Virus record (IMG/VR): IMGVR_UViG_3300031565_000061
Span: 1 to 48,436 of that record
Length of the DNA: 48,436 bases
Strand: one strand, 5' to 3'
From: a virus
The notes beneath the pieces are model-generated. The model saw only the letters and a program-made list of their open reading frames with translations. It did not search any database and was not told the origin of the DNA. The stretch's first letter is position 1, and each line of letters opens with the position of its first letter. Below are positions 1 to 48,436 of the stretch, one piece after another. A program made the position numbers and the translations under genes.

Positions 1-126
1 GTAGCGGTAGGTGACATCCTCATCGCTGAGCTTCTGGCCCGTATGCTTGCCGAATGTAATGACCCCGTCATCCTGATTGTCGAACCTGACAGGCACGATA
101 CCACAGTTGACTATGATTTTAGCCAT
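1..126 (-). CDS. partial small protein, possibly DUF3820-like
   Basis: The gene enters from its start (ATG at 126, preceded by a GGAGATGAG-type ribosome site) and runs off the left edge, so only 42 codons are visible. It begins MAKIIVNCG and then contains TFGKHTGQKLSDED. A FGK-x-x-G-x-x-L motif of this kind is typical of the short DUF3820 family, sometimes linked to exonuclease-like proteins. The start overlaps the stop of the upstream gene by 8 bases. The family guess rests on this one motif and the C-terminal half is missing. Confidence 0.55.
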   Translation of the reverse strand, partial: MAKIIVNCGIVPVRFDNQDDGVITFGKHTGQKLSDEDVTYRY

Positions 127-457
127 CACTCATCTCCACCGCCCGCGCCGCCAGCTTTGCGGCCCGCATCATCAATTCGTCTAGGCCGCTATAGTATGTG
201 CCCTTGTCTAGTTCATACATGATTTGCTCAACCCGCCACCCAGCCCCCTCAATGATACGGATGAGCTGGAAGAGGGAGGGGAGCCAACGCACATCATCAT
301 CCACGCTACCCAATCTCGGGTCCAGCGGATAATCGAGAAGGTATGCCCTGTCTGCGCCCAGAAACGTATACCAGTCTCCAGCCCCCGGCACCCACAACGC
401 CTGCAACCTCTTGGCCTTCTGCATGAAGGCGATGTACTTAGGGCTGTGCTCATCCAT
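119..457 (-). CDS. hypothetical protein with WLPxLFQ motif
   Basis: A 112-residue protein of unknown function. The ATG at 457 was chosen because AGGAGG lies nine bases upstream and the start sits just before the stop of the preceding gene; a longer frame reaching to 643 has no ribosome site. A central segment DDDVRWLPSLFQL resembles PYELLWLPRLFQF in the gene at 7885-8250, so the two probably share a small fold. The C-terminal third looks helical. It belongs to a run of short, overlapping, co-transcribed genes. Confidence 0.7.
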   Translation of the reverse strand: MDEHSPKYIAFMQKAKRLQALWVPGAGDWYTFLGADRAYLLDYPLDPRLGSVDDDVRWLPSLFQLIRIIEGAGWRVEQIMYELDKGTYYSGLDELMMRAAKLAARAVEMSDG

Positions 458-866
458 CAGTGGCCTCCTGTTCGTTTTCCTCCGGCTGTTCGGGGCACCC
501 CGAACGGTCCGGCGCAGCGGAGAGGGCTTGCAGAAACGGGTGCGCCTTGCATAGTTCCAGGCTTGGCGCAGAATCAATCTGCCACTCTGGCACCGGGAGT
601 AGCACTCCGCTGCGGTCATATCGGCATGAGGCCGCTTCTTCACAGGGCCAGCAGATTGCTAGTTGTATTGTCTCCAATACCCGAACCCGCATCATCGCCA
701 CCTGCGCCACCAAGATAGCAACCTCCTGCTCGTGCTGAGCAGCGATGATTTCAGCGGCCTCGGAGTAGTTAAGGTCCTGTGTCCCCTCGACTAGGGAGAG
801 CGTGACCCATCTTCGTTTCTCCCTGATGGTCTTCTCAACCCATTCCTTATCCCATCCCTTATCCAT
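450..866 (-). CDS. hypothetical protein, paralogue of its upstream neighbour
   Basis: A 138-residue protein starting at ATG 866 behind an AGGAGGAGAG ribosome site. It shares two short blocks with the next gene upstream (859-1602): IAAQHEQEV and ALSAAP. It also shares an acidic, glutamate/glutamine-rich C-terminus ending in DG. The shared blocks point to duplication followed by divergence. The region around residues 75-125 contains four to five cysteines. No known domain is recognised. Confidence 0.7.
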   Translation of the reverse strand: MDKGWDKEWVEKTIREKRRWVTLSLVEGTQDLNYSEAAEIIAAQHEQEVAILVAQVAMMRVRVLETIQLAICWPCEEAASCRYDRSGVLLPVPEWQIDSAPSLELCKAHPFLQALSAAPDRSGCPEQPEENEQEATDG

Positions 867-1602
867 CCTCTCTCTCCTCCTTGCCCTGTTCGCTCTCTGG
901 GGGCTGTTCGCCCTTGGGTGGACACACTATGACATCCCAAGCAGCGAACATACCCCGCCCAATGAGCAGTTGTCGAAACTCCTCTGGCGCATCGTCTGCC
1001 ACGACTTCTAGGTCATAGTATTTGCTCGTCCTACCCTTCACCCGCCACACCTTCGGTGCAGCAGAGAGGGCCTGCTCTGCCCTTTCCGAGCAACTACCCA
1101 ACGCGTCAATTACTTGGGCAAACTGCTCTGCCAGTATACCTCCTCGGTCACGTAGTTCTCGGTCGGCCTTCCACGCCTGTCCAATTGCATTCCTGACGAA
1201 CCCCAACGCCTCACTCATCACCGCCGCCCGCGCCACCAACTCGGCGTTCTCCTCCTCGGCGGCCACCGCCCTGTCTATCTGTTCTGCAAGCGCGTTGCAT
1301 AGATTGCCAAGCACTTCCGCAACCTTCTCTAGCGTCTCGGCTGGCGTCAGTCCACCGCCCTCACTATATTGCTCAAACAACCTAAAGGACGCATCATCGG
1401 CTGCGACATAGGGGGCAAAGTGCGCCTCTGCCTCCTTCCAGGTGTGCTTGCGTGCTTCAGTAACCTCCTGCTCGTGCTGGGCGGCGATAGCATTTACAAA
1501 CTCGCCACTCACGAAGCAGGCGTTAGGACAGTCTACGTCCCAATCAATCTGCTGCTCAAATATCTGCTCAATCCAACTCTGAGTTACGGGCATCTTGTCC
1601 AT
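859..1602 (-). CDS. hypothetical helical protein
   Basis: A 247-residue protein. The ATG at 1602 is preceded by GGAGGGAGAGC and is preferred over an in-frame upstream codon at 1644. The middle of the protein (about residues 60-190) is rich in Ala, Glu and Leu and looks like a long helical or coiled-coil segment. The C-terminus is acidic and low in complexity. It shares IAAQHEQEV and ALSAAP with the downstream gene and overlaps it by 8 bases. No known domain is recognised. Confidence 0.7.
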   Translation of the reverse strand: MDKMPVTQSWIEQIFEQQIDWDVDCPNACFVSGEFVNAIAAQHEQEVTEARKHTWKEAEAHFAPYVAADDASFRLFEQYSEGGGLTPAETLEKVAEVLGNLCNALAEQIDRAVAAEEENAELVARAAVMSEALGFVRNAIGQAWKADRELRDRGGILAEQFAQVIDALGSCSERAEQALSAAPKVWRVKGRTSKYYDLEVVADDAPEEFRQLLIGRGMFAAWDVIVCPPKGEQPPESEQGKEEREDG

Positions 1603-1703
1603 GCTCTCTCCCTCCTCACCAGCGCCCCGAGCAGTTGCAGCCACTGGCCGAGGCCAATCAGAATAGCCCTGATGATCTGTTTAGGCGTTAGGCGGGTAGT
1701 CAT
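1584..1703 (-). CDS. possible 39-residue hydrophobic protein
   Basis: A short frame whose ATG overlaps the stop of the upstream gene (ATGA at 1700-1703), the arrangement used by most genes here. A GGGGGGAGTGG sequence just upstream could be its ribosome site. The product starts MTTRLTPKQ and has a hydrophobic stretch (about residues 10-28) that could cross a membrane. It overlaps the next gene start by 19 bases and fills the only gap between two confident genes. It may be a small membrane peptide or simply a translational bridge. Confidence 0.4.
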   Translation of the reverse strand: MTTRLTPKQIIRAILIGLGQWLQLLGALVRRERAWTRCP

Positions 1704-1909
1704 TCCGTCCACTCCCCCCGCATGTCTAGCCAGTTGATGCAGATGGAGGCTATCTGACGAAGCTCGTGATTCCTGGTATCACCCGTCTCACCTGTCATCG
1801 TGTCGGCTAGTTCTCCAACCTCCTGCATCAAGCGAGCTAGCCACCACTCCTCCGGCTGTCTGCGCCAGTAATCCCGATAGCGATGCCTGTACTGGAGTAT
1901 CTGTTTCAT
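1700..1909 (-). CDS. MazG-like nucleotide pyrophosphohydrolase-type protein
   Basis: A 69-residue all-helical protein containing QEVGELADTM and, about 20 residues later, ELRQIASICINWL. Paired E-x-x-E-L and E-L-x-x-I/V-A helices are characteristic of the MazG/HisE-like NTP pyrophosphohydrolase superfamily, in which the acidic residues bind magnesium. Phages often carry short members that are thought to alter nucleotide or ppGpp pools. This one is shorter than a full MazG domain, so activity is uncertain. Its ATG overlaps the stop of the preceding gene (ATGA). Confidence 0.55.
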   Translation of the reverse strand: MKQILQYRHRYRDYWRRQPEEWWLARLMQEVGELADTMTGETGDTRNHELRQIASICINWLDMRGEWTE

Positions 1910-2172
1910 TCCGTATACTCATAGCCCCCGTCGTCGGTGAGGCGGACGTGGAACTGAACCTCAAGAATGCCTAGTAGAATGTCATACTCTAAGTTGACCC
2001 ACATACCGCCCTCTTCATCCATCAAGGTATGCCCACTTATCAGTTCCTTGGCGAGCACCACCACGTCGGGGTCATCGGCAAGGGCTTTTTCAATAACCCG
2101 TAAGCCGCTATACTCTGTCAAGTTATCACGACGAACATAGCGCATTGCCTCTCGCAACTGTCTATCGCTCAT
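1906..2172 (-). CDS. hypothetical protein
   Basis: An 88-residue acidic protein starting at ATG 2172 through an ATGA overlap with the upstream stop. It ends DDGGYEYTE; the neighbouring gene ends DDGGYRE, so the two 3' ends look related. Its middle and end (acidic residues, LEYDILLG, then FHVRLTD) loosely resemble the gene at 11540-11815 (LGPDDEWDILDG, then YHVTVTE). No function is recognised. Confidence 0.65.
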   Translation of the reverse strand: MSDRQLREAMRYVRRDNLTEYSGLRVIEKALADDPDVVVLAKELISGHTLMDEEGGMWVNLEYDILLGILEVQFHVRLTDDGGYEYTE

Positions 2173-2372
2173 TCCCTGTAGCCCCCATCATCCCTTTCCA
2201 GGTGACCGCGGTAATCCCCAGCCTCCAAAGCCTGCTCACTGAAACCATGATAGCTCTCGTATGGAACCCGCTCCTCTGGCGGGCAGTCACCATACTGCGG
2301 ATCGTACCCCTTACTGCACTCAGCATATCGCTGACCAAGATTGCACTGGCAGTCATCACAAGGAAAGGCCAT
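2169..2372 (-). CDS. small cysteine-rich protein
   Basis: A 67-residue protein starting at ATG 2372 behind GGAGGATGAC. It opens MAFPCDDCQC and has further cysteines near residues 19 and 30, enough for one zinc site. Many short zinc-binding proteins occur in this phage. It may act through protein or nucleic-acid contacts, but no family is recognised. Confidence 0.6.
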   Translation of the reverse strand: MAFPCDDCQCNLGQRYAECSKGYDPQYGDCPPEERVPYESYHGFSEQALEAGDYRGHLERDDGGYRE

Positions 2373-2426
2373 GTCATCCTCCAAAGGGGCAGGCGGCCCT
2401 ATCGGCCACCTGCCCCAATCCCCCTA

Positions 2427-3479
2427 TCAGAAGGGTATCTCCCCTTCGTCCTCATCAGGGCTATCCTGCGACAATGCTGGCGGGTCCGGGACCTCCTTGC
2501 CCAAGGACCGAGCCAGGGACGTCAGGTGCTCCACGGCAGCCTCCAACTGCGGCGGGGCCAGGAAATCCACGATGCGCTCCTTCACCGGATGACCTGTGAC
2601 CACGCTAATCAGCCCAATCAGCAAGTTAGTCTTCACGGCGTCAAAGCCCCCTTCGACCATAGTGTCAGCAAAGGTCTGTGCCCGCAAGGCATAGTCCGCA
2701 CCGCCCGTGGATATCGCCAGGGCCAGCCACCGCTTGTCTTTGGCCTCCTCAAGGGTCAATACCGCCTCGCCTGTAATCAGGGCCGGGTGCAGAACTTGCC
2801 GGATGTGAACCCGCATAACGTCCAGGTCCTCATCAGACCAAGACCCGGCCTCTACAGACCCCATGCCGCCCGCAGCCTTGCCGTAGTAGTCCGGCACCTT
2901 GTACTCGATACCTTCGACCTTCTTGGCCGCAGGTCCAGCAGCCAGCGGCATCACACAGTCGCTATTGTGGTCTTTGGTATCCACGTAACCGCTTTCACCT
3001 ATCTTGATGACCACGCGAACGCCTACACGGGCATGATTCAGAAGGGCAGACTCCAAGGCCTCCACAATCATCTGGTCGGTAATCTCCCCAGTATCAGGCA
3101 GGCTACTCCCAAGATCAGCCTGCCAATCCACGCCGCAAATTTCAGACCACCTGACGATGTTAGCAATCCAACTGCCCACACGGTCCACCTGTAGGATATT
3201 CTCATTCTGCTCGTTCTGGACAACCCGCAGCGCCTTCCAGGGCGTCTTGCCGGTAGGCTCTTCACTACGATGTTCTTCCGGATAAATGATCTGAAAGCTC
3301 CACAGTACGGCAGGCGATTTGGCCCCCGTCTTCACGTTGTCCTTCCACTCATCAACCTCGATGATCCGGGGCCTCATCGTGTCCTCATCACGGGGCACGA
3401 AGCCCGCAAAGAAGGCAATGTATTCACCCTTCGGCACTCGGTCGAAATCGCTGCTTTCTGTATCCTGTACCCTTGCCAT
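2427..3479 (-). CDS. putative single-strand DNA-binding protein with SSB-like tip
   Basis: A 350-residue protein. The N-terminal half (VPKGEYIAFFAGF, then SPAVLWSFQII) resembles DUF669-type and SSB-like OB-fold proteins of phages, which begin with a VPxGxYxA strand. The C-terminus is an acidic tail ending DEDEGEIPF, like the D-x-I-P-F tip with which bacterial SSB proteins recruit repair partners. Its position next to DnaB and a Gam-like protein fits a role in replication or recombination. The start at 3479 follows GGGAGGGAGACG. The start region is nearly identical to that of the Gam-like gene at 4792. Confidence 0.5.
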   Translation of the reverse strand: MARVQDTESSDFDRVPKGEYIAFFAGFVPRDEDTMRPRIIEVDEWKDNVKTGAKSPAVLWSFQIIYPEEHRSEEPTGKTPWKALRVVQNEQNENILQVDRVGSWIANIVRWSEICGVDWQADLGSSLPDTGEITDQMIVEALESALLNHARVGVRVVIKIGESGYVDTKDHNSDCVMPLAAGPAAKKVEGIEYKVPDYYGKAAGGMGSVEAGSWSDEDLDVMRVHIRQVLHPALITGEAVLTLEEAKDKRWLALAISTGGADYALRAQTFADTMVEGGFDAVKTNLLIGLISVVTGHPVKERIVDFLAPPQLEAAVEHLTSLARSLGKEVPDPPALSQDSPDEDEGEIPF

Positions 3480-3494
3480 GTCGCGTCTCCCTCC

Positions 3495-3881
3495 CTATAG
3501 CTCTTTTATGTCCCGAACAGGCACATCATCAATCTGTGCCTGGGCCTGATCGACCCCGATGCTCGCCATGACCTCACGACCCATCTCCGTACCCGTACCC
3601 TGGAGCCAGAGCATGAGCTTCCGAATCCCCTCAGCCAGCTCCACCAGGGGGTCCTCGTTCTCCGTGACCTTGACGGTGCCCGGCCAGTCCAGGTCCACCG
3701 TGGCATAAGGTACCCCGAACTCCCTGGAGGAGTACCGCTGCGCCCCCGGTAGCTTTGTCACATCCTTGAGCGTCAGGGACCTCAGGGTGAATGGGAACTC
3801 CTTGACCACCCTGACGGGCGGTATCACCGCCGACGGCATCTCAGCCAGTTTCGCGCTTCCCGCTTTTGGTTTGTCCGACAT
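3495..3881 (-). CDS. hypothetical protein
   Basis: A 128-residue protein starting at ATG 3881 behind AGGAGGC. The first 25 residues look disordered; the rest mixes strands (FPFTLRSLTLKDV) with a C-terminal amphipathic helix (LVELAEGIRKLMLWLQ). No known family is recognised. It is the first clear gene after the tRNA-like element and probably belongs to the transcript starting near 4251. Confidence 0.65.
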   Translation of the reverse strand: MSDKPKAGSAKLAEMPSAVIPPVRVVKEFPFTLRSLTLKDVTKLPGAQRYSSREFGVPYATVDLDWPGTVKVTENEDPLVELAEGIRKLMLWLQGTGTEMGREVMASIGVDQAQAQIDDVPVRDIKEL

Positions 3882-3921
3882 GTTTGCCTCCTATCTAATT
3901 TGCTTGCCTTCCGATGAAGAG

Positions 3922-4032
3922 GGGGCGGGCTGGATTTGAACCAGCTATCCCAATTCCGCCAGCGGCTGCACATGGGAAGGGTCCTTCGCTTCGCCACTGT
4001 CTCCCTGCGTGTACTCACCACGCCGCCGCCCC
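3922..4032 (-). tRNA. tRNA-like element, oversized or degenerate
   Basis: Read on the minus strand, the element has a 7-bp acceptor stem (GGGGCGG with CCGCCCC), a 2-nt linker, a 4-bp D stem (GCGT with ACGC) whose 9-nt loop starts GG, a 1-nt linker, and a 5-bp T arm (GCTGG, loop TTCAAAT, CCAGC) directly abutting the acceptor. These are proper tRNA geometries. The central part is about 60 nt, too long for an anticodon arm plus variable arm, and I cannot find a clear 5-bp anticodon stem with a 7-nt loop. The 3' end is not followed by CCA. It could be a tRNA with an insertion, a degenerate class II tRNA, or a tRNA mimic. Confidence 0.35.
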
Positions 4033-4045
4033 CCATACTCACTAC

Positions 4046-4240
4046 TCACAACCCCAACTGGCCGGAGCCCAGCAGGTCCAGCGTGGACGGGTCCACGCCC
4101 AAGACTTCGGCCTCCTGACACCGGGCCAGCTCGGCCCGCCCCTCAGGGCTGTCAGGGTAAACGTCGGGGTCTCTGGGACAACCAGCGGCATCATAAAGCA
4201 CGTTATCAACTTCCCGGTTGAACACAACCTGCTCATTCAT
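4046..4240 (-). CDS. hypothetical protein, first gene after a box promoter
   Basis: A 64-residue acidic protein starting at ATG 4240, five bases after AGGAGG. It lies just downstream of the box-type promoter at 4258-4320 and so is probably the first gene of that transcript. Sequence such as DPDVYPDSPEGRAELARCQE gives no recognisable family. Confidence 0.6.
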   Translation of the reverse strand: MNEQVVFNREVDNVLYDAAGCPRDPDVYPDSPEGRAELARCQEAEVLGVDPSTLDLLGSGQLGL

Positions 4241-4257
4241 CCACACCTCCTGAAACT

Positions 4258-4320
4258 ATTATAGCCCCCTAGAATCTTTTGGGAGCAAAAGAAAGGGCCG
4301 CTCCGCGTGTTGTGCAAAAG
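4258..4320 (-). promoter_or_regulatory. box-type phage promoter (site A)
   Basis: On the minus strand: a degenerate 14-bp box CTTTTGCACAACAC (4307-4320), 15 bp, the 16-bp box CTTTTGCTCCCAAAAG (4276-4291), 12 bp, and the -10 TATAAT (4258-4263). The same spacing recurs at five other intergenic sites. No TTGACA-like -35 exists; the 16-bp box covers that position. It would drive the gene at 4240, the tRNA-like element and the SSB-like operon. Confidence 0.7.
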
Positions 4321-4324
4321 GCCC

Positions 4325-4792
4325 TCAGTCGGCCTTATCCACCTTGACGTCTACTTTCGTCACCGTCGGCATGACCAGGGTCTCAGAGCGATACTGGCGC
4401 AGCCAGCCATGCTCCGGTGCCTTGCTCACGGCATCGAGACCCTTGGCGTCGTAGGTTACGCGAGGATAGCCGTTCTTGAACTTGATGACGCCATGCTCAG
4501 TCTTGATGGTTTGCTCAGCCCGCAGGCCCAGCCCCTTGGCGCGCTCCTCCAACTTAGCCAGGGCCGCGTCACGTTCAGCGTTGACCTCTGCAATGGCGGC
4601 TTCCCAGTTCGCCACCACCTTGCGGGCTTGTTCCACATAATACCGCTGTGCCTCAGTAGCTTCCCTGTTCTCTCGCATCAGCCGCGCCATCTGCTCCAGG
4701 ACCAACGCGGCCTCCTGCTCGATGGTCAATGAACTGATATCCACCAGTTCCTGCCCATCCTCCTGCCCATCTGTATCCTGTACCTTTGCCAT
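4325..4792 (-). CDS. Gam-like host-nuclease inhibitor
   Basis: A 155-residue protein with a long helical region (about residues 25-95) followed by KTEHGVIKFKNGYPRVTY and a C-terminal segment. Phage Mu Gam and the related Gp157-type proteins have this plan: a coiled coil followed by a K-T-x-x-G-x-x-x-F/W-R/K-x-x-x-P-x-V block. Gam binds double-stranded DNA ends and blocks RecBCD-type exonucleases. Its neighbours, DnaB and an SSB-like protein, suit a DNA replication and protection module. The start at 4792 follows GGGAGGGAGACG. The first residues MAKVQDT match MARVQDT of the gene at 3479. Confidence 0.55.
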   Translation of the reverse strand: MAKVQDTDGQEDGQELVDISSLTIEQEAALVLEQMARLMRENREATEAQRYYVEQARKVVANWEAAIAEVNAERDAALAKLEERAKGLGLRAEQTIKTEHGVIKFKNGYPRVTYDAKGLDAVSKAPEHGWLRQYRSETLVMPTVTKVDVKVDKAD

Positions 4793-4810
4793 GTCACGTC
4801 TCCCTCCCTC

Positions 4811-6124
4811 TTAAAGCATCATCAAATCATTCTTACACACCAGGTCGCTCAATTGCCCCTGGCCCCCGCGCCGAAGATACGCCGTGCCCGTGGGACCGTC
4901 CCGGTGCTTGGCCACAATGGCCTCGGTCACAAACTGCCTGGGGCTTTCCGAATCGTAGTGACCAGCCCAGTACAGCATAATCACCACGTCCGCATCATGC
5001 TCCAGGTCTCCCGATTCCTTCAAATCCGCCAGCATGGGCCTCGGTGGCTTGCGGTTCTCCACCATCCGGCTCAGGGTGCATACCGCCACCACCGGGACCG
5101 AATGCTTCTGCGCCAGGGACTTTAACCGCCGCGAGATGTACGTCACCTCCTCCCGACGGTCCCTGAACCTGCGGCCCCCCTCCATACGGTGCACGTGGTC
5201 CACCACCACCAGCCGGGGAGGCTGGGGCATGGACGTGAGCGCCGCATCAATCCCCGCCGGTGAGAGGTCGTAATCCTCCCGCAGCAACACGGGGATCTCC
5301 AGCACAGACGCAACCTGCCCTACCCAGGACATAGCCTCTACATCCACCGTGCGCTTCCGCATGGCGTCCGAGGTCACCCCAGTGGCATAGCCAAGGATGC
5401 GACCTGCCAACTCCGGTTCCGTGCTCTCCACCGAGAACACCACCGTCGGACCCACGCCCAACTTAGCCAGGTTCAGGGCCGCTTGCAGGCACAAAGTAGT
5501 TTTGCCCATACTTGGCCGGCCCCCGATATAGCACAGGTCCCCCGGCTTCAATCCCCCAACCAATGAGTCCAGGTCTCGGAACCCAAAGGGAATCCGCGTC
5601 ACCGCGCCCGACAGCTCCATCGCCAATGCACTCCAGTAGGCCTCCAAAGCACTCTCGAAAGGCACTACCGCTCCTTGCAAATCGGCCCTCACAGAAACCT
5701 GATTGAGCAAGACCTGAGCCTGCTCCAGGAGTTCCGGCACACCGTAGCCGCCCTCGCAGGCCATGTTCTGCAACTCAATACCCGCCACTATCAAGCGGCG
5801 CCGATTCGCCAGGGCCAGAACCTCGCGGGCATAGGACGCGAAATGAGCACTGGTCGGTGTGGCCTCAATGAGCGAAGCCACGTATGCCGTCCCGCCCACA
5901 GCCTCCAAGTGTCCGCGGTCCTCCAAGGCCCGGCATAGCAGCGTGTAATCCAGCGCCGAACCTGAGCGCCACAGCTCCAGCATGGCCCCGTAGACTGTGC
6001 TGTGCGCCTCCCGGTAGAAGTCCTCTGGGAGCAACACAGCCTCAGCCTCAGCCAAGAGTGCGGGGTCCAGGAGCAAGCTGCCGAGGGCCGACCTCTCTAC
6101 GTCCACATCATAGGGTTCGCTCAT
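4811..6124 (-). CDS. dnaB: replicative DNA helicase, DnaB family
   Basis: A 437-residue protein of normal DnaB length and order. The N-terminal helical domain starts VDVERSALGSLLLDP (residues 8-22). The RecA-like domain follows, with Walker A GGRPSMGKT (201-209), Walker B LVVVDH (305-310) and the late block ESGDLEHDADVVIML (370-384). DnaB is the hexameric 5'-3' helicase that opens the replication fork. ATG 6124 follows a GGTGGAG site, and this leader directly abuts the terminal repeat of the CRISPR array. Read-through from tnpB and the array into dnaB therefore seems likely. No intein or insertion is seen. Confidence 0.95.
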   Translation of the reverse strand: MSEPYDVDVERSALGSLLLDPALLAEAEAVLLPEDFYREAHSTVYGAMLELWRSGSALDYTLLCRALEDRGHLEAVGGTAYVASLIEATPTSAHFASYAREVLALANRRRLIVAGIELQNMACEGGYGVPELLEQAQVLLNQVSVRADLQGAVVPFESALEAYWSALAMELSGAVTRIPFGFRDLDSLVGGLKPGDLCYIGGRPSMGKTTLCLQAALNLAKLGVGPTVVFSVESTEPELAGRILGYATGVTSDAMRKRTVDVEAMSWVGQVASVLEIPVLLREDYDLSPAGIDAALTSMPQPPRLVVVDHVHRMEGGRRFRDRREEVTYISRRLKSLAQKHSVPVVAVCTLSRMVENRKPPRPMLADLKESGDLEHDADVVIMLYWAGHYDSESPRQFVTEAIVAKHRDGPTGTAYLRRGGQGQLSDLVCKNDLMML

Positions 6125-6135
6125 TTAGTCTCCAC

Positions 6136-6413
6136 CGAATCCCCCCCTCACATACGCATGGGGTACACGTATGCTGGCGTGCAATCGCTTGTCATTTGAC
6201 GAATCCCCCACATGCGCATGGGGTGCACTTCGTCCTGCGCAGCCGCAAGCACAGGGCCAACGAATCCCCCACATGCGCATGGGGTGCACGGGTTTCTGCG
6301 GCTTCTGGCAATACTTGCCGTACGAATCCCCCACATGCGCATGGGGTGCACGTTTGGGGTCGTCGTTTCAGACCCGCATCTGCGCGAATCCCCCACATGC
6401 GCATGGGGTGCAC
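6136..6413 (-). CRISPR. five-repeat type I-E-like CRISPR mini-array
   Basis: Four identical 29-bp repeats lie at 6200-6228, 6261-6289, 6323-6351 and 6385-6413. Minus-strand repeats start GTGCACCCCATGCG and end TGTGGGGGATTCG, forming a CCCC/GGGG hairpin. Spacers are 32, 33 and 33 bp (6229-6260, 6290-6322, 6352-6384). A fifth, degenerate repeat (6136-6168, two substitutions and a four-base insertion) follows a 31-bp spacer. The repeat length, 61-62 bp period, GTG start and degenerate terminal repeat match type I-E arrays transcribed leftward, with the leader side next to tnpB. No cas1, cas2, cas3 or Cascade gene is visible in the window. Confidence 0.9.
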
Positions 6414-6446
6414 CCTTCACAATAGCCATTGCCCACGCGAATGAGG

Positions 6447-6464
6447 ACCCCGTCAATTCGGGGT
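6447..6464 (-). other. hairpin between tnpB and CRISPR array
   Basis: A perfect 6-bp stem, ACCCCG with CGGGGT around a 6-nt loop, lies in the 59-bp stretch separating the tnpB stop (6473) from the first repeat (6413). There is no T-tract, so it is not a classical terminator. It sits where an IS605-type omega RNA scaffold would be expected, and also where a CRISPR leader would be. Confidence 0.5.
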
Positions 6465-6472
6465 TGCGGGTC

Positions 6473-7684
6473 TTATGCATCTATCACCTCCTGCTGCCCG
6501 CTTGACGCTTCATCGGGAGGACTTGAGGCCCCTATCCCTCCACGCCCAGTGACCGCCGATTCGTCGGCCAACTTTAGCGCCGCCGCTAGAATATTCTGGG
6601 CAGCGTTTAGGTCCCTGTCATGAACAGCCCCACAATCGCAAGTCCACCTCCTATCTGAAAGTGTCAGATTATCATTGATGCAACCGCACTCAGAGCACAG
6701 CTTGCTGGACGGGAACCAACGGTCCACGAGCCTCAGTTTACTGCCGCTCCACGCGGTCTTGTACGTCAACTGCTGGCGCAACCGATTGAAATTGGAGTCT
6801 GACACGGCCTTTGCCAAGTGACGATTCTTGACCATGCCTTTGACATTCAAGTCCTCCATAGCTACGAGGCCGTAGTCCCTAGTCACCTCCGCCGTGGCTT
6901 GATGTGCCGCATTTACCCGCACATCCTTGATCCGCTTCTGTATCCGCTGGACTCTCAGCTTTGCCCTAGCCCGCCGCTTACTCCCCTTAGTCTTGCAGGA
7001 TAGTTGGCGCTGTGACCGCGCCAGTAGCTTCTCTAGCTCATAGGTAGCCTTCGGATTCTCATATCGCTTCCCATCAGAAAGCGTCATTAGCGTTTTGATA
7101 CCGACGTCGATGCCCACCACAGGGTCAGCACTACGATCCGGAGGATCGGGTATCTCAGTCTCAACGACGAAGGATGCATACCACCGCCCCGCCTCTTCAC
7201 TGACAGCCACTGTCCCAACCATCTTGCCCTCAAATCGCAGGGCCTTGCTCATCCTAACCCATCCAAGTTTAGGCAACTTGACGCTCCGTCGGTCTTCGCT
7301 CAATTGCACGAGGTACGCCGTGACGTGGAAAACGCGCCGCGCCGTCCGTCTTGACTTGAACTTTGGGAAACCCTTTTTGGCCTCTCCATTCTTGACCCGC
7401 CGGAAGAAGTTCTGGTATGCCCTGTCCATGTTCCATATTGCATTGACAAGCGTGTCTCGCAGGATATCATTGAGCCACGCCCTTTCCAGCGTGTGTTTCT
7501 CAATAGTCAAGAGTTTCTGCACACCGTACTTACTCAGTGACTTGCCCTCTTGCTCATAGGCTGTCTTCTTCTGTTCTAGCGCCCAGTTGTAAGTCCAACG
7601 GTAAGCACCAACCCAGCGGTTGAAACCGCTTCGGTGCTCATTGTTGGGTCTCAGTTGTATCCTATGGCTCTTCTGTACAATCAT
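6473..7684 (-). CDS. tnpB: TnpB / IS605 OrfB-like RNA-guided nuclease
   Basis: A 403-residue, full-length TnpB-family protein. The N-terminus (SHRIQLRPNNEHRSGFNRWV) is the usual OrfB helix-turn-helix region. The RuvC-like domain keeps all three acidic residues: D193 in GIDVGIKT, E277 in VAMEDLN and D358 in HDRDLNAA. A zinc ribbon lies between them (CSEC at 330-333, CDC at 349-351). TnpB proteins are RNA-guided DNA endonucleases, and Cas12 effectors evolved from them. No TnpA transposase accompanies it. Upstream are a consensus promoter and a structured leader; the CRISPR array begins 59 bp downstream on the same strand. The ribosome site is weak (AAGGCG). Confidence 0.92.
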   Translation of the reverse strand: MIVQKSHRIQLRPNNEHRSGFNRWVGAYRWTYNWALEQKKTAYEQEGKSLSKYGVQKLLTIEKHTLERAWLNDILRDTLVNAIWNMDRAYQNFFRRVKNGEAKKGFPKFKSRRTARRVFHVTAYLVQLSEDRRSVKLPKLGWVRMSKALRFEGKMVGTVAVSEEAGRWYASFVVETEIPDPPDRSADPVVGIDVGIKTLMTLSDGKRYENPKATYELEKLLARSQRQLSCKTKGSKRRARAKLRVQRIQKRIKDVRVNAAHQATAEVTRDYGLVAMEDLNVKGMVKNRHLAKAVSDSNFNRLRQQLTYKTAWSGSKLRLVDRWFPSSKLCSECGCINDNLTLSDRRWTCDCGAVHDRDLNAAQNILAAALKLADESAVTGRGGIGASSPPDEASSGQQEVIDA

Positions 7685-7696
7685 CGCCTTATGTCA

Positions 7697-7787
7697 AAGG
7701 GGTCACACATTGCCTTGCGTCCCGCTACAGGTGCGCGTGGCCTGCATGACCCCTTCTATAACAAAACAACCACGCCGCACCTGTAGC
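7697..7787 (-). promoter_or_regulatory. interleaved inverted repeats in tnpB leader
   Basis: Two inverted repeats interlock. One is an imperfect 17/18-bp pair at 7770-7787 and 7724-7740 (GCTACAGGTGCG with CGCACCTGTAGC cores). The other is a perfect 9-bp pair, AAGGGGTCA with TGACCCCTT, at 7747-7755 and 7697-7705. In the leader RNA the order is a-b-a'-b', so both stems together would form a pseudoknot, or the two could exclude each other. The 5' arm begins at about the predicted transcription start, and the last arm ends 12 bases before the tnpB start codon. Confidence 0.6.
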
Positions 7788-7793
7788 ATTATC

Positions 7794-7822
7794 AGTATAG
7801 CAGATTCCTTCCGGTTTGTCAA
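7794..7822 (-). promoter_or_regulatory. sigma-70 consensus promoter for tnpB
   Basis: On the minus strand, TTGACA (7817-7822), a 17-bp spacer and TATACT (7794-7799). The predicted start, near 7787, coincides with the first base of the leader hairpin. It lies about 30 bp downstream of box promoter B, so tnpB, the array and dnaB have two tandem promoters of different types. Confidence 0.75.
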
Positions 7823-7844
7823 GCCTCATTTACTTCACTCACTC

Positions 7845-7878
7845 ATTATAGATCGCTAAAACCTTTTGGGAGCAAAAG
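7845..7878 (-). promoter_or_regulatory. box-type phage promoter (site B)
   Basis: The 16-bp box CTTTTGCTCCCAAAAG (7863-7878) is identical to site A. It is followed by 12 bp and the -10 TATAAT (7845-7850). No 14-bp upstream box is visible. It begins just after the stop of the gene at 7885 and reads toward tnpB. Confidence 0.7.
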
Positions 7879-7884
7879 AAAGCA

Positions 7885-8250
7885 TCACATCTCCCCCGCC
7901 AGGGCCATCAATACCAACGCCTCTTCTAATGCCTGCCGGTCCTCCGGGTTGACGAACTGAAACAACCTTGGCAGCCACAGCAACTCATAAGGGGGCTCAT
8001 CTCTTCGTATACTAGACAATGTACACCCACACAACGGTTGACCGTAGACGCGCCATGTAAGATTCGAATGGTTCCAAGGATTTGCCACCTTCACAATATT
8101 GAAAACGTGACTCTTGAAACCAGACCAATATATATTTTGCACCCTTATCACAATGGCATCATCATTGTGGCAGGACAACTCCTTTAGACATTTACGGCAT
8201 ACACCATCGTTGCGAATTTCAAAGGTAGGCAACACGAGTACCTGCTTCAC
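7885..8250 (-). CDS. hypothetical protein with WLPxLFQ motif
   Basis: A 121-residue protein starting at GTG 8250 behind GGAAGGGATAGG. A C-x-x-C pair near the N-terminus (VCRKC) and later cysteines (PLCGC) could bind zinc. The C-terminal part, PYELLWLPRLFQF, resembles a segment of the gene at 119-457. It is the last gene of the operon starting near 17.7 kb. No function is recognised. Confidence 0.65.
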   Translation of the reverse strand: MKQVLVLPTFEIRNDGVCRKCLKELSCHNDDAIVIRVQNIYWSGFKSHVFNIVKVANPWNHSNLTWRVYGQPLCGCTLSSIRRDEPPYELLWLPRLFQFVNPEDRQALEEALVLMALAGEM

Positions 8251-8253
8251 AAC

Positions 8254-8562
8254 CTATCCCTTCCTGCTATCAATCTCCGTCTGCGCCCGGTGCAACAGGT
8301 GCCGCCATACCTTGCCCCGCAGCTCCGGGAACCGGGCGATGATGTGCAGGTACTCCTCCACCTTCACCGGGGCCTGGCCCTTGGTCCGCCAACGCCACCA
8401 GCGCGGTCGCCCCATGCCCAGGATATCGGCGAAACCCTGCCTCCCGATGCCCTGCATGGCGCTAGCCAGCCTGTTCTTCAGGTCCAACGACTGCACCAGC
8501 GTAAGATGCGGGTCCACCACCTTCATATCTACATCCTTCAACTGAACCTCGGTCTCCTTCAT
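8254..8562 (-). CDS. putative helix-turn-helix protein
   Basis: A 102-residue protein starting at ATG 8562, an ATGA overlap with the upstream stop, behind AAAGGGGTGCAGAG. The block GFADILGMGRPRWWRWRTKG looks like a helix-turn-helix in which GMGRPRWWRWR would be the recognition helix; the surroundings are helical. It could be a small DNA-binding regulator. The motif is visible by eye only, and no named family matches. Confidence 0.55.
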   Translation of the reverse strand: MKETEVQLKDVDMKVVDPHLTLVQSLDLKNRLASAMQGIGRQGFADILGMGRPRWWRWRTKGQAPVKVEEYLHIIARFPELRGKVWRHLLHRAQTEIDSRKG

Positions 8563-9890
8563 CTCTGCACCCCTTTCTTGGTAGCCATGCTCGATCCATA
8601 GGAATTCAGCCAAGACAACTCTTCCCGCCCCCACTTCGATAGCAGGGACGCACTCTCCTCCAGCAGGAACTCGTACCGCCTGGCCCAACTCTCGTCATGA
8701 TTCGGCTGGCCCACATGGGCCACCACATGCGCCGCCCGGTCCCGTAACATCAAAACCATCTCACTATTGGCCGCACTGACGCGCAACCCCTGCGGGTTCA
8801 ACAGCACGAAGGTTCTACCACCCCACTCTGAAATCTCAGCCAGATAGTCCTCATCCCCCACCAACAGGCCCGGCGTGAAGGCCCACCCGTTGAGGCCCAA
8901 CAGCTTGCCCATAGCCCGGACCATGAAGGCCCATGCCCTCAATAATCGCTGGTACTTAGCGATCTGCAGGTTGATACCGGTCTCCCCTCCCGCCCACTTG
9001 ACCACGTAGTCCTCACGATAGGTCCAGTCCGGATCGGGGCGAGGCAGGAACCCAGCCCACTCATAGCCCTCATCAATCAGGCCGTCTATGATCTCACCAA
9101 AGGTATCCTGACCACTAAGAGGGAAGGAATCCAAAACGCGCTCAAAGACTGCATCACCAATACCAGTCCTCCCTGCCTCTTCCAGAAGGCCATAGAGGTG
9201 CCCATAAGACGGCTTGGAGCAGTTGTAGGAATCCACCACGCCCATCAGAGCCTCACAGGCACGCTTTGTATCCACCGGGTCCGGGGCTGCTACGGTCACC
9301 CTCACGGGCCGCATAAGCAGGTCCGCCGATGGGGCACCGATTTCTTCCAGCCTCCCGGCCCCCATTGCCGGAGGCGTCCTGTGGGCTGCATGAAAGTCTA
9401 CCTGCGCCGGGTCCGTGAGGGGCCTGGTCACAGTCCAGGGGTTGAGTAGCACCGATGCCGCCATGTGATCTAACTGCACCGCCCACATGCCCCGCAGCGC
9501 GTCCCCAGCCTCATTGAAGGCCCCCAGCTCCGTCACATCCAAGGTGACCTGCACAGGCACGCCAGGCAAGAGCCTCACAAACATCGCCGTCCCGTTCTCC
9601 CTAACGATCATGACCCCCGGAAACGCAGTCCCGTTGGCCTCCACGAACAGGCGGCACCATTCGAGATTCATGCGCAGGCTGCCCTTCCTCAAACCCGGCA
9701 GCCGCTCCTCATCCAGGAACACGGGCACGCCGTTACTGGCTGCTGCCAGGAGCCGTATCACGTCTGAATAGTCATCCTCACGGAAACGAACCTCACGCGC
9801 CCCAGCCTGCAAGGCCGCACGAAACTCGTTGCGGACCTCCAGGAAGGGTCTGGTGCCAAACAGTCCCATCAAATCGCTTGTAGCCACCAT
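8559..9890 (-). CDS. metallopeptidase-like protein of the MoxR-VWA module
   Basis: A 443-residue protein. Near the C-terminus is HVVAHVGQPNHDESW (H388, H392, H398), an H-x3-H-x5-H-x-E-S pattern of the sort found in putative zinc metallopeptidase domains (for example HELAHxxxxxHxExF). The usual glutamate after the first histidine is replaced by valine, so catalysis is doubtful. The rest is unassigned, mixed alpha/beta. It is translationally coupled (TGATG) to a small cysteine protein and lies in the same operon as the VWA protein and MoxR ATPase, which suggests it is a partner or substrate. ATG 9890 follows AAGGGGGTG. Confidence 0.6.
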   Translation of the reverse strand: MVATSDLMGLFGTRPFLEVRNEFRAALQAGAREVRFREDDYSDVIRLLAAASNGVPVFLDEERLPGLRKGSLRMNLEWCRLFVEANGTAFPGVMIVRENGTAMFVRLLPGVPVQVTLDVTELGAFNEAGDALRGMWAVQLDHMAASVLLNPWTVTRPLTDPAQVDFHAAHRTPPAMGAGRLEEIGAPSADLLMRPVRVTVAAPDPVDTKRACEALMGVVDSYNCSKPSYGHLYGLLEEAGRTGIGDAVFERVLDSFPLSGQDTFGEIIDGLIDEGYEWAGFLPRPDPDWTYREDYVVKWAGGETGINLQIAKYQRLLRAWAFMVRAMGKLLGLNGWAFTPGLLVGDEDYLAEISEWGGRTFVLLNPQGLRVSAANSEMVLMLRDRAAHVVAHVGQPNHDESWARRYEFLLEESASLLSKWGREELSWLNSYGSSMATKKGVQR

Positions 9891-10195
9891 CACCCCCTTG
9901 CCAAACCGATCAGGTTCAGAAAACCCTCCAGCACTTTCCGGTCCCTTCCGGTCAATACCCCCCTCAGCCGCCGAATGTGCACCACCAGGCCCACTCGCTC
10001 ATAGAGGTTACACACCCGGCGTCCCACCAGCCACCCCCGCGTCACAGACTCGCAGGCGTACACGTGCCTCAGCCCCACGTCGCAGCGGATCACGTAGTCC
10101 TCGCTGGGGAACACGTGCTCTCGGCACTCCGGGCACGATACGGCGCTACCGCCCCGGCCATTAGGAACCACGTACAGACGAAGCTCAGTGGTCAT
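9890..10195 (-). CDS. small zinc-site protein
   Basis: A 101-residue protein starting at ATG 10195 through an ATGA overlap with the VWA gene; a GTG at 10204 is an alternative. It contains CPEC (about residues 21-24) and two further spaced cysteines (RCDVG and YACES), forming a likely zinc knuckle. The C-terminal half is basic. It sits between the VWA protein and the metallopeptidase-like protein and probably works with them. The family is unknown. Confidence 0.65.
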   Translation of the reverse strand: MTTELRLYVVPNGRGGSAVSCPECREHVFPSEDYVIRCDVGLRHVYACESVTRGWLVGRRVCNLYERVGLVVHIRRLRGVLTGRDRKVLEGFLNLIGLARG

Positions 10196-11553
10196 CTTGT
10201 CCACACCGTCCAGTCCTCTACCACATCCTCCACGTCAATCACCTTGTCGGCCCACGTAGGCGGCTTGCCCGTGCCCACACGCACGATCACGATGCTCACC
10301 CTGGCAGGCTTGACCTCATCCCAATAGTTCAGGCAGTCCGAGATGACGACCACGATCTCAGGCCGGGGCCGCAGCTTCATGGCTCGTGCAATGCCCGACT
10401 CCAGGATGGTTCCCCCACCGCCCACAACGTCCACCTGGCGGGGATTGAACACACGCTGGCAGGTATGGGCCTCCGCATCCGTAGCCAGTACCCACACGCC
10501 CTCCAGCATCCCCATAGCCCTGAGCACGCCGCCAATCTCCGTGAGGGCCAACCCAACCTGATGACCGGACATGGACCCTGATGTGTCCAGAACCACAGCG
10601 ATCCTCGGCACAGGCTTCACCAAACCCGGCAGGATGAGGCCGCTCAACGCAGCCCTACGGTTCGGTGTCCTGAATGAGTAGTCTGAGAACCCCAGGACGT
10701 GCCCAATGGACTGACGTATCCAGCGGTCTAGAACCTTGTACCAGGGCACCTTGGAGTAAAGCTGCATCTCTGCCCAACGCTTCATCCAGCCGGGTACTGA
10801 GCCGATGCCCCGCTGCGACTTATCACGCTCCGCGGCCTCCTGGATGTCCTGGGCCAGCTTGCGGGCAATGAGCCGCCCCTGGGCCTCAGTGATGCCCTCC
10901 GGATGGTCCTGCTGCTCCCAGTCCTTCCAGTGCCCATCAGACACAGAACCCTGGCCCTGGCCTGGTTGCTGGTCTTGACCTTGCTGGCCCTTGCCTTGGC
11001 CCTTACCTTGCTGTTGACTCTGCCCCTGTTGACTCTGCCCCTGGCCTTGACCTTGTTGCCGCCCCTTGCCCTGCTGCTGGCCCCCTGCGCCACCGGATTG
11101 CTGCTGTTGCCGCTCCAGAAGTCGATAATACTCCTCAGCCAGGAGGCCCTTGAGCAAGCTCTCGAAAGGCGGCTTGCCCGGTGCAATGTATCCCTGTGGG
11201 GGCCAATCCAGATTCGAGTCACCGTTGATCTCATCCTCGATGTCACCCTGGAGTTCCAATTCCGCCGCAATGAGCGCGCACTGTTCGTCCGGGAAGTCTG
11301 CCATGCGCTCATAGTGACGCCGCATCCAGTGGCACACCTCATGGTACAGGACCGTCACGCAGGCCTCCAAGGGCCACTTGGCTACCTCCTCCGGGTTGTA
11401 GTAGATCACCGCGTCCTTGGACATAGCCATACTGGGCACCTCTCCAGTGGGCACCATGCGCATAGTCCACAACACAGCCCGAAGGTAGCCACGCAGATAG
11501 TTGAGCCGCACCCTTGCCGCGTCCATCGCCAAAGTAGCATCACGGTTGGTCAT
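10192..11553 (-). CDS. metallopeptidase-VWA protein (DUF2201-like)
   Basis: A 453-residue protein with the DUF2201 plan. The N-terminal putative metallopeptidase domain has HEVCH at residues 71-75. A glutamine/glycine-rich linker (149-203) follows. The C-terminal von Willebrand A domain has an intact MIDAS DTSGSMS (323-329) and a second acidic site ATDAEAH. Such VWA proteins pair with MoxR AAA ATPases, and these complexes are thought to insert metals into or remodel other proteins. The partner ATPase is encoded two genes upstream at 12698-13894. The low-complexity linker is encoded by short CAG/GGC-rich repeats that could vary in length. Confidence 0.85.
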   Translation of the reverse strand: MTNRDATLAMDAARVRLNYLRGYLRAVLWTMRMVPTGEVPSMAMSKDAVIYYNPEEVAKWPLEACVTVLYHEVCHWMRRHYERMADFPDEQCALIAAELELQGDIEDEINGDSNLDWPPQGYIAPGKPPFESLLKGLLAEEYYRLLERQQQQSGGAGGQQQGKGRQQGQGQGQSQQGQSQQQGKGQGKGQQGQDQQPGQGQGSVSDGHWKDWEQQDHPEGITEAQGRLIARKLAQDIQEAAERDKSQRGIGSVPGWMKRWAEMQLYSKVPWYKVLDRWIRQSIGHVLGFSDYSFRTPNRRAALSGLILPGLVKPVPRIAVVLDTSGSMSGHQVGLALTEIGGVLRAMGMLEGVWVLATDAEAHTCQRVFNPRQVDVVGGGGTILESGIARAMKLRPRPEIVVVISDCLNYWDEVKPARVSIVIVRVGTGKPPTWADKVIDVEDVVEDWTVWTR

Positions 11554-11815
11554 TGGTAGGTTCTTCCGTCACGGTCACGTGGTACTGCCGGCCGTCAAGA
11601 ATGTCCCACTCATCATCAGGACCTAAGATAAGCTCAGTTCCACAGCCCAGGCGAACACAGCATCCATCATAGTCAGCAACCCCTGTGCTTTCGTACACCA
11701 CATCTTCCTTCATCGCTTCGGCGAGGAGCTGAGCGGCCTCTTCCACGCCCGTATTATTTCGACCGATGGCTTGCACACCCCTCATGATCTTCCTCATTTC
11801 TTCCTCACTCACCAT
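11540..11815 (-). CDS. hypothetical protein
   Basis: A 91-residue acidic protein. ATG 11815 overlaps the upstream stop by 11 bases; a second ATG at 11797 behind GAGGAAGAA is also possible. The C-terminal half (VRLGCGTELILGPDDEWDIL) appears beta-rich and loosely resembles the gene at 1906-2172. It overlaps the VWA gene by 14 bases. No function is recognised. Confidence 0.6.
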   Translation of the reverse strand: MVSEEEMRKIMRGVQAIGRNNTGVEEAAQLLAEAMKEDVVYESTGVADYDGCCVRLGCGTELILGPDDEWDILDGRQYHVTVTEEPTNDQP

Positions 11816-12683
11816 GCTCCATGTCCCCTATCACATCCCACGGCCACTGATTCCAGAGCTGCCCGTCGAGTAGTCGGCCTGCCTGGGCCTTTCCAACACG
11901 GTATACCTGAGCCTCAACCATCATACGTGCAGGATCCGGCGGTAGTGGTCTTGTGAATGCGTGATAGCGCTCATAGGAACCACCGTAGGAAGTTGGCCCC
12001 CACTCCCCCCATTGCTTGAACGAAAATGGAATCTCTGCTGCTACGCATTGATCTCTGATGTTTCGTGCCCAGTCGGGGTGCATTGGCCTAGCCCCTGGCC
12101 CTGATTCGCCCTCCACGGCTGCGCCAGCAAGTCGTGCTAGTAGCTCAGGGGGGATCGTGACGGGCCCCAACAGCGGGCCGAAGTTCACCCAGTGCTTGCC
12201 CGGTATCTTGACCAGCTCCTCGACCCGCCACATCTGGTCTTGGGTTTCGACCGAGACGCCGAGGTAGACGTTGGATAGAATTAGCTCGTCGCTGGTCGCA
12301 ACTGCCTCTTGCCAATAGCCAATGAACCAATCGCGCATCTCCGCTGGCCGCTTGGTCAGTACCAAGAAGGTATGCTGTGGAGCCTCATACATCGCCTGCC
12401 ACACATCGCCCCTCTGCTCCCAGGTCACATCCTGGTGAAACAGGTCCCCCATCGAGCACACGAACACCACTCTCGGCTTCCTCCAACTCAGCGGTTCATC
12501 CAGCTTGTCCTGGTGAAACGTCACGTCGAACTGATGTGGCTTCTCGGGATACCCGAACCGCCCCGCCAGTCTCTGTGCCATGCGCCGGGCATAGCAGTTG
12601 TCGCAGCCGGGAGTACCCGCATGGGTGCAGCCCGTGATTGGATTCCAGCTCTCATCAGCCCACTCAATCCTCGTCTTGCCCAT
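11805..12683 (-). CDS. phage Gp37/Gp68-like protein (DUF5131)
   Basis: A 292-residue protein opening IEWADESWNPITGCTHAGTP and then GCDNCYARR. The phrase W-N-P-x-x-G-C and the following C-x-x-C-Y-A are the signature of the DUF5131 family (phage Gp37/Gp68), common in phages and mobile elements. The three cysteines (19, 27, 30) resemble a radical-SAM-type cluster site, and VFVCSMGDLFH is another family hallmark. The biochemical role of the family is not established. ATG 12683 follows AGGAGGTAGGAG. Confidence 0.85.
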   Translation of the reverse strand: MGKTRIEWADESWNPITGCTHAGTPGCDNCYARRMAQRLAGRFGYPEKPHQFDVTFHQDKLDEPLSWRKPRVVFVCSMGDLFHQDVTWEQRGDVWQAMYEAPQHTFLVLTKRPAEMRDWFIGYWQEAVATSDELILSNVYLGVSVETQDQMWRVEELVKIPGKHWVNFGPLLGPVTIPPELLARLAGAAVEGESGPGARPMHPDWARNIRDQCVAAEIPFSFKQWGEWGPTSYGGSYERYHAFTRPLPPDPARMMVEAQVYRVGKAQAGRLLDGQLWNQWPWDVIGDMEHGE

Positions 12684-12697
12684 CTTCTCCTACCTCC

Positions 12698-13894
12698 TCA
12701 CAGTTCCATCGCCGCGTCATCATCCAGTTTCGGTATCATCTTCGCACGCTCCAGCAAAGGTTGAAACCGCGCTATCTGTTCGTAAACCGGGGGTAGGTCA
12801 GCCCTGGCCTTGGACGCTAGGGACCGCGCCGCAGCCGCAGCCGTGCCCGTCTTGCCCTGGTCCGCCGCAGCCGCAAATACATTCCAGGCCGCTACCCAAA
12901 TCTTCGGCGTGATCTTCTTGCCGGACACGTAAATCGCCAGGTTCGCCAGCTCCGCATAGGCCCTGTCCTGGCGGTCCGGCACCACGTACTTGGACCCCTG
13001 CTTGAGCATGTCCTCCGCCGAGGTGAGGTCCAGGTTATCGGACCACAGAAGGAACTCCGCACCCACTGCACCAATAGACCCCACCGCCAACCGCTCCCGC
13101 ACGCTCTCATAGAGTTGCTTAGAGATGCCCCGCACAGCATCCAGCCAGGACAAACAGGGCAGCAGGTACTCATACCAGGACCGCTCACTGGCCCACGGCC
13201 CAGACGCCTTCTCCTCATCCACACGGCCCTCCCGATCCACAGGCATGACCACCAAGTGCTGCCGACGGTATCCCATGATGTAGGCGTAAATCAACCCCTT
13301 CCACCGCTCACGGGACTCCGCCGCCTTGGCCGCATCAAACGTAGGCAGCACCGGGGCCGGGAAGTCTAGCAGCATATTGTCGGCCCAATGCGCCGCGTCC
13401 TCCTGCCACCCCAGATGCAGCAACCGGTTAGCCATAGGCGGTGACAGTTGAAATCCCCCAGGGGCCATCTCCGGCGGGTTCGCAGCCGCCACAATGCGGG
13501 TGCTATCACCAAGGTAGCAATCGCCTACGCACCGCTCATGCACGAACCGGAGTTGTGCCGCCTGCATCGCAGGGAACACCGTAGTCAGCTCCTCAAGAAA
13601 CACCACAGTCACATGACCCTCGGTGGCGCGGTCGCTGATGCTACGCGCCCACTCCAGGGGCAGCTCCAAAGTCACCCGGCGCTCCAAGTCCGGGGCCAGG
13701 TAGCCAATGATGTCCGAGGGCTGCCGGATACTGCCCATAAACACGTACAAATCCCATCCCAGGGCCTTCGTAGCCGCTTTCAGGAACGCCGTCTTGGCGA
13801 TGCCGGGCACCCCTAAGATGAGCGCAGGCACGTTGGCCTGCATAGCCGTCATTACAGCTAAGGTCTGCTCTTGCCAGATTGAGTACTCTTTCAT
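12698..13894 (-). CDS. MoxR-family AAA+ ATPase
   Basis: A 398-residue ATPase with Walker A GVPGIAKT (28-35), Walker B VVFLEEL (97-103, with glutamate in place of the usual aspartate) and a sensor-1 region IVAAANP (134-140). The loop IRQPSDIIGYLAP after Walker A is characteristic of MoxR proteins. These hexameric ATPases act with VWA-domain partners, and the partner is encoded two genes downstream. ATG 13894 follows GAGG; an in-frame GTG lies immediately before it. The C-terminal helical half is probably the lid and a partner-binding region. Confidence 0.85.
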   Translation of the reverse strand: MKEYSIWQEQTLAVMTAMQANVPALILGVPGIAKTAFLKAATKALGWDLYVFMGSIRQPSDIIGYLAPDLERRVTLELPLEWARSISDRATEGHVTVVFLEELTTVFPAMQAAQLRFVHERCVGDCYLGDSTRIVAAANPPEMAPGGFQLSPPMANRLLHLGWQEDAAHWADNMLLDFPAPVLPTFDAAKAAESRERWKGLIYAYIMGYRRQHLVVMPVDREGRVDEEKASGPWASERSWYEYLLPCLSWLDAVRGISKQLYESVRERLAVGSIGAVGAEFLLWSDNLDLTSAEDMLKQGSKYVVPDRQDRAYAELANLAIYVSGKKITPKIWVAAWNVFAAAADQGKTGTAAAAARSLASKARADLPPVYEQIARFQPLLERAKMIPKLDDDAAMEL

Positions 13895-13903
13895 CACGTT
13901 TCC

Positions 13904-14305
13904 TCACTCTCCCCAAATGTCTGTTGCGGTCCAATTCTGGGACTCCTCCCGACGCTTCTCCTCTTCATCGTCGAGATGCCGCTGCTGGCCACACTCCATA
14001 CAGCGGCACAACTTGCCCCCTTCGTCCATGCGGGCATGCTCCGTAGACTTCTTACAGTCCTTACAATCCCGCATCCACCGCCCACCCCAGGCGTAGGGCA
14101 CCGTGCCCTTGTAGCGGCTCGTGAATCCCCAATACTCGGTGAGCGCCCCGCAGGTGCAGTAGTCTTCCTTGGGACGCCCACGAATCCGCTCCCCCGGCCC
14201 GTCTAGGTAGCACGGGTAGTAAGCCACGCGCCTGCACTTGGGACATACGTACCGAGCACGGAGGCGGTGCTGCTTGAACCCGCGCCGGAACCGCGGTTTA
14301 GCCAC
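13904..14305 (-). CDS. multi-cysteine zinc-ribbon protein
   Basis: A 133-residue protein starting at GTG 14305 behind AGGAGGAAG. Cysteine pairs include CPKC (21-24), CTC (50-52), CKDC (81-84) and CRCMEC (99-104), enough for two or three zinc ribbons. The C-terminus is acidic. Proteins of this kind usually bind nucleic acids or act as structural adaptors. It lies directly upstream of the MoxR ATPase, with a ten-base gap. The family is unknown. Confidence 0.65.
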   Translation of the reverse strand: MAKPRFRRGFKQHRLRARYVCPKCRRVAYYPCYLDGPGERIRGRPKEDYCTCGALTEYWGFTSRYKGTVPYAWGGRWMRDCKDCKKSTEHARMDEGGKLCRCMECGQQRHLDDEEEKRREESQNWTATDIWGE

Positions 14306-14810
14306 TGCACTTCCTCCTCTTCCTTCCTCGCTTGCGCATCACAGCCCACACCTTCGGCTTCACCTGCCCCTCCCCACACATCTCCACCACCGTCCCCAGC
14401 CGCGCAAGCGCCTGAGCCTTCCGGCGGCTGTCCACAAACTGCACGGTCATCCGGCGGCCTTTGGCCAGTTTGACCATGGCCGCCAGGCAGTGATAGCAGA
14501 CCGTGTTGCGGTTGCCGTCGCACTTCTCCATAGATGCGTAGTTTCCGCCCAACTCTGTAGGGAGCGTAGGGCTAGAATCAGGTTCGCAGTCACCCCACGG
14601 GTGAATATGGTTGCAGAAGAACCACGCCCGGACTATGCCATTGTCCGCCACGAACTTGGCAAAGACCTCGTACCAGCTACCCATCACGGAGGCGCTGGGC
14701 ATACGCCAGGCCCGTTGCCGGTTCCCTTTCTTCTTCCGCAGGACCGACACCGCACCCAGGTCCACCATGGCCCGCGCCCTCTTGACACGACTAGCTTTCG
14801 CGGTCACCAC
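14298..14810 (-). CDS. hypothetical basic protein with cysteine pairs
   Basis: A protein of about 170 residues. GTG 14810 behind GGAGGGAGGGGC is preferred; ATG 14768 is an alternative. It has a CNHIHPWGDC segment and CDGNRNTVCYHC, both suited to metal binding, and a strongly basic C-terminus (RKRGRKRRKCSG). It overlaps both neighbours. It may bind nucleic acid, but no family is recognised. Confidence 0.6.
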   Translation of the reverse strand: MVTAKASRVKRARAMVDLGAVSVLRKKKGNRQRAWRMPSASVMGSWYEVFAKFVADNGIVRAWFFCNHIHPWGDCEPDSSPTLPTELGGNYASMEKCDGNRNTVCYHCLAAMVKLAKGRRMTVQFVDSRRKAQALARLGTVVEMCGEGQVKPKVWAVMRKRGRKRRKCSG

Positions 14811-15018
14811 GCCCCTCCCTCCTGGCCCGCAGCCACTTCTCAAACGGTATCTCCTCCACCAGGATCATCACGTCCACCCCGCTGTCAGCCGCCGCGTCCT
14901 GCATCTCCCACCAGTAGTCGTCCTCCAGGACGCAGCGGTCCTCTTTATCCAGGTACTCCTCAAGGCGCTGTTCCACACAGGGCACCGTCGGATACTGGCC
15001 CCGAAACTTATCTGGCAT
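14791..15018 (-). CDS. hypothetical protein
   Basis: A 75-residue, acidic protein. ATG 15018 behind GGGAGATGG is chosen over an upstream in-frame codon at 15153 that would overlap the preceding gene heavily. It overlaps the next gene by 20 bases. No motif is recognised. Confidence 0.55.
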   Translation of the reverse strand: MPDKFRGQYPTVPCVEQRLEEYLDKEDRCVLEDDYWWEMQDAAADSGVDVMILVEEIPFEKWLRARREGRGDRES

Positions 15019-15029
15019 CGCCCATCTCC

Positions 15030-15392
15030 CTATTTCGTGCGGCCTCTCTTGAGATCTACAATCGCTATCCTGAGATAGCCTGCCCACATGCGATACTGAT
15101 GAGCCTCTGCAGAATAACCCTTCGCCTTGAAGTACCTCTCGTTTTTGCGGCACGCGGCATACTCATGACAAAGGAACCGGATTATCTGTGCCGGGGTCCT
15201 GTTGGGCATGTTGGGCAGGTTATAACCCCGTTGCCTCTCAAGCCAGCGCCGGTTTGGCTTCTCATTTCCTATTGGGGCAATGAGGCCCAGCTCACCCGCT
15301 ATGCCAAACCCGAGTACAGCCGCTAGTAGCAAAAGACCGAGAACCACCCCACAGCTCATTGCCACACTTAGTGATTCCAGAAAGCAGTCCAT
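15030..15392 (-). CDS. membrane-anchored small protein
   Basis: A 120-residue protein with an N-terminal hydrophobic segment (about residues 10-40, ending VVLGLLLLAAVLGFGIAG) and a basic soluble C-terminal domain. ATG 15392 follows GGAGGGAGAG, and that ribosome site directly abuts the palindrome at 15402-15415. The C-terminal domain (PAQIIRFLCHEYAACRKN) is helical. No family is recognised; a membrane-tethered role is inferred. Confidence 0.65.
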   Translation of the reverse strand: MDCFLESLSVAMSCGVVLGLLLLAAVLGFGIAGELGLIAPIGNEKPNRRWLERQRGYNLPNMPNRTPAQIIRFLCHEYAACRKNERYFKAKGYSAEAHQYRMWAGYLRIAIVDLKRGRTK

Positions 15393-15401
15393 CTCTCCCT
15401 C

Positions 15402-15446
15402 CTTTTGCGCAAAAGCGCAGCCCACAGTTTCCTTTGCCAGCAAAAC
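15402..15446 (+). promoter_or_regulatory. paired regulator boxes without a clear -10 (site D)
   Basis: Read on the plus strand: CTTTTGCGCAAAAG (15402-15415), 15 bp, then the 16-bp box CCTTTGCCAGCAAAAC (15431-15446). This is the same pair and gap seen upstream of promoters A, E and G, but in the opposite orientation, and no -10 follows at 12 bp. On the minus strand it lies between two genes, with the 14-bp palindrome touching the ribosome site of the gene at 15392. It may be an operator rather than a promoter. Confidence 0.55.
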
Positions 15447-15447
15447 A

Positions 15448-15705
15448 TCAGCCCAGGTCAGGTTTGGCCCCGACGTAGCCGATGATCGGGCATAGCTGTT
15501 GTGCTACCTTGCCCCCCTCATCATAGATGCGCGTACCCTGCGGCACCCCATCACTCAGGGGCGGGTCAGACCACGCGCAAACGTACACACGATATAGCAG
15601 CTCACCATCCTGACGCCCCGGAAGTACATGCACTGCCACTGTGCGCACCATCACATCGCCAGGTTCCAGAGATCTCGCATTATACGGTTCTATCATGCGG
15701 GTCAT
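15448..15705 (-). CDS. hypothetical protein
   Basis: An 85-residue protein starting at ATG 15705 behind GGAGGATGG. The sequence is beta-rich (DVMVRTVAVHVLPG, LYRVYVCAWSD). No known family is recognised. Its stop lies one base before the box pair at 15402-15446. Confidence 0.6.
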   Translation of the reverse strand: MTRMIEPYNARSLEPGDVMVRTVAVHVLPGRQDGELLYRVYVCAWSDPPLSDGVPQGTRIYDEGGKVAQQLCPIIGYVGAKPDLG

Positions 15706-15742
15706 ATCACCATCCTCCCTCTCTCATAATCTCAAAGCCTTC

Positions 15743-16396
15743 CTATACGCCAGGTGCCTCACGATGATACATCCTAGTCCCACTATCATACCGCACCGCC
15801 TGGGAGCCGTCCCTAGCCCTCACAAAGCCCGCCGTCCTGGGCATGAGCACCCCTGCCCCAATCCAGCCATCCTCCGCCGGACCCCGCACGCAGTACGTCA
15901 GCGGCCTCGGGTGTACCTTGGCGCAGCCGTGCATGTGCGCCTCCGCCGATAAGTTACCCCGCCAGCCAAGTATCCAGTCCTCGGGGAACCGTGCTCTGTA
16001 CTCGCGTTCTATGAAGAGCGCCATGCGGGCATTGACGGTCAGGTGCTCCAGCACGGCCCCATCCGTGGGCGACAGCATAGCCATGATGAGCAGGGACCTA
16101 TCCCGCGTGCTGTAGCCGTCGGCCTCCACGTAGAGCAGCGGATCCATAGGGCAAGAACCCGGCTTCAGGAGATGCTGCTTGTTGGTCCAGTCCGTGCGTT
16201 CTCTCTCGTCCACGCACGGCACATCCGGCGAGTTCCCCACCAGTAGCATAAAGCCATTGCCCCAGGCCTCCAGTTGGCCCATCTGCACGTGCATGAACTG
16301 CTTGGGGTTGGTGCCCAGGCTCAGTATCTGCTTGTGCGTGGGGCGCAGCCGCTGCCATGTCTTGAGACTTTGTTCATCGAGAGTCAGTGCAGTCAT
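15743..16396 (-). CDS. hypothetical protein
   Basis: A 217-residue protein. ATG 16396 behind AGAGGAGGC is chosen; the longer frame to 16456 lacks a ribosome site. Visible blocks include HLTVNARMALFIEREYRARFP and WRGNLSAEAHMHGCAKVHP, and the protein appears to be an alpha/beta fold. No family is recognised. Confidence 0.65.
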   Translation of the reverse strand: MTALTLDEQSLKTWQRLRPTHKQILSLGTNPKQFMHVQMGQLEAWGNGFMLLVGNSPDVPCVDERERTDWTNKQHLLKPGSCPMDPLLYVEADGYSTRDRSLLIMAMLSPTDGAVLEHLTVNARMALFIEREYRARFPEDWILGWRGNLSAEAHMHGCAKVHPRPLTYCVRGPAEDGWIGAGVLMPRTAGFVRARDGSQAVRYDSGTRMYHREAPGV

Positions 16397-16462
16397 TGGT
16401 AGCCTCCTCTGTCCTCCGTTGCCGCCCTCTGCCTCATCGGACCCGCACGGCGGCATCGCGGG

Positions 16463-16482
16463 TGACCGGGGTTGCCCCCGGT
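16463..16482. other. hairpin between two genes
   Basis: A 7-bp GC-rich stem (ACCGGGG with CCCCGGT) lies just downstream of the stop of the gene at 16489-16701 and upstream of the gene at 16396. There is no T-tract, so it may mark RNA processing or pausing rather than intrinsic termination. Confidence 0.35.
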
Positions 16483-16488
16483 TATCGG

Positions 16489-16701
16489 CTACTTGGGTCT
16501 CTCGGGAAGTTTGGACATACCCACCAACTGCTTCCAGGAAAACTCTGTGGCGCTGCCCATGGGAGTTTTGCCGTCGGACGCGACTGGCACCATGAACGCA
16601 GTTGACGTGGGGTTCCGCGTACCCGCCGTGAACCGGAAGCAGGTCTTGCGCTCCACCTCCGCCAGGACCCTGTCGAACTCTTCCTGCGACACGTTAGCCA
16701 T
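16489..16701 (-). CDS. hypothetical protein
   Basis: A 70-residue protein starting at ATG 16701 behind GGAGGGAAACG. It overlaps, by the common ATGGCTAA arrangement, the end of the frameshifted gene upstream. It opens MANVSQEEFDRVLAEVERKT. No family is recognised. Confidence 0.6.
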   Translation of the reverse strand: MANVSQEEFDRVLAEVERKTCFRFTAGTRNPTSTAFMVPVASDGKTPMGSATEFSWKQLVGMSKLPERPK

Positions 16702-16908
16702 CGTTTCCCTCCATCTTGGCATCGGCTACTGCCCATGCGGCCCTCTCGACCTTCTCGCGAACAGCATCGACCAGGTACTTCTCATCATGATAAGCAACCC
16801 AAGCGGGCCACTCGGCCTCTCCTCCCTAGCCGAACGCATCACAGTACCCGTTGGCTCTCCGCACTCAGGGCAGAGCGTTCCCCCCACATCTTCCCAAGGG
16901 TGTGTCAT
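16694..16908 (-). pseudogene. frameshifted small zinc-site gene
   Basis: The 5' part starts at ATG 16908 (ribosome site AGGAGAAG) and encodes MTHPWEDVGGTLCPECGEPTG in one frame. From about 16800 the coding-like sequence continues in the -1 frame (WPAWVAYHDEKYLVDAVREKV) to a TAA at 16694-16696 that overlaps the next start, as in intact neighbours. The unshifted frame runs into poor-quality sequence and stops at 16726. A single indel in GGGAGGAGAGGCC would explain this. It may be gene decay, a sequencing error or, less likely, recoding. Confidence 0.55.
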
Positions 16909-16945
16909 TGTATCTTCTCCTCTCTATGTATAGGTTCCGCCGTGG

Positions 16946-17155
16946 CTATGCTTGGTCATGTGGCAGGTAGTCCAGTCCAGCGCACTCAGCCGCCTGGCTA
17001 GGCGATAGATATGTGTCTACAACTGCGCCGTGGACTGAGCTGCGCTGCGAGAGATGCAGAACTGGCGAGCCGGTGTCAGTTGCCAGCCTGCCCCCTAGCT
17101 TGCGTTGCGCGGCCCTGAGAACTGCATCGGGATTGCGATAGACTCTCTGTGCCAT
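16946..17155 (-). CDS. hypothetical protein
   Basis: A 69-residue protein starting at ATG 17155 behind GAGGAGG. It begins MAQRVYRNPDAVLRAAQRKLGG, suggesting a basic N-terminal helix. No family is recognised. It is the second gene of the operon from the promoter at 17700-17728. Confidence 0.55.
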   Translation of the reverse strand: MAQRVYRNPDAVLRAAQRKLGGRLATDTGSPVLHLSQRSSVHGAVVDTYLSPSQAAECAGLDYLPHDQA

Positions 17156-17174
17156 TGTCCTCTCCTCCTCATTG

Positions 17175-17669
17175 CTATGCTGTGATTGATTCTTCGCTGC
17201 CCGTCGCTGCTCCCGACGCTACCGAGAGACAACCACCGGCACACTTGACTTGCCAGCCAAAACCACCGAACCGGGCATTCTGAAATGCGTATTCGTCGCC
17301 CTCGCCGATGTAGAGCAATTCGCCTGACCGCGCCGGAACTGATCGACCACAGTAGATGCAAACCCCCGCGTAGGCGTTCTTGCGCGACTGCGATTCCCGC
17401 TTCACCGGTTCCCCGACATCTGCATTGGCTTTGGCCTGGTTCACCCGGTCTTCGTAAACCGTGTGAACTGTACCGTCCCAGGTTGCGATCTCAAGAGCTT
17501 CTGCCCACTCCGCCTCGGTCATATCGCCGCTGTAACTCCCCGCCTCATTCCAGTGATTGCCGGTCACGTAGTGGCAACCTTCGCGGCCATCGACCGTGTG
17601 GACATAATATCTGACTTCTTTGCCGCCGTTTCTCTTCCAAACCCTCAGGTCCTTGATCTCGCTCCCCAT
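17175..17669 (-). CDS. hypothetical protein with a zinc-type cysteine pair
   Basis: A 164-residue protein, first gene after the consensus promoter at 17700-17728. ATG 17669 behind GGAGGGG is preferred over ATG 17690, which would be almost leaderless. The middle has CIYCGRSV and later KCAGGC, a possible four-cysteine zinc site. The N-terminal half is beta-rich (EVRYYVHTVDG). No family is recognised. Confidence 0.65.
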   Translation of the reverse strand: MGSEIKDLRVWKRNGGKEVRYYVHTVDGREGCHYVTGNHWNEAGSYSGDMTEAEWAEALEIATWDGTVHTVYEDRVNQAKANADVGEPVKRESQSRKNAYAGVCIYCGRSVPARSGELLYIGEGDEYAFQNARFGGFGWQVKCAGGCLSVASGAATGSEESITA

Positions 17670-17699
17670 TGCCCCCTCCTGCTTCTTCATTCTACTTAT

Positions 17700-17728
17700 A
17701 TTATAACAGGTTGTTTGTTTTTTGTCAA
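17700..17728 (-). promoter_or_regulatory. perfect sigma-70 consensus promoter
   Basis: On the minus strand, TTGACA (17723-17728), a 17-bp A-rich spacer and TATAAT (17700-17705). It is the likely start of the 10-kb operon running down to 7.9 kb. A second element, TGTTATAAT, lies just upstream (17742-17749) and could be an extended -10. On the plus strand, TTGTCA-16 bp-TATAAC overlaps it. Confidence 0.85.
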
Positions 17729-17805
17729 GTACCAGTTTGCTATTATAACATGATTCACTGTGCGTCGTTCTGCCGTTTCGAGGATACCAAGAGACCTATT
17801 CTGCC

Positions 17806-17977
17806 ACAAAAACCGCCAGCGCCCGCCAGGGCGCCGCTAATGACGCCCAAAAGCAAGGTCGCAAACAAAACAGAATAGCGTCGTTTACATGCAAGTCCAG
17901 AGGGAGAAACAGGCCAGAATCCTTATCGCCGGGAATCACCAGTAATGAAGCGGGGGGCAGGCCCGGCCCTGCCCCCC
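17806..17977. other. intergenic region with strong hairpins, no gene
   Basis: Between the promoter at 17728 and the gene ending at 18022 no convincing coding sequence exists on either strand. A perfect 10-bp stem, GGGGGGCAGG with CCTGCCCCCC around a 6-nt loop, lies at 17952-17977. Near 17808-17835 a GCGCCC/GGGCGC stem is followed, on the minus strand, by a TTTTT run. The second could be a weak terminator; the role of the first is unclear. Confidence 0.45.
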
Positions 17978-17978
17978 A

Positions 17979-18015
17979 AAGAAAGGAGGAAACGCGCCGC
18001 CCCTGGCAAGGCGGC
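17979..18015 (-). terminator. probable terminator of the glycan operon
   Basis: Six bases after the stop at 18022, the minus strand has a GCCGCC/GGCGGC stem with an 8-nt loop, followed by GTTTCCTCCTTTCTTT. The stem is short but all G/C and the tail is pyrimidine-rich, fitting an intrinsic terminator between the accessory block and the next promoter. Confidence 0.5.
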
Positions 18016-18021
18016 AGGAGT

Positions 18022-18921
18022 TCACGGCACGCTCAAAAGCTCCGGCACAACGAACCGGCACCACCTTCCAAACCGCAGCTCCTCATGATACACCTGCGCC
18101 GCCCGTACACCGCGACGAAGCGCGTCCTCCAAATCAAGGCCGTCTAGGAACCCCGGCAACTCCGAGGCGTCAGGCACGTAGTACGAGCATGAGTCCCAAT
18201 CAATCCAGTTCTTGAAGGGCCGCGTGTCCATGTCGCCGATCAGCACCGGGGCCACGCCCATGTCCATGGCCTCGTAGAACCTGAACGATTGACCCCGGTG
18301 CCCCCTGGGGGCCAGGGCTACGTAGCTCTCAGTCATCACGTCCCGGAAGTAGGCGGAACCGTTCTGCGCGTGCTCAATCAGGCACCCGTCATAGACCTCT
18401 AGGGCCTCCTGCATGGCCTGACGCCAGCCGGAGGTTCCGACGTTGCCCACGAACGACGCCAGGTGCCGCTTGGCATATTGCATGGGAGGGACACCATGGG
18501 GCGCGCAGAGCAAAGGGACATCGATGCCCGTGTGGTCCCGCCGCCCTGCCGTGAGCACGGTCATCTCCCCAATCCCGATCTCCTGCCGTTCCGTGGTCAG
18601 GTCCCACTCGCAGACGGTGAACACCCGCGAGAAGTCCAAGGCCCCCCGGAGGTCCTCGATATACCGGGTGCACCGCTCAATAGCGGCCTCATCCTGAGCC
18701 CACTTCCAGGTAGCGATAAAAAGACGATTCCAGTACACCGGTAGGTAGTACCAATCAGCTTCCTCAATACTTGGGGCCAGAATGGTAGGGCGCTGCCGGA
18801 GCCACAGGTCGAAGTCCTGCTCCACGCCGTAACCCTCCACCGGGCAGTGTGGCGGCATGGCATAGCCCTGACTGGCAGGCCGGAACTCGTCAGGCACCGG
18901 TATGGGATAAATCTTCATCAT
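18022..18921 (-). CDS. exostosin-like (GT47) glycosyltransferase
   Basis: A 299-residue protein. The C-terminal part, VALAPRGHRGQSFRFYEAMDMG followed by APVLIGD, matches the exostosin/GT47 motif in which a protein of GT-B fold holds the sugar nucleotide. The N-terminal part has EADWYYLPVYWNR, also typical of the family. The HLASFVGNVGTSGWRQ block is the usual start of the second domain. It is probably a sugar transferase acting on a surface or virion glycan. ATG 18921 follows GGAGG, and its start overlaps the upstream sulfotransferase gene. It is the last gene of the accessory block. Confidence 0.75.
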   Translation of the reverse strand: MMKIYPIPVPDEFRPASQGYAMPPHCPVEGYGVEQDFDLWLRQRPTILAPSIEEADWYYLPVYWNRLFIATWKWAQDEAAIERCTRYIEDLRGALDFSRVFTVCEWDLTTERQEIGIGEMTVLTAGRRDHTGIDVPLLCAPHGVPPMQYAKRHLASFVGNVGTSGWRQAMQEALEVYDGCLIEHAQNGSAYFRDVMTESYVALAPRGHRGQSFRFYEAMDMGVAPVLIGDMDTRPFKNWIDWDSCSYYVPDASELPGFLDGLDLEDALRRGVRAAQVYHEELRFGRWCRFVVPELLSVP

Positions 18922-19558
18922 CCGCCTCCTCCCCCTCGAAATTGTAGCCGAAGCGCTCCAACAGCGCGCCGTCCCACCCCTCTACCAGCGCCCTCGTCTC
19001 CGCATCGTAGTACTGCTGATAGGCCCCTGGGTGCTTGCCGGTCTGGGGATGCCTGCTGGGGTGATGGATGGGTTCCTTGACTATAAGGCGCCTCAGCATC
19101 TTCTCGTTCACCAGTTCAGGCATGGCCTCCAGCATGATGGCCACGAAGTCCTCCTGCAGGCGCTCGAAACGTCCCGTCCACTTTGCTGAGTCAGCACCCA
19201 TGTCCTTCCAATGGTCGGTGAATCTGCTGTAGTTGCGCCCCGTTCCCGTGATGCCAAAGCGCCTCTCATCAATCGCCCCCAGGTATGCCCGGAAGCTAGG
19301 GAAGGAAGGCACATTCGGGGCCGTATTGACCCAGCACCACATCGACACGTACCAGTCAAACGGGTTGCGAACGAACACAGCAGCCAGTGGCCTCGACATG
19401 CGCTGCTGAGCGCATACCGTGGTCATCTGTGCATAGGTGAGGTGCTCCGTGGGCCTGTCAGAGACCATCACCAGGCCAGGGACCTTTCGCAAGACCCCCT
19501 GCACCATGTACCCGCCGGTCCGGAAGACGTGGATGTAAACCAGGCGCTTAGTGATCAC
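18890..19558 (-). CDS. sulfotransferase-family protein
   Basis: A 222-residue protein. It starts RLVYIHVFRTGGYMVQGVL, equivalent to the IHxPKTGGTS phosphosulfate-binding loop (residues 5-23), and has FVRNPFDWYVSMW (62-74), the 3'-phosphate motif R-N/D-P-x-x-x-x-x-S. Such enzymes move sulfate from PAPS to sugars. The usual lysine of the first loop is arginine here. GTG 19558 overlaps the upstream stop (GTGA). Confidence 0.7.
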   Translation of the reverse strand: MITKRLVYIHVFRTGGYMVQGVLRKVPGLVMVSDRPTEHLTYAQMTTVCAQQRMSRPLAAVFVRNPFDWYVSMWCWVNTAPNVPSFPSFRAYLGAIDERRFGITGTGRNYSRFTDHWKDMGADSAKWTGRFERLQEDFVAIMLEAMPELVNEKMLRRLIVKEPIHHPSRHPQTGKHPGAYQQYYDAETRALVEGWDGALLERFGYNFEGEEADDEDLSHTGA

Positions 19559-20034
19559 GGGACCCCTCTCCGCGGCACATGAACAAAACCGCCAGCATCC
19601 TTCCCCTCTTTTGCCGGATCCTTGGGGACATCCACCACGAACGGCCAGCGGTCTACCTCACGGAACCCATAGGTGCACTCCGCAAACGGCGCAATGCACC
19701 GGGGCGAGAAGGGCCACTCCCGGCAAATCCAGGACCGATGCTCATACTCAGCACAAAGGCCATTCTCGAAACTGCCACACCACCCCCGCCCCTTCACGGC
19801 CATGTACTCCATCCGGAAAAAGTGCCGATACCGGCCCGCACGGATCTCCTGCCAGACACCCCTGCCAGTGGTATAATAGCCGCCCGCCTTATTCGCATGG
19901 TACGTCTTAACATTCTCGAAATTGTAACCGATGGACCCCCGGCAACACGCACCGCACCGGCAGCACGTACCCACACGCACCCACTCAATGACCCTGTTGG
20001 CGACATAGTCCCACTCGAAGTAACGCCTTCTCAC
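19555..20034 (-). CDS. YkgJ-like cysteine-cluster protein
   Basis: A 159-residue protein with CCRCGACC (24-31), then WCGSF, LCAEY and WICREWPFSPRC. The C-x-x-C-x-x-x-x-C...C-x-x-W-P order is that of the YkgJ/FliB-type family, which binds a metal or an iron-sulfur cluster; some members are linked to protein lysine methylation. Ten cysteines in all. GTG 20034 overlaps the preceding stop. Its place among glycan and methylation genes fits a modification role, but the substrate is unknown. Confidence 0.65.
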   Translation of the reverse strand: MRRRYFEWDYVANRVIEWVRVGTCCRCGACCRGSIGYNFENVKTYHANKAGGYYTTGRGVWQEIRAGRYRHFFRMEYMAVKGRGWCGSFENGLCAEYEHRSWICREWPFSPRCIAPFAECTYGFREVDRWPFVVDVPKDPAKEGKDAGGFVHVPRRGVP

Positions 20035-20324
20035 GGTACCAATACCCTCGCCTTGGGGAAGATGTGCTCCACCACGCCCCCACGGTCACGAGCCACGAAG
20101 ATGTGCCTGGCCTTGTCAGGCCTTACCGTCGCTACCGGGTTGAACACACTTACGGACCCGCACTTGGAGCAACCAAGCCGGGTATACTCGCCAATGCGAG
20201 TGATCTTCAAAGGCATCTTGCCGCCGCCCGCCACGTAGAGGCATTGAGGGTTCAGGCAACGCCGCAGCCGCTTGACGTTGCGCCTTGGGAGCACCGCGCT
20301 GTGAGTGAGTACGTTACTATCCAT
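20031..20324 (-). CDS. small zinc-ribbon protein
   Basis: A 97-residue protein with CLNPQC and, about 25 residues later, CSKC, giving a four-cysteine zinc ribbon. A basic N-terminus (RRNVKRLRRC) suggests nucleic-acid contact. ATG 20324 follows GAGGTG. The family is unknown. Confidence 0.6.
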   Translation of the reverse strand: MDSNVLTHSAVLPRRNVKRLRRCLNPQCLYVAGGGKMPLKITRIGEYTRLGCSKCGSVSVFNPVATVRPDKARHIFVARDRGGVVEHIFPKARVLVP

Positions 20325-20334
20325 TGGTTACACC

Positions 20335-21080
20335 TCATTCCAGTTCTAGTATTGTCTGCTCTGGCTGCATCACGAAGAGGGGTGGCTGGGTGTTCCTCAC
20401 CCGCTCCCTCGCCCGCTCTGCTACGTCGGGGTCTATCTCGAAGGCGAGGTAGTGATCGCCCTCTAGCCATGCGGCTATGGGGGTGGTCCCTGAGCCAACA
20501 AATGGGTCCAATACAACCCGCCCCCGTTCATGCTTGGCTATGAGTTGCTGCAATAGAGCGAGTGGCTTTTCTGCGGGATGCCTTCTGTCTTTCTGGAGAA
20601 CCCCCCTACATCTCAGAATGTCCCCATCGCCCGTGGGAACCCTCTGCGCCCCCACTCCTTCGCCCCACGCAATCAACTCATGCTGGTGTCGCCACGTGTA
20701 TCCGTTGTAGGAAACAATCTTGTCCCATATCAGGGGCCGCACATACTTGAAGTGCGGAAACATGGCTGGATAGAACAGCGGGTAACTCTGCCCATCACAG
20801 AAGACATAGGCGCTTCCCGTCTGCTTTAGAACACGGCCCAAATCCGCAAATAGATCCCCAAAGAATCCAGAAAGTATCGACGTGTCAGCCAGCGTCCTCC
20901 TCGTATAGCCCTCACCACGCACCCCAACATAGGACTGAACTGGCAAGAAGTAGGGCGGGTCAGTCACTATCAAGTCCACGCTCTCATCCGGTATCGCCGG
21001 AGTAAGCTCCTTAGCGTCACCCGTGATGATGGTGCAGCAAGGATATGGCCCTATGAACCGCCCGCAGCCGTCGCTCACGT
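20335..21080 (-). CDS. DNA methyltransferase (DPPY type)
   Basis: A 248-residue amino-methyltransferase. The catalytic DPPY lies at residues 40-43, in the block SVDLIVTDPPY, and the SAM-binding DPFVGSGTT at 191-199, giving the beta-class order. These enzymes methylate N6-adenine or N4-cytosine in DNA. No restriction enzyme is adjacent, so self-protection or regulation is more likely than a complete restriction system. GTG 21080 behind AGGGGGAC was chosen. The N-terminus (GCGRFIGPYPCCTIITGDAKE) has a truncated relative at 33957-34097. Confidence 0.85.
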
Positions 21081-21085
21081 CCCCC

Positions 21086-22351
21086 TCACTTCTGGTGATA
21101 CCACAGGAACCCATCATCAGGACGCCACATGCGCATGACCGTGTGCTCATTCAGCTCCTCCGCCACATGCCGAAGCCGGGGCAGCCGGGCATGGACTACC
21201 CGGACCCGCCCATAGAGCCAGCACCCGAAGCCCACACGCGCATTGTACTCCGGGGGCAGGATATACATTTTCAGCCCGTGACGGTTGAGCCACAGCACGT
21301 CCCGCAGGGGCGACTCGTCATTGTCGCCGTAGATATGCGCGTACTTCTCATAGAATGCCTGCCAGTCCGCCAGTGTGGCCCGGACCTTCGCGTTGTTGCA
21401 GAAGAGGCTCACCCCGATGGACAGCGTGGTGAACGCAGGCGGCGTTCCGATAGCACTGGGCATGGCCTCCCGGCCCGCAGAATGACCCAGGCACACGTCG
21501 AACTGCTCCAGGAGCCACCACATATCCAGGCAATCCCAGGACACCCACGTATCCGTATCAAGGTACAAGAGCCGGTTGTACTCATGAAGCTGCCCCACAG
21601 CCCAATTGAAGTACCGCGTGCTGTCCAGGTACCACAGTTCGCTCTCCCGAGGGGGCAACGTCACTACGTGGTCAATGCAATCCCTGTCCTTCGTGCCCCC
21701 CACAGCGAACAGGAAGGTCTCCACCCTGGGCATGTGCTCCTTGAGGCTGGACGCGCTATAGGCCGCCTCATCTGCATACGGCTCACCATCCACGATGTAG
21801 AACGCGGCCCTCCTGTGCCGTGGATTCCTGCGCAGCACGGCCACCCGGTCTTGCCCCTCCAGTACCCGCACGAAGTTCCCTGAGTCCACGGCCTCCTGCA
21901 TCACCCGCGCCGTGCCCAAGCTACTGTAACCCAGCCCCGCGATGGCGATGTGCCCGTCCTCCATAACCTTGTCCGCCCAGGCATCCCAGACGCATTTGAG
22001 ACCGTCGTACTCCATAGACACGTCAATCCACACCAGGGCCGTAGGCAAGTCCCAATTCTCGCCCACCAGCACGCCGTCCTCTTCGACGAAGGCCACCAAA
22101 CGCCCCAGGCCCGTACCCACCACCTGATCGACGGCTTCCTGCTTGCACTCCGGGCCGTAGGTGCCACCCAATTTGTCCACGTATGGCGCGTAGGGATCCA
22201 CGGCATACACGGGCAAGAGCCTTCCGTAACGGGTGCCGTTGAGCAGGGCCACCAACCCGTCACCCTTGCCCACCCCAACCTCTACAATCACGCCGCCGTC
22301 AGCCTGCTCAGCCAGGTGTGTCTCCACCTCGTGACGATTGGAAAAGATCAT
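21086..22351 (-). CDS. methyltransferase-glycosyltransferase fusion
   Basis: A 421-residue two-domain protein. The N-terminal domain has a SAM-binding loop VIVEVGVGKGDG (21-32) and an acidic strand-end VYAVDP, like class I O-methyltransferases. The C-terminal domain has LLYLDTDTWV (261-270), the DxD metal/nucleotide-sugar motif, in a GT8-like context (PSAIGTPPAFTTLSIGVSLF, YNARVGFGCWLYG). A likely role is to add and methylate a sugar on one glycan. The gene at 25886-27064 has the same two domain types in reverse order. ATG 22351 overlaps the upstream stop. Confidence 0.75.
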   Translation of the reverse strand: MIFSNRHEVETHLAEQADGGVIVEVGVGKGDGLVALLNGTRYGRLLPVYAVDPYAPYVDKLGGTYGPECKQEAVDQVVGTGLGRLVAFVEEDGVLVGENWDLPTALVWIDVSMEYDGLKCVWDAWADKVMEDGHIAIAGLGYSSLGTARVMQEAVDSGNFVRVLEGQDRVAVLRRNPRHRRAAFYIVDGEPYADEAAYSASSLKEHMPRVETFLFAVGGTKDRDCIDHVVTLPPRESELWYLDSTRYFNWAVGQLHEYNRLLYLDTDTWVSWDCLDMWWLLEQFDVCLGHSAGREAMPSAIGTPPAFTTLSIGVSLFCNNAKVRATLADWQAFYEKYAHIYGDNDESPLRDVLWLNRHGLKMYILPPEYNARVGFGCWLYGRVRVVHARLPRLRHVAEELNEHTVMRMWRPDDGFLWYHQK

Positions 22352-24630
22352 TGCGCTGACTCCTCATTGACTAACGAAAACAAATCAGGCTGATTCGCTA
22401 CAGCCTCCGCTTTCTGGAGGTTTCCGACCATGACCTCGAAATACTCTGGTTTCAGCTCTATACCCACGAAACCCCGCCCGGCCTTGACAGACTCAAAACC
22501 CTCACTACCGATGCCCGCAAACGGTGATAGTATTGTCTCTCCAGGATTGGAATAGAGCATCACGCACCGCCGGATCGTCGGCAATTGCAAGGGGCAAATA
22601 TGCTTCTCATCATCGGCCTCCCGCGCGTGCTGGTACTGAAGAGTATCCGTCTCCTGAATATCAGTCCAGATCCCATTAGCCCACTGTACCCATAGGTCAT
22701 TGTCCATCTCACCGTTTTCTACCGGAGTCACCGGCACAGCGTTCTCACCGGGTTTCTTGAACAACAGAACATGATCGACAAGCGCCGGGCGACTGTCCGC
22801 TGAGTCCTTACGCAACTGGACAAACAACAGCGCCTTAGAGTGCGTCCGTATGGCCTGGGCCTGCGGGTTTTTGCCGACTAGAATGCGTCCATGGAATACC
22901 CATCCCTCCGCCTCGTGCGCAGCGATCACCGCGCCAGGAAAATCCTTGATGCCGATATACCCATCCTTCTGCGCCAACGCCGGGATGTCTGAGGTGTGAA
23001 CGCAGCACAAGCGCCCCGGCTTGACTACACGCAAAACCTCCCGGATCACAAAAGAATAGTGACACAAGAACTCCTTCCAATCACGCGAATTGCCCAGGTC
23101 GCGGGGGCTATCACTATACGTATAGAGATCAGCAAACGGCGGTGAGTATATGCACAGGTCTACCGAATCATTGTCAAGTTCCGCCAGCCTCTCGCAGGAG
23201 TCGCCCCGCAACGCTTTCCAAGTATTGCCTTTGACAACACATCCTGCCTGATCTTGCACTACAGACGTTCCCATCCCCAATTCCTCCCTCTCATAAAGAT
23301 GCATCTTGCCAATCAAACCTTCCCGTAGCCGCCTGGCCTGGGCATCCTTACGCATCACGTTGCGGTACACATCAGCCTCGATATCCGACATAATCAGGTG
23401 CACGTCTACAGGGTGCTCCTGAAGATACCTCCACTCCCTGCGCACACACTGATAGTATTGTTCCCACGAGTGCGAAAGCCCCAGGAACGCCATCTTGTGG
23501 GCATTCTGGAAGTTCATGCCGAACCCGCCGATAGTAGGTTTGGTCACAAGCACACGAAACTTGCCATCCTGAAAGTCCTCAAAGGAACTGGCCTTGTAGT
23601 CAGGCGAATCACTACCCTTGACTTCTACCGCACCGTCCAGAGCCTCCGTCGCAGCCCGGCCTTCCTCATCCAGCCCCACCCAGACTATCCACTGTTGGCC
23701 GTCTCCGTCAATGATCTCCTGAAGCCGTTCAAGGCGTGGGCCAAGCGTCGCTCTACGAATAGCCGAATGCTCCCTTATACCCCTAGCGCGAGTGAAAAAC
23801 AGCCTATCACCCGGCTCATACTTCGCCTGCTCAAAGTGCTTATGCAGCCTAAGTGCAGGAAGTCTGAAATCCATATCGTCATATCCCAAGTCAGACGGCT
23901 TCCGTATGGCCATAGCCCAAGATGCCAACCAGCGGAAGAAAGGCTCTTCGGCATGGTGCTTCAACCGCCACTCCTGGCCGCCCTTATTGCTCCCCTTCCT
24001 GCGATACGACTTTCCATTGACAAACATAGTATGCTCTTTGTTAGCATTGACGAAGAACATAGCCAGCATCTCAGCACGCGAACACACGCCCAAAAACTCC
24101 GCATGATTGCCCAGCTCTATGAAGTCATTCGGGGCAGGCGTTGCTGTGCAACACAGGCGATAGGGAACAGCCTGACAAGCCTCCGTCAGCTTGCGGCGCG
24201 TCTTGCCTGAGATGCATTTCAATATACTGGATTCGTCCAGCACCACCGCGCCGAATGCCGATACATCAAAGGCGTTCACCATTTCATAGTTCGTTATCCA
24301 GAGCTGACCGTCGCCCACAACCGCATCTTGACTACGAACATAACCTATTTCAAGATCAATCTTGCGAGCTTCTCTTACCGTTTGCCTGGCCACACTGAGC
24401 GGGGCAATAATGAGCGTTTTCTCCCCTAGCAACCTGGCCCATTCCAATTGAATGAAGGTCTTGCCCAGCCCGGTATCAGCGAATACCGCTGCCATGCCCT
24501 TCCGTACTGCCCAGAGCGTAATATCCCGCTGGAAAGCAAACAGCTTAGAATGCACGTCATCGGTAGTAAACTCTTTGCCCCGATCACGCCTAATCATCCT
24601 CTTCGATTTAAGAAATGAATCATAGGTCAC
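22348..24630 (-). CDS. helicase-DNA methylase fusion
   Basis: A 760-residue protein. The N-terminal half is a superfamily 2 helicase: Walker A DTGLGKT (52-58), a DESS box (132-135), a TATP motif (162-165) and, further on, an arginine-rich SF2 end (YYQCVRREWRY). The C-terminal half is a DNA methylase with SPPF (496-499) and the SAM loop LSPFAGIGSEG (701-711). S-P-P-F/Y is typical of N4-cytosine enzymes. Such fusions occur in phages and may methylate while translocating. GTG 24630, overlapping the upstream stop as GTGA, is preferred to an in-frame codon at 24687. Confidence 0.85.
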   Translation of the reverse strand: MTYDSFLKSKRMIRRDRGKEFTTDDVHSKLFAFQRDITLWAVRKGMAAVFADTGLGKTFIQLEWARLLGEKTLIIAPLSVARQTVREARKIDLEIGYVRSQDAVVGDGQLWITNYEMVNAFDVSAFGAVVLDESSILKCISGKTRRKLTEACQAVPYRLCCTATPAPNDFIELGNHAEFLGVCSRAEMLAMFFVNANKEHTMFVNGKSYRRKGSNKGGQEWRLKHHAEEPFFRWLASWAMAIRKPSDLGYDDMDFRLPALRLHKHFEQAKYEPGDRLFFTRARGIREHSAIRRATLGPRLERLQEIIDGDGQQWIVWVGLDEEGRAATEALDGAVEVKGSDSPDYKASSFEDFQDGKFRVLVTKPTIGGFGMNFQNAHKMAFLGLSHSWEQYYQCVRREWRYLQEHPVDVHLIMSDIEADVYRNVMRKDAQARRLREGLIGKMHLYEREELGMGTSVVQDQAGCVVKGNTWKALRGDSCERLAELDNDSVDLCIYSPPFADLYTYSDSPRDLGNSRDWKEFLCHYSFVIREVLRVVKPGRLCCVHTSDIPALAQKDGYIGIKDFPGAVIAAHEAEGWVFHGRILVGKNPQAQAIRTHSKALLFVQLRKDSADSRPALVDHVLLFKKPGENAVPVTPVENGEMDNDLWVQWANGIWTDIQETDTLQYQHAREADDEKHICPLQLPTIRRCVMLYSNPGETILSPFAGIGSEGFESVKAGRGFVGIELKPEYFEVMVGNLQKAEAVANQPDLFSLVNEESAQ

Positions 24631-25436
24631 TTCATTCCCCCCATCGCGTACCAGTGCCCCGGCCTCACCATCGGGAAGATGGACCACAGCAGGTCATCCC
24701 TCTCATTCATCTCAAAATCATATACCCAATCCAGGTTGTCCACGTCATCCCAACGGTCCTGCATGGCAAAGAGGTAACTGGCCGCTCCATGATCCGTACG
24801 GCCCCCGCCAAGGTAGGGCTTACGGTCCGCCAACGGGACTTCACTCAATGAATAACAGGCCACCAACAGGTCCGAACGTGGCGGCCCGATGGCCTCCAGG
24901 AACTCCACCGCACAGCCCAGCTCATGCCGCGACAGGTAGTAGCTCTGAAGCAGGCACATCTCCGGAAAGTCCACCATCCGGTAGGTCCCGCGGAACCCCA
25001 GCCGTGAGGCAATCAGGGCCATAGCCCCATAGCCCCCGCCGAACTCCGTGATGGTCTCCAGATCCCGCAGTTCCTTGAGCGTAGCCTTGTTCCACATCAT
25101 CAGGTGAAACGCCTGATGCACCATATTGGCGTTCGTAGACGGCTCCCCTGACATCCTCGGGGCCTGGCCCACGCCGCTGTCCTCAATGGCCGGAAGCCAA
25201 AGGGTCTCCCAATCAGGCTGCGCCCGCAGGGCCTCCAGCTCAGACCGGATGAAGGGGGTCTCCCCCGCAAACATGGTGGCCGTCACCGTGGGCCAGCTCA
25301 GGAATACCGCGATGGGATCCCGACGCACATGGCGCCGCATCTCCCACCTGTGCCGCTCCCACGTGTACCGGGGCGGGGCCTCGTCACTCATCGGCTCCAG
25401 TGATGCAAAGGCGTCTTTGAGTTGCTGTTCGTTCAT
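24627..25436 (-). CDS. putative sugar O-methyltransferase
   Basis: A protein of about 269 residues with a SAM-binding loop EFGGGYGAMALIASRLG (about 139-155) and MVDFPEMCLLQSYYL shortly after, the pattern of the putative sugar O-methyltransferase family found in polysaccharide clusters. ATG 25436 is coupled to the upstream stop (TGATG); a GTG lies one codon earlier. Its neighbours are glycosyltransferases and methyltransferases. Confidence 0.65.
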   Translation of the reverse strand: MNEQQLKDAFASLEPMSDEAPPRYTWERHRWEMRRHVRRDPIAVFLSWPTVTATMFAGETPFIRSELEALRAQPDWETLWLPAIEDSGVGQAPRMSGEPSTNANMVHQAFHLMMWNKATLKELRDLETITEFGGGYGAMALIASRLGFRGTYRMVDFPEMCLLQSYYLSRHELGCAVEFLEAIGPPRSDLLVACYSLSEVPLADRKPYLGGGRTDHGAASYLFAMQDRWDDVDNLDWVYDFEMNERDDLLWSIFPMVRPGHWYAMGGMK

Positions 25437-25666
25437 CACAGGTCTGCCACTTCCAGACTGTCATAATCTATACCGGGGTGCAAAATCACCACCTTCGGCC
25501 CCACTATCACGGCTTCCTTCCCGGCATCTCGCATAGCCGCTGCAAGTTCCTTCTTTAGGGCCTTCTCGCGCTGGCAGACCCGCAGACGTTGCTCCTGCGC
25601 GGCCAAGTACCGGAGCCCCAACTGCTCCAGCGTTTCCTCTCTTGCTTCCTCTTTGTCTTCGGGCAT
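25436..25666 (-). CDS. small coiled-coil protein
   Basis: A 76-residue, charged, helical protein (LEQLGLRYLAAQEQRLRVCQREKALKKEL is split here as two helices of about 14 residues each). ATG 25666 follows GAGGTATG. The end (VIVGPKVVILHPG) is a short beta hairpin. No family is recognised. Confidence 0.55.
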   Translation of the reverse strand: MPEDKEEAREETLEQLGLRYLAAQEQRLRVCQREKALKKELAAAMRDAGKEAVIVGPKVVILHPGIDYDSLEVADL

Positions 25667-25669
25667 TGG

Positions 25670-25876
25670 TCATACCTCCCTGCCAAAGTGCTTCTTATAG
25701 TCCTCCAGGACCTCCAGATACTTGGCCCAAGACTCATCATCAAATCCGGCCTCCCTGCTCTTCTCGAAGAATGCCACGGCTCTGGCCCAAAGGTGCTTCG
25801 CTTCCTTGCAGATATGTTGTGGGAAGATGCACCCGCACGGCGCGACTATACCCAAGTCCACAGCGATGTCTCTCAT
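25670..25876 (-). CDS. hypothetical protein
   Basis: A 68-residue protein starting at ATG 25876 behind AAAGGGGG. It has three cysteines near the N-terminus (PCGCIFPQHIC) that could bind a metal, and a helical acidic C-terminal half. No family is recognised. Confidence 0.55.
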   Translation of the reverse strand: MRDIAVDLGIVAPCGCIFPQHICKEAKHLWARAVAFFEKSREAGFDDESWAKYLEVLEDYKKHFGREV

Positions 25877-25885
25877 AATCCCCCT

Positions 25886-27064
25886 TTACACCCTGAACGC
25901 CACGATGTCCCCCACGTGAAGGACCATCTCGTACTTGTCCATCAGCATCTCATCCACCACAGGCTTCACCGCCGGAGTGCACCCTTTCGCATAGTCGTCG
26001 CAGGCCACGATACCCCCCGGCTTGATTCGGGGCAGCCAGGCCTCCAGGTCCGCCACCACGTCAGAGCGGGCATGGGAACCGTCCATGAAAACCATATCCA
26101 CCGCACGCGGCCAATACTGCCCGACCTCCTGAGACCGCCCCAGCACCCGCACGCACCGCGCCGGGTCCACGCCCGACCGCGCCAGGTTCTCCCGCTCCTC
26201 AAGGCAAGGCTTGATGTCAATGCTGAACACAAACAGGTCCTCACGGGCCTCCAGGAGCGCCAAGGCCGATGTGCCGAAGCAGGCCCCGATGTTCACCACC
26301 ACCGGGTCCGCCGGGAGCAGCCCCGCCAGGTGCTGCAACGTAAGCACGTCCTCCACCTCGTGGTGATATTCCTCACCTGTAAGGTCGGTCGCTTCCAGCA
26401 TCATTGCCGAATTATCTCCATGGTGTATCTGCCAGTTCATACACACCCTTGGCCCAAGCTGCTCGTTGATTTCGTGTGCTACCCTCTGTGGCGGTCTCCG
26501 GGTATGCAACACTTTCACCTTGCCCCAAACATAGCCCACGCCCCGCCAGTTGTATTCCGCGGGCAAGGTAGCAATACGCAGAACAGAATGATACAGGGCC
26601 TCCCGGAAGGCCGGTTGGTCATTGTGAACGCTTTTGGTCTCCTCCAACCCCTCATAACGTCGTCCGAACCGCTGCTCCCAGTCGTCCACAAGGCTCAGTA
26701 ACAGGCCATTCTTGCGAAAGGCTACCACGCCACAGTTATGCTCTGGAAACGCCGCAGGGACAGCTACAGGATGTCCCTCACGCCATGGCGCAAGGGTCGC
26801 CGCCAGGTCAAACCGGTCCAACAGGTCAAACAGCTCTGGTACAGGTTCCGCCAGCCATACGTCCGCATCCAGAGCCAAGGTCCGCTCAAAAGGTGATTGC
26901 CGCCAGGCCTCCATCCGCGAGAGCATCACCGGCCCCGGCGAGCGTTCGGTCCAGATGGCGCAGGCCATACCCGGCCACACATCCCGCACGCGAGCTACAG
27001 CCTTCTGCGCCCGCATCAGATATTCGTCACCTATTGCAAAGTAGAGAATGCCCCGCGGCTCCAT
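25886..27064 (-). CDS. glycosyltransferase-methyltransferase fusion
   Basis: A 392-residue two-domain protein. The N-terminal domain has LALDADVWL (63-71), a DxD motif, and LPAEYNWRG, as in nucleotide-diphospho-sugar transferases. The C-terminal domain has VVVNIGACFGTSALAL (255-270) and an FSIDI acidic strand, as in class I methyltransferases. The latter is closely similar to the free methyltransferase at 29029-29568 (shared VRVLGRSQ-like block). ATG 27064 follows AAGGAAGG and is the first gene after box promoter C. The domain order is the reverse of the gene at 21086-22351. Confidence 0.75.
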   Translation of the reverse strand: MEPRGILYFAIGDEYLMRAQKAVARVRDVWPGMACAIWTERSPGPVMLSRMEAWRQSPFERTLALDADVWLAEPVPELFDLLDRFDLAATLAPWREGHPVAVPAAFPEHNCGVVAFRKNGLLLSLVDDWEQRFGRRYEGLEETKSVHNDQPAFREALYHSVLRIATLPAEYNWRGVGYVWGKVKVLHTRRPPQRVAHEINEQLGPRVCMNWQIHHGDNSAMMLEATDLTGEEYHHEVEDVLTLQHLAGLLPADPVVVNIGACFGTSALALLEAREDLFVFSIDIKPCLEERENLARSGVDPARCVRVLGRSQEVGQYWPRAVDMVFMDGSHARSDVVADLEAWLPRIKPGGIVACDDYAKGCTPAVKPVVDEMLMDKYEMVLHVGDIVAFRV

Positions 27065-27083
27065 TAACCTTCCTTCTGCACAA

Positions 27084-27117
27084 ATGATACCACGCCGCTT
27101 CCTTTTGCCAGCAAAAG
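27084..27117 (-). promoter_or_regulatory. box-type phage promoter (site C)
   Basis: The 16-bp box CTTTTGCTGGCAAAAG (27102-27117), a perfect palindrome apart from its centre, 12 bp, then TATCAT (27084-27089). It starts three bases after the stop of the radical SAM gene and reads into the fusion gene at 27064. No 14-bp upstream box is seen. Confidence 0.65.
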
Positions 27118-27119
27118 AT

Positions 27120-27869
27120 TCACCTTGGTGTGATAGCGAACGTGCAGCGGCGGCACAAATCCAATACCGTCCGGTCCCCCTCGCTCAGGGCCGCATAGAT
27201 GCGATGCGGCTCCTCAGCCTGTAACAGTTCCTCCAGGCTATGCTCCTTGAGGCTCCCGAAGGATACTGTGCGTTTCCAGTCCATACAACACAGGCCCCAC
27301 TCCGCGTCCCTGGTGACGATGATAGCACTCAAGGGGGCATAACAATTGCCGCCCTGGTCCTTCTGGTACTCCCGGTCATAGATGCACAACCTGTCATCCA
27401 GCCCCCACGTCTGAACATTGCTCTCTGAAAAGATGGGTATGATCTCACGTTTCATCCATTCCCATGTGATCGTGCGGTCCTCCTGGCTGCCATAGAGCGT
27501 CACCCACAGACCCGACAACCCGGCCTCCTCCAGCTCCAGCGCCAGTTGCCGCGACAGGAAAACCCCGTTGGTCAAGATTATGATCCTGGCCTCCGGGCAC
27601 CGCTTCCTAGCATAGCGGACGAACTCGAACAGGCGTGGGTCAACTAGCGACTCATTGTACTGATGAAAGCTAATCGTGCTCACGTACCCATGCTCTCCCA
27701 GGGTATCCAGTACCTTCCGCACAACGTCGCCAGATAGGTGCTTTGTCTCCCTCAACCGAAAGGGTGAGGCCACTTCCAAGTTCAAGGGACACTCCTTGTG
27801 CAGCCATGCGTAAGGGCAAGTGTTGGAAAGCTCAAACGCTACGCAGTGAGTATGAGCGAAAAGGGTCAT
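27120..27869 (-). CDS. SPASM-type radical SAM protein, atypical N-terminal cysteines
   Basis: A 249-residue protein. The C-terminal region, WGLCCMDWKRTVSFGSL, then SLEELL and LDLCRRCTF, is a SPASM-type iron-sulfur tail. The ILTNGVF and LWVTLYGSQE blocks are typical radical SAM barrel strands. The expected C-x3-C-x2-C cluster after the E-L-S-N-T phrase is missing: C18 is followed by C27, preceded by C9, giving C-x8-C-x8-C. Either the cluster is bound unusually or activity has changed. ATG 27869 overlaps the preceding stop (GGAGGGGTGAG ribosome site). Confidence 0.7.
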   Translation of the reverse strand: MTLFAHTHCVAFELSNTCPYAWLHKECPLNLEVASPFRLRETKHLSGDVVRKVLDTLGEHGYVSTISFHQYNESLVDPRLFEFVRYARKRCPEARIIILTNGVFLSRQLALELEEAGLSGLWVTLYGSQEDRTITWEWMKREIIPIFSESNVQTWGLDDRLCIYDREYQKDQGGNCYAPLSAIIVTRDAEWGLCCMDWKRTVSFGSLKEHSLEELLQAEEPHRIYAALSEGDRTVLDLCRRCTFAITPR

Positions 27870-27870
27870 C

Positions 27871-28395
27871 TCACCCCTCCGTTGGCCTGAACCACACGCC
27901 CGTAGCCATGATCTCACTAGCCCGGTTGAACAACGCCCGGCTCCAGCCATCCAATAACCGCAGAGCAGGTTGATACTGCGACCTGGGGTAGTCATCCACC
28001 ACCATCATCCCACCGGGCCTCACCAACTTCACCATAGCGTTCCTGATGCACCCTGCACGATTGCGCCCGTCCACGCAAATCAGGTGAAAGTGCTCATCAG
28101 GATAACTCAGGATGGCATCGGCATAGTCCGCATACTCCGACGCGCCCTGTTCCTTTGGTATGTGGAACAGCTTCACGTTCCCCAGGCCATACTCCCGCAA
28201 CCGCTGCGCCGCCGTCGCGTGCCACTCCACATCATGCTCGACACTGACTACGCTCCCGCACCGTGCGCCCAGCCAGATGGTGCTCCAGCCGCTACCCCAC
28301 TCGAAGGCGCGGAAGTGTGGTTCAATCCGCGGGTTCAGGAAATCTATCGCCCAACCCTGATATGCAGGGCCGGTAGTCATGGGGTCAAAGGGCAC
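27871..28395 (-). CDS. class I SAM methyltransferase
   Basis: A 174-residue single-domain enzyme with FEWGSGWSTIWLG (about 31-43) as the SAM loop, VVSVEHD as the acidic strand, and a late VVDDYPRS block, as in Methyltransf_24-type enzymes that act on small molecules or sugars. GTG 28395 follows AGGAG. The radical SAM gene overlaps its end. Confidence 0.7.
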   Translation of the reverse strand: MPFDPMTTGPAYQGWAIDFLNPRIEPHFRAFEWGSGWSTIWLGARCGSVVSVEHDVEWHATAAQRLREYGLGNVKLFHIPKEQGASEYADYADAILSYPDEHFHLICVDGRNRAGCIRNAMVKLVRPGGMMVVDDYPRSQYQPALRLLDGWSRALFNRASEIMATGVWFRPTEG

Positions 28396-28403
28396 AATTT
28401 CTC

Positions 28404-28799
28404 CTAAATCCCAGGAATCTCATCAAATGAGCCAAGGCCCATAAGTTTGGCATACTCGGTCTTGCCCTCTTCCGTCAACTTTCCCCTTAGCGGAGTATGG
28501 CCACCACCCTGACGATTAGCTTCCGTATACCGATCAATTTCAATAAGACTAGCCAAACACGCAGGGGCATCTAGCAACTCATACTGCGGTAACTCCCCTG
28601 GAGGAAAGTCTAGCCGAAGATAGTTTCCCTGTTCAGTTTTCTTCACCTCAGAAACAATGTCGTGGTAGAGATGACGCATATCCCGAAGGATCGCCAGCGT
28701 TTGACTCGATGCCCGATTCCATAGATACCGCTGCGCGTCTACGTAGATCACAATTGTCGGAGGTCCCCACTTATCCGCATCCCATTCTCTCTGTGTCAT
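28404..28799 (-). CDS. hypothetical protein
   Basis: A 131-residue protein starting at ATG 28799, an ATGA overlap with the preceding stop. The middle (RHLYHDIVSEVKKTEQ) is helical and is followed by YLRLDFPPGELPQYELL. It has no recognisable family. Less GC-rich than its neighbours. Confidence 0.6.
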   Translation of the reverse strand: MTQREWDADKWGPPTIVIYVDAQRYLWNRASSQTLAILRDMRHLYHDIVSEVKKTEQGNYLRLDFPPGELPQYELLDAPACLASLIEIDRYTEANRQGGGHTPLRGKLTEEGKTEYAKLMGLGSFDEIPGI

Positions 28800-29032
28800 C
28801 TTGCCCTCTTCTCCACCACGCGGTAACAACGCGCCCCAGTCCCATCAGGCCCACGGCCTCTCTTGAACACCAGGAACCCCCAGCGGTACTCGCACTCCAC
28901 GATGAAGCCCTCGCTGTCCTTGCCCAAGCTCCGGGTACGCAACGCACGGCCCCACCGCTTCAATACATCATCCGCCGAGGTGCCAATAGGAATCCGAGGC
29001 GCCTTCCGCCTCCCAAATGCAAACCCTCTCAC
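28796..29032 (-). CDS. small basic protein
   Basis: A 78-residue basic protein starting at GTG 29032 (GTGA overlap). It starts with an arginine-rich segment (FGRRKAPR) and has a beta-rich end. No family is recognised. Confidence 0.55.
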   Translation of the reverse strand: MRGFAFGRRKAPRIPIGTSADDVLKRWGRALRTRSLGKDSEGFIVECEYRWGFLVFKRGRGPDGTGARCYRVVEKRAR

Positions 29033-29568
29033 GACATCCTCTGAAACGCAATCAGCCTGTCCACCTGGCCGGTCAGTTCAAACTCAGCAGGCAGGTTCTC
29101 ATTCACCGCCTCGTACGCTTCACTGGGGTTGTTAGCGGGACGGGGCGGCTCGATGTAGTCGTGAAAGGCCAAAGTGCCGCCCACCTTGACCTTCCAGGGC
29201 CAAACCTCGATATCACCCTTCACCGACTTGTAATCATGCCCGCCGTCCACAAGCACCATATCGGCCTCGCAGGGGAACTCTTTGCCGATGTCCTGACTAC
29301 GGCCCAGGAGCCGTATCACGCGGGCCGTATCCAGACCCGCAGCCTCCAGGTTGGCGCGTTCCTGCGGGCACTCGCCGATGTCCACAGAGAAAATGAAGGC
29401 ATCCCTACGGGCCTCCAGCATGGCCACGGTAGACACGCCGTCCGCAGCCCCAATGTTGACGATGATCGGTTCCGCAGGGAGCTTCTTAACCAATGAGACC
29501 AAGAAATTGATCTCGCCGTAGCTCATCGGCTCGTTCCCGTCCGAGAGGTCAAACGCAGTTATGGTCAT
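29029..29568 (-). CDS. class I SAM methyltransferase (Methyltransf_24-like)
   Basis: A 179-residue enzyme with IIVNIGAADGVSTVAMLEA (35-53) and FSVDIGECPQERANLE. These blocks and RVIRLLGRSQDIG closely match the C-terminal domain of the fusion at 25886-27064, so the two are recent paralogues. VLVDGGHDYKSV is the typical acceptor-side motif. ATG 29568 overlaps the upstream stop. Confidence 0.75.
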   Translation of the reverse strand: MTITAFDLSDGNEPMSYGEINFLVSLVKKLPAEPIIVNIGAADGVSTVAMLEARRDAFIFSVDIGECPQERANLEAAGLDTARVIRLLGRSQDIGKEFPCEADMVLVDGGHDYKSVKGDIEVWPWKVKVGGTLAFHDYIEPPRPANNPSEAYEAVNENLPAEFELTGQVDRLIAFQRMS

Positions 29569-29768
29569 GGGGCCTCCACCCGTTCAGATTGCTTAACAAA
29601 GGCTCGTCTAAAAATCCCTACTGGATATAGCTTAAACATATCATTAAGATATCGGGGGTCCTGATATATCTGAACCAATTCCCAGCCTTCTTTATCCAGT
29701 GAATCCAACCAATCAGAAATGTCTGGCTTGTCAGGTAAGCCAACGCGCTTATACTCCCACGTTCTCAT
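29565..29768 (-). CDS. DUF4177-like small protein
   Basis: A 67-residue protein with WEYKRVGL at the start and DKEGWELVQIY in the middle, the pattern of DUF4177 proteins (W-E-Y-K, then L-N-x-x-G-x-E-G-W-E-L-V). Their function is not known. ATG 29768 follows AGGGGAAAGG. Less GC-rich than its neighbours. Confidence 0.65.
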   Translation of the reverse strand: MRTWEYKRVGLPDKPDISDWLDSLDKEGWELVQIYQDPRYLNDMFKLYPVGIFRRAFVKQSERVEAP

Positions 29769-29779
29769 ATCCTTTCCCC

Positions 29780-30607
29780 TTATCTTGATACCCCCGCCGT
29801 CATCATGGTCGTGTACTCCTTCCTTGTAGCAACCACGACAATCCGGCTACCGTCGGCACGCAACCCATACTCTAGGTCTGTAAACCCCACGTCAATCAAC
29901 ATCGCAACCAGCGTTTCCGCCGTAGGCAGGAACCATCGATAGCCTGGCGCGGTAGGGCCACAATAGGTCAGGAGCTTGCCGCCACCCTGATGAACCGCGG
30001 TCTCCAGCAGCAGCGTGCCGCCGTCCACCAACTTCTCAAATATGATGCGCAGAGCACGCACCGGATCAGTGACGTGATACAGGACGCCCGCACACAGGAT
30101 CATATCATAAGGCTCAGCGAAGCGGCCCTCATCATAAATAGAATTAGGGATGACAACAAGGCCCTGCACCTGGAAAACGTGGCCCAAGTATGAAACCACA
30201 TCGGCATATTGCACTGCCTCCTCAATGGCCGTCACCGTGCACCCCATCGCTGCCAGTAGGAGCGACGTGCCACCCGTCCAGCAGCCCACATCTAGCACAT
30301 GGCCCTTGAACTCCGCGCCCATCTCCAGGAAGGCCTCAATGACCCGGATGTGCCGGTCTCCCATCTGGCCCTTCATCTGAAAGGCCCCGAAGTCATGATC
30401 GTGGCCCCAGGTGAATACGTTATCAAACGGCCTCTGCTTGGGGTCATCGCCGTATACCGTACCCGGCAGGGACTCAATGTGCCGCTGAAACTGAGCCGCC
30501 GCAGTGCCGTAGAAGGTGCCAAACCAGCCAGGATCCAGGTGCTCCCCAGGATCCAGGTGCTCCACCGTGTATCGTCTCATCAATGCTCTCAGGTCTTGCT
30601 CTTCCAT
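29780..30607 (-). CDS. class I SAM methyltransferase
   Basis: A 275-residue enzyme with VLDVGCWTGGTSLLL (about 103-117), the SAM loop, and DMILCAGVLYHVTDPVRALR, the acidic block of small-molecule methyltransferases. ATG 30607 (behind GGGAG) is preferred over an upstream codon at 30649. Near the N-terminus, EHLDPG is repeated twice in tandem, from an 18-bp direct repeat at about 30525-30560. It overlaps the sulfotransferase gene by 19 bases. Confidence 0.75.
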   Translation of the reverse strand: MEEQDLRALMRRYTVEHLDPGEHLDPGWFGTFYGTAAAQFQRHIESLPGTVYGDDPKQRPFDNVFTWGHDHDFGAFQMKGQMGDRHIRVIEAFLEMGAEFKGHVLDVGCWTGGTSLLLAAMGCTVTAIEEAVQYADVVSYLGHVFQVQGLVVIPNSIYDEGRFAEPYDMILCAGVLYHVTDPVRALRIIFEKLVDGGTLLLETAVHQGGGKLLTYCGPTAPGYRWFLPTAETLVAMLIDVGFTDLEYGLRADGSRIVVVATRKEYTTMMTAGVSR

Positions 30608-31320
30608 CGCTCCCATACCCCCATAGCCGGGGCCAGTGCCCGGACCCATTTCTCATTCAGGTCCATAACCCTCTGCCCCGGCGCATCCGCGTTCACCGTT
30701 TCACTCTCATTGGCAACCGTATCCCCAAACCTGTGCCCTGTAGGTTGCAGCTCCAAAGGCCCCTCAATCTGGAAGGGGAGCCTCGTATTCAGATACCCCA
30801 GCGGGTCCACCACGAAGTCCTCCAGGATCACCAGCACAGCCTTTGGGTGCTGCGCCAGTTCGCCCAACCGCAGATAGTCCTTGCTGGTATCCCTGGGCCT
30901 CAGGTGTTGCCAGCCCAAGGCCCGCTGTGAGGCCAAGGCCAGCCTCGGGTCCCTCAGCACCACCACGAAGAAGTCCACCAACGGAACGTGCGCCGCCAAC
31001 AGCGGCTCGCAGGTATGACGGAAGTATTGCCAGGTCTCCTTGTAGCCCCCAACGTGAAACGGCCCCCGGTTTAGAATCGGTATCACGTTGACCTGCATGA
31101 TGAGCTGATAATCATCCACAGGCCTGCGCCACTGTTCTACCTTCCCGTAAGTCTGCGCGTCCGCCTCGCCTTTCTCGGCCTCGTGGAGCCAGTGCGGTTC
31201 CCCAAGGCAGAACCCATCCTCTAGGGAGTTGAACACGCTGGCTACGATGGTCGTACCAGACCGGGGCGGGCCGATGATGAAGAATAGGCGCTTATCACTA
31301 TCCAGTAAAGTCGTCTGCAT
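30589..31320 (-). CDS. sulfotransferase
   Basis: A 243-residue protein with FFIIGPPRSGTTIVASVFN (13-31), the 5'-phosphosulfate loop of sulfotransferases, and VVVLRDPRLALASQ, the 3'-phosphate motif. It would use PAPS to sulfate a sugar or other acceptor. A typical member of the Sulfotransfer family found in polysaccharide clusters. ATG 31320 overlaps the preceding gene. Confidence 0.8.
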   Translation of the reverse strand: MQTTLLDSDKRLFFIIGPPRSGTTIVASVFNSLEDGFCLGEPHWLHEAEKGEADAQTYGKVEQWRRPVDDYQLIMQVNVIPILNRGPFHVGGYKETWQYFRHTCEPLLAAHVPLVDFFVVVLRDPRLALASQRALGWQHLRPRDTSKDYLRLGELAQHPKAVLVILEDFVVDPLGYLNTRLPFQIEGPLELQPTGHRFGDTVANESETVNADAPGQRVMDLNEKWVRALAPAMGVWERWKSKT

Positions 31321-31705
31321 TGAACCACTCCGGCGGCTCCTTCAGATGCGGGCCATTATATCCTATATCCCTGACCTCCCTATCATTGACATTCAATAGT
31401 GAACCTTCTGGAAAAAGCAATTCGTCAAAGGCTACCAGTTGACACCCATGCGCCGAAGACATTACTAAAGGTTGCTCCCTCTGGGCAGCCAAATCGTAAG
31501 CCAAGACGATGTGCTTACCTGTCTTGATTTCGACCCAATGTATGTAACACCGACACGGGCCAGAACCCTTAATGAAAATGTCGGGGTGCGAGTACCATTG
31601 TCTCCACCATGTTCCGCCTTCTTGGCCAAGCGTCGGGCCATGCCAGTACAAATTCTCCTGTTCATCAATCCTTACATGACCATTATCATAGATAATCTTT
31701 AGCAC
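31298..31705 (-). CDS. hypothetical protein
   Basis: A 135-residue protein with a beta-rich sequence (IFIKGSGPCRCYIHWVEIKTG). GTG 31705 with AGGAGG ten bases upstream is the likely start. No family is recognised. It is lower in GC than the genes around it, like several small genes in this block. Confidence 0.6.
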   Translation of the reverse strand: MLKIIYDNGHVRIDEQENLYWHGPTLGQEGGTWWRQWYSHPDIFIKGSGPCRCYIHWVEIKTGKHIVLAYDLAAQREQPLVMSSAHGCQLVAFDELLFPEGSLLNVNDREVRDIGYNGPHLKEPPEWFNADDFTG

Positions 31706-31738
31706 GTCAGAAGTACCTCCTATCAGTTAGATCAGTTC

Positions 31739-32011
31739 TCATAGTGGTGCCGTGAGGCAACTTCCTTCATCCTGAAATACGTAACCCAGGCCACGAAGCC
31801 TCTCTGCTACTGGTCCACAAACCTCACACAGTCCAGTTTCCTCATCCATACCCGTCCAGAACTCCACCTTCGCCAGCCGATGACTCTTCATTTTTCTCTT
31901 GTGACATAACTCACAGCAGTCAGGATCCGGGTCCGGAATGAAGCTGAAATGCAGGTAGCAATCACCGCGCCTCTTGCCATCGTCACTCATCGGTTCTGGT
32001 ATCTTCGTCAT
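31739..32011 (-). CDS. small zinc-finger-like protein
   Basis: A 90-residue protein with CCELCHKRK and a later CEVCGPV, giving a four-cysteine zinc site reminiscent of HNH-like zinc modules, although no H-N-H core is seen. ATG 32011 follows GGAGGTA. The function is unknown. Confidence 0.6.
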   Translation of the reverse strand: MTKIPEPMSDDGKRRGDCYLHFSFIPDPDPDCCELCHKRKMKSHRLAKVEFWTGMDEETGLCEVCGPVAERLRGLGYVFQDEGSCLTAPL

Positions 32012-32038
32012 GTGAATACCTCCAAGAATAGTCGTTTG

Positions 32039-32941
32039 TCAGTGAGGTTGGTTCTCACACAAAGCCCCCCATTGCTCTTTGCGCTGTGCACGCATCATGG
32101 CCGCCTCCTCACTATCCTCGAAGAGCCAGCCGTACTCCGCCGCCAGATGGTCCTCAGCACACCGGAACCCGCGCGCCAGCTCCAGGTTCCTGCAAATCGC
32201 AGGCAAACGGTCGTAATAGTCCTGCTCCGAGATGGACGCCAGGATGTATGCCAGGTCGTCCGGGGTCTCAAAGCTGATAATTCCATCTTCGTCGAAGAAT
32301 CCATCAATGCCAGGGCACCCCCAATAGATCGGCACCGTGCCCTGCGAGAAGCAGTCAATCAGCTTCTCCGTGAAATAGTAGTCAGAACGCCCGGACTCGA
32401 TGACGACGGAATAGCGGAAGGGCCTCAGCCCCGGCGGCTTAGGGTCCAGGTACTCGGTATAGGGCTCCCCAAACACAGACAGGCACTCACCGAACTGCTT
32501 GACGATCTCATGCCTCAGCCGGTGGCCCTCCGTGACCGCCTTGACCGATACGATGATGCTCACGTCCGCGCTCTTGTCAAACACGCCCCACTCGCGGATC
32601 CTCGAACCGCCATAGGGATAGAACCGCCACGGACCCCCGCGCCGTAGGTGCTCCAGACTGTAGGTGAATATGGCATCAAAACGGTCCTCCAGCATCACGG
32701 CCTGCTCATAGTGCGTGGCAGTGAGTGCGGGTGGCTCGATGAGGATGGCGATGTTCGTGGGTGCCCGGCTCAGCAGAACCTCATCCAGGCACATATCCGT
32801 GAACACCATCACAGGCACGTCATCCGGAATATCCGGCACGTGGCGCCAGCGCAAGGACTTCGGGGCCTCGTCAGCGTTCTCACTGCTTAGGGACATTGAC
32901 TCGCCCTGAAAGGTGCCATCGCGGAGGGGGACGGTTATCAC
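32039..32941 (-). CDS. GT10-type fucosyltransferase-like glycosyltransferase
   Basis: A 300-residue protein with SDYYFTEKLIDCFSQGTVPI (186-205) followed by YWGCPGIDGFF and a later IISF. The Y-x-T-E-K-L-x-D/N-x-x-x-x-G-x-V-P-I-Y-W-G block is the defining C-terminal motif of GT10 alpha-1,3/1,4-fucosyltransferases, which use GDP-L-fucose. The GDP-fucose synthase gene at 35504-36538 lies in the same block and could supply the donor. GTG 32941 overlaps the upstream stop. Confidence 0.8.
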   Translation of the reverse strand: MITVPLRDGTFQGESMSLSSENADEAPKSLRWRHVPDIPDDVPVMVFTDMCLDEVLLSRAPTNIAILIEPPALTATHYEQAVMLEDRFDAIFTYSLEHLRRGGPWRFYPYGGSRIREWGVFDKSADVSIIVSVKAVTEGHRLRHEIVKQFGECLSVFGEPYTEYLDPKPPGLRPFRYSVVIESGRSDYYFTEKLIDCFSQGTVPIYWGCPGIDGFFDEDGIISFETPDDLAYILASISEQDYYDRLPAICRNLELARGFRCAEDHLAAEYGWLFEDSEEAAMMRAQRKEQWGALCENQPH

Positions 32942-33207
32942 AGTCCTAGCCTTACTCCCAGCTTATCATGGGCCCGTTGGCGCGCAAGTATCGCTTCTAG
33001 CTCAGCACTTATTTTCATTGATTGAACCTTAGTCTCTACAAGCTTTTGTGCCGCCGTATAGTTGATAACGCATTGACGCAATATATTAATGGTATGCCCA
33101 CTCTCAGGATATCCACTTTCCTTCCAGAGAATTAAAGCCTCACCCAGCTTCTGACTTTCTAAATCACGCAACCGAACTTCAACGGGGGGACTCATTTCAT
33201 CAGTCAT
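32938..33207 (-). CDS. small helical protein
   Basis: An 89-residue protein, largely helical (LESQKLGEALILWKESG; QRAHDKLGVRLGL at the end). ATG 33207 overlaps the preceding stop. No family is recognised. Confidence 0.55.
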   Translation of the reverse strand: MTDEMSPPVEVRLRDLESQKLGEALILWKESGYPESGHTINILRQCVINYTAAQKLVETKVQSMKISAELEAILARQRAHDKLGVRLGL

Positions 33208-33490
33208 TACTTATTCTCCTCTTATTAGCCCACGGAACTGCTAGCCACCGCCCTAGCCGCTCCTGCCAGTAACGCCTATTCTCAAAAAGGGGCACCGGCC
33301 CCTTCATGCAATTAGCGTACCAAAGCCTCCACTCTACCATATAGGTATGCCTCCGCCAAAACATCACATCACCATCCCAGGTATAGCTCAGGTACGGCCT
33401 ATTAAAACAATTGACTGGAGCAACATCCTCAAAGGTACGGGGATGATGATACTCATACCAAGCCCTCATTGAACTGGCTAGCCTGCGCAT
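33200..33490 (-). CDS. hypothetical protein
   Basis: A 96-residue protein rich in Trp, Tyr and Arg. ATG 33490 is coupled to an upstream stop (TGATG) behind GGAGGGGTG. A longer frame starting TTG at 33538 is less likely because its extra part lies in the remnant described at 33490-33582. Its end (ENRRYWQERLGRWL) is repeated in that remnant. No family is recognised. Confidence 0.55.
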   Translation of the reverse strand: MRRLASSMRAWYEYHHPRTFEDVAPVNCFNRPYLSYTWDGDVMFWRRHTYMVEWRLWYANCMKGPVPLFENRRYWQERLGRWLAVPWANKRRISND

Positions 33491-33582
33491 CACGTCAAAC
33501 ACCCCTCCGGCAGCCAGCGGCCCAGGCGCTTTTGCCAATACCTCCTGTGCTCACACATCAGGATATCTATGACACCGCACAT
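33490..33582 (-). pseudogene. 30-codon chimeric remnant
   Basis: A short frame from ATG 33582 to TGA 33490. Its middle, EHRRYWQKRLGRWL, copies the C-terminal part of the next gene (ENRRYWQERLGRWL). Its last residues, WLPEGCLT and stop, match the end of the glycosyltransferase at 34094-34813. It looks like a join of two duplicated gene ends produced by recombination. Confidence 0.5.
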
Positions 33583-33639
33583 GGTTCAGGCCTCTGCCGA
33601 GTGCCTTTTAGTAGGAACTAGGGGTTTTGAATCCCCCTA

Positions 33640-33930
33640 CTACTCGGGCCTATGGACGATATGTTCCGGCGCATCAGTCAGTAATTCGCCCACATGTCCT
33701 GTGCAGGCCGTCGTAAAATCGTCTTGCTTGTAAGGATGTATCTCGATCATCCATTCGGCTTCCTTCTCGCAACCAACAACGCAACAGGGTCCCTGGTTGC
33801 TCACCTTGCCTTCGCCCGGTAGCTCTACCAGCGCCCGCCTCAGTGCGCATTCCAACTCAAAGACGGTACCGATGCGCAACGCATCTCGCGCTTGCTCTTT
33901 CACTGTCGCTTTTCTTACTTCGTCTGACAT
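33640..33930 (-). CDS. small protein with possible zinc site
   Basis: A 96-residue protein starting at ATG 33930 behind GGAGG. It has CCVVGCEKEAEW and a later C-x-x-H (CTGH), a pattern of small zinc-binding phage proteins. The N-terminus is helical. Its stop lies within a GGGG/CCCC hairpin at 33609-33642 that lacks a T-tract. Confidence 0.6.
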   Translation of the reverse strand: MSDEVRKATVKEQARDALRIGTVFELECALRRALVELPGEGKVSNQGPCCVVGCEKEAEWMIEIHPYKQDDFTTACTGHVGELLTDAPEHIVHRPE

Positions 33931-33945
33931 TTCCTAACCTCCATT

Positions 33946-33969
33946 CAGATTTCGCCTCAGATTTCGCCT
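33946..33969. repeat. 12-bp tandem repeat, two copies
   Basis: CAGATTTCGCCT occurs twice in direct succession between the stop of the methylase remnant and the next ribosome site. The first copy (on the minus strand) carries the remnant stop codon. Confidence 0.7.
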
Positions 33970-34097
33970 ACAAAGGCACTCGGTACTTGACAGTAGACCA
34001 ATCCCAAACTCTCAATCTCCGCAGCGACCTCCTTGGCATCACTTGTAACGATGGTGCAGCAATCGTATGGCCCTATCTTCTGGCCGCAGCCCTTCAT
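33957..34097 (-). pseudogene. truncated DNA methylase-like fragment
   Basis: A 46-residue frame starting at ATG 34097 (ATGA overlap with the preceding gene). Its GCGQKIGPYDCCTIVTSDAK closely parallels GCGRFIGPYPCCTIITGDAK at the start of the DNA methyltransferase at 20335-21080. It then diverges and stops before any catalytic DPPY. It is either a decayed copy of that gene's 5' end or a small protein built from it. The start is still translationally coupled. Confidence 0.6.
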
Positions 34098-34813
34098 GTC
34101 AAACACCCCTCCGGCAACCAGCCGCGCTCCACCAGTTCCCGATAGTCCTCGTCCCTCATCCCGGTGATGCTCGGCTCCGTAGGCTTGTCGCTCTTTAGTG
34201 CCAGCGTGTACCGCACAGGGAACTGCCTCGTGCCCAGGACCACCACCTCCGGGGTGCTCGAAAGCCGGTCCGTGCCCGCCATCTCCAGGTTCCAGGGCGT
34301 CTCACCGGGAATCATGTAGTGCAATAAGTAGTCACGCCTCCAAATCGCCGCCTGGAGGCTCAGGTGATACGGGCTGTGCGGCTCAGACCATACCAGGTCC
34401 ATGCTCCCGTAGTACTCATAATCGGGCCTCTGGCCCGGTGAGGCCCCCGCATAGAGCCGATCCGTGGTGAGGTCCATCCTGATGACCTCGTGGTGTATCA
34501 TCATGTACTCCGCCAGGGTCCCTATGGCCCGCACGTCCACGGTACGCAGAAGCAACATATCCTCCAGCATCCAGATGAACAGCTCATCATCCATGGACCG
34601 CAGGAACTCAATCACGCCATCAGACCACCTCTCCACGGGGTAGTTCTGCGGGGCAATCTGGTGGAATGTGAAGTTGGGGGGCAGCTCGAAGTTCGGCTGT
34701 GAGTACCCCGCCACCACCACAGGCTGCAGCTCGCTCCAGTAGCGATTGAACAGGTGCGCAAAGGCCGGCAGAATCCACAGGTGCCGGTCATTGGTAGTCA
34801 CGAACACCCTCAT
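34094..34813 (-). CDS. glycosyltransferase-like protein
   Basis: A 239-residue protein opening MRVFVTTNDRHLWILPAF, a Rossmann-like first strand of phage and capsule glycosyltransferases. WMLEDMLLLRTVD looks like a variant nucleotide-sugar site (E-D-M in place of DxD), and MAGTDRLS follows. It lies between a sulfotransferase-like gene and a methylase fragment. ATG 34813 overlaps the preceding stop. The donor sugar is unknown. Confidence 0.55.
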   Translation of the reverse strand: MRVFVTTNDRHLWILPAFAHLFNRYWSELQPVVVAGYSQPNFELPPNFTFHQIAPQNYPVERWSDGVIEFLRSMDDELFIWMLEDMLLLRTVDVRAIGTLAEYMMIHHEVIRMDLTTDRLYAGASPGQRPDYEYYGSMDLVWSEPHSPYHLSLQAAIWRRDYLLHYMIPGETPWNLEMAGTDRLSSTPEVVVLGTRQFPVRYTLALKSDKPTEPSITGMRDEDYRELVERGWLPEGCLT

Positions 34814-35478
34814 CTTGGTGCACTCCAGAATCCACGGAAGGCATCAAGCTCCTTCGCATAGTAGAAGTGTTTGGCGTATCGGCTCCCATACATGCGGTCC
34901 AGATACGCCTCAGGCATCACGGCCTGCTGCACAAACGCCTTGTACAGGTCGCCCACGCCGTGTGGCCGCTCGGCATCACTGGCCCGGTGCTCAACCTCGA
35001 AGCCGTCCTTAACTCCCAGGTCCATCTCCAGCAAGGCCTCGAAGGCCGCCACTAGGCTACCCGTCAGGGCCTCAGCCCTGATGACCAGGACGCGCCTACC
35101 GCCGCTCTCGTAGATGGACCAGCCCCGCTTGCGGTTAAACTTCTCCGCATAGACGTTGATACCGGTCTCCGGCTGAAACAGCTCAGAGAACCACGTCAAC
35201 GGCACGTCGTGCTTGTCCCAGGACATCAGGAACTCGTCAAGGAGTACCTGGCTGTACCCCTCGCCGGTCACCGCTAGGGTGCCCGCCATTTCGTAAAAGA
35301 ATGCCGAGACGTTCCGGATCACCGGCTCCCGGACCATGCTGATGACATTGGGGTACTGCGCCTGCACCGGGTTCATCGGATGGTACGCCCGCGAGGCGTG
35401 TATACCCAACTTCCGCGCCAACTCGATGACCGTAGACGAGCCACACTTCCCCATCTGAAATACGGCAATCTCATTCAT
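34810..35478 (-). CDS. sulfotransferase-like capsular polysaccharide protein
   Basis: A 222-residue protein beginning MNEIAVFQMGKCGSSTVIEL. The Q-M-G-K-x-G-S-S-T phrase is the nucleotide-binding loop of the 'putative capsular polysaccharide synthesis' / sulfotransferase-like family, and VISMVREPVIRNVSAFF is the second phosphate motif. ATG 35478 follows AGAAGGAGAC. It is probably an enzyme of glycan decoration. Confidence 0.65.
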   Translation of the reverse strand: MNEIAVFQMGKCGSSTVIELARKLGIHASRAYHPMNPVQAQYPNVISMVREPVIRNVSAFFYEMAGTLAVTGEGYSQVLLDEFLMSWDKHDVPLTWFSELFQPETGINVYAEKFNRKRGWSIYESGGRRVLVIRAEALTGSLVAAFEALLEMDLGVKDGFEVEHRASDAERPHGVGDLYKAFVQQAVMPEAYLDRMYGSRYAKHFYYAKELDAFRGFWSAPR

Positions 35479-35503
35479 GCCTTGTCTCCTTCTATGTTTT
35501 TGC

Positions 35504-36538
35504 TTACACCGAGGGTGATGCGCCCGCAGGGGCGCGCTGCCCCTTGGCAATACAACTGGTGGTCATATCCCGTTCGTCATCCTCAAGGCGCTGGACCATG
35601 TCATACCACTTCACTATACGGTCCAGGCCCTCCTCCAGAGATACCTCCGGCTGCCACCCCGTAAGTTTCGCAAACTTGGAACTATCCAACACGCGCCTGG
35701 GCTGGCCATCGGGCATAGAGGCGTCAAAGCTGACATCGCCCTGGTAGTTCACGGCCTTAGCCACCACATGAGCCAGGTCCACAATACTGACCTCACGGCC
35801 TGAGCCCACGTTGTAGGGACCGGACACCAGCAGCTCCCCCGCTGACAGGAGCGCCCTCACACAATCCCCCACGTACAGGAAGTCGCGCGTCGGTTTGCCC
35901 GTACCCCATAACGACACCACATGATCGCCCGCCCTCTTAGCCTCCAGGAACTTGCGGATCATCGCCGGGATGACGTGGGAGCTTTCAGGGTCGAAGTGGT
36001 CCCGCGGCCCATAGAGGTTCGTGGGCACCACGTACACCCACGGCAAGCCGAACTGCGCCCCATAAGCCTGCAAGCCCACCAGCAGCATCTTCTTGGCCAG
36101 GCCGTAGGGTGCGTTGGTCTCCTCAGGGTAACCGTCCCAAAAGGACCGCTCCGAGAACGGCGTCGGGCAGTGCTTCGGGTACGAGCACACCGTACCCACA
36201 CCCACGAACTTACTCACATCGAAGAAGTGGGCCGCATCCAGCAGGTTTGAACCCATCAGCAGATTATCCCGCCACATCGTAGCGGGCTGCTTGCGATTGA
36301 GGCCGATGCCCCCACAGGTCGCAGCCAGGTGAAACAGCGTCTCACAGCCTTGCTCGCCCCACAGCGTCATCGCATCCCCAAACATAGCACACACGCCATC
36401 AACCGTCGTCAGATCGTACTGCTCCGAACGGGGCACAAACGGCTTGCAATCCAGAAGGCGCAGGGCATCAACCAAGTGGGAACCGAGAAATCCAGCGCCG
36501 CCAGTCACGATTACACGGCGATTCTTCCAGTAAGACAT
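35504..36538 (-). CDS. fcl: GDP-L-fucose synthase-like NAD(P) epimerase/reductase
   Basis: A 344-residue short-chain-type enzyme with the Rossmann loop VTGGAGFLGSHLV (11-23) and HLAATCGGIGLNRKQPA (70-86). It has the catalytic-type T-V-C-S-Y-P-K (116-122) with Y145 and K149 in PYGLAKK. NLYGPRDHFDPESSHVIPA is very characteristic of GDP-L-fucose synthase (GDP-4-keto-6-deoxymannose epimerase/reductase). The C-terminal RVLDSSKFAKLTGWQP is also typical. The GDP-mannose dehydratase that would supply the substrate is not in the window, so it must come from the host or another part of the phage. It is the first gene after box promoter E. Confidence 0.88.
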   Translation of the reverse strand: MSYWKNRRVIVTGGAGFLGSHLVDALRLLDCKPFVPRSEQYDLTTVDGVCAMFGDAMTLWGEQGCETLFHLAATCGGIGLNRKQPATMWRDNLLMGSNLLDAAHFFDVSKFVGVGTVCSYPKHCPTPFSERSFWDGYPEETNAPYGLAKKMLLVGLQAYGAQFGLPWVYVVPTNLYGPRDHFDPESSHVIPAMIRKFLEAKRAGDHVVSLWGTGKPTRDFLYVGDCVRALLSAGELLVSGPYNVGSGREVSIVDLAHVVAKAVNYQGDVSFDASMPDGQPRRVLDSSKFAKLTGWQPEVSLEEGLDRIVKWYDMVQRLEDDERDMTTSCIAKGQRAPAGASPSV

Positions 36539-36598
36539 CGCATCCTCCGGGAAAGCTCTAAGGGGAGCGGGGCCGTGCCAGCATATACCACCGCCCTC

Positions 36599-36661
36599 AG
36601 TATAGCCGGACTCAAACCTTTGCTAGCAAAAGAACGTGGGACTCATCCTTTTGCGCAAAAG
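36599..36661 (-). promoter_or_regulatory. box-type phage promoter (site E)
   Basis: On the minus strand: the perfect 14-bp palindrome CTTTTGCGCAAAAG (36648-36661), 15 bp, the 16-bp box CTTTTGCTAGCAAAGG (36617-36632), 12 bp, and TATACT (36599-36604). It reads into fcl at 36538, at the start of the glycan block. Confidence 0.75.
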
Positions 36662-36695
36662 ACCGATGCCGACCCCGCCCCAACACACATCAAGG

Positions 36696-37061
36696 TCAGA
36701 TGCGCTCACCGAGCAGCATCTTGCTGCGCAGAATCTTGTATATCACCGTCGCCGCCGCAAACACAACACCAGACCAGGCCAAGACGTTCTCAATGATCTG
36801 GAACACGCAGACCACGAAAGCGGGCGGCTCAGTGGGCACCAATCCGCAGGTGACCACGACGGGGAAGCCCTCCAGGAGTAGCTTCTCCCCGACAGCGATA
36901 CACAGGGCCACAATATAGGTTAGCCAGATAGCCTTCGGGCCGTTTATCGCTACAAGATACACGCCGTCAGACCACTGCAACTTGCGCAGGAGCCACACCA
37001 GTGCCATCGCGACAGCACCTAGCACTACTGGGTTCCTGAGCAGCCCCGCAAACTCTATCAT
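36696..37061 (-). CDS. putative holin
   Basis: A 121-residue membrane protein with about three hydrophobic segments (around residues 8-26, 44-60 and 80-108) and a charged end. It lies directly after the endolysin in the lysis cassette, the usual place of a holin. No family signature is visible. ATG 37061 follows GGAGGAAG. Confidence 0.6.
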   Translation of the reverse strand: MIEFAGLLRNPVVLGAVAMALVWLLRKLQWSDGVYLVAINGPKAIWLTYIVALCIAVGEKLLLEGFPVVVTCGLVPTEPPAFVVCVFQIIENVLAWSGVVFAAATVIYKILRSKMLLGERI

Positions 37062-37071
37062 GTCTTCCTCC

Positions 37072-37617
37072 CTACACGCAGCCTATGGCCGCGAGGTATG
37101 ATGCCCAGGCCAACCCTGGACACTGCGTCTTGCCCACCTGGAAGTGCGGCTTGACGTACAATGAATGTCCGACCTCCTGAACGAAGAATATCTGCAACCC
37201 GCACATCAGATGAACCAGCTCCACGATCATCTCCGGCGCAGGCGCAACCCGCACGAAGTTTCCTCCCAGCGCCACCCCGAAGGTCTCCGCATTGACGGAA
37301 TGCGGCCCTGCGCCTGCCTGCGGACCCCAATCACACAACCGGTGGTCGAAGTCCGTCACGATAGGTGAGCCGTACTGCGGGCCTTCCTCGTGAATGTAGA
37401 ACGTATAGGCCATGCCCGGCCAGCCAAGACCAATGTGCATCAGGGCGATAGCCTTCGATGTGTACCAGGACTTGCCGACGGTATGATGAATAATGCCTCC
37501 CTTGACATCCGGAAGCTCCCGATAGGGCCACTTCTGCTTCGGGTTCACCGGGAGCGTAGCCCGCTTGTCCTTCAGGTGCACACCGCCCGCTATCAAGATG
37601 TCCGTCAGAGCGCCCAT
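37072..37617 (-). CDS. endolysin: N-acetylmuramoyl-L-alanine amidase (Amidase_2 type)
   Basis: A 181-residue single-domain amidase. GIIHHTVG (41-48) carries the first zinc histidine, NAETFGVALGGNF (110-122) is the central block, and KPHFQVGKTQCPG (157-169) supplies the second histidine (H159), the zinc cysteine (C167) and the catalytic lysine/threonine region. This is the T7-lysozyme/PGRP fold that cuts the bond between muramic acid and the peptide in peptidoglycan. No cell-wall-binding domain is visible. It is followed by the putative holin. Confidence 0.85.
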   Translation of the reverse strand: MGALTDILIAGGVHLKDKRATLPVNPKQKWPYRELPDVKGGIIHHTVGKSWYTSKAIALMHIGLGWPGMAYTFYIHEEGPQYGSPIVTDFDHRLCDWGPQAGAGPHSVNAETFGVALGGNFVRVAPAPEMIVELVHLMCGLQIFFVQEVGHSLYVKPHFQVGKTQCPGLAWASYLAAIGCV

Positions 37618-37620
37618 AGG

Positions 37621-37818
37621 TCAATCCCCGTGGATGTCGCGTATCTCACCCACTATCTCAACGGTGCCCTTCTCATTAGCCTGGAGCACCGCCAGCAGCC
37701 GCTCATACTCCTCTTGCGTGCATTCAACGTAGCCCTCACGCTCAAGGACCTGCGCGTCATTGTCGTCACGCGCTACTGCTATAACGAGTTTACCCCCTGC
37801 CATGAAGTAACGAGCCAT
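37621..37818 (-). CDS. hypothetical protein, first gene of the lysis transcript
   Basis: A 65-residue acidic protein. The -10 of promoter F lies inside the longer frame starting at 37854, so the true start must be downstream: ATG 37818 behind AGGTG, or ATG 37824. It contains DDNDAQVLEREGYVECTQEE. No family is recognised. The endolysin follows after three bases. Confidence 0.55.
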   Translation of the reverse strand: MARYFMAGGKLVIAVARDDNDAQVLEREGYVECTQEEYERLLAVLQANEKGTVEIVGEIRDIHGD

Positions 37819-37839
37819 ATCCATACACCTGTTTACCTC

Positions 37840-37873
37840 ATTATACCCCGGCACGATGTTTTGGGAGCAAAAG
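37840..37873 (-). promoter_or_regulatory. box-type phage promoter (site F)
   Basis: The 16-bp box CTTTTGCTCCCAAAAC (37858-37873), 12 bp, then TATAAT (37840-37845). A degenerate half-site (GCGCGAAAAG on the plus strand) lies near where the 14-bp box would be expected. It drives the lysis genes. Confidence 0.7.
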
Positions 37874-37933
37874 AATCACGACATGTCGTCCGCGCGAAAA
37901 GTCCGTCATATACTATACACCTTTAGTTAGTTA

Positions 37934-37956
37934 ATACTCTTAGAACTAAGAAGTAT
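37934..37956. repeat. AT-rich inverted repeat after the tail module
   Basis: A near-perfect inverted repeat with a 12-bp palindromic core CTTAGAACTAAG and arms ATACTCTTAG / CTAAGAAGTAT. It lies between the stop of the glycoside hydrolase gene (37981) and promoter F, in the most AT-rich stretch of this region. There is no T-tract beyond the stem, so it may be an operator or a weak terminator. Confidence 0.5.
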
Positions 37957-37980
37957 ACATAGGGGGCCGCTGATTTCAAC

Positions 37981-39696
37981 TCAGTTCCGCTCGATGATGG
38001 CCCACTCTGTCTTGTCGTACTCACCCTCAGGCGAATACGCCACGCCGTAGGCGCTCTGGTCATCGTTGGTGAAGGTCTGGTACGCCCATAGCACCCCGCC
38101 GATCTCCACCTGCGCGTAGCCCCCCACTTGGTACCCAAACCCTTGCTCCCTGGCCTTCGAGGGATAGGCCCAGTCCCCCGGCACAGGCATGGCCCCCAGC
38201 TTCTCCTCAGCCAAGGGCAAGATGACCTCCAGGGGGTCCTCCGGCTCTGTGCCTTCCAGCACCCCGAACTTCCATACAAAGTCCAGGTGATCGTGAAAGG
38301 TCATGGCCTTCATACCCAGACCGCCCAGCTTATCGCTCGGCTCATCAACGGGTATCTCGATCCAGTATGGGCCTCCAATCGCGGGATCCCAAACCCACGC
38401 ATTGTAGGCAAACCCCACCTTGCCATCGACCTCCGTGCGCTTGTCACAGTCGCACCCGCCCGGCCAGTGGAACTCTACGGGCACCCCCTGCACTGCGCCG
38501 TTGTCATCGTAGAAGAACATCTCCATACCCGCGGCTGCGTTCACGCGCTCCCACATCTGAGCCACGTGCCAGCCCTGGCCCTTGCACTGCTCCAGTTTCA
38601 CCCCGTACTTGCCCTGCGCCCACTCTAGGCTCTGCTTGGTCCCTTCCGCGTCATAGACCCTCAGTTTGATCTCCGGTGGCTCCGGCGTCGGTCCTGGTGT
38701 CACGTCGTCCCTCCTCTTCCAGTTAATAGCCTCCGGCAAGGCGTTCCAGAGGCCCGTTGTGTAGTCGCCCCTTTGCAGGTAGTGGATGTAGTTGCCCACG
38801 AGGCCGCACTGCGGCCACGGACTCAGCCTGTGAGCGCTGTGCACCCAGAACGTATTGCAGATGACGTTGTTCGGGTATCGGTACCCCGGATTGTCGGGGT
38901 TGAACCACCGCATCTGCGCCAGGTTCCGGCTATCCCACAGACCCCAGTTGTAGTTGCTGCCCAGCTTTGGGAGGCACCACTGCACTTCGTCATAGGCCTC
39001 AGTATTGGCCATAGGCAGGCTGTGGCCCACGAACGCCTTGACCGTGGCGTCAAACCACTCCCATTCCCTTGCAGAACAATCGTACCAGTCAGGCCCTGCC
39101 TCTAGGGGGTTGCCCACAGACCGGCAATGCAGCCCAATACCGCAGTGCCATAGAAGCTGCTCCATGGTCTGCCCGCGCTCCGCTGCGATGTTCTGGAGCG
39201 CGTACATGAACCGGGTAAACCACTCCCTGTGATTCATGTGCCCGCCCAACGAAGGCGGCGGGGTCAGCACCCACAGGTCATCACCCTTGCCCCGGATGAT
39301 GTCGGCATAGCGGATGAACTGGTCTGCGCACATACGCACGGGCTTCTCGAACTTGCTCCACTCCTCAGTCCACTCCTCGCGCAGGTTTAGCTCGTTCATG
39401 AGCACGAACCAGCGAACACCCGCCGCAACGTAGGCATCGATGTGCGCGGTCTGTATTCCAGGCCGGGGCATCTGCGCCGGGCCGAACCGGGCTATGACCT
39501 CGATGCCCTCCTCGCGCATCACACGTATGAAATCCGCTTTGTTCTCGTCGAAAAGCCATGCCAGCCACCAAGTGCCACCGTGGGCCTTGACGTCCCGCGC
39601 GAACTCCCGGAAGTTTGGAGGCTTCTCGTAGGCATCAGGGTTGGCGTGAAAACCGATCCCGGTGTCACCCACCGGTACGGACCATGGGACAGTCAT
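37981..39696 (-). CDS. tail-module glycoside hydrolase-like protein
   Basis: A 571-residue protein whose N-terminal 330 residues look like a TIM-barrel glycosidase. WFVLMNELNL (96-105) carries the N-E pair typical of the acid/base site of clan A glycosidases, preceded by barrel strands (WWLAWLF, VIARFGP). A proline-rich linker (TPGPTPEPPE) follows, then a C-terminal region with beta-rich segments. In the tail module it is probably a depolymerase that helps the virion reach the cell through surface polysaccharide, though the fold call rests on local motifs. ATG 39696 follows a GGAGG-type site. Confidence 0.65.
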   Translation of the reverse strand: MTVPWSVPVGDTGIGFHANPDAYEKPPNFREFARDVKAHGGTWWLAWLFDENKADFIRVMREEGIEVIARFGPAQMPRPGIQTAHIDAYVAAGVRWFVLMNELNLREEWTEEWSKFEKPVRMCADQFIRYADIIRGKGDDLWVLTPPPSLGGHMNHREWFTRFMYALQNIAAERGQTMEQLLWHCGIGLHCRSVGNPLEAGPDWYDCSAREWEWFDATVKAFVGHSLPMANTEAYDEVQWCLPKLGSNYNWGLWDSRNLAQMRWFNPDNPGYRYPNNVICNTFWVHSAHRLSPWPQCGLVGNYIHYLQRGDYTTGLWNALPEAINWKRRDDVTPGPTPEPPEIKLRVYDAEGTKQSLEWAQGKYGVKLEQCKGQGWHVAQMWERVNAAAGMEMFFYDDNGAVQGVPVEFHWPGGCDCDKRTEVDGKVGFAYNAWVWDPAIGGPYWIEIPVDEPSDKLGGLGMKAMTFHDHLDFVWKFGVLEGTEPEDPLEVILPLAEEKLGAMPVPGDWAYPSKAREQGFGYQVGGYAQVEIGGVLWAYQTFTNDDQSAYGVAYSPEGEYDKTEWAIIERN

Positions 39697-39714
39697 GATG
39701 CACCTCCTTAACCG

Positions 39715-40179
39715 CTACGGTATTGGAATCTGTATCTTCCCGTTGGTTGCCAGGTATACAATAGCGACTACCAGAATAACGATCGCCCCCACCAGGACAT
39801 TGATGATTTCTGTCCTGTTCAGGCCGCCAAAGATATTCTTGGCACCATTAGCCTTCTCTACGCCTTTCTTGACTGCATCCAGGCAAGTCGCTGTGATATT
39901 GGTCATGAAATTGTCCCGTCCCTCTTGACCAGACAAGGGGCAATCATCGTGGGCCTGCTGGATGCGACCCACCGCCAAGGTATTCCCCTGCACCTGCTCA
40001 GACACAGTTTGATGGCTGGCCTCCATCCTGCCAACGGATTCCCTAACAGACGTGATGCCGGTCTGGAAATCCTTGCGCCAGAACAGCATCATCCAGCGCA
40101 GGTCCTCATTGGAGACATCACTGACTGATTGCTCTTCGTCAAATAGTTCCTTCTTTTTCCTGACGCCTTCACCATTCAA
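39715..40179 (-). CDS. single-pass membrane protein of the tail-lysis region
   Basis: A 154-residue protein with a charged N-terminal half (a possible coiled coil, residues 25-75) and one C-terminal transmembrane segment (about 126-144). TTG 40179 with AGGAGG upstream is the best start. Small proteins of this layout (coiled coil plus membrane anchor) resemble hemolysin XhlA-type phage proteins that assist lysis, but no clear family signature is present. Confidence 0.6.
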   Translation of the reverse strand: MNGEGVRKKKELFDEEQSVSDVSNEDLRWMMLFWRKDFQTGITSVRESVGRMEASHQTVSEQVQGNTLAVGRIQQAHDDCPLSGQEGRDNFMTNITATCLDAVKKGVEKANGAKNIFGGLNRTEIINVLVGAIVILVVAIVYLATNGKIQIPIP

Positions 40180-40209
40180 AACGCACCTCCTCCATTTCGA
40201 GAGCGCTCA

Positions 40210-40911
40210 TCATAGGTTCCTTGGTATCACAGCCCAAAAGTCCAACCCCAACGCACGCGCGGCAGCAGCAGCCGCGTAGGCACGCGCTAACGGCGTCAAT
40301 ACAGCTATAGGCACGGAGACCGTGGTAGTGGCTATCCGTGTTCCATCCAGGAAGTAGTCTACTTGCCTGAGCCCGCCAGTAATAGGGTAGGCCATTATCC
40401 TGTGTACGTGGGGATCCGTGTCCGCAGCGACCCCGCTGTCCACGCTATTGACTACACCCCCACCCGTTCTGGTCTGTAGCAACCAATTGTTCGCTACTGC
40501 AGTCGTATTCATACCAGCCAAAATGACATTATTGGACGCAGAATCAATTGCACCGAAGTCACCCGCAATATTCGTCAGGTGACTGATATTCATTCGCGCA
40601 ATCATCTCCCAACCAAGATCCGCGTCCAGTGTGGCAAAGCCATCAGCAGCATCGCCCAGCCACAAGTAGTGAAAGCGTCCTGCCCCAGCGCCTGCGGTCA
40701 GCACGTACATCCCGCCATGGAAGTTATTCAGCAAGGCACCGCCACTGCCTACGCCGGCGGACACGGCGGTGTACTGCTCGTGAATACTTTTCCCAAGAAA
40801 GTCATCACGCCAACCGCGCAAGGCCAAAGGCCGCTCCTGGGCCTCCAGGGCGTTCAGCTTCTTCTGTGCCGCACTGAGACGCGCTATCAACTGCTCAGTC
40901 GTGTTGCTCAT
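40210..40911 (-). CDS. tail-tip or receptor-binding protein, paralogue 1
   Basis: A 233-residue protein, a tandem paralogue of the next gene upstream. Both start with a short helical segment containing ERPLALRGWRDDFLG, have a beta-rich middle (concanavalin-like character) and end W-x-V-I-P-R-N-L. This is the layout of small tail-associated adhesins, but no domain family is certain. ATG 40911 overlaps the preceding stop (ATGA). The C-terminus has an alanine-rich stretch. Confidence 0.6.
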   Translation of the reverse strand: MSNTTEQLIARLSAAQKKLNALEAQERPLALRGWRDDFLGKSIHEQYTAVSAGVGSGGALLNNFHGGMYVLTAGAGAGRFHYLWLGDAADGFATLDADLGWEMIARMNISHLTNIAGDFGAIDSASNNVILAGMNTTAVANNWLLQTRTGGGVVNSVDSGVAADTDPHVHRIMAYPITGGLRQVDYFLDGTRIATTTVSVPIAVLTPLARAYAAAAAARALGLDFWAVIPRNL

Positions 40912-41591
40912 TGCAGGTTTCTCGGTATCACATCCCAATAATCCAGGTCCATGTAGCGTACCGCCGCCGCCCTGGCTAAGCAGCGGACGTTGCCCGTCTC
41001 GACCACCGTTGGGATCTTGACAGTCGTGTAGTTGATGAGCGCCCCATCCATGAAGTGCTCCGCACGGCCCGACGTAACCTCCAGGCGGTGAACGTGCCAG
41101 TCAGTGTCAATAGCCACGCCACTGTCGGCCCAGTTTTCCAGGCCAATATTGTCGTACGTGCGCAGATACCAGTTGGCCCCGACAGTGGTATCGGCGGTGA
41201 CGTGGATGCGGTTCAACAAGGCATCCGTCACGAACATATCAACCAGGATGTTCGTGGTGTGCGATAGTTTGTAGCGCCCTATCATGCACCAGCCTTCGTC
41301 TGCATCCAGGGTGTTGAAGGCATAGGCCTGGTCCCCAAGCATGATGCGGGCGTAGTCGGCTATATTGGCATCGGTCTGGAGCCTGACCACACCGCCGTGG
41401 GCGTTGTTCTGGAGTAGTATAGAGCTTGCAGCACCAACGGTGCGCAGGTCATATTGCTCGTGGAAGGCATCACCCAAAAAGTCATCGCGCCAGCCACGCA
41501 AGGCCAAGGGACGTTCCCGGACCTCAAGCGCCCTGATGCCCTGCTCCAACGTGGTCACCCCGGCTATCAGTTGCTCTACGGTAGCGCTCAC
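40908..41591 (-). CDS. tail-tip or receptor-binding protein, paralogue 2
   Basis: A 227-residue protein with the same architecture as the gene at 40210-40911. Both share ERPLALRGWRDDFLG near residue 26, a central ...LDAD-GW-MI-R block and the ending DVIPRNL. The middle differs, as expected for a receptor-binding region. GTG 41591 overlaps the stop of the tail protein upstream. Confidence 0.6.
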   Translation of the reverse strand: MSATVEQLIAGVTTLEQGIRALEVRERPLALRGWRDDFLGDAFHEQYDLRTVGAASSILLQNNAHGGVVRLQTDANIADYARIMLGDQAYAFNTLDADEGWCMIGRYKLSHTTNILVDMFVTDALLNRIHVTADTTVGANWYLRTYDNIGLENWADSGVAIDTDWHVHRLEVTSGRAEHFMDGALINYTTVKIPTVVETGNVRCLARAAAVRYMDLDYWDVIPRNLQ

Positions 41592-42706
41592 CCTGCAAAC
41601 TCCTCAAATCTCGGAGTGATGGTCTCCACCTTGCCCTCCACTGTGACCTCCACCGCTGCCACATGCAGGTCCCACTGCTCGCCCGCGTAGACCGCCGTTA
41701 CCAGGTCCCCAAAGCCCCAGTGCAGGCCGTACAATGTGCTGGGGATCTCTACCACATCGAAGGTGAACCGCCGCTTGCCCTGGCCCTCATCCAGTCGGGC
41801 ATTGGCCCCATCTATCAGCTCCAATGTAGTTCCCGCCCCGCTGGTGATGCTCTTAAAGGTCTCGCAGCGGTTGAGCGGGCTTTCGCCCTCGCGTGCTGCA
41901 TCGGCCACCCAGATGACCGGCTTGGCCAGGTCCTCACCCTGCCCCCCGCCGTAAACCACTGTTACCTCATCGTGCCGGTCCCACTCCAGCACCGGGTTGG
42001 CCATGTTCTCGTACTCCTGGGAGAACACCACGGGGCCATGCTCACCGCTGGGGTGGCTGTGGTCCTGTCCCCACTGCGGCACGTTGGTACGAAACTGCAT
42101 CTCCCATCCGCTGTTGATGGGCACGATGCCAAAGAAGCTCTGCGTCGCCGGGGTCTGACGACTGGCGTCTGAGATGCCCTGTAGCGTGTCCAGCACGACC
42201 TGGTAGGCAAAGTCGCCCCGCACGATGGTCCCGGCTGACACGTCGGCCTGCACCGTGAAGCCCCAGCCTGAGAGGTCCCGGCCCGCAACGGCGGAGGCGC
42301 CCAGGTTCTCCCTCACGACAACCTTCATCATGTCGTCGGCCTGGTCCGCCTTCCTGGCCCCCGAGGTAGTAGCTGCATACGCCACCACACGACGCCGCAG
42401 AAGGTCATTGTACCCTACGCCGGAGAGCGTGACCTGCTGCTTGCCCCCTCGATACTGGCGGGTCACGCCCCGAATGAGGCCCGCAAAGTCGATGTAGCGG
42501 CGTCCGCCTTCCGGCTTCCGCCATACTACGATCCGCCCGTCCAGGTGTGCAAAGGTGATGTTGAAGCTATCCGCCCACACCGAGAGGCCAAATGCGCCCA
42601 CCTCATTGACCCGCTGAGCATAGGACAGGGTCTCGAAATCGTCAATGACATCCAGAAGGTTGTCCCTGGCGGCCTCCAGCAGGTGTACCTCATATTCAGC
42701 GGGCAT
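41588..42706 (-). CDS. siphovirus ReqiPepy6 Gp37-like tail protein
   Basis: A 372-residue protein matching the general plan of the siphovirus ReqiPepy6 Gp37-like tail family. The N-terminus describes a distal tail or hub protein (VIDDFETLSYAQRVNEVGAF, GRIVVWRKPEGG). It is followed by the RGVTRQYRGGKQQVTLSGVG block and a C-terminal beta-rich region (LHWGFGDLVTAVYAG). Position after the distal-tail protein and before the tip genes fits a tail baseplate role. ATG 42706 follows GAGGGG. Confidence 0.75.
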   Translation of the reverse strand: MPAEYEVHLLEAARDNLLDVIDDFETLSYAQRVNEVGAFGLSVWADSFNITFAHLDGRIVVWRKPEGGRRYIDFAGLIRGVTRQYRGGKQQVTLSGVGYNDLLRRRVVAYAATTSGARKADQADDMMKVVVRENLGASAVAGRDLSGWGFTVQADVSAGTIVRGDFAYQVVLDTLQGISDASRQTPATQSFFGIVPINSGWEMQFRTNVPQWGQDHSHPSGEHGPVVFSQEYENMANPVLEWDRHDEVTVVYGGGQGEDLAKPVIWVADAAREGESPLNRCETFKSITSGAGTTLELIDGANARLDEGQGKRRFTFDVVEIPSTLYGLHWGFGDLVTAVYAGEQWDLHVAAVEVTVEGKVETITPRFEEFAG

Positions 42707-42718
42707 AGCCCCTCACAA

Positions 42719-45061
42719 TCATTCTGCGGCTAGAATGGCCTCATCCACCGACCACCACTTGTTGTGCCAGGTCATGGTGACAATCGTAAAATAGACCTCA
42801 ATGTCAACGTCCGCAGCGACCGTGGCGTCCACTGTGATAGACCCCCCCAGACCGCTTGTGTTGTCAGCCACGATCGCTATAGGTCCTGCAAACAAGTTCG
42901 GATAACTGCCCGTGTGGCCCACAAGCTCAGTCCTAGCCGCATCCTGGTAAAACTCCACGTGAAAGTTCGCCCCGGCCCCTTCGTCCACGATTGTCACGTA
43001 CAACCGCCCCAGGTCCGTGTTGGTCTGCTTAATCCCGGTGACGTTAGCCCAATCGGAGAGCTGGTTGTTGTCATCGTTGTGCTCCCTGGGATCCGCGTCC
43101 GTGATGAACACGGTTATGAGGTTCGTGCCCTTCACAGTCCCCCCATAGTAGGCCCGTGGGTAGGACTCCAGCTCGAAGGCCCCTACGCCTGGCGGTATCA
43201 ACCCATTCAGACGGTTGCCCCGCCGGTTTGATGTGACGGTTTTGCGGCCTGTGCTCAGGTCCACAATGACGATCTCGCCGTCAAGCATCTGCATGTCGAA
43301 AAGTAGTTCATCACCGGTGGTCTCGTTGCGGATGGACCGCACAAGCCCTTGATTCTTGATCTCAATAACTGGCAACGTCGCCGCCGATCCTGTGGTGACA
43401 ACGCTGTTGTCCCCGGCTACTAGAACCGTGCCCACGTTGTCCCAACCGAAGTACAAGTCCTCACCATCCACGGCCACGGCCCGCACTGTTGGCGCACCCG
43501 GCAAGTCAAACGCCAGGTGTGCCCAGGAAAACCCGTTCCAACGCGCCGCCCGGTCAGTCAACGTCAATGCACCCGCCTGTGCGAATGCCCCCACCACGTA
43601 TAATGTCCCATCATCGGCGACCGCCATTCTCCACGCCTGCGAATCAAAACCGCCGTCTAAGTCGCTCCAGCTTGTGCCATTCCAAGACGCGACGTAGTTC
43701 ACGGTCTGCCCGCCCGCCGTGGTGAACACGCCGCAGGCGAACAGTGTGCCGTCTAGTCCAAAGACCGCGTCCAGGACCGTGCCGTTGGTCCCGGCCCCCA
43801 ATGGTGCCCACGCGGTGCCGTCCCACTCTGCGATATAGCTACACGGGACGCCCCCCGCTATGCCAAAGAAGCCCCCGACGATCAGGTTGCCATTAAGCGC
43901 GATCACCCCGGTATAGGCCATTTGATTTAAGCCGTTGCCCACAGTGGCCCAGGCCCCACCTAGCGGCAACTGGACGATGTGATCTCCTGTTGGCGAACCC
44001 AGGCCGTCCCAGTTCGTAAAGTCGCCTATAACGTATAGCTGGCCGTCGTACCCCTCTACGATGTCCCAAACGTCGGTGACGGCTCCAACCCCAGGACCGC
44101 CGCCCACGTTGACCCAGGTGTCCGTGAGCACGTCATACTGTGCGATGTAGTCCGCCGCCGGATCACCTGCGCCGCCCGACCCGTCGGTGAATGCACCGCC
44201 AGCGTACAATGTGCCGTCCGTCGCAAAGTACAGGACGCGAACTGAGCTATTCAGGCCCCCGCCAATCGCTACCCACGCCTGCGCCGACACGTCCCACATA
44301 ACGACGTTGTCACCGGTGACACCCGGCAACCCATCCCAGGCCGCAAACGTGCCACCGACCACGACATCGCCCGTGTCCGGGTTGACGGCGATCGTGCTCA
44401 CGGTCCCGCCTGCGGTTGGCGGCCCCATCGGATCCCAAACCCCGCCGATCTTGCCCAGGATGTAGCGACTTGTAAACGCATCCTGCCAGTCCAGCGTCAA
44501 TAGGCTTTCCGCGTCGTCCCACCACAGCGGGTCGTGTGCCTCAAACCGCAGGCCCACGATCTCATTGCGGCCATAGCGGCCCTGGCGCCCCTCTACGACG
44601 CCTGACAGGACGACGTACAGGTCCCAACTGTTGCCGTCCACTGTGTACCGCAGGATGCTTGGCGTGGTCCTTGTGGCCCCACGGTCCCAACGCACGGCAT
44701 CCCATATCTCCGCCAGGGCCTTGTGTAGCCCCTTGCGCGTTGCGTCCGTGGCATAGACCGATTCGGTGATGGTCACGGTACGGCCCTGCACCACCACGTC
44801 TACCAGGAGGTTGCCCGGCACGTTGTAGATGTCCTGGGTGACATGCCGCACCGGTGGCAGGCCAAAGCCCTCGTGGGCCTGCAAGGTGGCCTCTGAGCCT
44901 GGCGCACGACCCACGCCCCAGAAGTCAAATGTCTGACCGTCCGGCGTTATCAGCTCATACTTGATATCACAAATACCCATGTCCCTACCCCCCACCACCA
45001 CGGCAACTATGAGCACCGCCAGCAGTAGGGCACTCGCAAGAGCCAACCGCTTCTTGACCAT
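42719..45061 (-). CDS. distal-tail-like protein with beta-propeller insertion
   Basis: A protein of about 780 residues. An initial hydrophobic segment (VKKRLALASALLLAVLIV) precedes MGICDIKYELITPDGQTFDF, which resembles the start of a phage distal tail (Dit) protein; Dit-like blocks also follow (RFEAHDPLWWDD). Between about residues 210 and 540 there are six to seven repeats of the form DGTLYxxGxF...YIAxWDxxxWxxLGGG, a propeller-like array. The Dit-type end returns afterwards. Promoter G lies just upstream. ATG 45061 behind GGAGGG is the best start, but a start at the internal MGICD is also possible. Confidence 0.7.
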   Translation of the reverse strand: MVKKRLALASALLLAVLIVAVVVGGRDMGICDIKYELITPDGQTFDFWGVGRAPGSEATLQAHEGFGLPPVRHVTQDIYNVPGNLLVDVVVQGRTVTITESVYATDATRKGLHKALAEIWDAVRWDRGATRTTPSILRYTVDGNSWDLYVVLSGVVEGRQGRYGRNEIVGLRFEAHDPLWWDDAESLLTLDWQDAFTSRYILGKIGGVWDPMGPPTAGGTVSTIAVNPDTGDVVVGGTFAAWDGLPGVTGDNVVMWDVSAQAWVAIGGGLNSSVRVLYFATDGTLYAGGAFTDGSGGAGDPAADYIAQYDVLTDTWVNVGGGPGVGAVTDVWDIVEGYDGQLYVIGDFTNWDGLGSPTGDHIVQLPLGGAWATVGNGLNQMAYTGVIALNGNLIVGGFFGIAGGVPCSYIAEWDGTAWAPLGAGTNGTVLDAVFGLDGTLFACGVFTTAGGQTVNYVASWNGTSWSDLDGGFDSQAWRMAVADDGTLYVVGAFAQAGALTLTDRAARWNGFSWAHLAFDLPGAPTVRAVAVDGEDLYFGWDNVGTVLVAGDNSVVTTGSAATLPVIEIKNQGLVRSIRNETTGDELLFDMQMLDGEIVIVDLSTGRKTVTSNRRGNRLNGLIPPGVGAFELESYPRAYYGGTVKGTNLITVFITDADPREHNDDNNQLSDWANVTGIKQTNTDLGRLYVTIVDEGAGANFHVEFYQDAARTELVGHTGSYPNLFAGPIAIVADNTSGLGGSITVDATVAADVDIEVYFTIVTMTWHNKWWSVDEAILAAE

Positions 45062-45089
45062 GATGCCCTCCATCAACTCTTTTGCTCAT

Positions 45090-45152
45090 ATTATTGCCCC
45101 CTAAGATGTTTTGCCCGCAAAAGAAAGGCCCCGGTTTCCTTTTGCGCAAAAG
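45090..45152 (-). promoter_or_regulatory. box-type phage promoter (site G)
   Basis: On the minus strand: the perfect 14-bp palindrome CTTTTGCGCAAAAG (45139-45152), 15 bp, the 16-bp box CTTTTGCGGGCAAAAC (45108-45123), 12 bp, and AATAAT (45090-45095). It reads into the distal-tail-like gene at 45061. Spacing is identical to site E. Confidence 0.7.
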
Positions 45153-45154
45153 AC

Positions 45155-45385
45155 TCACCATACCAGCCTCGTGCTCCCGTCATGGCCGTGTATCCGCTCC
45201 ACGCTCTCCACGGAGTCATAAATGGCCGTGCTGCCCCCCACGGTCCTCCACCGCAGCACTGTCACGCCGTCAGGGAACACCACGCCATCGGCCACAATCC
45301 CGGTGCCACTGACCCCGCTCACGTCCTCCGTCCTGACGAGCCGGAAGACCCTCGCCTGCGGCCCCCCAGCCGTTTTCTCTCCCAT
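45155..45385 (-). CDS. small tail-region protein
   Basis: A 76-residue protein with the pattern SGTGIVADGVVFPDGVTVLRW then STAIYDSVESVERIHGHDGS and a final VW (here broken into parts). Short proteins of this kind are common beside tail genes of siphoviruses. Their role is not established. ATG 45385 follows AGGTAGCGGGG. Confidence 0.65.
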   Translation of the reverse strand: MGEKTAGGPQARVFRLVRTEDVSGVSGTGIVADGVVFPDGVTVLRWRTVGGSTAIYDSVESVERIHGHDGSTRLVW

Positions 45386-45413
45386 ACCCTAGCCCCGCTA
45401 CCTGTTTCACCCT

Positions 45414-45452
45414 AAAAACCGCCCTGGGCTACTACAGCGCCCCAGGATGCGG
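45414..45452 (-). terminator. intrinsic terminator after the tape measure gene
   Basis: Immediately after the tape measure stop (45455) the minus strand forms an outer CCGC/GCGG stem and an inner CCTGGGGC/GCCCAGG stem around a 9-nt loop, followed at once by TTTTT. It is the clearest terminator in the window and separates the tape measure transcript from the small gene and promoter G. Confidence 0.75.
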
Positions 45453-45454
45453 TT

Positions 45455-47977
45455 CTAGCCCTTCGCCATGACCTGCATCAGATGGAAGTCCGCAGCCACG
45501 GTGGACGTGGGCGCAAGTGAGGTCATATTCAGGTTGTACTGGTTGCTGACGCTGGTTGTGGACGCGGGCACGGCGGCCAGCGTCCCCAACGTCACCTGAC
45601 CCATCTGCAAGGCTGGCAGGTCTCCCATAGACCGGATGCCCTCTGCCAAGGAACGCGAAATCTCCTGGCCCATGCCTATGAACACCTTGGACGGCGACCC
45701 CATGCCCAGTCTCAATTTGATTTCATAGATGATGGCTTCTGCCAGGTCCCGCACCCGGTTTATGATATGTTGCCACATCCCATTGACGCCATCGATGATG
45801 CCCTGAACGATGCCTGCGCCCACTTCGTAGAAACGGCCCGCAATCTTTTGGGCCTCCTCCCAAGCGTCACGTAAGACCTCAGCCATGTACGCGGTCACGC
45901 GGTTGAAACCCTTGAGTGCTACCTCATTGGCCCAGATGACGATGGCCGCCTGCGCCATCATGCGCGTGAGCTTGTCCATCTCTGCATTGATCACGGGCAG
46001 GATAAGCCTGCCCAGGAACTCCAGGATGGGCTTGAGTATTGGCCACATCTCCGTGGAGAACACGCTCCACGCGCCCAGCATATCGTTCAGCGTCGGGATC
46101 AGCTCGTCCCTGATGGTGGGGATGAAACCCTCGAAGGTCTTGGTCCACTCCCCCACCAGCGTCTCCTGGTCGTCCGTGAACCCCTTGAGGATGCCCTGCT
46201 GGTCACCTACGGACTGAGTGAGCATGGCCTGCTGCTCTTGATAGGATGCCAGTTTGGCCGCCTTCTCATCGGCGATCTGCTCCTGTATGATCGCTATCCG
46301 CTCCCTGGACTCCTCACGTTGCAGCTCCTCCCGGCGCCGTACCTCTTCTTCGTCCCTGGTTGTGCGCCGCGCGAAATCCTCATCTTCCCGCGCCATGCGA
46401 ACACGCCGGTCCTCAGCCTCCAAATCCCGACGCTGCTCGAAGGCCCGCTCCTCCATAGCGATGCGCTTCTCCAATAGCGCCTGCTCTGCGTCTATGGCGG
46501 TTATCTCCTCCTGAAGCACATCCTGCTGGCCCTGGTGCTCTGCCTGGAGGGCATCGAGCCACCCCTGAATACGCAGGCGTTCCTCATCGGACTGGGCCTC
46601 GCCAAGCAACTGCTCAAACTGTGCACGCTGAGCCCCGTAGTTCTTCTGCTCATCCTGCATCTGGGCCTTGATCTCTTGGCGGCGCTTACCCGTGCGCAAC
46701 TCATTCAGCTCCGCGTACATATCCGCCATCTTGCGGTTGTGTTCCCCGAGTTCCCGCTCCCTGCGCTTCTGCCAGTCCAACTCATCCCGCAGCCGGCTCA
46801 GGTTGAAGTCGAAGATGCTCTTTGCCAATTGGCGCCCATGGTCATCCCACATGCGCGTTATGGACTTGGTAAGATCCCTGGTAACATCAGCGATTCTCTT
46901 GCCTTCCTTGGCCCACTGGTCACCTAGTTGAGCAATGACCTCAGTAACCTTCTCCGTAGGCCTTCTCATATCCGCCATCTTCATGTCCCAGTCACTGGTT
47001 ACAGCCTTGGCGGCATTGGCCGCGCCAAGGTACGAGGATATGACACGGACGATGGCGATAAGTGGGGCTAAGAGGCGCATAGCTGCACTGGCCAGCCCAT
47101 CGAGGATGGGGCGCAATGACCCACCCTCCGATACCGCAGCGGTCAGGCCCTCAACAAAGTCCGCAATGGCAAAAACCACTGAACCCATGGCCTGCTGAAA
47201 CGGCCCGCCCAACTGCCAGATCATCTCCGGGATGAGCCTTCCCGTCAGCGTGCGCCACATCTTAGACCAGGTTCCCATCGCCGCTTCATAGGATCCGGTG
47301 ATGGACACGCCCTGCTGGAGGACTGCGTTTAGGGCCGCCTGTACGCGCTCGTTGGCGTCCAGTTCATCAGCAGCCTTGCCAATGAGGTCGCCATACTCTG
47401 CATAGGCTCGGTTGAAATCGACCTGGACGCCATAGGTCCGTAGGACGATGGACCTTTGCGTGAGAATACCGTGCAGCAAGCCGTCCAGGGCCTCGGTGCT
47501 GTCCTGCTGAGCGAACACCGCCGCGTCCTGGGCCACATTGGCTAGCTCCACGGCCTGAGCCGCATCAATCTGATAGCGTATGAATTGAGCCAGGAGCTTT
47601 GTGGCTACGTCGGTGCGAATCCCAGCGTCCACCACAGCATCACGCCACTTGTAGAGCTGGGCCGTGCCGTACCCCGCCCTGGTGCCCAGTAACTCCAGAA
47701 TTATCTCAAGCTCCTCGACACGGCCCGCACCAAAAAGGGCCTCCTGAGCCACGCTCTTGAGGCCCTCAACCAAGTTGGTGAAGAGTTGTGCGCTGATGAT
47801 GCCCGCGGCGATCTGGCCCACGTTGGCTAGCGCACCCGCTAGGATGCCCAAAGGTGAAGCGGTAGCTGCGGCTGCGCCGCCAAGGGAACCCGCTGCCTTA
47901 TTGACCCTGTTCAGGTCACTGACTGCCTTCTCAGCGCCCTCGACCACTACCCGGACGCCGATGGTCTCTATGGCCAT
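45455..47977 (-). CDS. tape measure protein
   Basis: An 840-residue protein with a long charged coiled-coil region (about residues 390-560, for example DWQKRRERELGEHNRKMADM), an Ala/Gly-rich N-terminal segment after VRVVVEGAEKAVSDLNRVNK, and hydrophobic segments near the end. The C-terminal block GMGSPSKVFIGMG is characteristic of tape measure proteins, which set tail length and help DNA passage. The chaperone genes lie upstream, as expected. ATG 47977 follows directly on the stop of the preceding gene. Confidence 0.9.
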   Translation of the reverse strand: MAIETIGVRVVVEGAEKAVSDLNRVNKAAGSLGGAAAATASPLGILAGALANVGQIAAGIISAQLFTNLVEGLKSVAQEALFGAGRVEELEIILELLGTRAGYGTAQLYKWRDAVVDAGIRTDVATKLLAQFIRYQIDAAQAVELANVAQDAAVFAQQDSTEALDGLLHGILTQRSIVLRTYGVQVDFNRAYAEYGDLIGKAADELDANERVQAALNAVLQQGVSITGSYEAAMGTWSKMWRTLTGRLIPEMIWQLGGPFQQAMGSVVFAIADFVEGLTAAVSEGGSLRPILDGLASAAMRLLAPLIAIVRVISSYLGAANAAKAVTSDWDMKMADMRRPTEKVTEVIAQLGDQWAKEGKRIADVTRDLTKSITRMWDDHGRQLAKSIFDFNLSRLRDELDWQKRRERELGEHNRKMADMYAELNELRTGKRRQEIKAQMQDEQKNYGAQRAQFEQLLGEAQSDEERLRIQGWLDALQAEHQGQQDVLQEEITAIDAEQALLEKRIAMEERAFEQRRDLEAEDRRVRMAREDEDFARRTTRDEEEVRRREELQREESRERIAIIQEQIADEKAAKLASYQEQQAMLTQSVGDQQGILKGFTDDQETLVGEWTKTFEGFIPTIRDELIPTLNDMLGAWSVFSTEMWPILKPILEFLGRLILPVINAEMDKLTRMMAQAAIVIWANEVALKGFNRVTAYMAEVLRDAWEEAQKIAGRFYEVGAGIVQGIIDGVNGMWQHIINRVRDLAEAIIYEIKLRLGMGSPSKVFIGMGQEISRSLAEGIRSMGDLPALQMGQVTLGTLAAVPASTTSVSNQYNLNMTSLAPTSTVAADFHLMQVMAKG

Positions 47978-48199
47978 CTACCGCCCTTTCTGCTTCGCCC
48001 GCTTGGCCTTGCGTTCCGCGTCCTTGAGCAGCGCGGATTGCTTGTGCTGTTCGATTAGCTCATGGCCCTCGTGCCATGCCAATACCTTGGCCATGAACCG
48101 CTTAGGGTAGAAACCCGCATCCCAGAGGCGCAGGTCCAACCCCGCCGCGTTAGCGGCCTCCCACTGCATGAAGTGCGTGGAGGCCGTGATACCCGTCAT
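47978..48199 (-). CDS. tail assembly chaperone, second (frameshift) part
   Basis: A 73-residue basic C-terminal frame ending KAKRAKQKGR. It has no ribosome site before ATG 48199, and its frame is open upstream to about 48254 (FAVRRHGRPIRDYPLADA), overlapping the end of the first chaperone frame. This is the classic layout of the G-GT tail chaperone pair made by programmed frameshift. Here the shift would have to be +1, at TTT-C within the CTT TTT CGC run at 48252-48260. Its position just before the tape measure gene fits. Confidence 0.7.
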   Translation of the reverse strand: MTGITASTHFMQWEAANAAGLDLRLWDAGFYPKRFMAKVLAWHEGHELIEQHKQSALLKDAERKAKRAKQKGR

Positions 48200-48245
48200 T
48201 ACCGCATCTGCAAGCGGATAGTCCCGGATGGGTCTGCCGTGCCGC

Positions 48246-48436
48246 CTAACCGCGAAAAAGGTCGCGGAATCCGGCTATGTCCTCCTCTCGAATGCCTGAC
48301 ATCACAGTCAACTTCATCAGGACGGAGTTGCTGGTATGGTACTTCTTGAAGACGAACTCTACCTCGTCAGGGTCGTCCTCATCGAATTCCAGCCCCAGCA
48401 TCTTGAGCTGCTTGATCCAGGACGGGGGTATCTCGT
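48246..48436 (-). CDS. tail assembly chaperone, first part (partial)
   Basis: The C-terminal portion of a gene entering from the right edge, ending IREEDIAGFRDLFRG. The acidic segment EFDEDDPDEVEFVFKKYHTS followed by a short helical end is typical of tail assembly chaperones. Its stop lies within the frameshift region. About 63 codons are visible; the start is outside the window. Confidence 0.6.
   Translation of the reverse strand, partial: EIPPSWIKQLKMLGLEFDEDDPDEVEFVFKKYHTSNSVLMKLTVMSGIREEDIAGFRDLFRG
48252..48260 (-). other. candidate +1 frameshift site
   Basis: In the first chaperone frame the codons CTT TTT CGC GGT TAG occur. A tRNA-Phe on TTT could slip +1 to TTC and enter the downstream frame GCG GTT AGG, avoiding the TAG at 48246-48248. 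Confidence 0.5.

Follow-up and report, generated by a model that had tools for sequence, protein, structure and literature searches.

A CRISPR-type array with type I-E-like spacing beside a phage tnpB gene: a candidate TnpB guide array

Introduction

TnpB is the ancestor of Cas12. This protein ancestry is clear; the step from a single transposon guide to a CRISPR array is still open. Several related systems have been described. Independent associations of TnpB with CRISPR arrays are put at about 50 (PMC12669027), landfills have yielded two viral TnpBs, 401 and 433 aa long, that lie near CRISPR arrays (PMC12607003), and the system of cyanophage CL131 is V-U2, with 36-nt repeats (PMC6293099). 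In the structure of ISDra2 TnpB, the loop of stem 1 (-103 to -105) pairs with the RNA bases just ahead of the guide (-5 to -3) to form a pseudoknot, which is described as conserved in all Cas12 guide RNAs (PMC10097598).

We describe a locus, found in two sister phages, that has the arrangement of subtype V-U, a TnpB-like RuvC nuclease adjoining a CRISPR array. A sequence-only reading had placed a type I-E-like mini-array between tnpB and dnaB in a phage, and this placement is borne out (tnpB, 6473-7684; dnaB, 4811-6124).

The array and the phages that carry it

The window, by which we mean the whole stretch of DNA analysed (48,436 bases), is the IMG/VR record of a tailed phage: it encodes tape measure and minor tail proteins and DnaB, and the terminase is found on an overlapping record, G003. 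PHROGs annotation took in 30 window proteins and 10 of the 18 ORFs listed from the first 20 kb of G003. Proteins resembling DNA methyltransferases and glycosyltransferases are encoded at 20335-24687 of the window and at 15831-18470 of L022, and they suggest genes for DNA modification and surface sugars in this phage.

The exact repeat occurs in IMG/VR in four stretches of three records, representing two related phages, a count that may omit records very near the window. G003 (69 kb) is from the same phage as the window, called A below, and G001 (42 kb) is from a sister phage, B. The third record, G002 (IMGVR_UViG_3300031566_000001, 143 kb), consists of A and B joined at the tnpB-array region (62226-63847 and 136022-137643). 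The join is probably an assembly chimera formed via the near-identical stretch, the alternative being real recombination at the shared cassette; phage B would be a full circle of about 74 kb within G002.

In phage A the array is on the minus strand, 59 nt 3' of the tnpB stop codon, and dnaB lies beyond it. It contains four perfect copies of the 29-nt repeat GTGCACCCCATGCGCATGTGGGGGATTCG, reading from 6413-6385 through 6351-6323 and 6289-6261 to 6228-6200. Its parts, all delimited from the sequence, are as follows.

6385..6413, minus strand: repeat 1 (scaffold-proximal), 29 nt, tail GATTCG
6352..6384, minus strand: spacer w1, 33 nt
6323..6351, minus strand: repeat 2, identical to repeat 1
6290..6322, minus strand: spacer w2, 33 nt
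6261..6289, minus strand: repeat 3, identical to repeat 1
6229..6260, minus strand: spacer w3, 32 nt
6200..6228, minus strand: repeat 4, identical to repeat 1
6169..6199, minus strand: spacer w4, 31 nt
6136..6168, minus strand: degenerate terminal (fifth) repeat with two substitutions and a 4-nt insertion, GATTCG tail retained

The four identical 29-nt repeats and the degenerate end are thus as first described, and the spacers (33, 33, 32 and 31 nt) include one shorter than the 32-33 nt then given. No further match to the repeat was found in the window outside the array, searching both strands of the 48,436 bases at up to 10 mismatches, and Rfam at the gathering threshold gave no match.

Phage B has tnpB, a similar pre-array stretch and the same repeat, but its two spacers (34 and 32 nt) are different and its array ends in a degenerate repeat of its own; in both phages the degenerate terminal repeat retains the tail. 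A non-CRISPR tandem repeat was considered and ruled out, since the spacers differ at the same locus between the sister phages. A chance origin is likewise excluded, because the sister phage has the same locus and repeat but other spacers. The mini-array is a genuine CRISPR-type array with spacer turnover.

Its dimensions are those of type I-E (a repeat of about 29 nt and a period of about 61 nt): successive periods are 62, 62, 61 and 60 in phage A, and 63 and 61 in phage B. The repeat starts with GTG and has a central hairpin, the A and B spacers measure 31-34 nt, and the first base is T in five of these six spacers. The canonical type I-E repeat hairpin has a 4-nt loop and an 8-nt 3' handle; the A/B repeat is predicted to fold otherwise, its minimum free energy structure, taken alone, having a stem of positions 6-11 with 18-23, a 6-nt loop and a 6-nt tail. 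The match to type I-E proposed from the sequence holds for the 29/32 dimensions and the period of about 61, and does not extend to the predicted hairpin.

The tnpB gene, the shared cassette and cas gene content

The array shares a cassette with tnpB and a promoter-like site.

6136..7842, minus strand: tnpB-array cassette common to A and B (A/B alignment)
6473..7684, minus strand: tnpB, 403 aa, proposed effector (match to solved TnpB, residues 1-383)
7794..7822, minus strand: promoter-like TTGACA-17-TATACT (11/12) for tnpB, within the shared cassette (consensus score)

Judged from its sequence, tnpB is intact and ISDra2-like. Residues 1-383 align with solved TnpB 8bf8 (E 9e-72); this structure, with 8exa and 8h1j, we take to be ISDra2 TnpB. 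The D/E/D residues are retained in the three RuvC acidic motifs, GIDVGIK, AMEDLN and HDRDLNAA. Beyond A and B the nearest relatives are 39-41% identical among IMG/VR loci found by peptide patterns, and relatives fall below 60% identity in all 394 phage records and, with a single exception, in 3,562 plasmid records.

Outside the cassette A and B are less alike. Their aligned pieces are about 69-90% identical (pieces of at least 200 nt in a self-comparison of G002, setting apart the 94% tnpB stretch), and identity taken in 100-nt steps is 85-100% inside tnpB versus 32-87% in the flanks. The step that spans the 59-nt stretch, the first repeat and the start of the first spacer stands at 77%, because the A and B spacers differ. 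The left edge of the cassette is near 7842, where 125 difference-free columns begin, and the right edge is the last base of the last repeat. Over the 707 columns that the pure B record G001 covers, the A tnpB shows 95.8% identity to it; compared with the B-like copy in G002, which is A-like in its first part, 27 codons differ, eight with an amino-acid change. The 5' part of the B cassette, for which the joined record G002 is the sole source, has 10 differences, none of them beyond the first 320 columns, and the pre-array stretch (59 nt in A, 60 nt in B) has 7 differences per 60 columns.

No cas1, cas2 or Cascade gene was seen among the best 25 of 75 PADLOC families matched by the 59 window ORFs, those 25 being 24 methyltransferase profiles and mad2. 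The Cas7e family PF09344 was found in none of four phage records, and no TnpA family was among the best 25 of 35 Pfam families matched by the same ORFs. The early observation that no cas gene is present is upheld within these scans, for adaptation and Cascade genes; 'no effector gene' is not quite right, because TnpB is the ancestor of Cas12.

Transcription of tnpB and the array

The site at 7794-7822 before tnpB is the best promoter-like site of the region, in which four such sites were found against 1.0 in shuffled sequences. The 59 nt before the array contain no promoter-like site. From these promoter sites and the shared cassette region, tnpB and the array are likely to be co-transcribed; the array need not rely on the tnpB promoter, since a weak promoter-like site (9/12) lies inside tnpB at 6621-6593.

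Two other signals were observed. A palindromic CTTTTGNNNGCAAAAGA-like motif occurs at seven window sites (14 strand matches against 0.16 expected): 4275-4292, 7862-7879, 15430-15447, 27101-27118, 36616-36633, 37857-37874 and 45107-45124. The site before tnpB is followed by TATAAT, as expected of an operator-promoter. Upstream of tnpB, at 7699-7753 on the minus strand, GGGGTCATGC makes up an inverted repeat together with TGACCCC in A and with GCATGGCCCC in B; the sequence of this inverted repeat has changed between the phages and pairing is possible in both, so it may be a structured 5' leader.

A predicted guide-RNA scaffold and repeats with a putative pseudoknot tail

Features of a TnpB guide RNA can be recognized at the 3' end of tnpB and in the stretch between it and the array.

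6548..6573, minus strand: predicted stem 1 of the TnpB RNA scaffold, within the tnpB 3' end (constrained fold)
6558..6563, minus strand: CGAATC in the stem-1 loop, predicted pseudoknot partner (complementarity to GATTCG; position as in the cited passages of PMC10097598)
6447..6464, minus strand: hairpin ACCCC-GAATTGAC-GGGGT, located where TnpB RNA canonically has its terminal stem (sequence and alignment)
6414..6472, minus strand: 59-nt stretch from the tnpB stop codon to repeat 1, resembling an anti-repeat in that pairing with the repeat is possible for its 3' half (A/B alignment and pairing energies)

In both A and B, GATTCG, the last six bases of every repeat and directly before the spacer, is the perfect complement of the loop CGAATC. 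The predicted complementarity of a stem-1 loop and a guide-adjacent tail, a mark of OMEGA TnpB RNAs, is thus present. With loop and tail held unpaired, the A and B scaffolds both fold with CGAATC in the stem-1 hairpin loop; in this constrained fold the pre-array stretch pairs with repeat 1, and the repeat's own hairpin is therefore absent. Unconstrained, the A scaffold still forms stem 1 and has no direct CGAATC-GATTCG pairing; the B scaffold gives up stem 1, and CGAATC pairs directly with GATTCG.

The pseudoknot match was sought after the fact, and chance short complementary words occur elsewhere in scaffolds. Among non-duplicate phage TnpB loci, 32 of 71 have a recognizable terminal stem with a TTCA tail, and 31 of these 32 have one of three loosely defined words upstream. 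In 27 of the 32 (from a list read by eye) GGAAC or GGGAC, complementary to the tail GTTC, lies at +54 to +88 after the zinc ribbon; many of these 27 are close kin, so they check the model and do not count as 27 events. In seven array-less relatives, where visual choice of loop and tail was followed by a check, the pairing extends over 4-5 bases in six and over just three in L211, a cellular locus. At loci with arrays, loop and tail are ACCTG and CAGGG in L035, and GTGTA and TACAA in L100 and L106, which are related; L093 has no complementary word at the canonical place. No stem-1 loop is matched by the tail of another lineage (A, B and L035 folded; L100 and L106 by eye).

Behind the stem-4-like hairpin of A, ATTCG (6438-6442) marks the old guide junction; B is without ATTCG there, though its repeats retain it. 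Pairing of the pre-array stretch with the repeat reaches -31.9 kcal/mol in B, equalled by 2 of 1000 shuffles. In A it is -23.4 and not significant: 75 of 1000 shuffles do as well, and so do 317 of 4367 tiles taken from the window. The anti-repeat is significant in L100 (0 of 300 shuffles) and not in L035 (222 of 1000) or L106 (109 of 300). The repeat is itself nearly palindromic (repeat-repeat pairing, -31.7), and for this reason the anti-repeat may be just a decayed repeat copy.

Other TnpB loci with arrays

Peptide patterns yielded 80 TnpB loci in IMG/VR, 77 of them with at least 200 nt beyond tnpB. Repeat pairs were present within 500 nt 3' of tnpB at 10 of these 77 loci, compared with 7 of 961 control segments, one of which was the continued L100 array. 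With copies and the weak L038 removed, six distinct loci have repeat pairs: A, B, L035, L093, L100 and L106.

L035 has a 29-nt repeat unrelated to that of A and B, two 32-nt spacers and a degenerate third repeat; its first repeat starts, by eye, at the position expected for its RNA's terminal hairpin. The association of TnpB with an array is thus conserved: both sister phages have it, and in L035 a related TnpB is likewise followed by a 29/32 array. Spacer 2 of L035 (3757-3788 / 5347-5378) has a match within its own phage that agrees in 29 of 32 bases, where three shuffles reach 21-22. The self-match lies next to an inverted repeat, some 245 bp upstream of where the TnpB match starts, and resembles SPV1/SPV2, in which, in the cited passages, spacers hit near-array regions of sister viruses and the carrier is mutated (PMC6858448).

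In a tree of 74 TnpB proteins (67 different), a supported branch separates a set of 12 rows that includes A/B and L035 from L093, L100 and L106. The branches starred in the tree force at least two changes of the array label, given a midpoint root and long branches.

Further phage arrays were noted after TnpB-like genes, from 5471 onward in L100, from 5424 onward in L106, and from 5408 onward in L093 and L107. The repeats are 36 nt in L100 and L093, and these TnpB-like genes are set apart from A/B in the tree. About 2 kb from another phage tnpB (L105, 7085-7175) a 29-nt repeat, CTCGCATCCACATATGCGTGGATGTCTGG, occurs twice, at a distance of 62 nt.

Cellular TnpB relatives were collected as 45 loci from 233 genomes, of which the 24 with a script-recognized zinc ribbon were retained and 21 dropped. 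None of the 24 has a CRISPR-like array; L211 alone has a two-copy repeat, about 0.6 kb downstream.

Searches for a host repeat and for protospacers

The sequence-only reading had proposed comparing the repeat with arrays of candidate hosts, and no host repeat came to light: a tolerant 29-base pattern had no match in 84,980 species genomes. A looser pattern of two repeats and a gap had three matches there (Peptococcaceae, Terriglobia and Oxalobacteraceae), all rejected as unrelated tandem repeats. At up to three mismatches the repeat was in none of 396 genomes of the phylum of the Terriglobia match, a phylum picked for convenience; an array near the Cas7e gene of one Terriglobia genome (G004) has a period of 61. 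Lack of a host repeat is weak evidence, because the host may be unsampled. TerL matches in actinophages, weak at 24-28% identity among the matches listed, hint at a possible actinobacterial host.

The search for protospacers, also proposed at the outset, gave no targets. A relaxed pattern found none in IMG/VR for w1, w2 or v1 of phage B, three of the six A/B spacers. For w3 the best non-self match in 1.76 Mb was 22/32, with three shuffles reaching 20-21, and for w4 it was 22/31, with shuffles at 20. All six A/B spacers compared with four phage contigs gave best non-self values of 19-23 matches, within the shuffled range, and the whole array had no match in phages and plasmids at E up to 1.

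Discussion

We regard it as moderately probable that the locus is a phage TnpB guide array, type V-U-like and with a single effector. A single transcript from the tnpB promoter would run through the array. The tnpB 3' end would serve as a tracrRNA-like scaffold, with CGAATC in its stem-1 loop, and the repeats would be copies of the guide RNA 3' end (hairpin and pseudoknot tail), and after each copy would come a guide of its own, about 32 nt long. Repeat-spacer RNA would dock on the scaffold via its GATTCG tail, perhaps aided by the pre-array anti-repeat, and the spacer would direct TnpB to the DNA of rival elements for guided cutting. New units would probably be added by a host I-E-type Cas1-Cas2, proposed because two independent TnpB arrays show the same 29 + 32 ruler.

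What speaks against a guide array is that the 29-nt repeat, the 31-34-nt spacers, the GTG start and the central hairpin look type I-E. The same features, the fact that no Cascade gene was seen (Cas7e in 0 of 4 records; best 25 of 75 PADLOC families) and spacers that differ between sister phages, as in the cited account of SPV1/SPV2 (PMC6858448), favour a type I-E-kind virus mini-array that borrows host Cas6e and Cascade, with Cas1-Cas2, against rival phages, tnpB being a mere neighbour. Use of host Cascade was the first proposal. This reading, which we hold to be a minority possibility, drew no support from the 84,980 species genomes (two patterns) or the 396 genomes of one phylum, where no similar repeat was found (no tolerant-pattern match, three non-CRISPR two-repeat matches, 0/396); the point is weak, as the host may be unsampled. 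It also has to accommodate a predicted hairpin with a 6-nt loop and 6-nt tail where canonical type I-E has a 4-nt loop and 8-nt handle, and it leaves unexplained the match of loop and tail and the joint tnpB-array cassette. TnpB is the likelier user of the guides because tnpB and the array are one conserved cassette and the repeats carry an apparent pseudoknot tail. A point on the other side is that a hairpin resembling stem 4 is still present ahead of the array in A and B: TnpB could work with an ordinary guide, independently of the array. The type I-E ruler and the TnpB pseudoknot tail in one repeat could be reconciled if host I-E Cas1-Cas2 inserted the spacers and Cascade and TnpB both used them; such a dual-use guide store seems improbable to us, as it requires a host I-E system, which the genome searches did not find.

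The sequence-only reading had also raised an RNA anti-CRISPR that mimics host repeats; by this mimicry the array would poison Cas proteins of the host. Phage Racrs do mimic CRISPR repeats and are described as solitary (PMC10651486), whereas this locus has five repeats with spacers, four of them intact, with distinct spacers and turnover; nor did the species genome scans find a host repeat to mimic. We consider the idea very improbable. Hardly credible, finally, is a transposon relic, a tnpB with decayed guide RNA beside a dead array: it would suit the lack of TnpA among the best 25 of 35 Pfam families and of any targets found, and it is contradicted by the perfect repeats, the few amino-acid changes in tnpB and the difference between A and B spacers.

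If the locus is a TnpB guide array, phages wield compact nucleases of their own with exchangeable guides, not borrowed host Cascade. One route to it, which we offer tentatively as a possibility on the doubtful side, starts from a supposed resemblance of the TnpB terminal hairpin to a type I-E repeat. Host I-E Cas1-Cas2 may have added spacers there, each time copying the hairpin in the form of a 29-nt repeat, so that a one-guide TnpB became a multi-guide phage weapon; A/B and L035 would be separate instances, making at least two, and the old guide junction of B might already be a tracrRNA-like anti-repeat. A near-unchanged TnpB scaffold, repeats with its own tail and the spacer ruler of another type would together make the step from guide to array testable in the laboratory.

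Comparison with known systems

In the literature searched we found no TnpB array with a type I-E ruler and pseudoknot-tail repeats, and an earlier description is possible. The A/B locus is like subtype V-U and TnpB-CRISPR systems in having a TnpB-like RuvC protein beside an array, in being phage-borne and in that cas1 and cas2 were not seen; it differs in that its TnpB is plain ISDra2-like and the RNA scaffold is still recognizable. The repeats of CL131 are 36 nt in the cited passages (PMC6293099), whereas those of A and B are 29 nt with spacers of about 32 nt. With the mini-arrays of SPV1 and SPV2, as described in the passages cited, A and B have in common that the array is short, that sister viruses carry it at one locus but differ in their spacers, and that no Cascade or Cas1/2 was seen (PMC6858448, PMC11656645). 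SPV1/SPV2 repeats equal host repeats and their spacers hit the sister virus (same sources), and neither was found for A and B; in A and B, unlike SPV1/SPV2, the phage's own nuclease gene precedes the array. In its proposed mechanism the locus also resembles the OMEGA TnpB of ISDra2, where the cited passages describe the same kind of protein, a 3'-end scaffold and a stem-1 loop complementary to the pre-guide bases (PMC10097598). ISDra2 has one guide per element (PMC10097598), whereas A and B have several repeat-tail-guide units in tandem.
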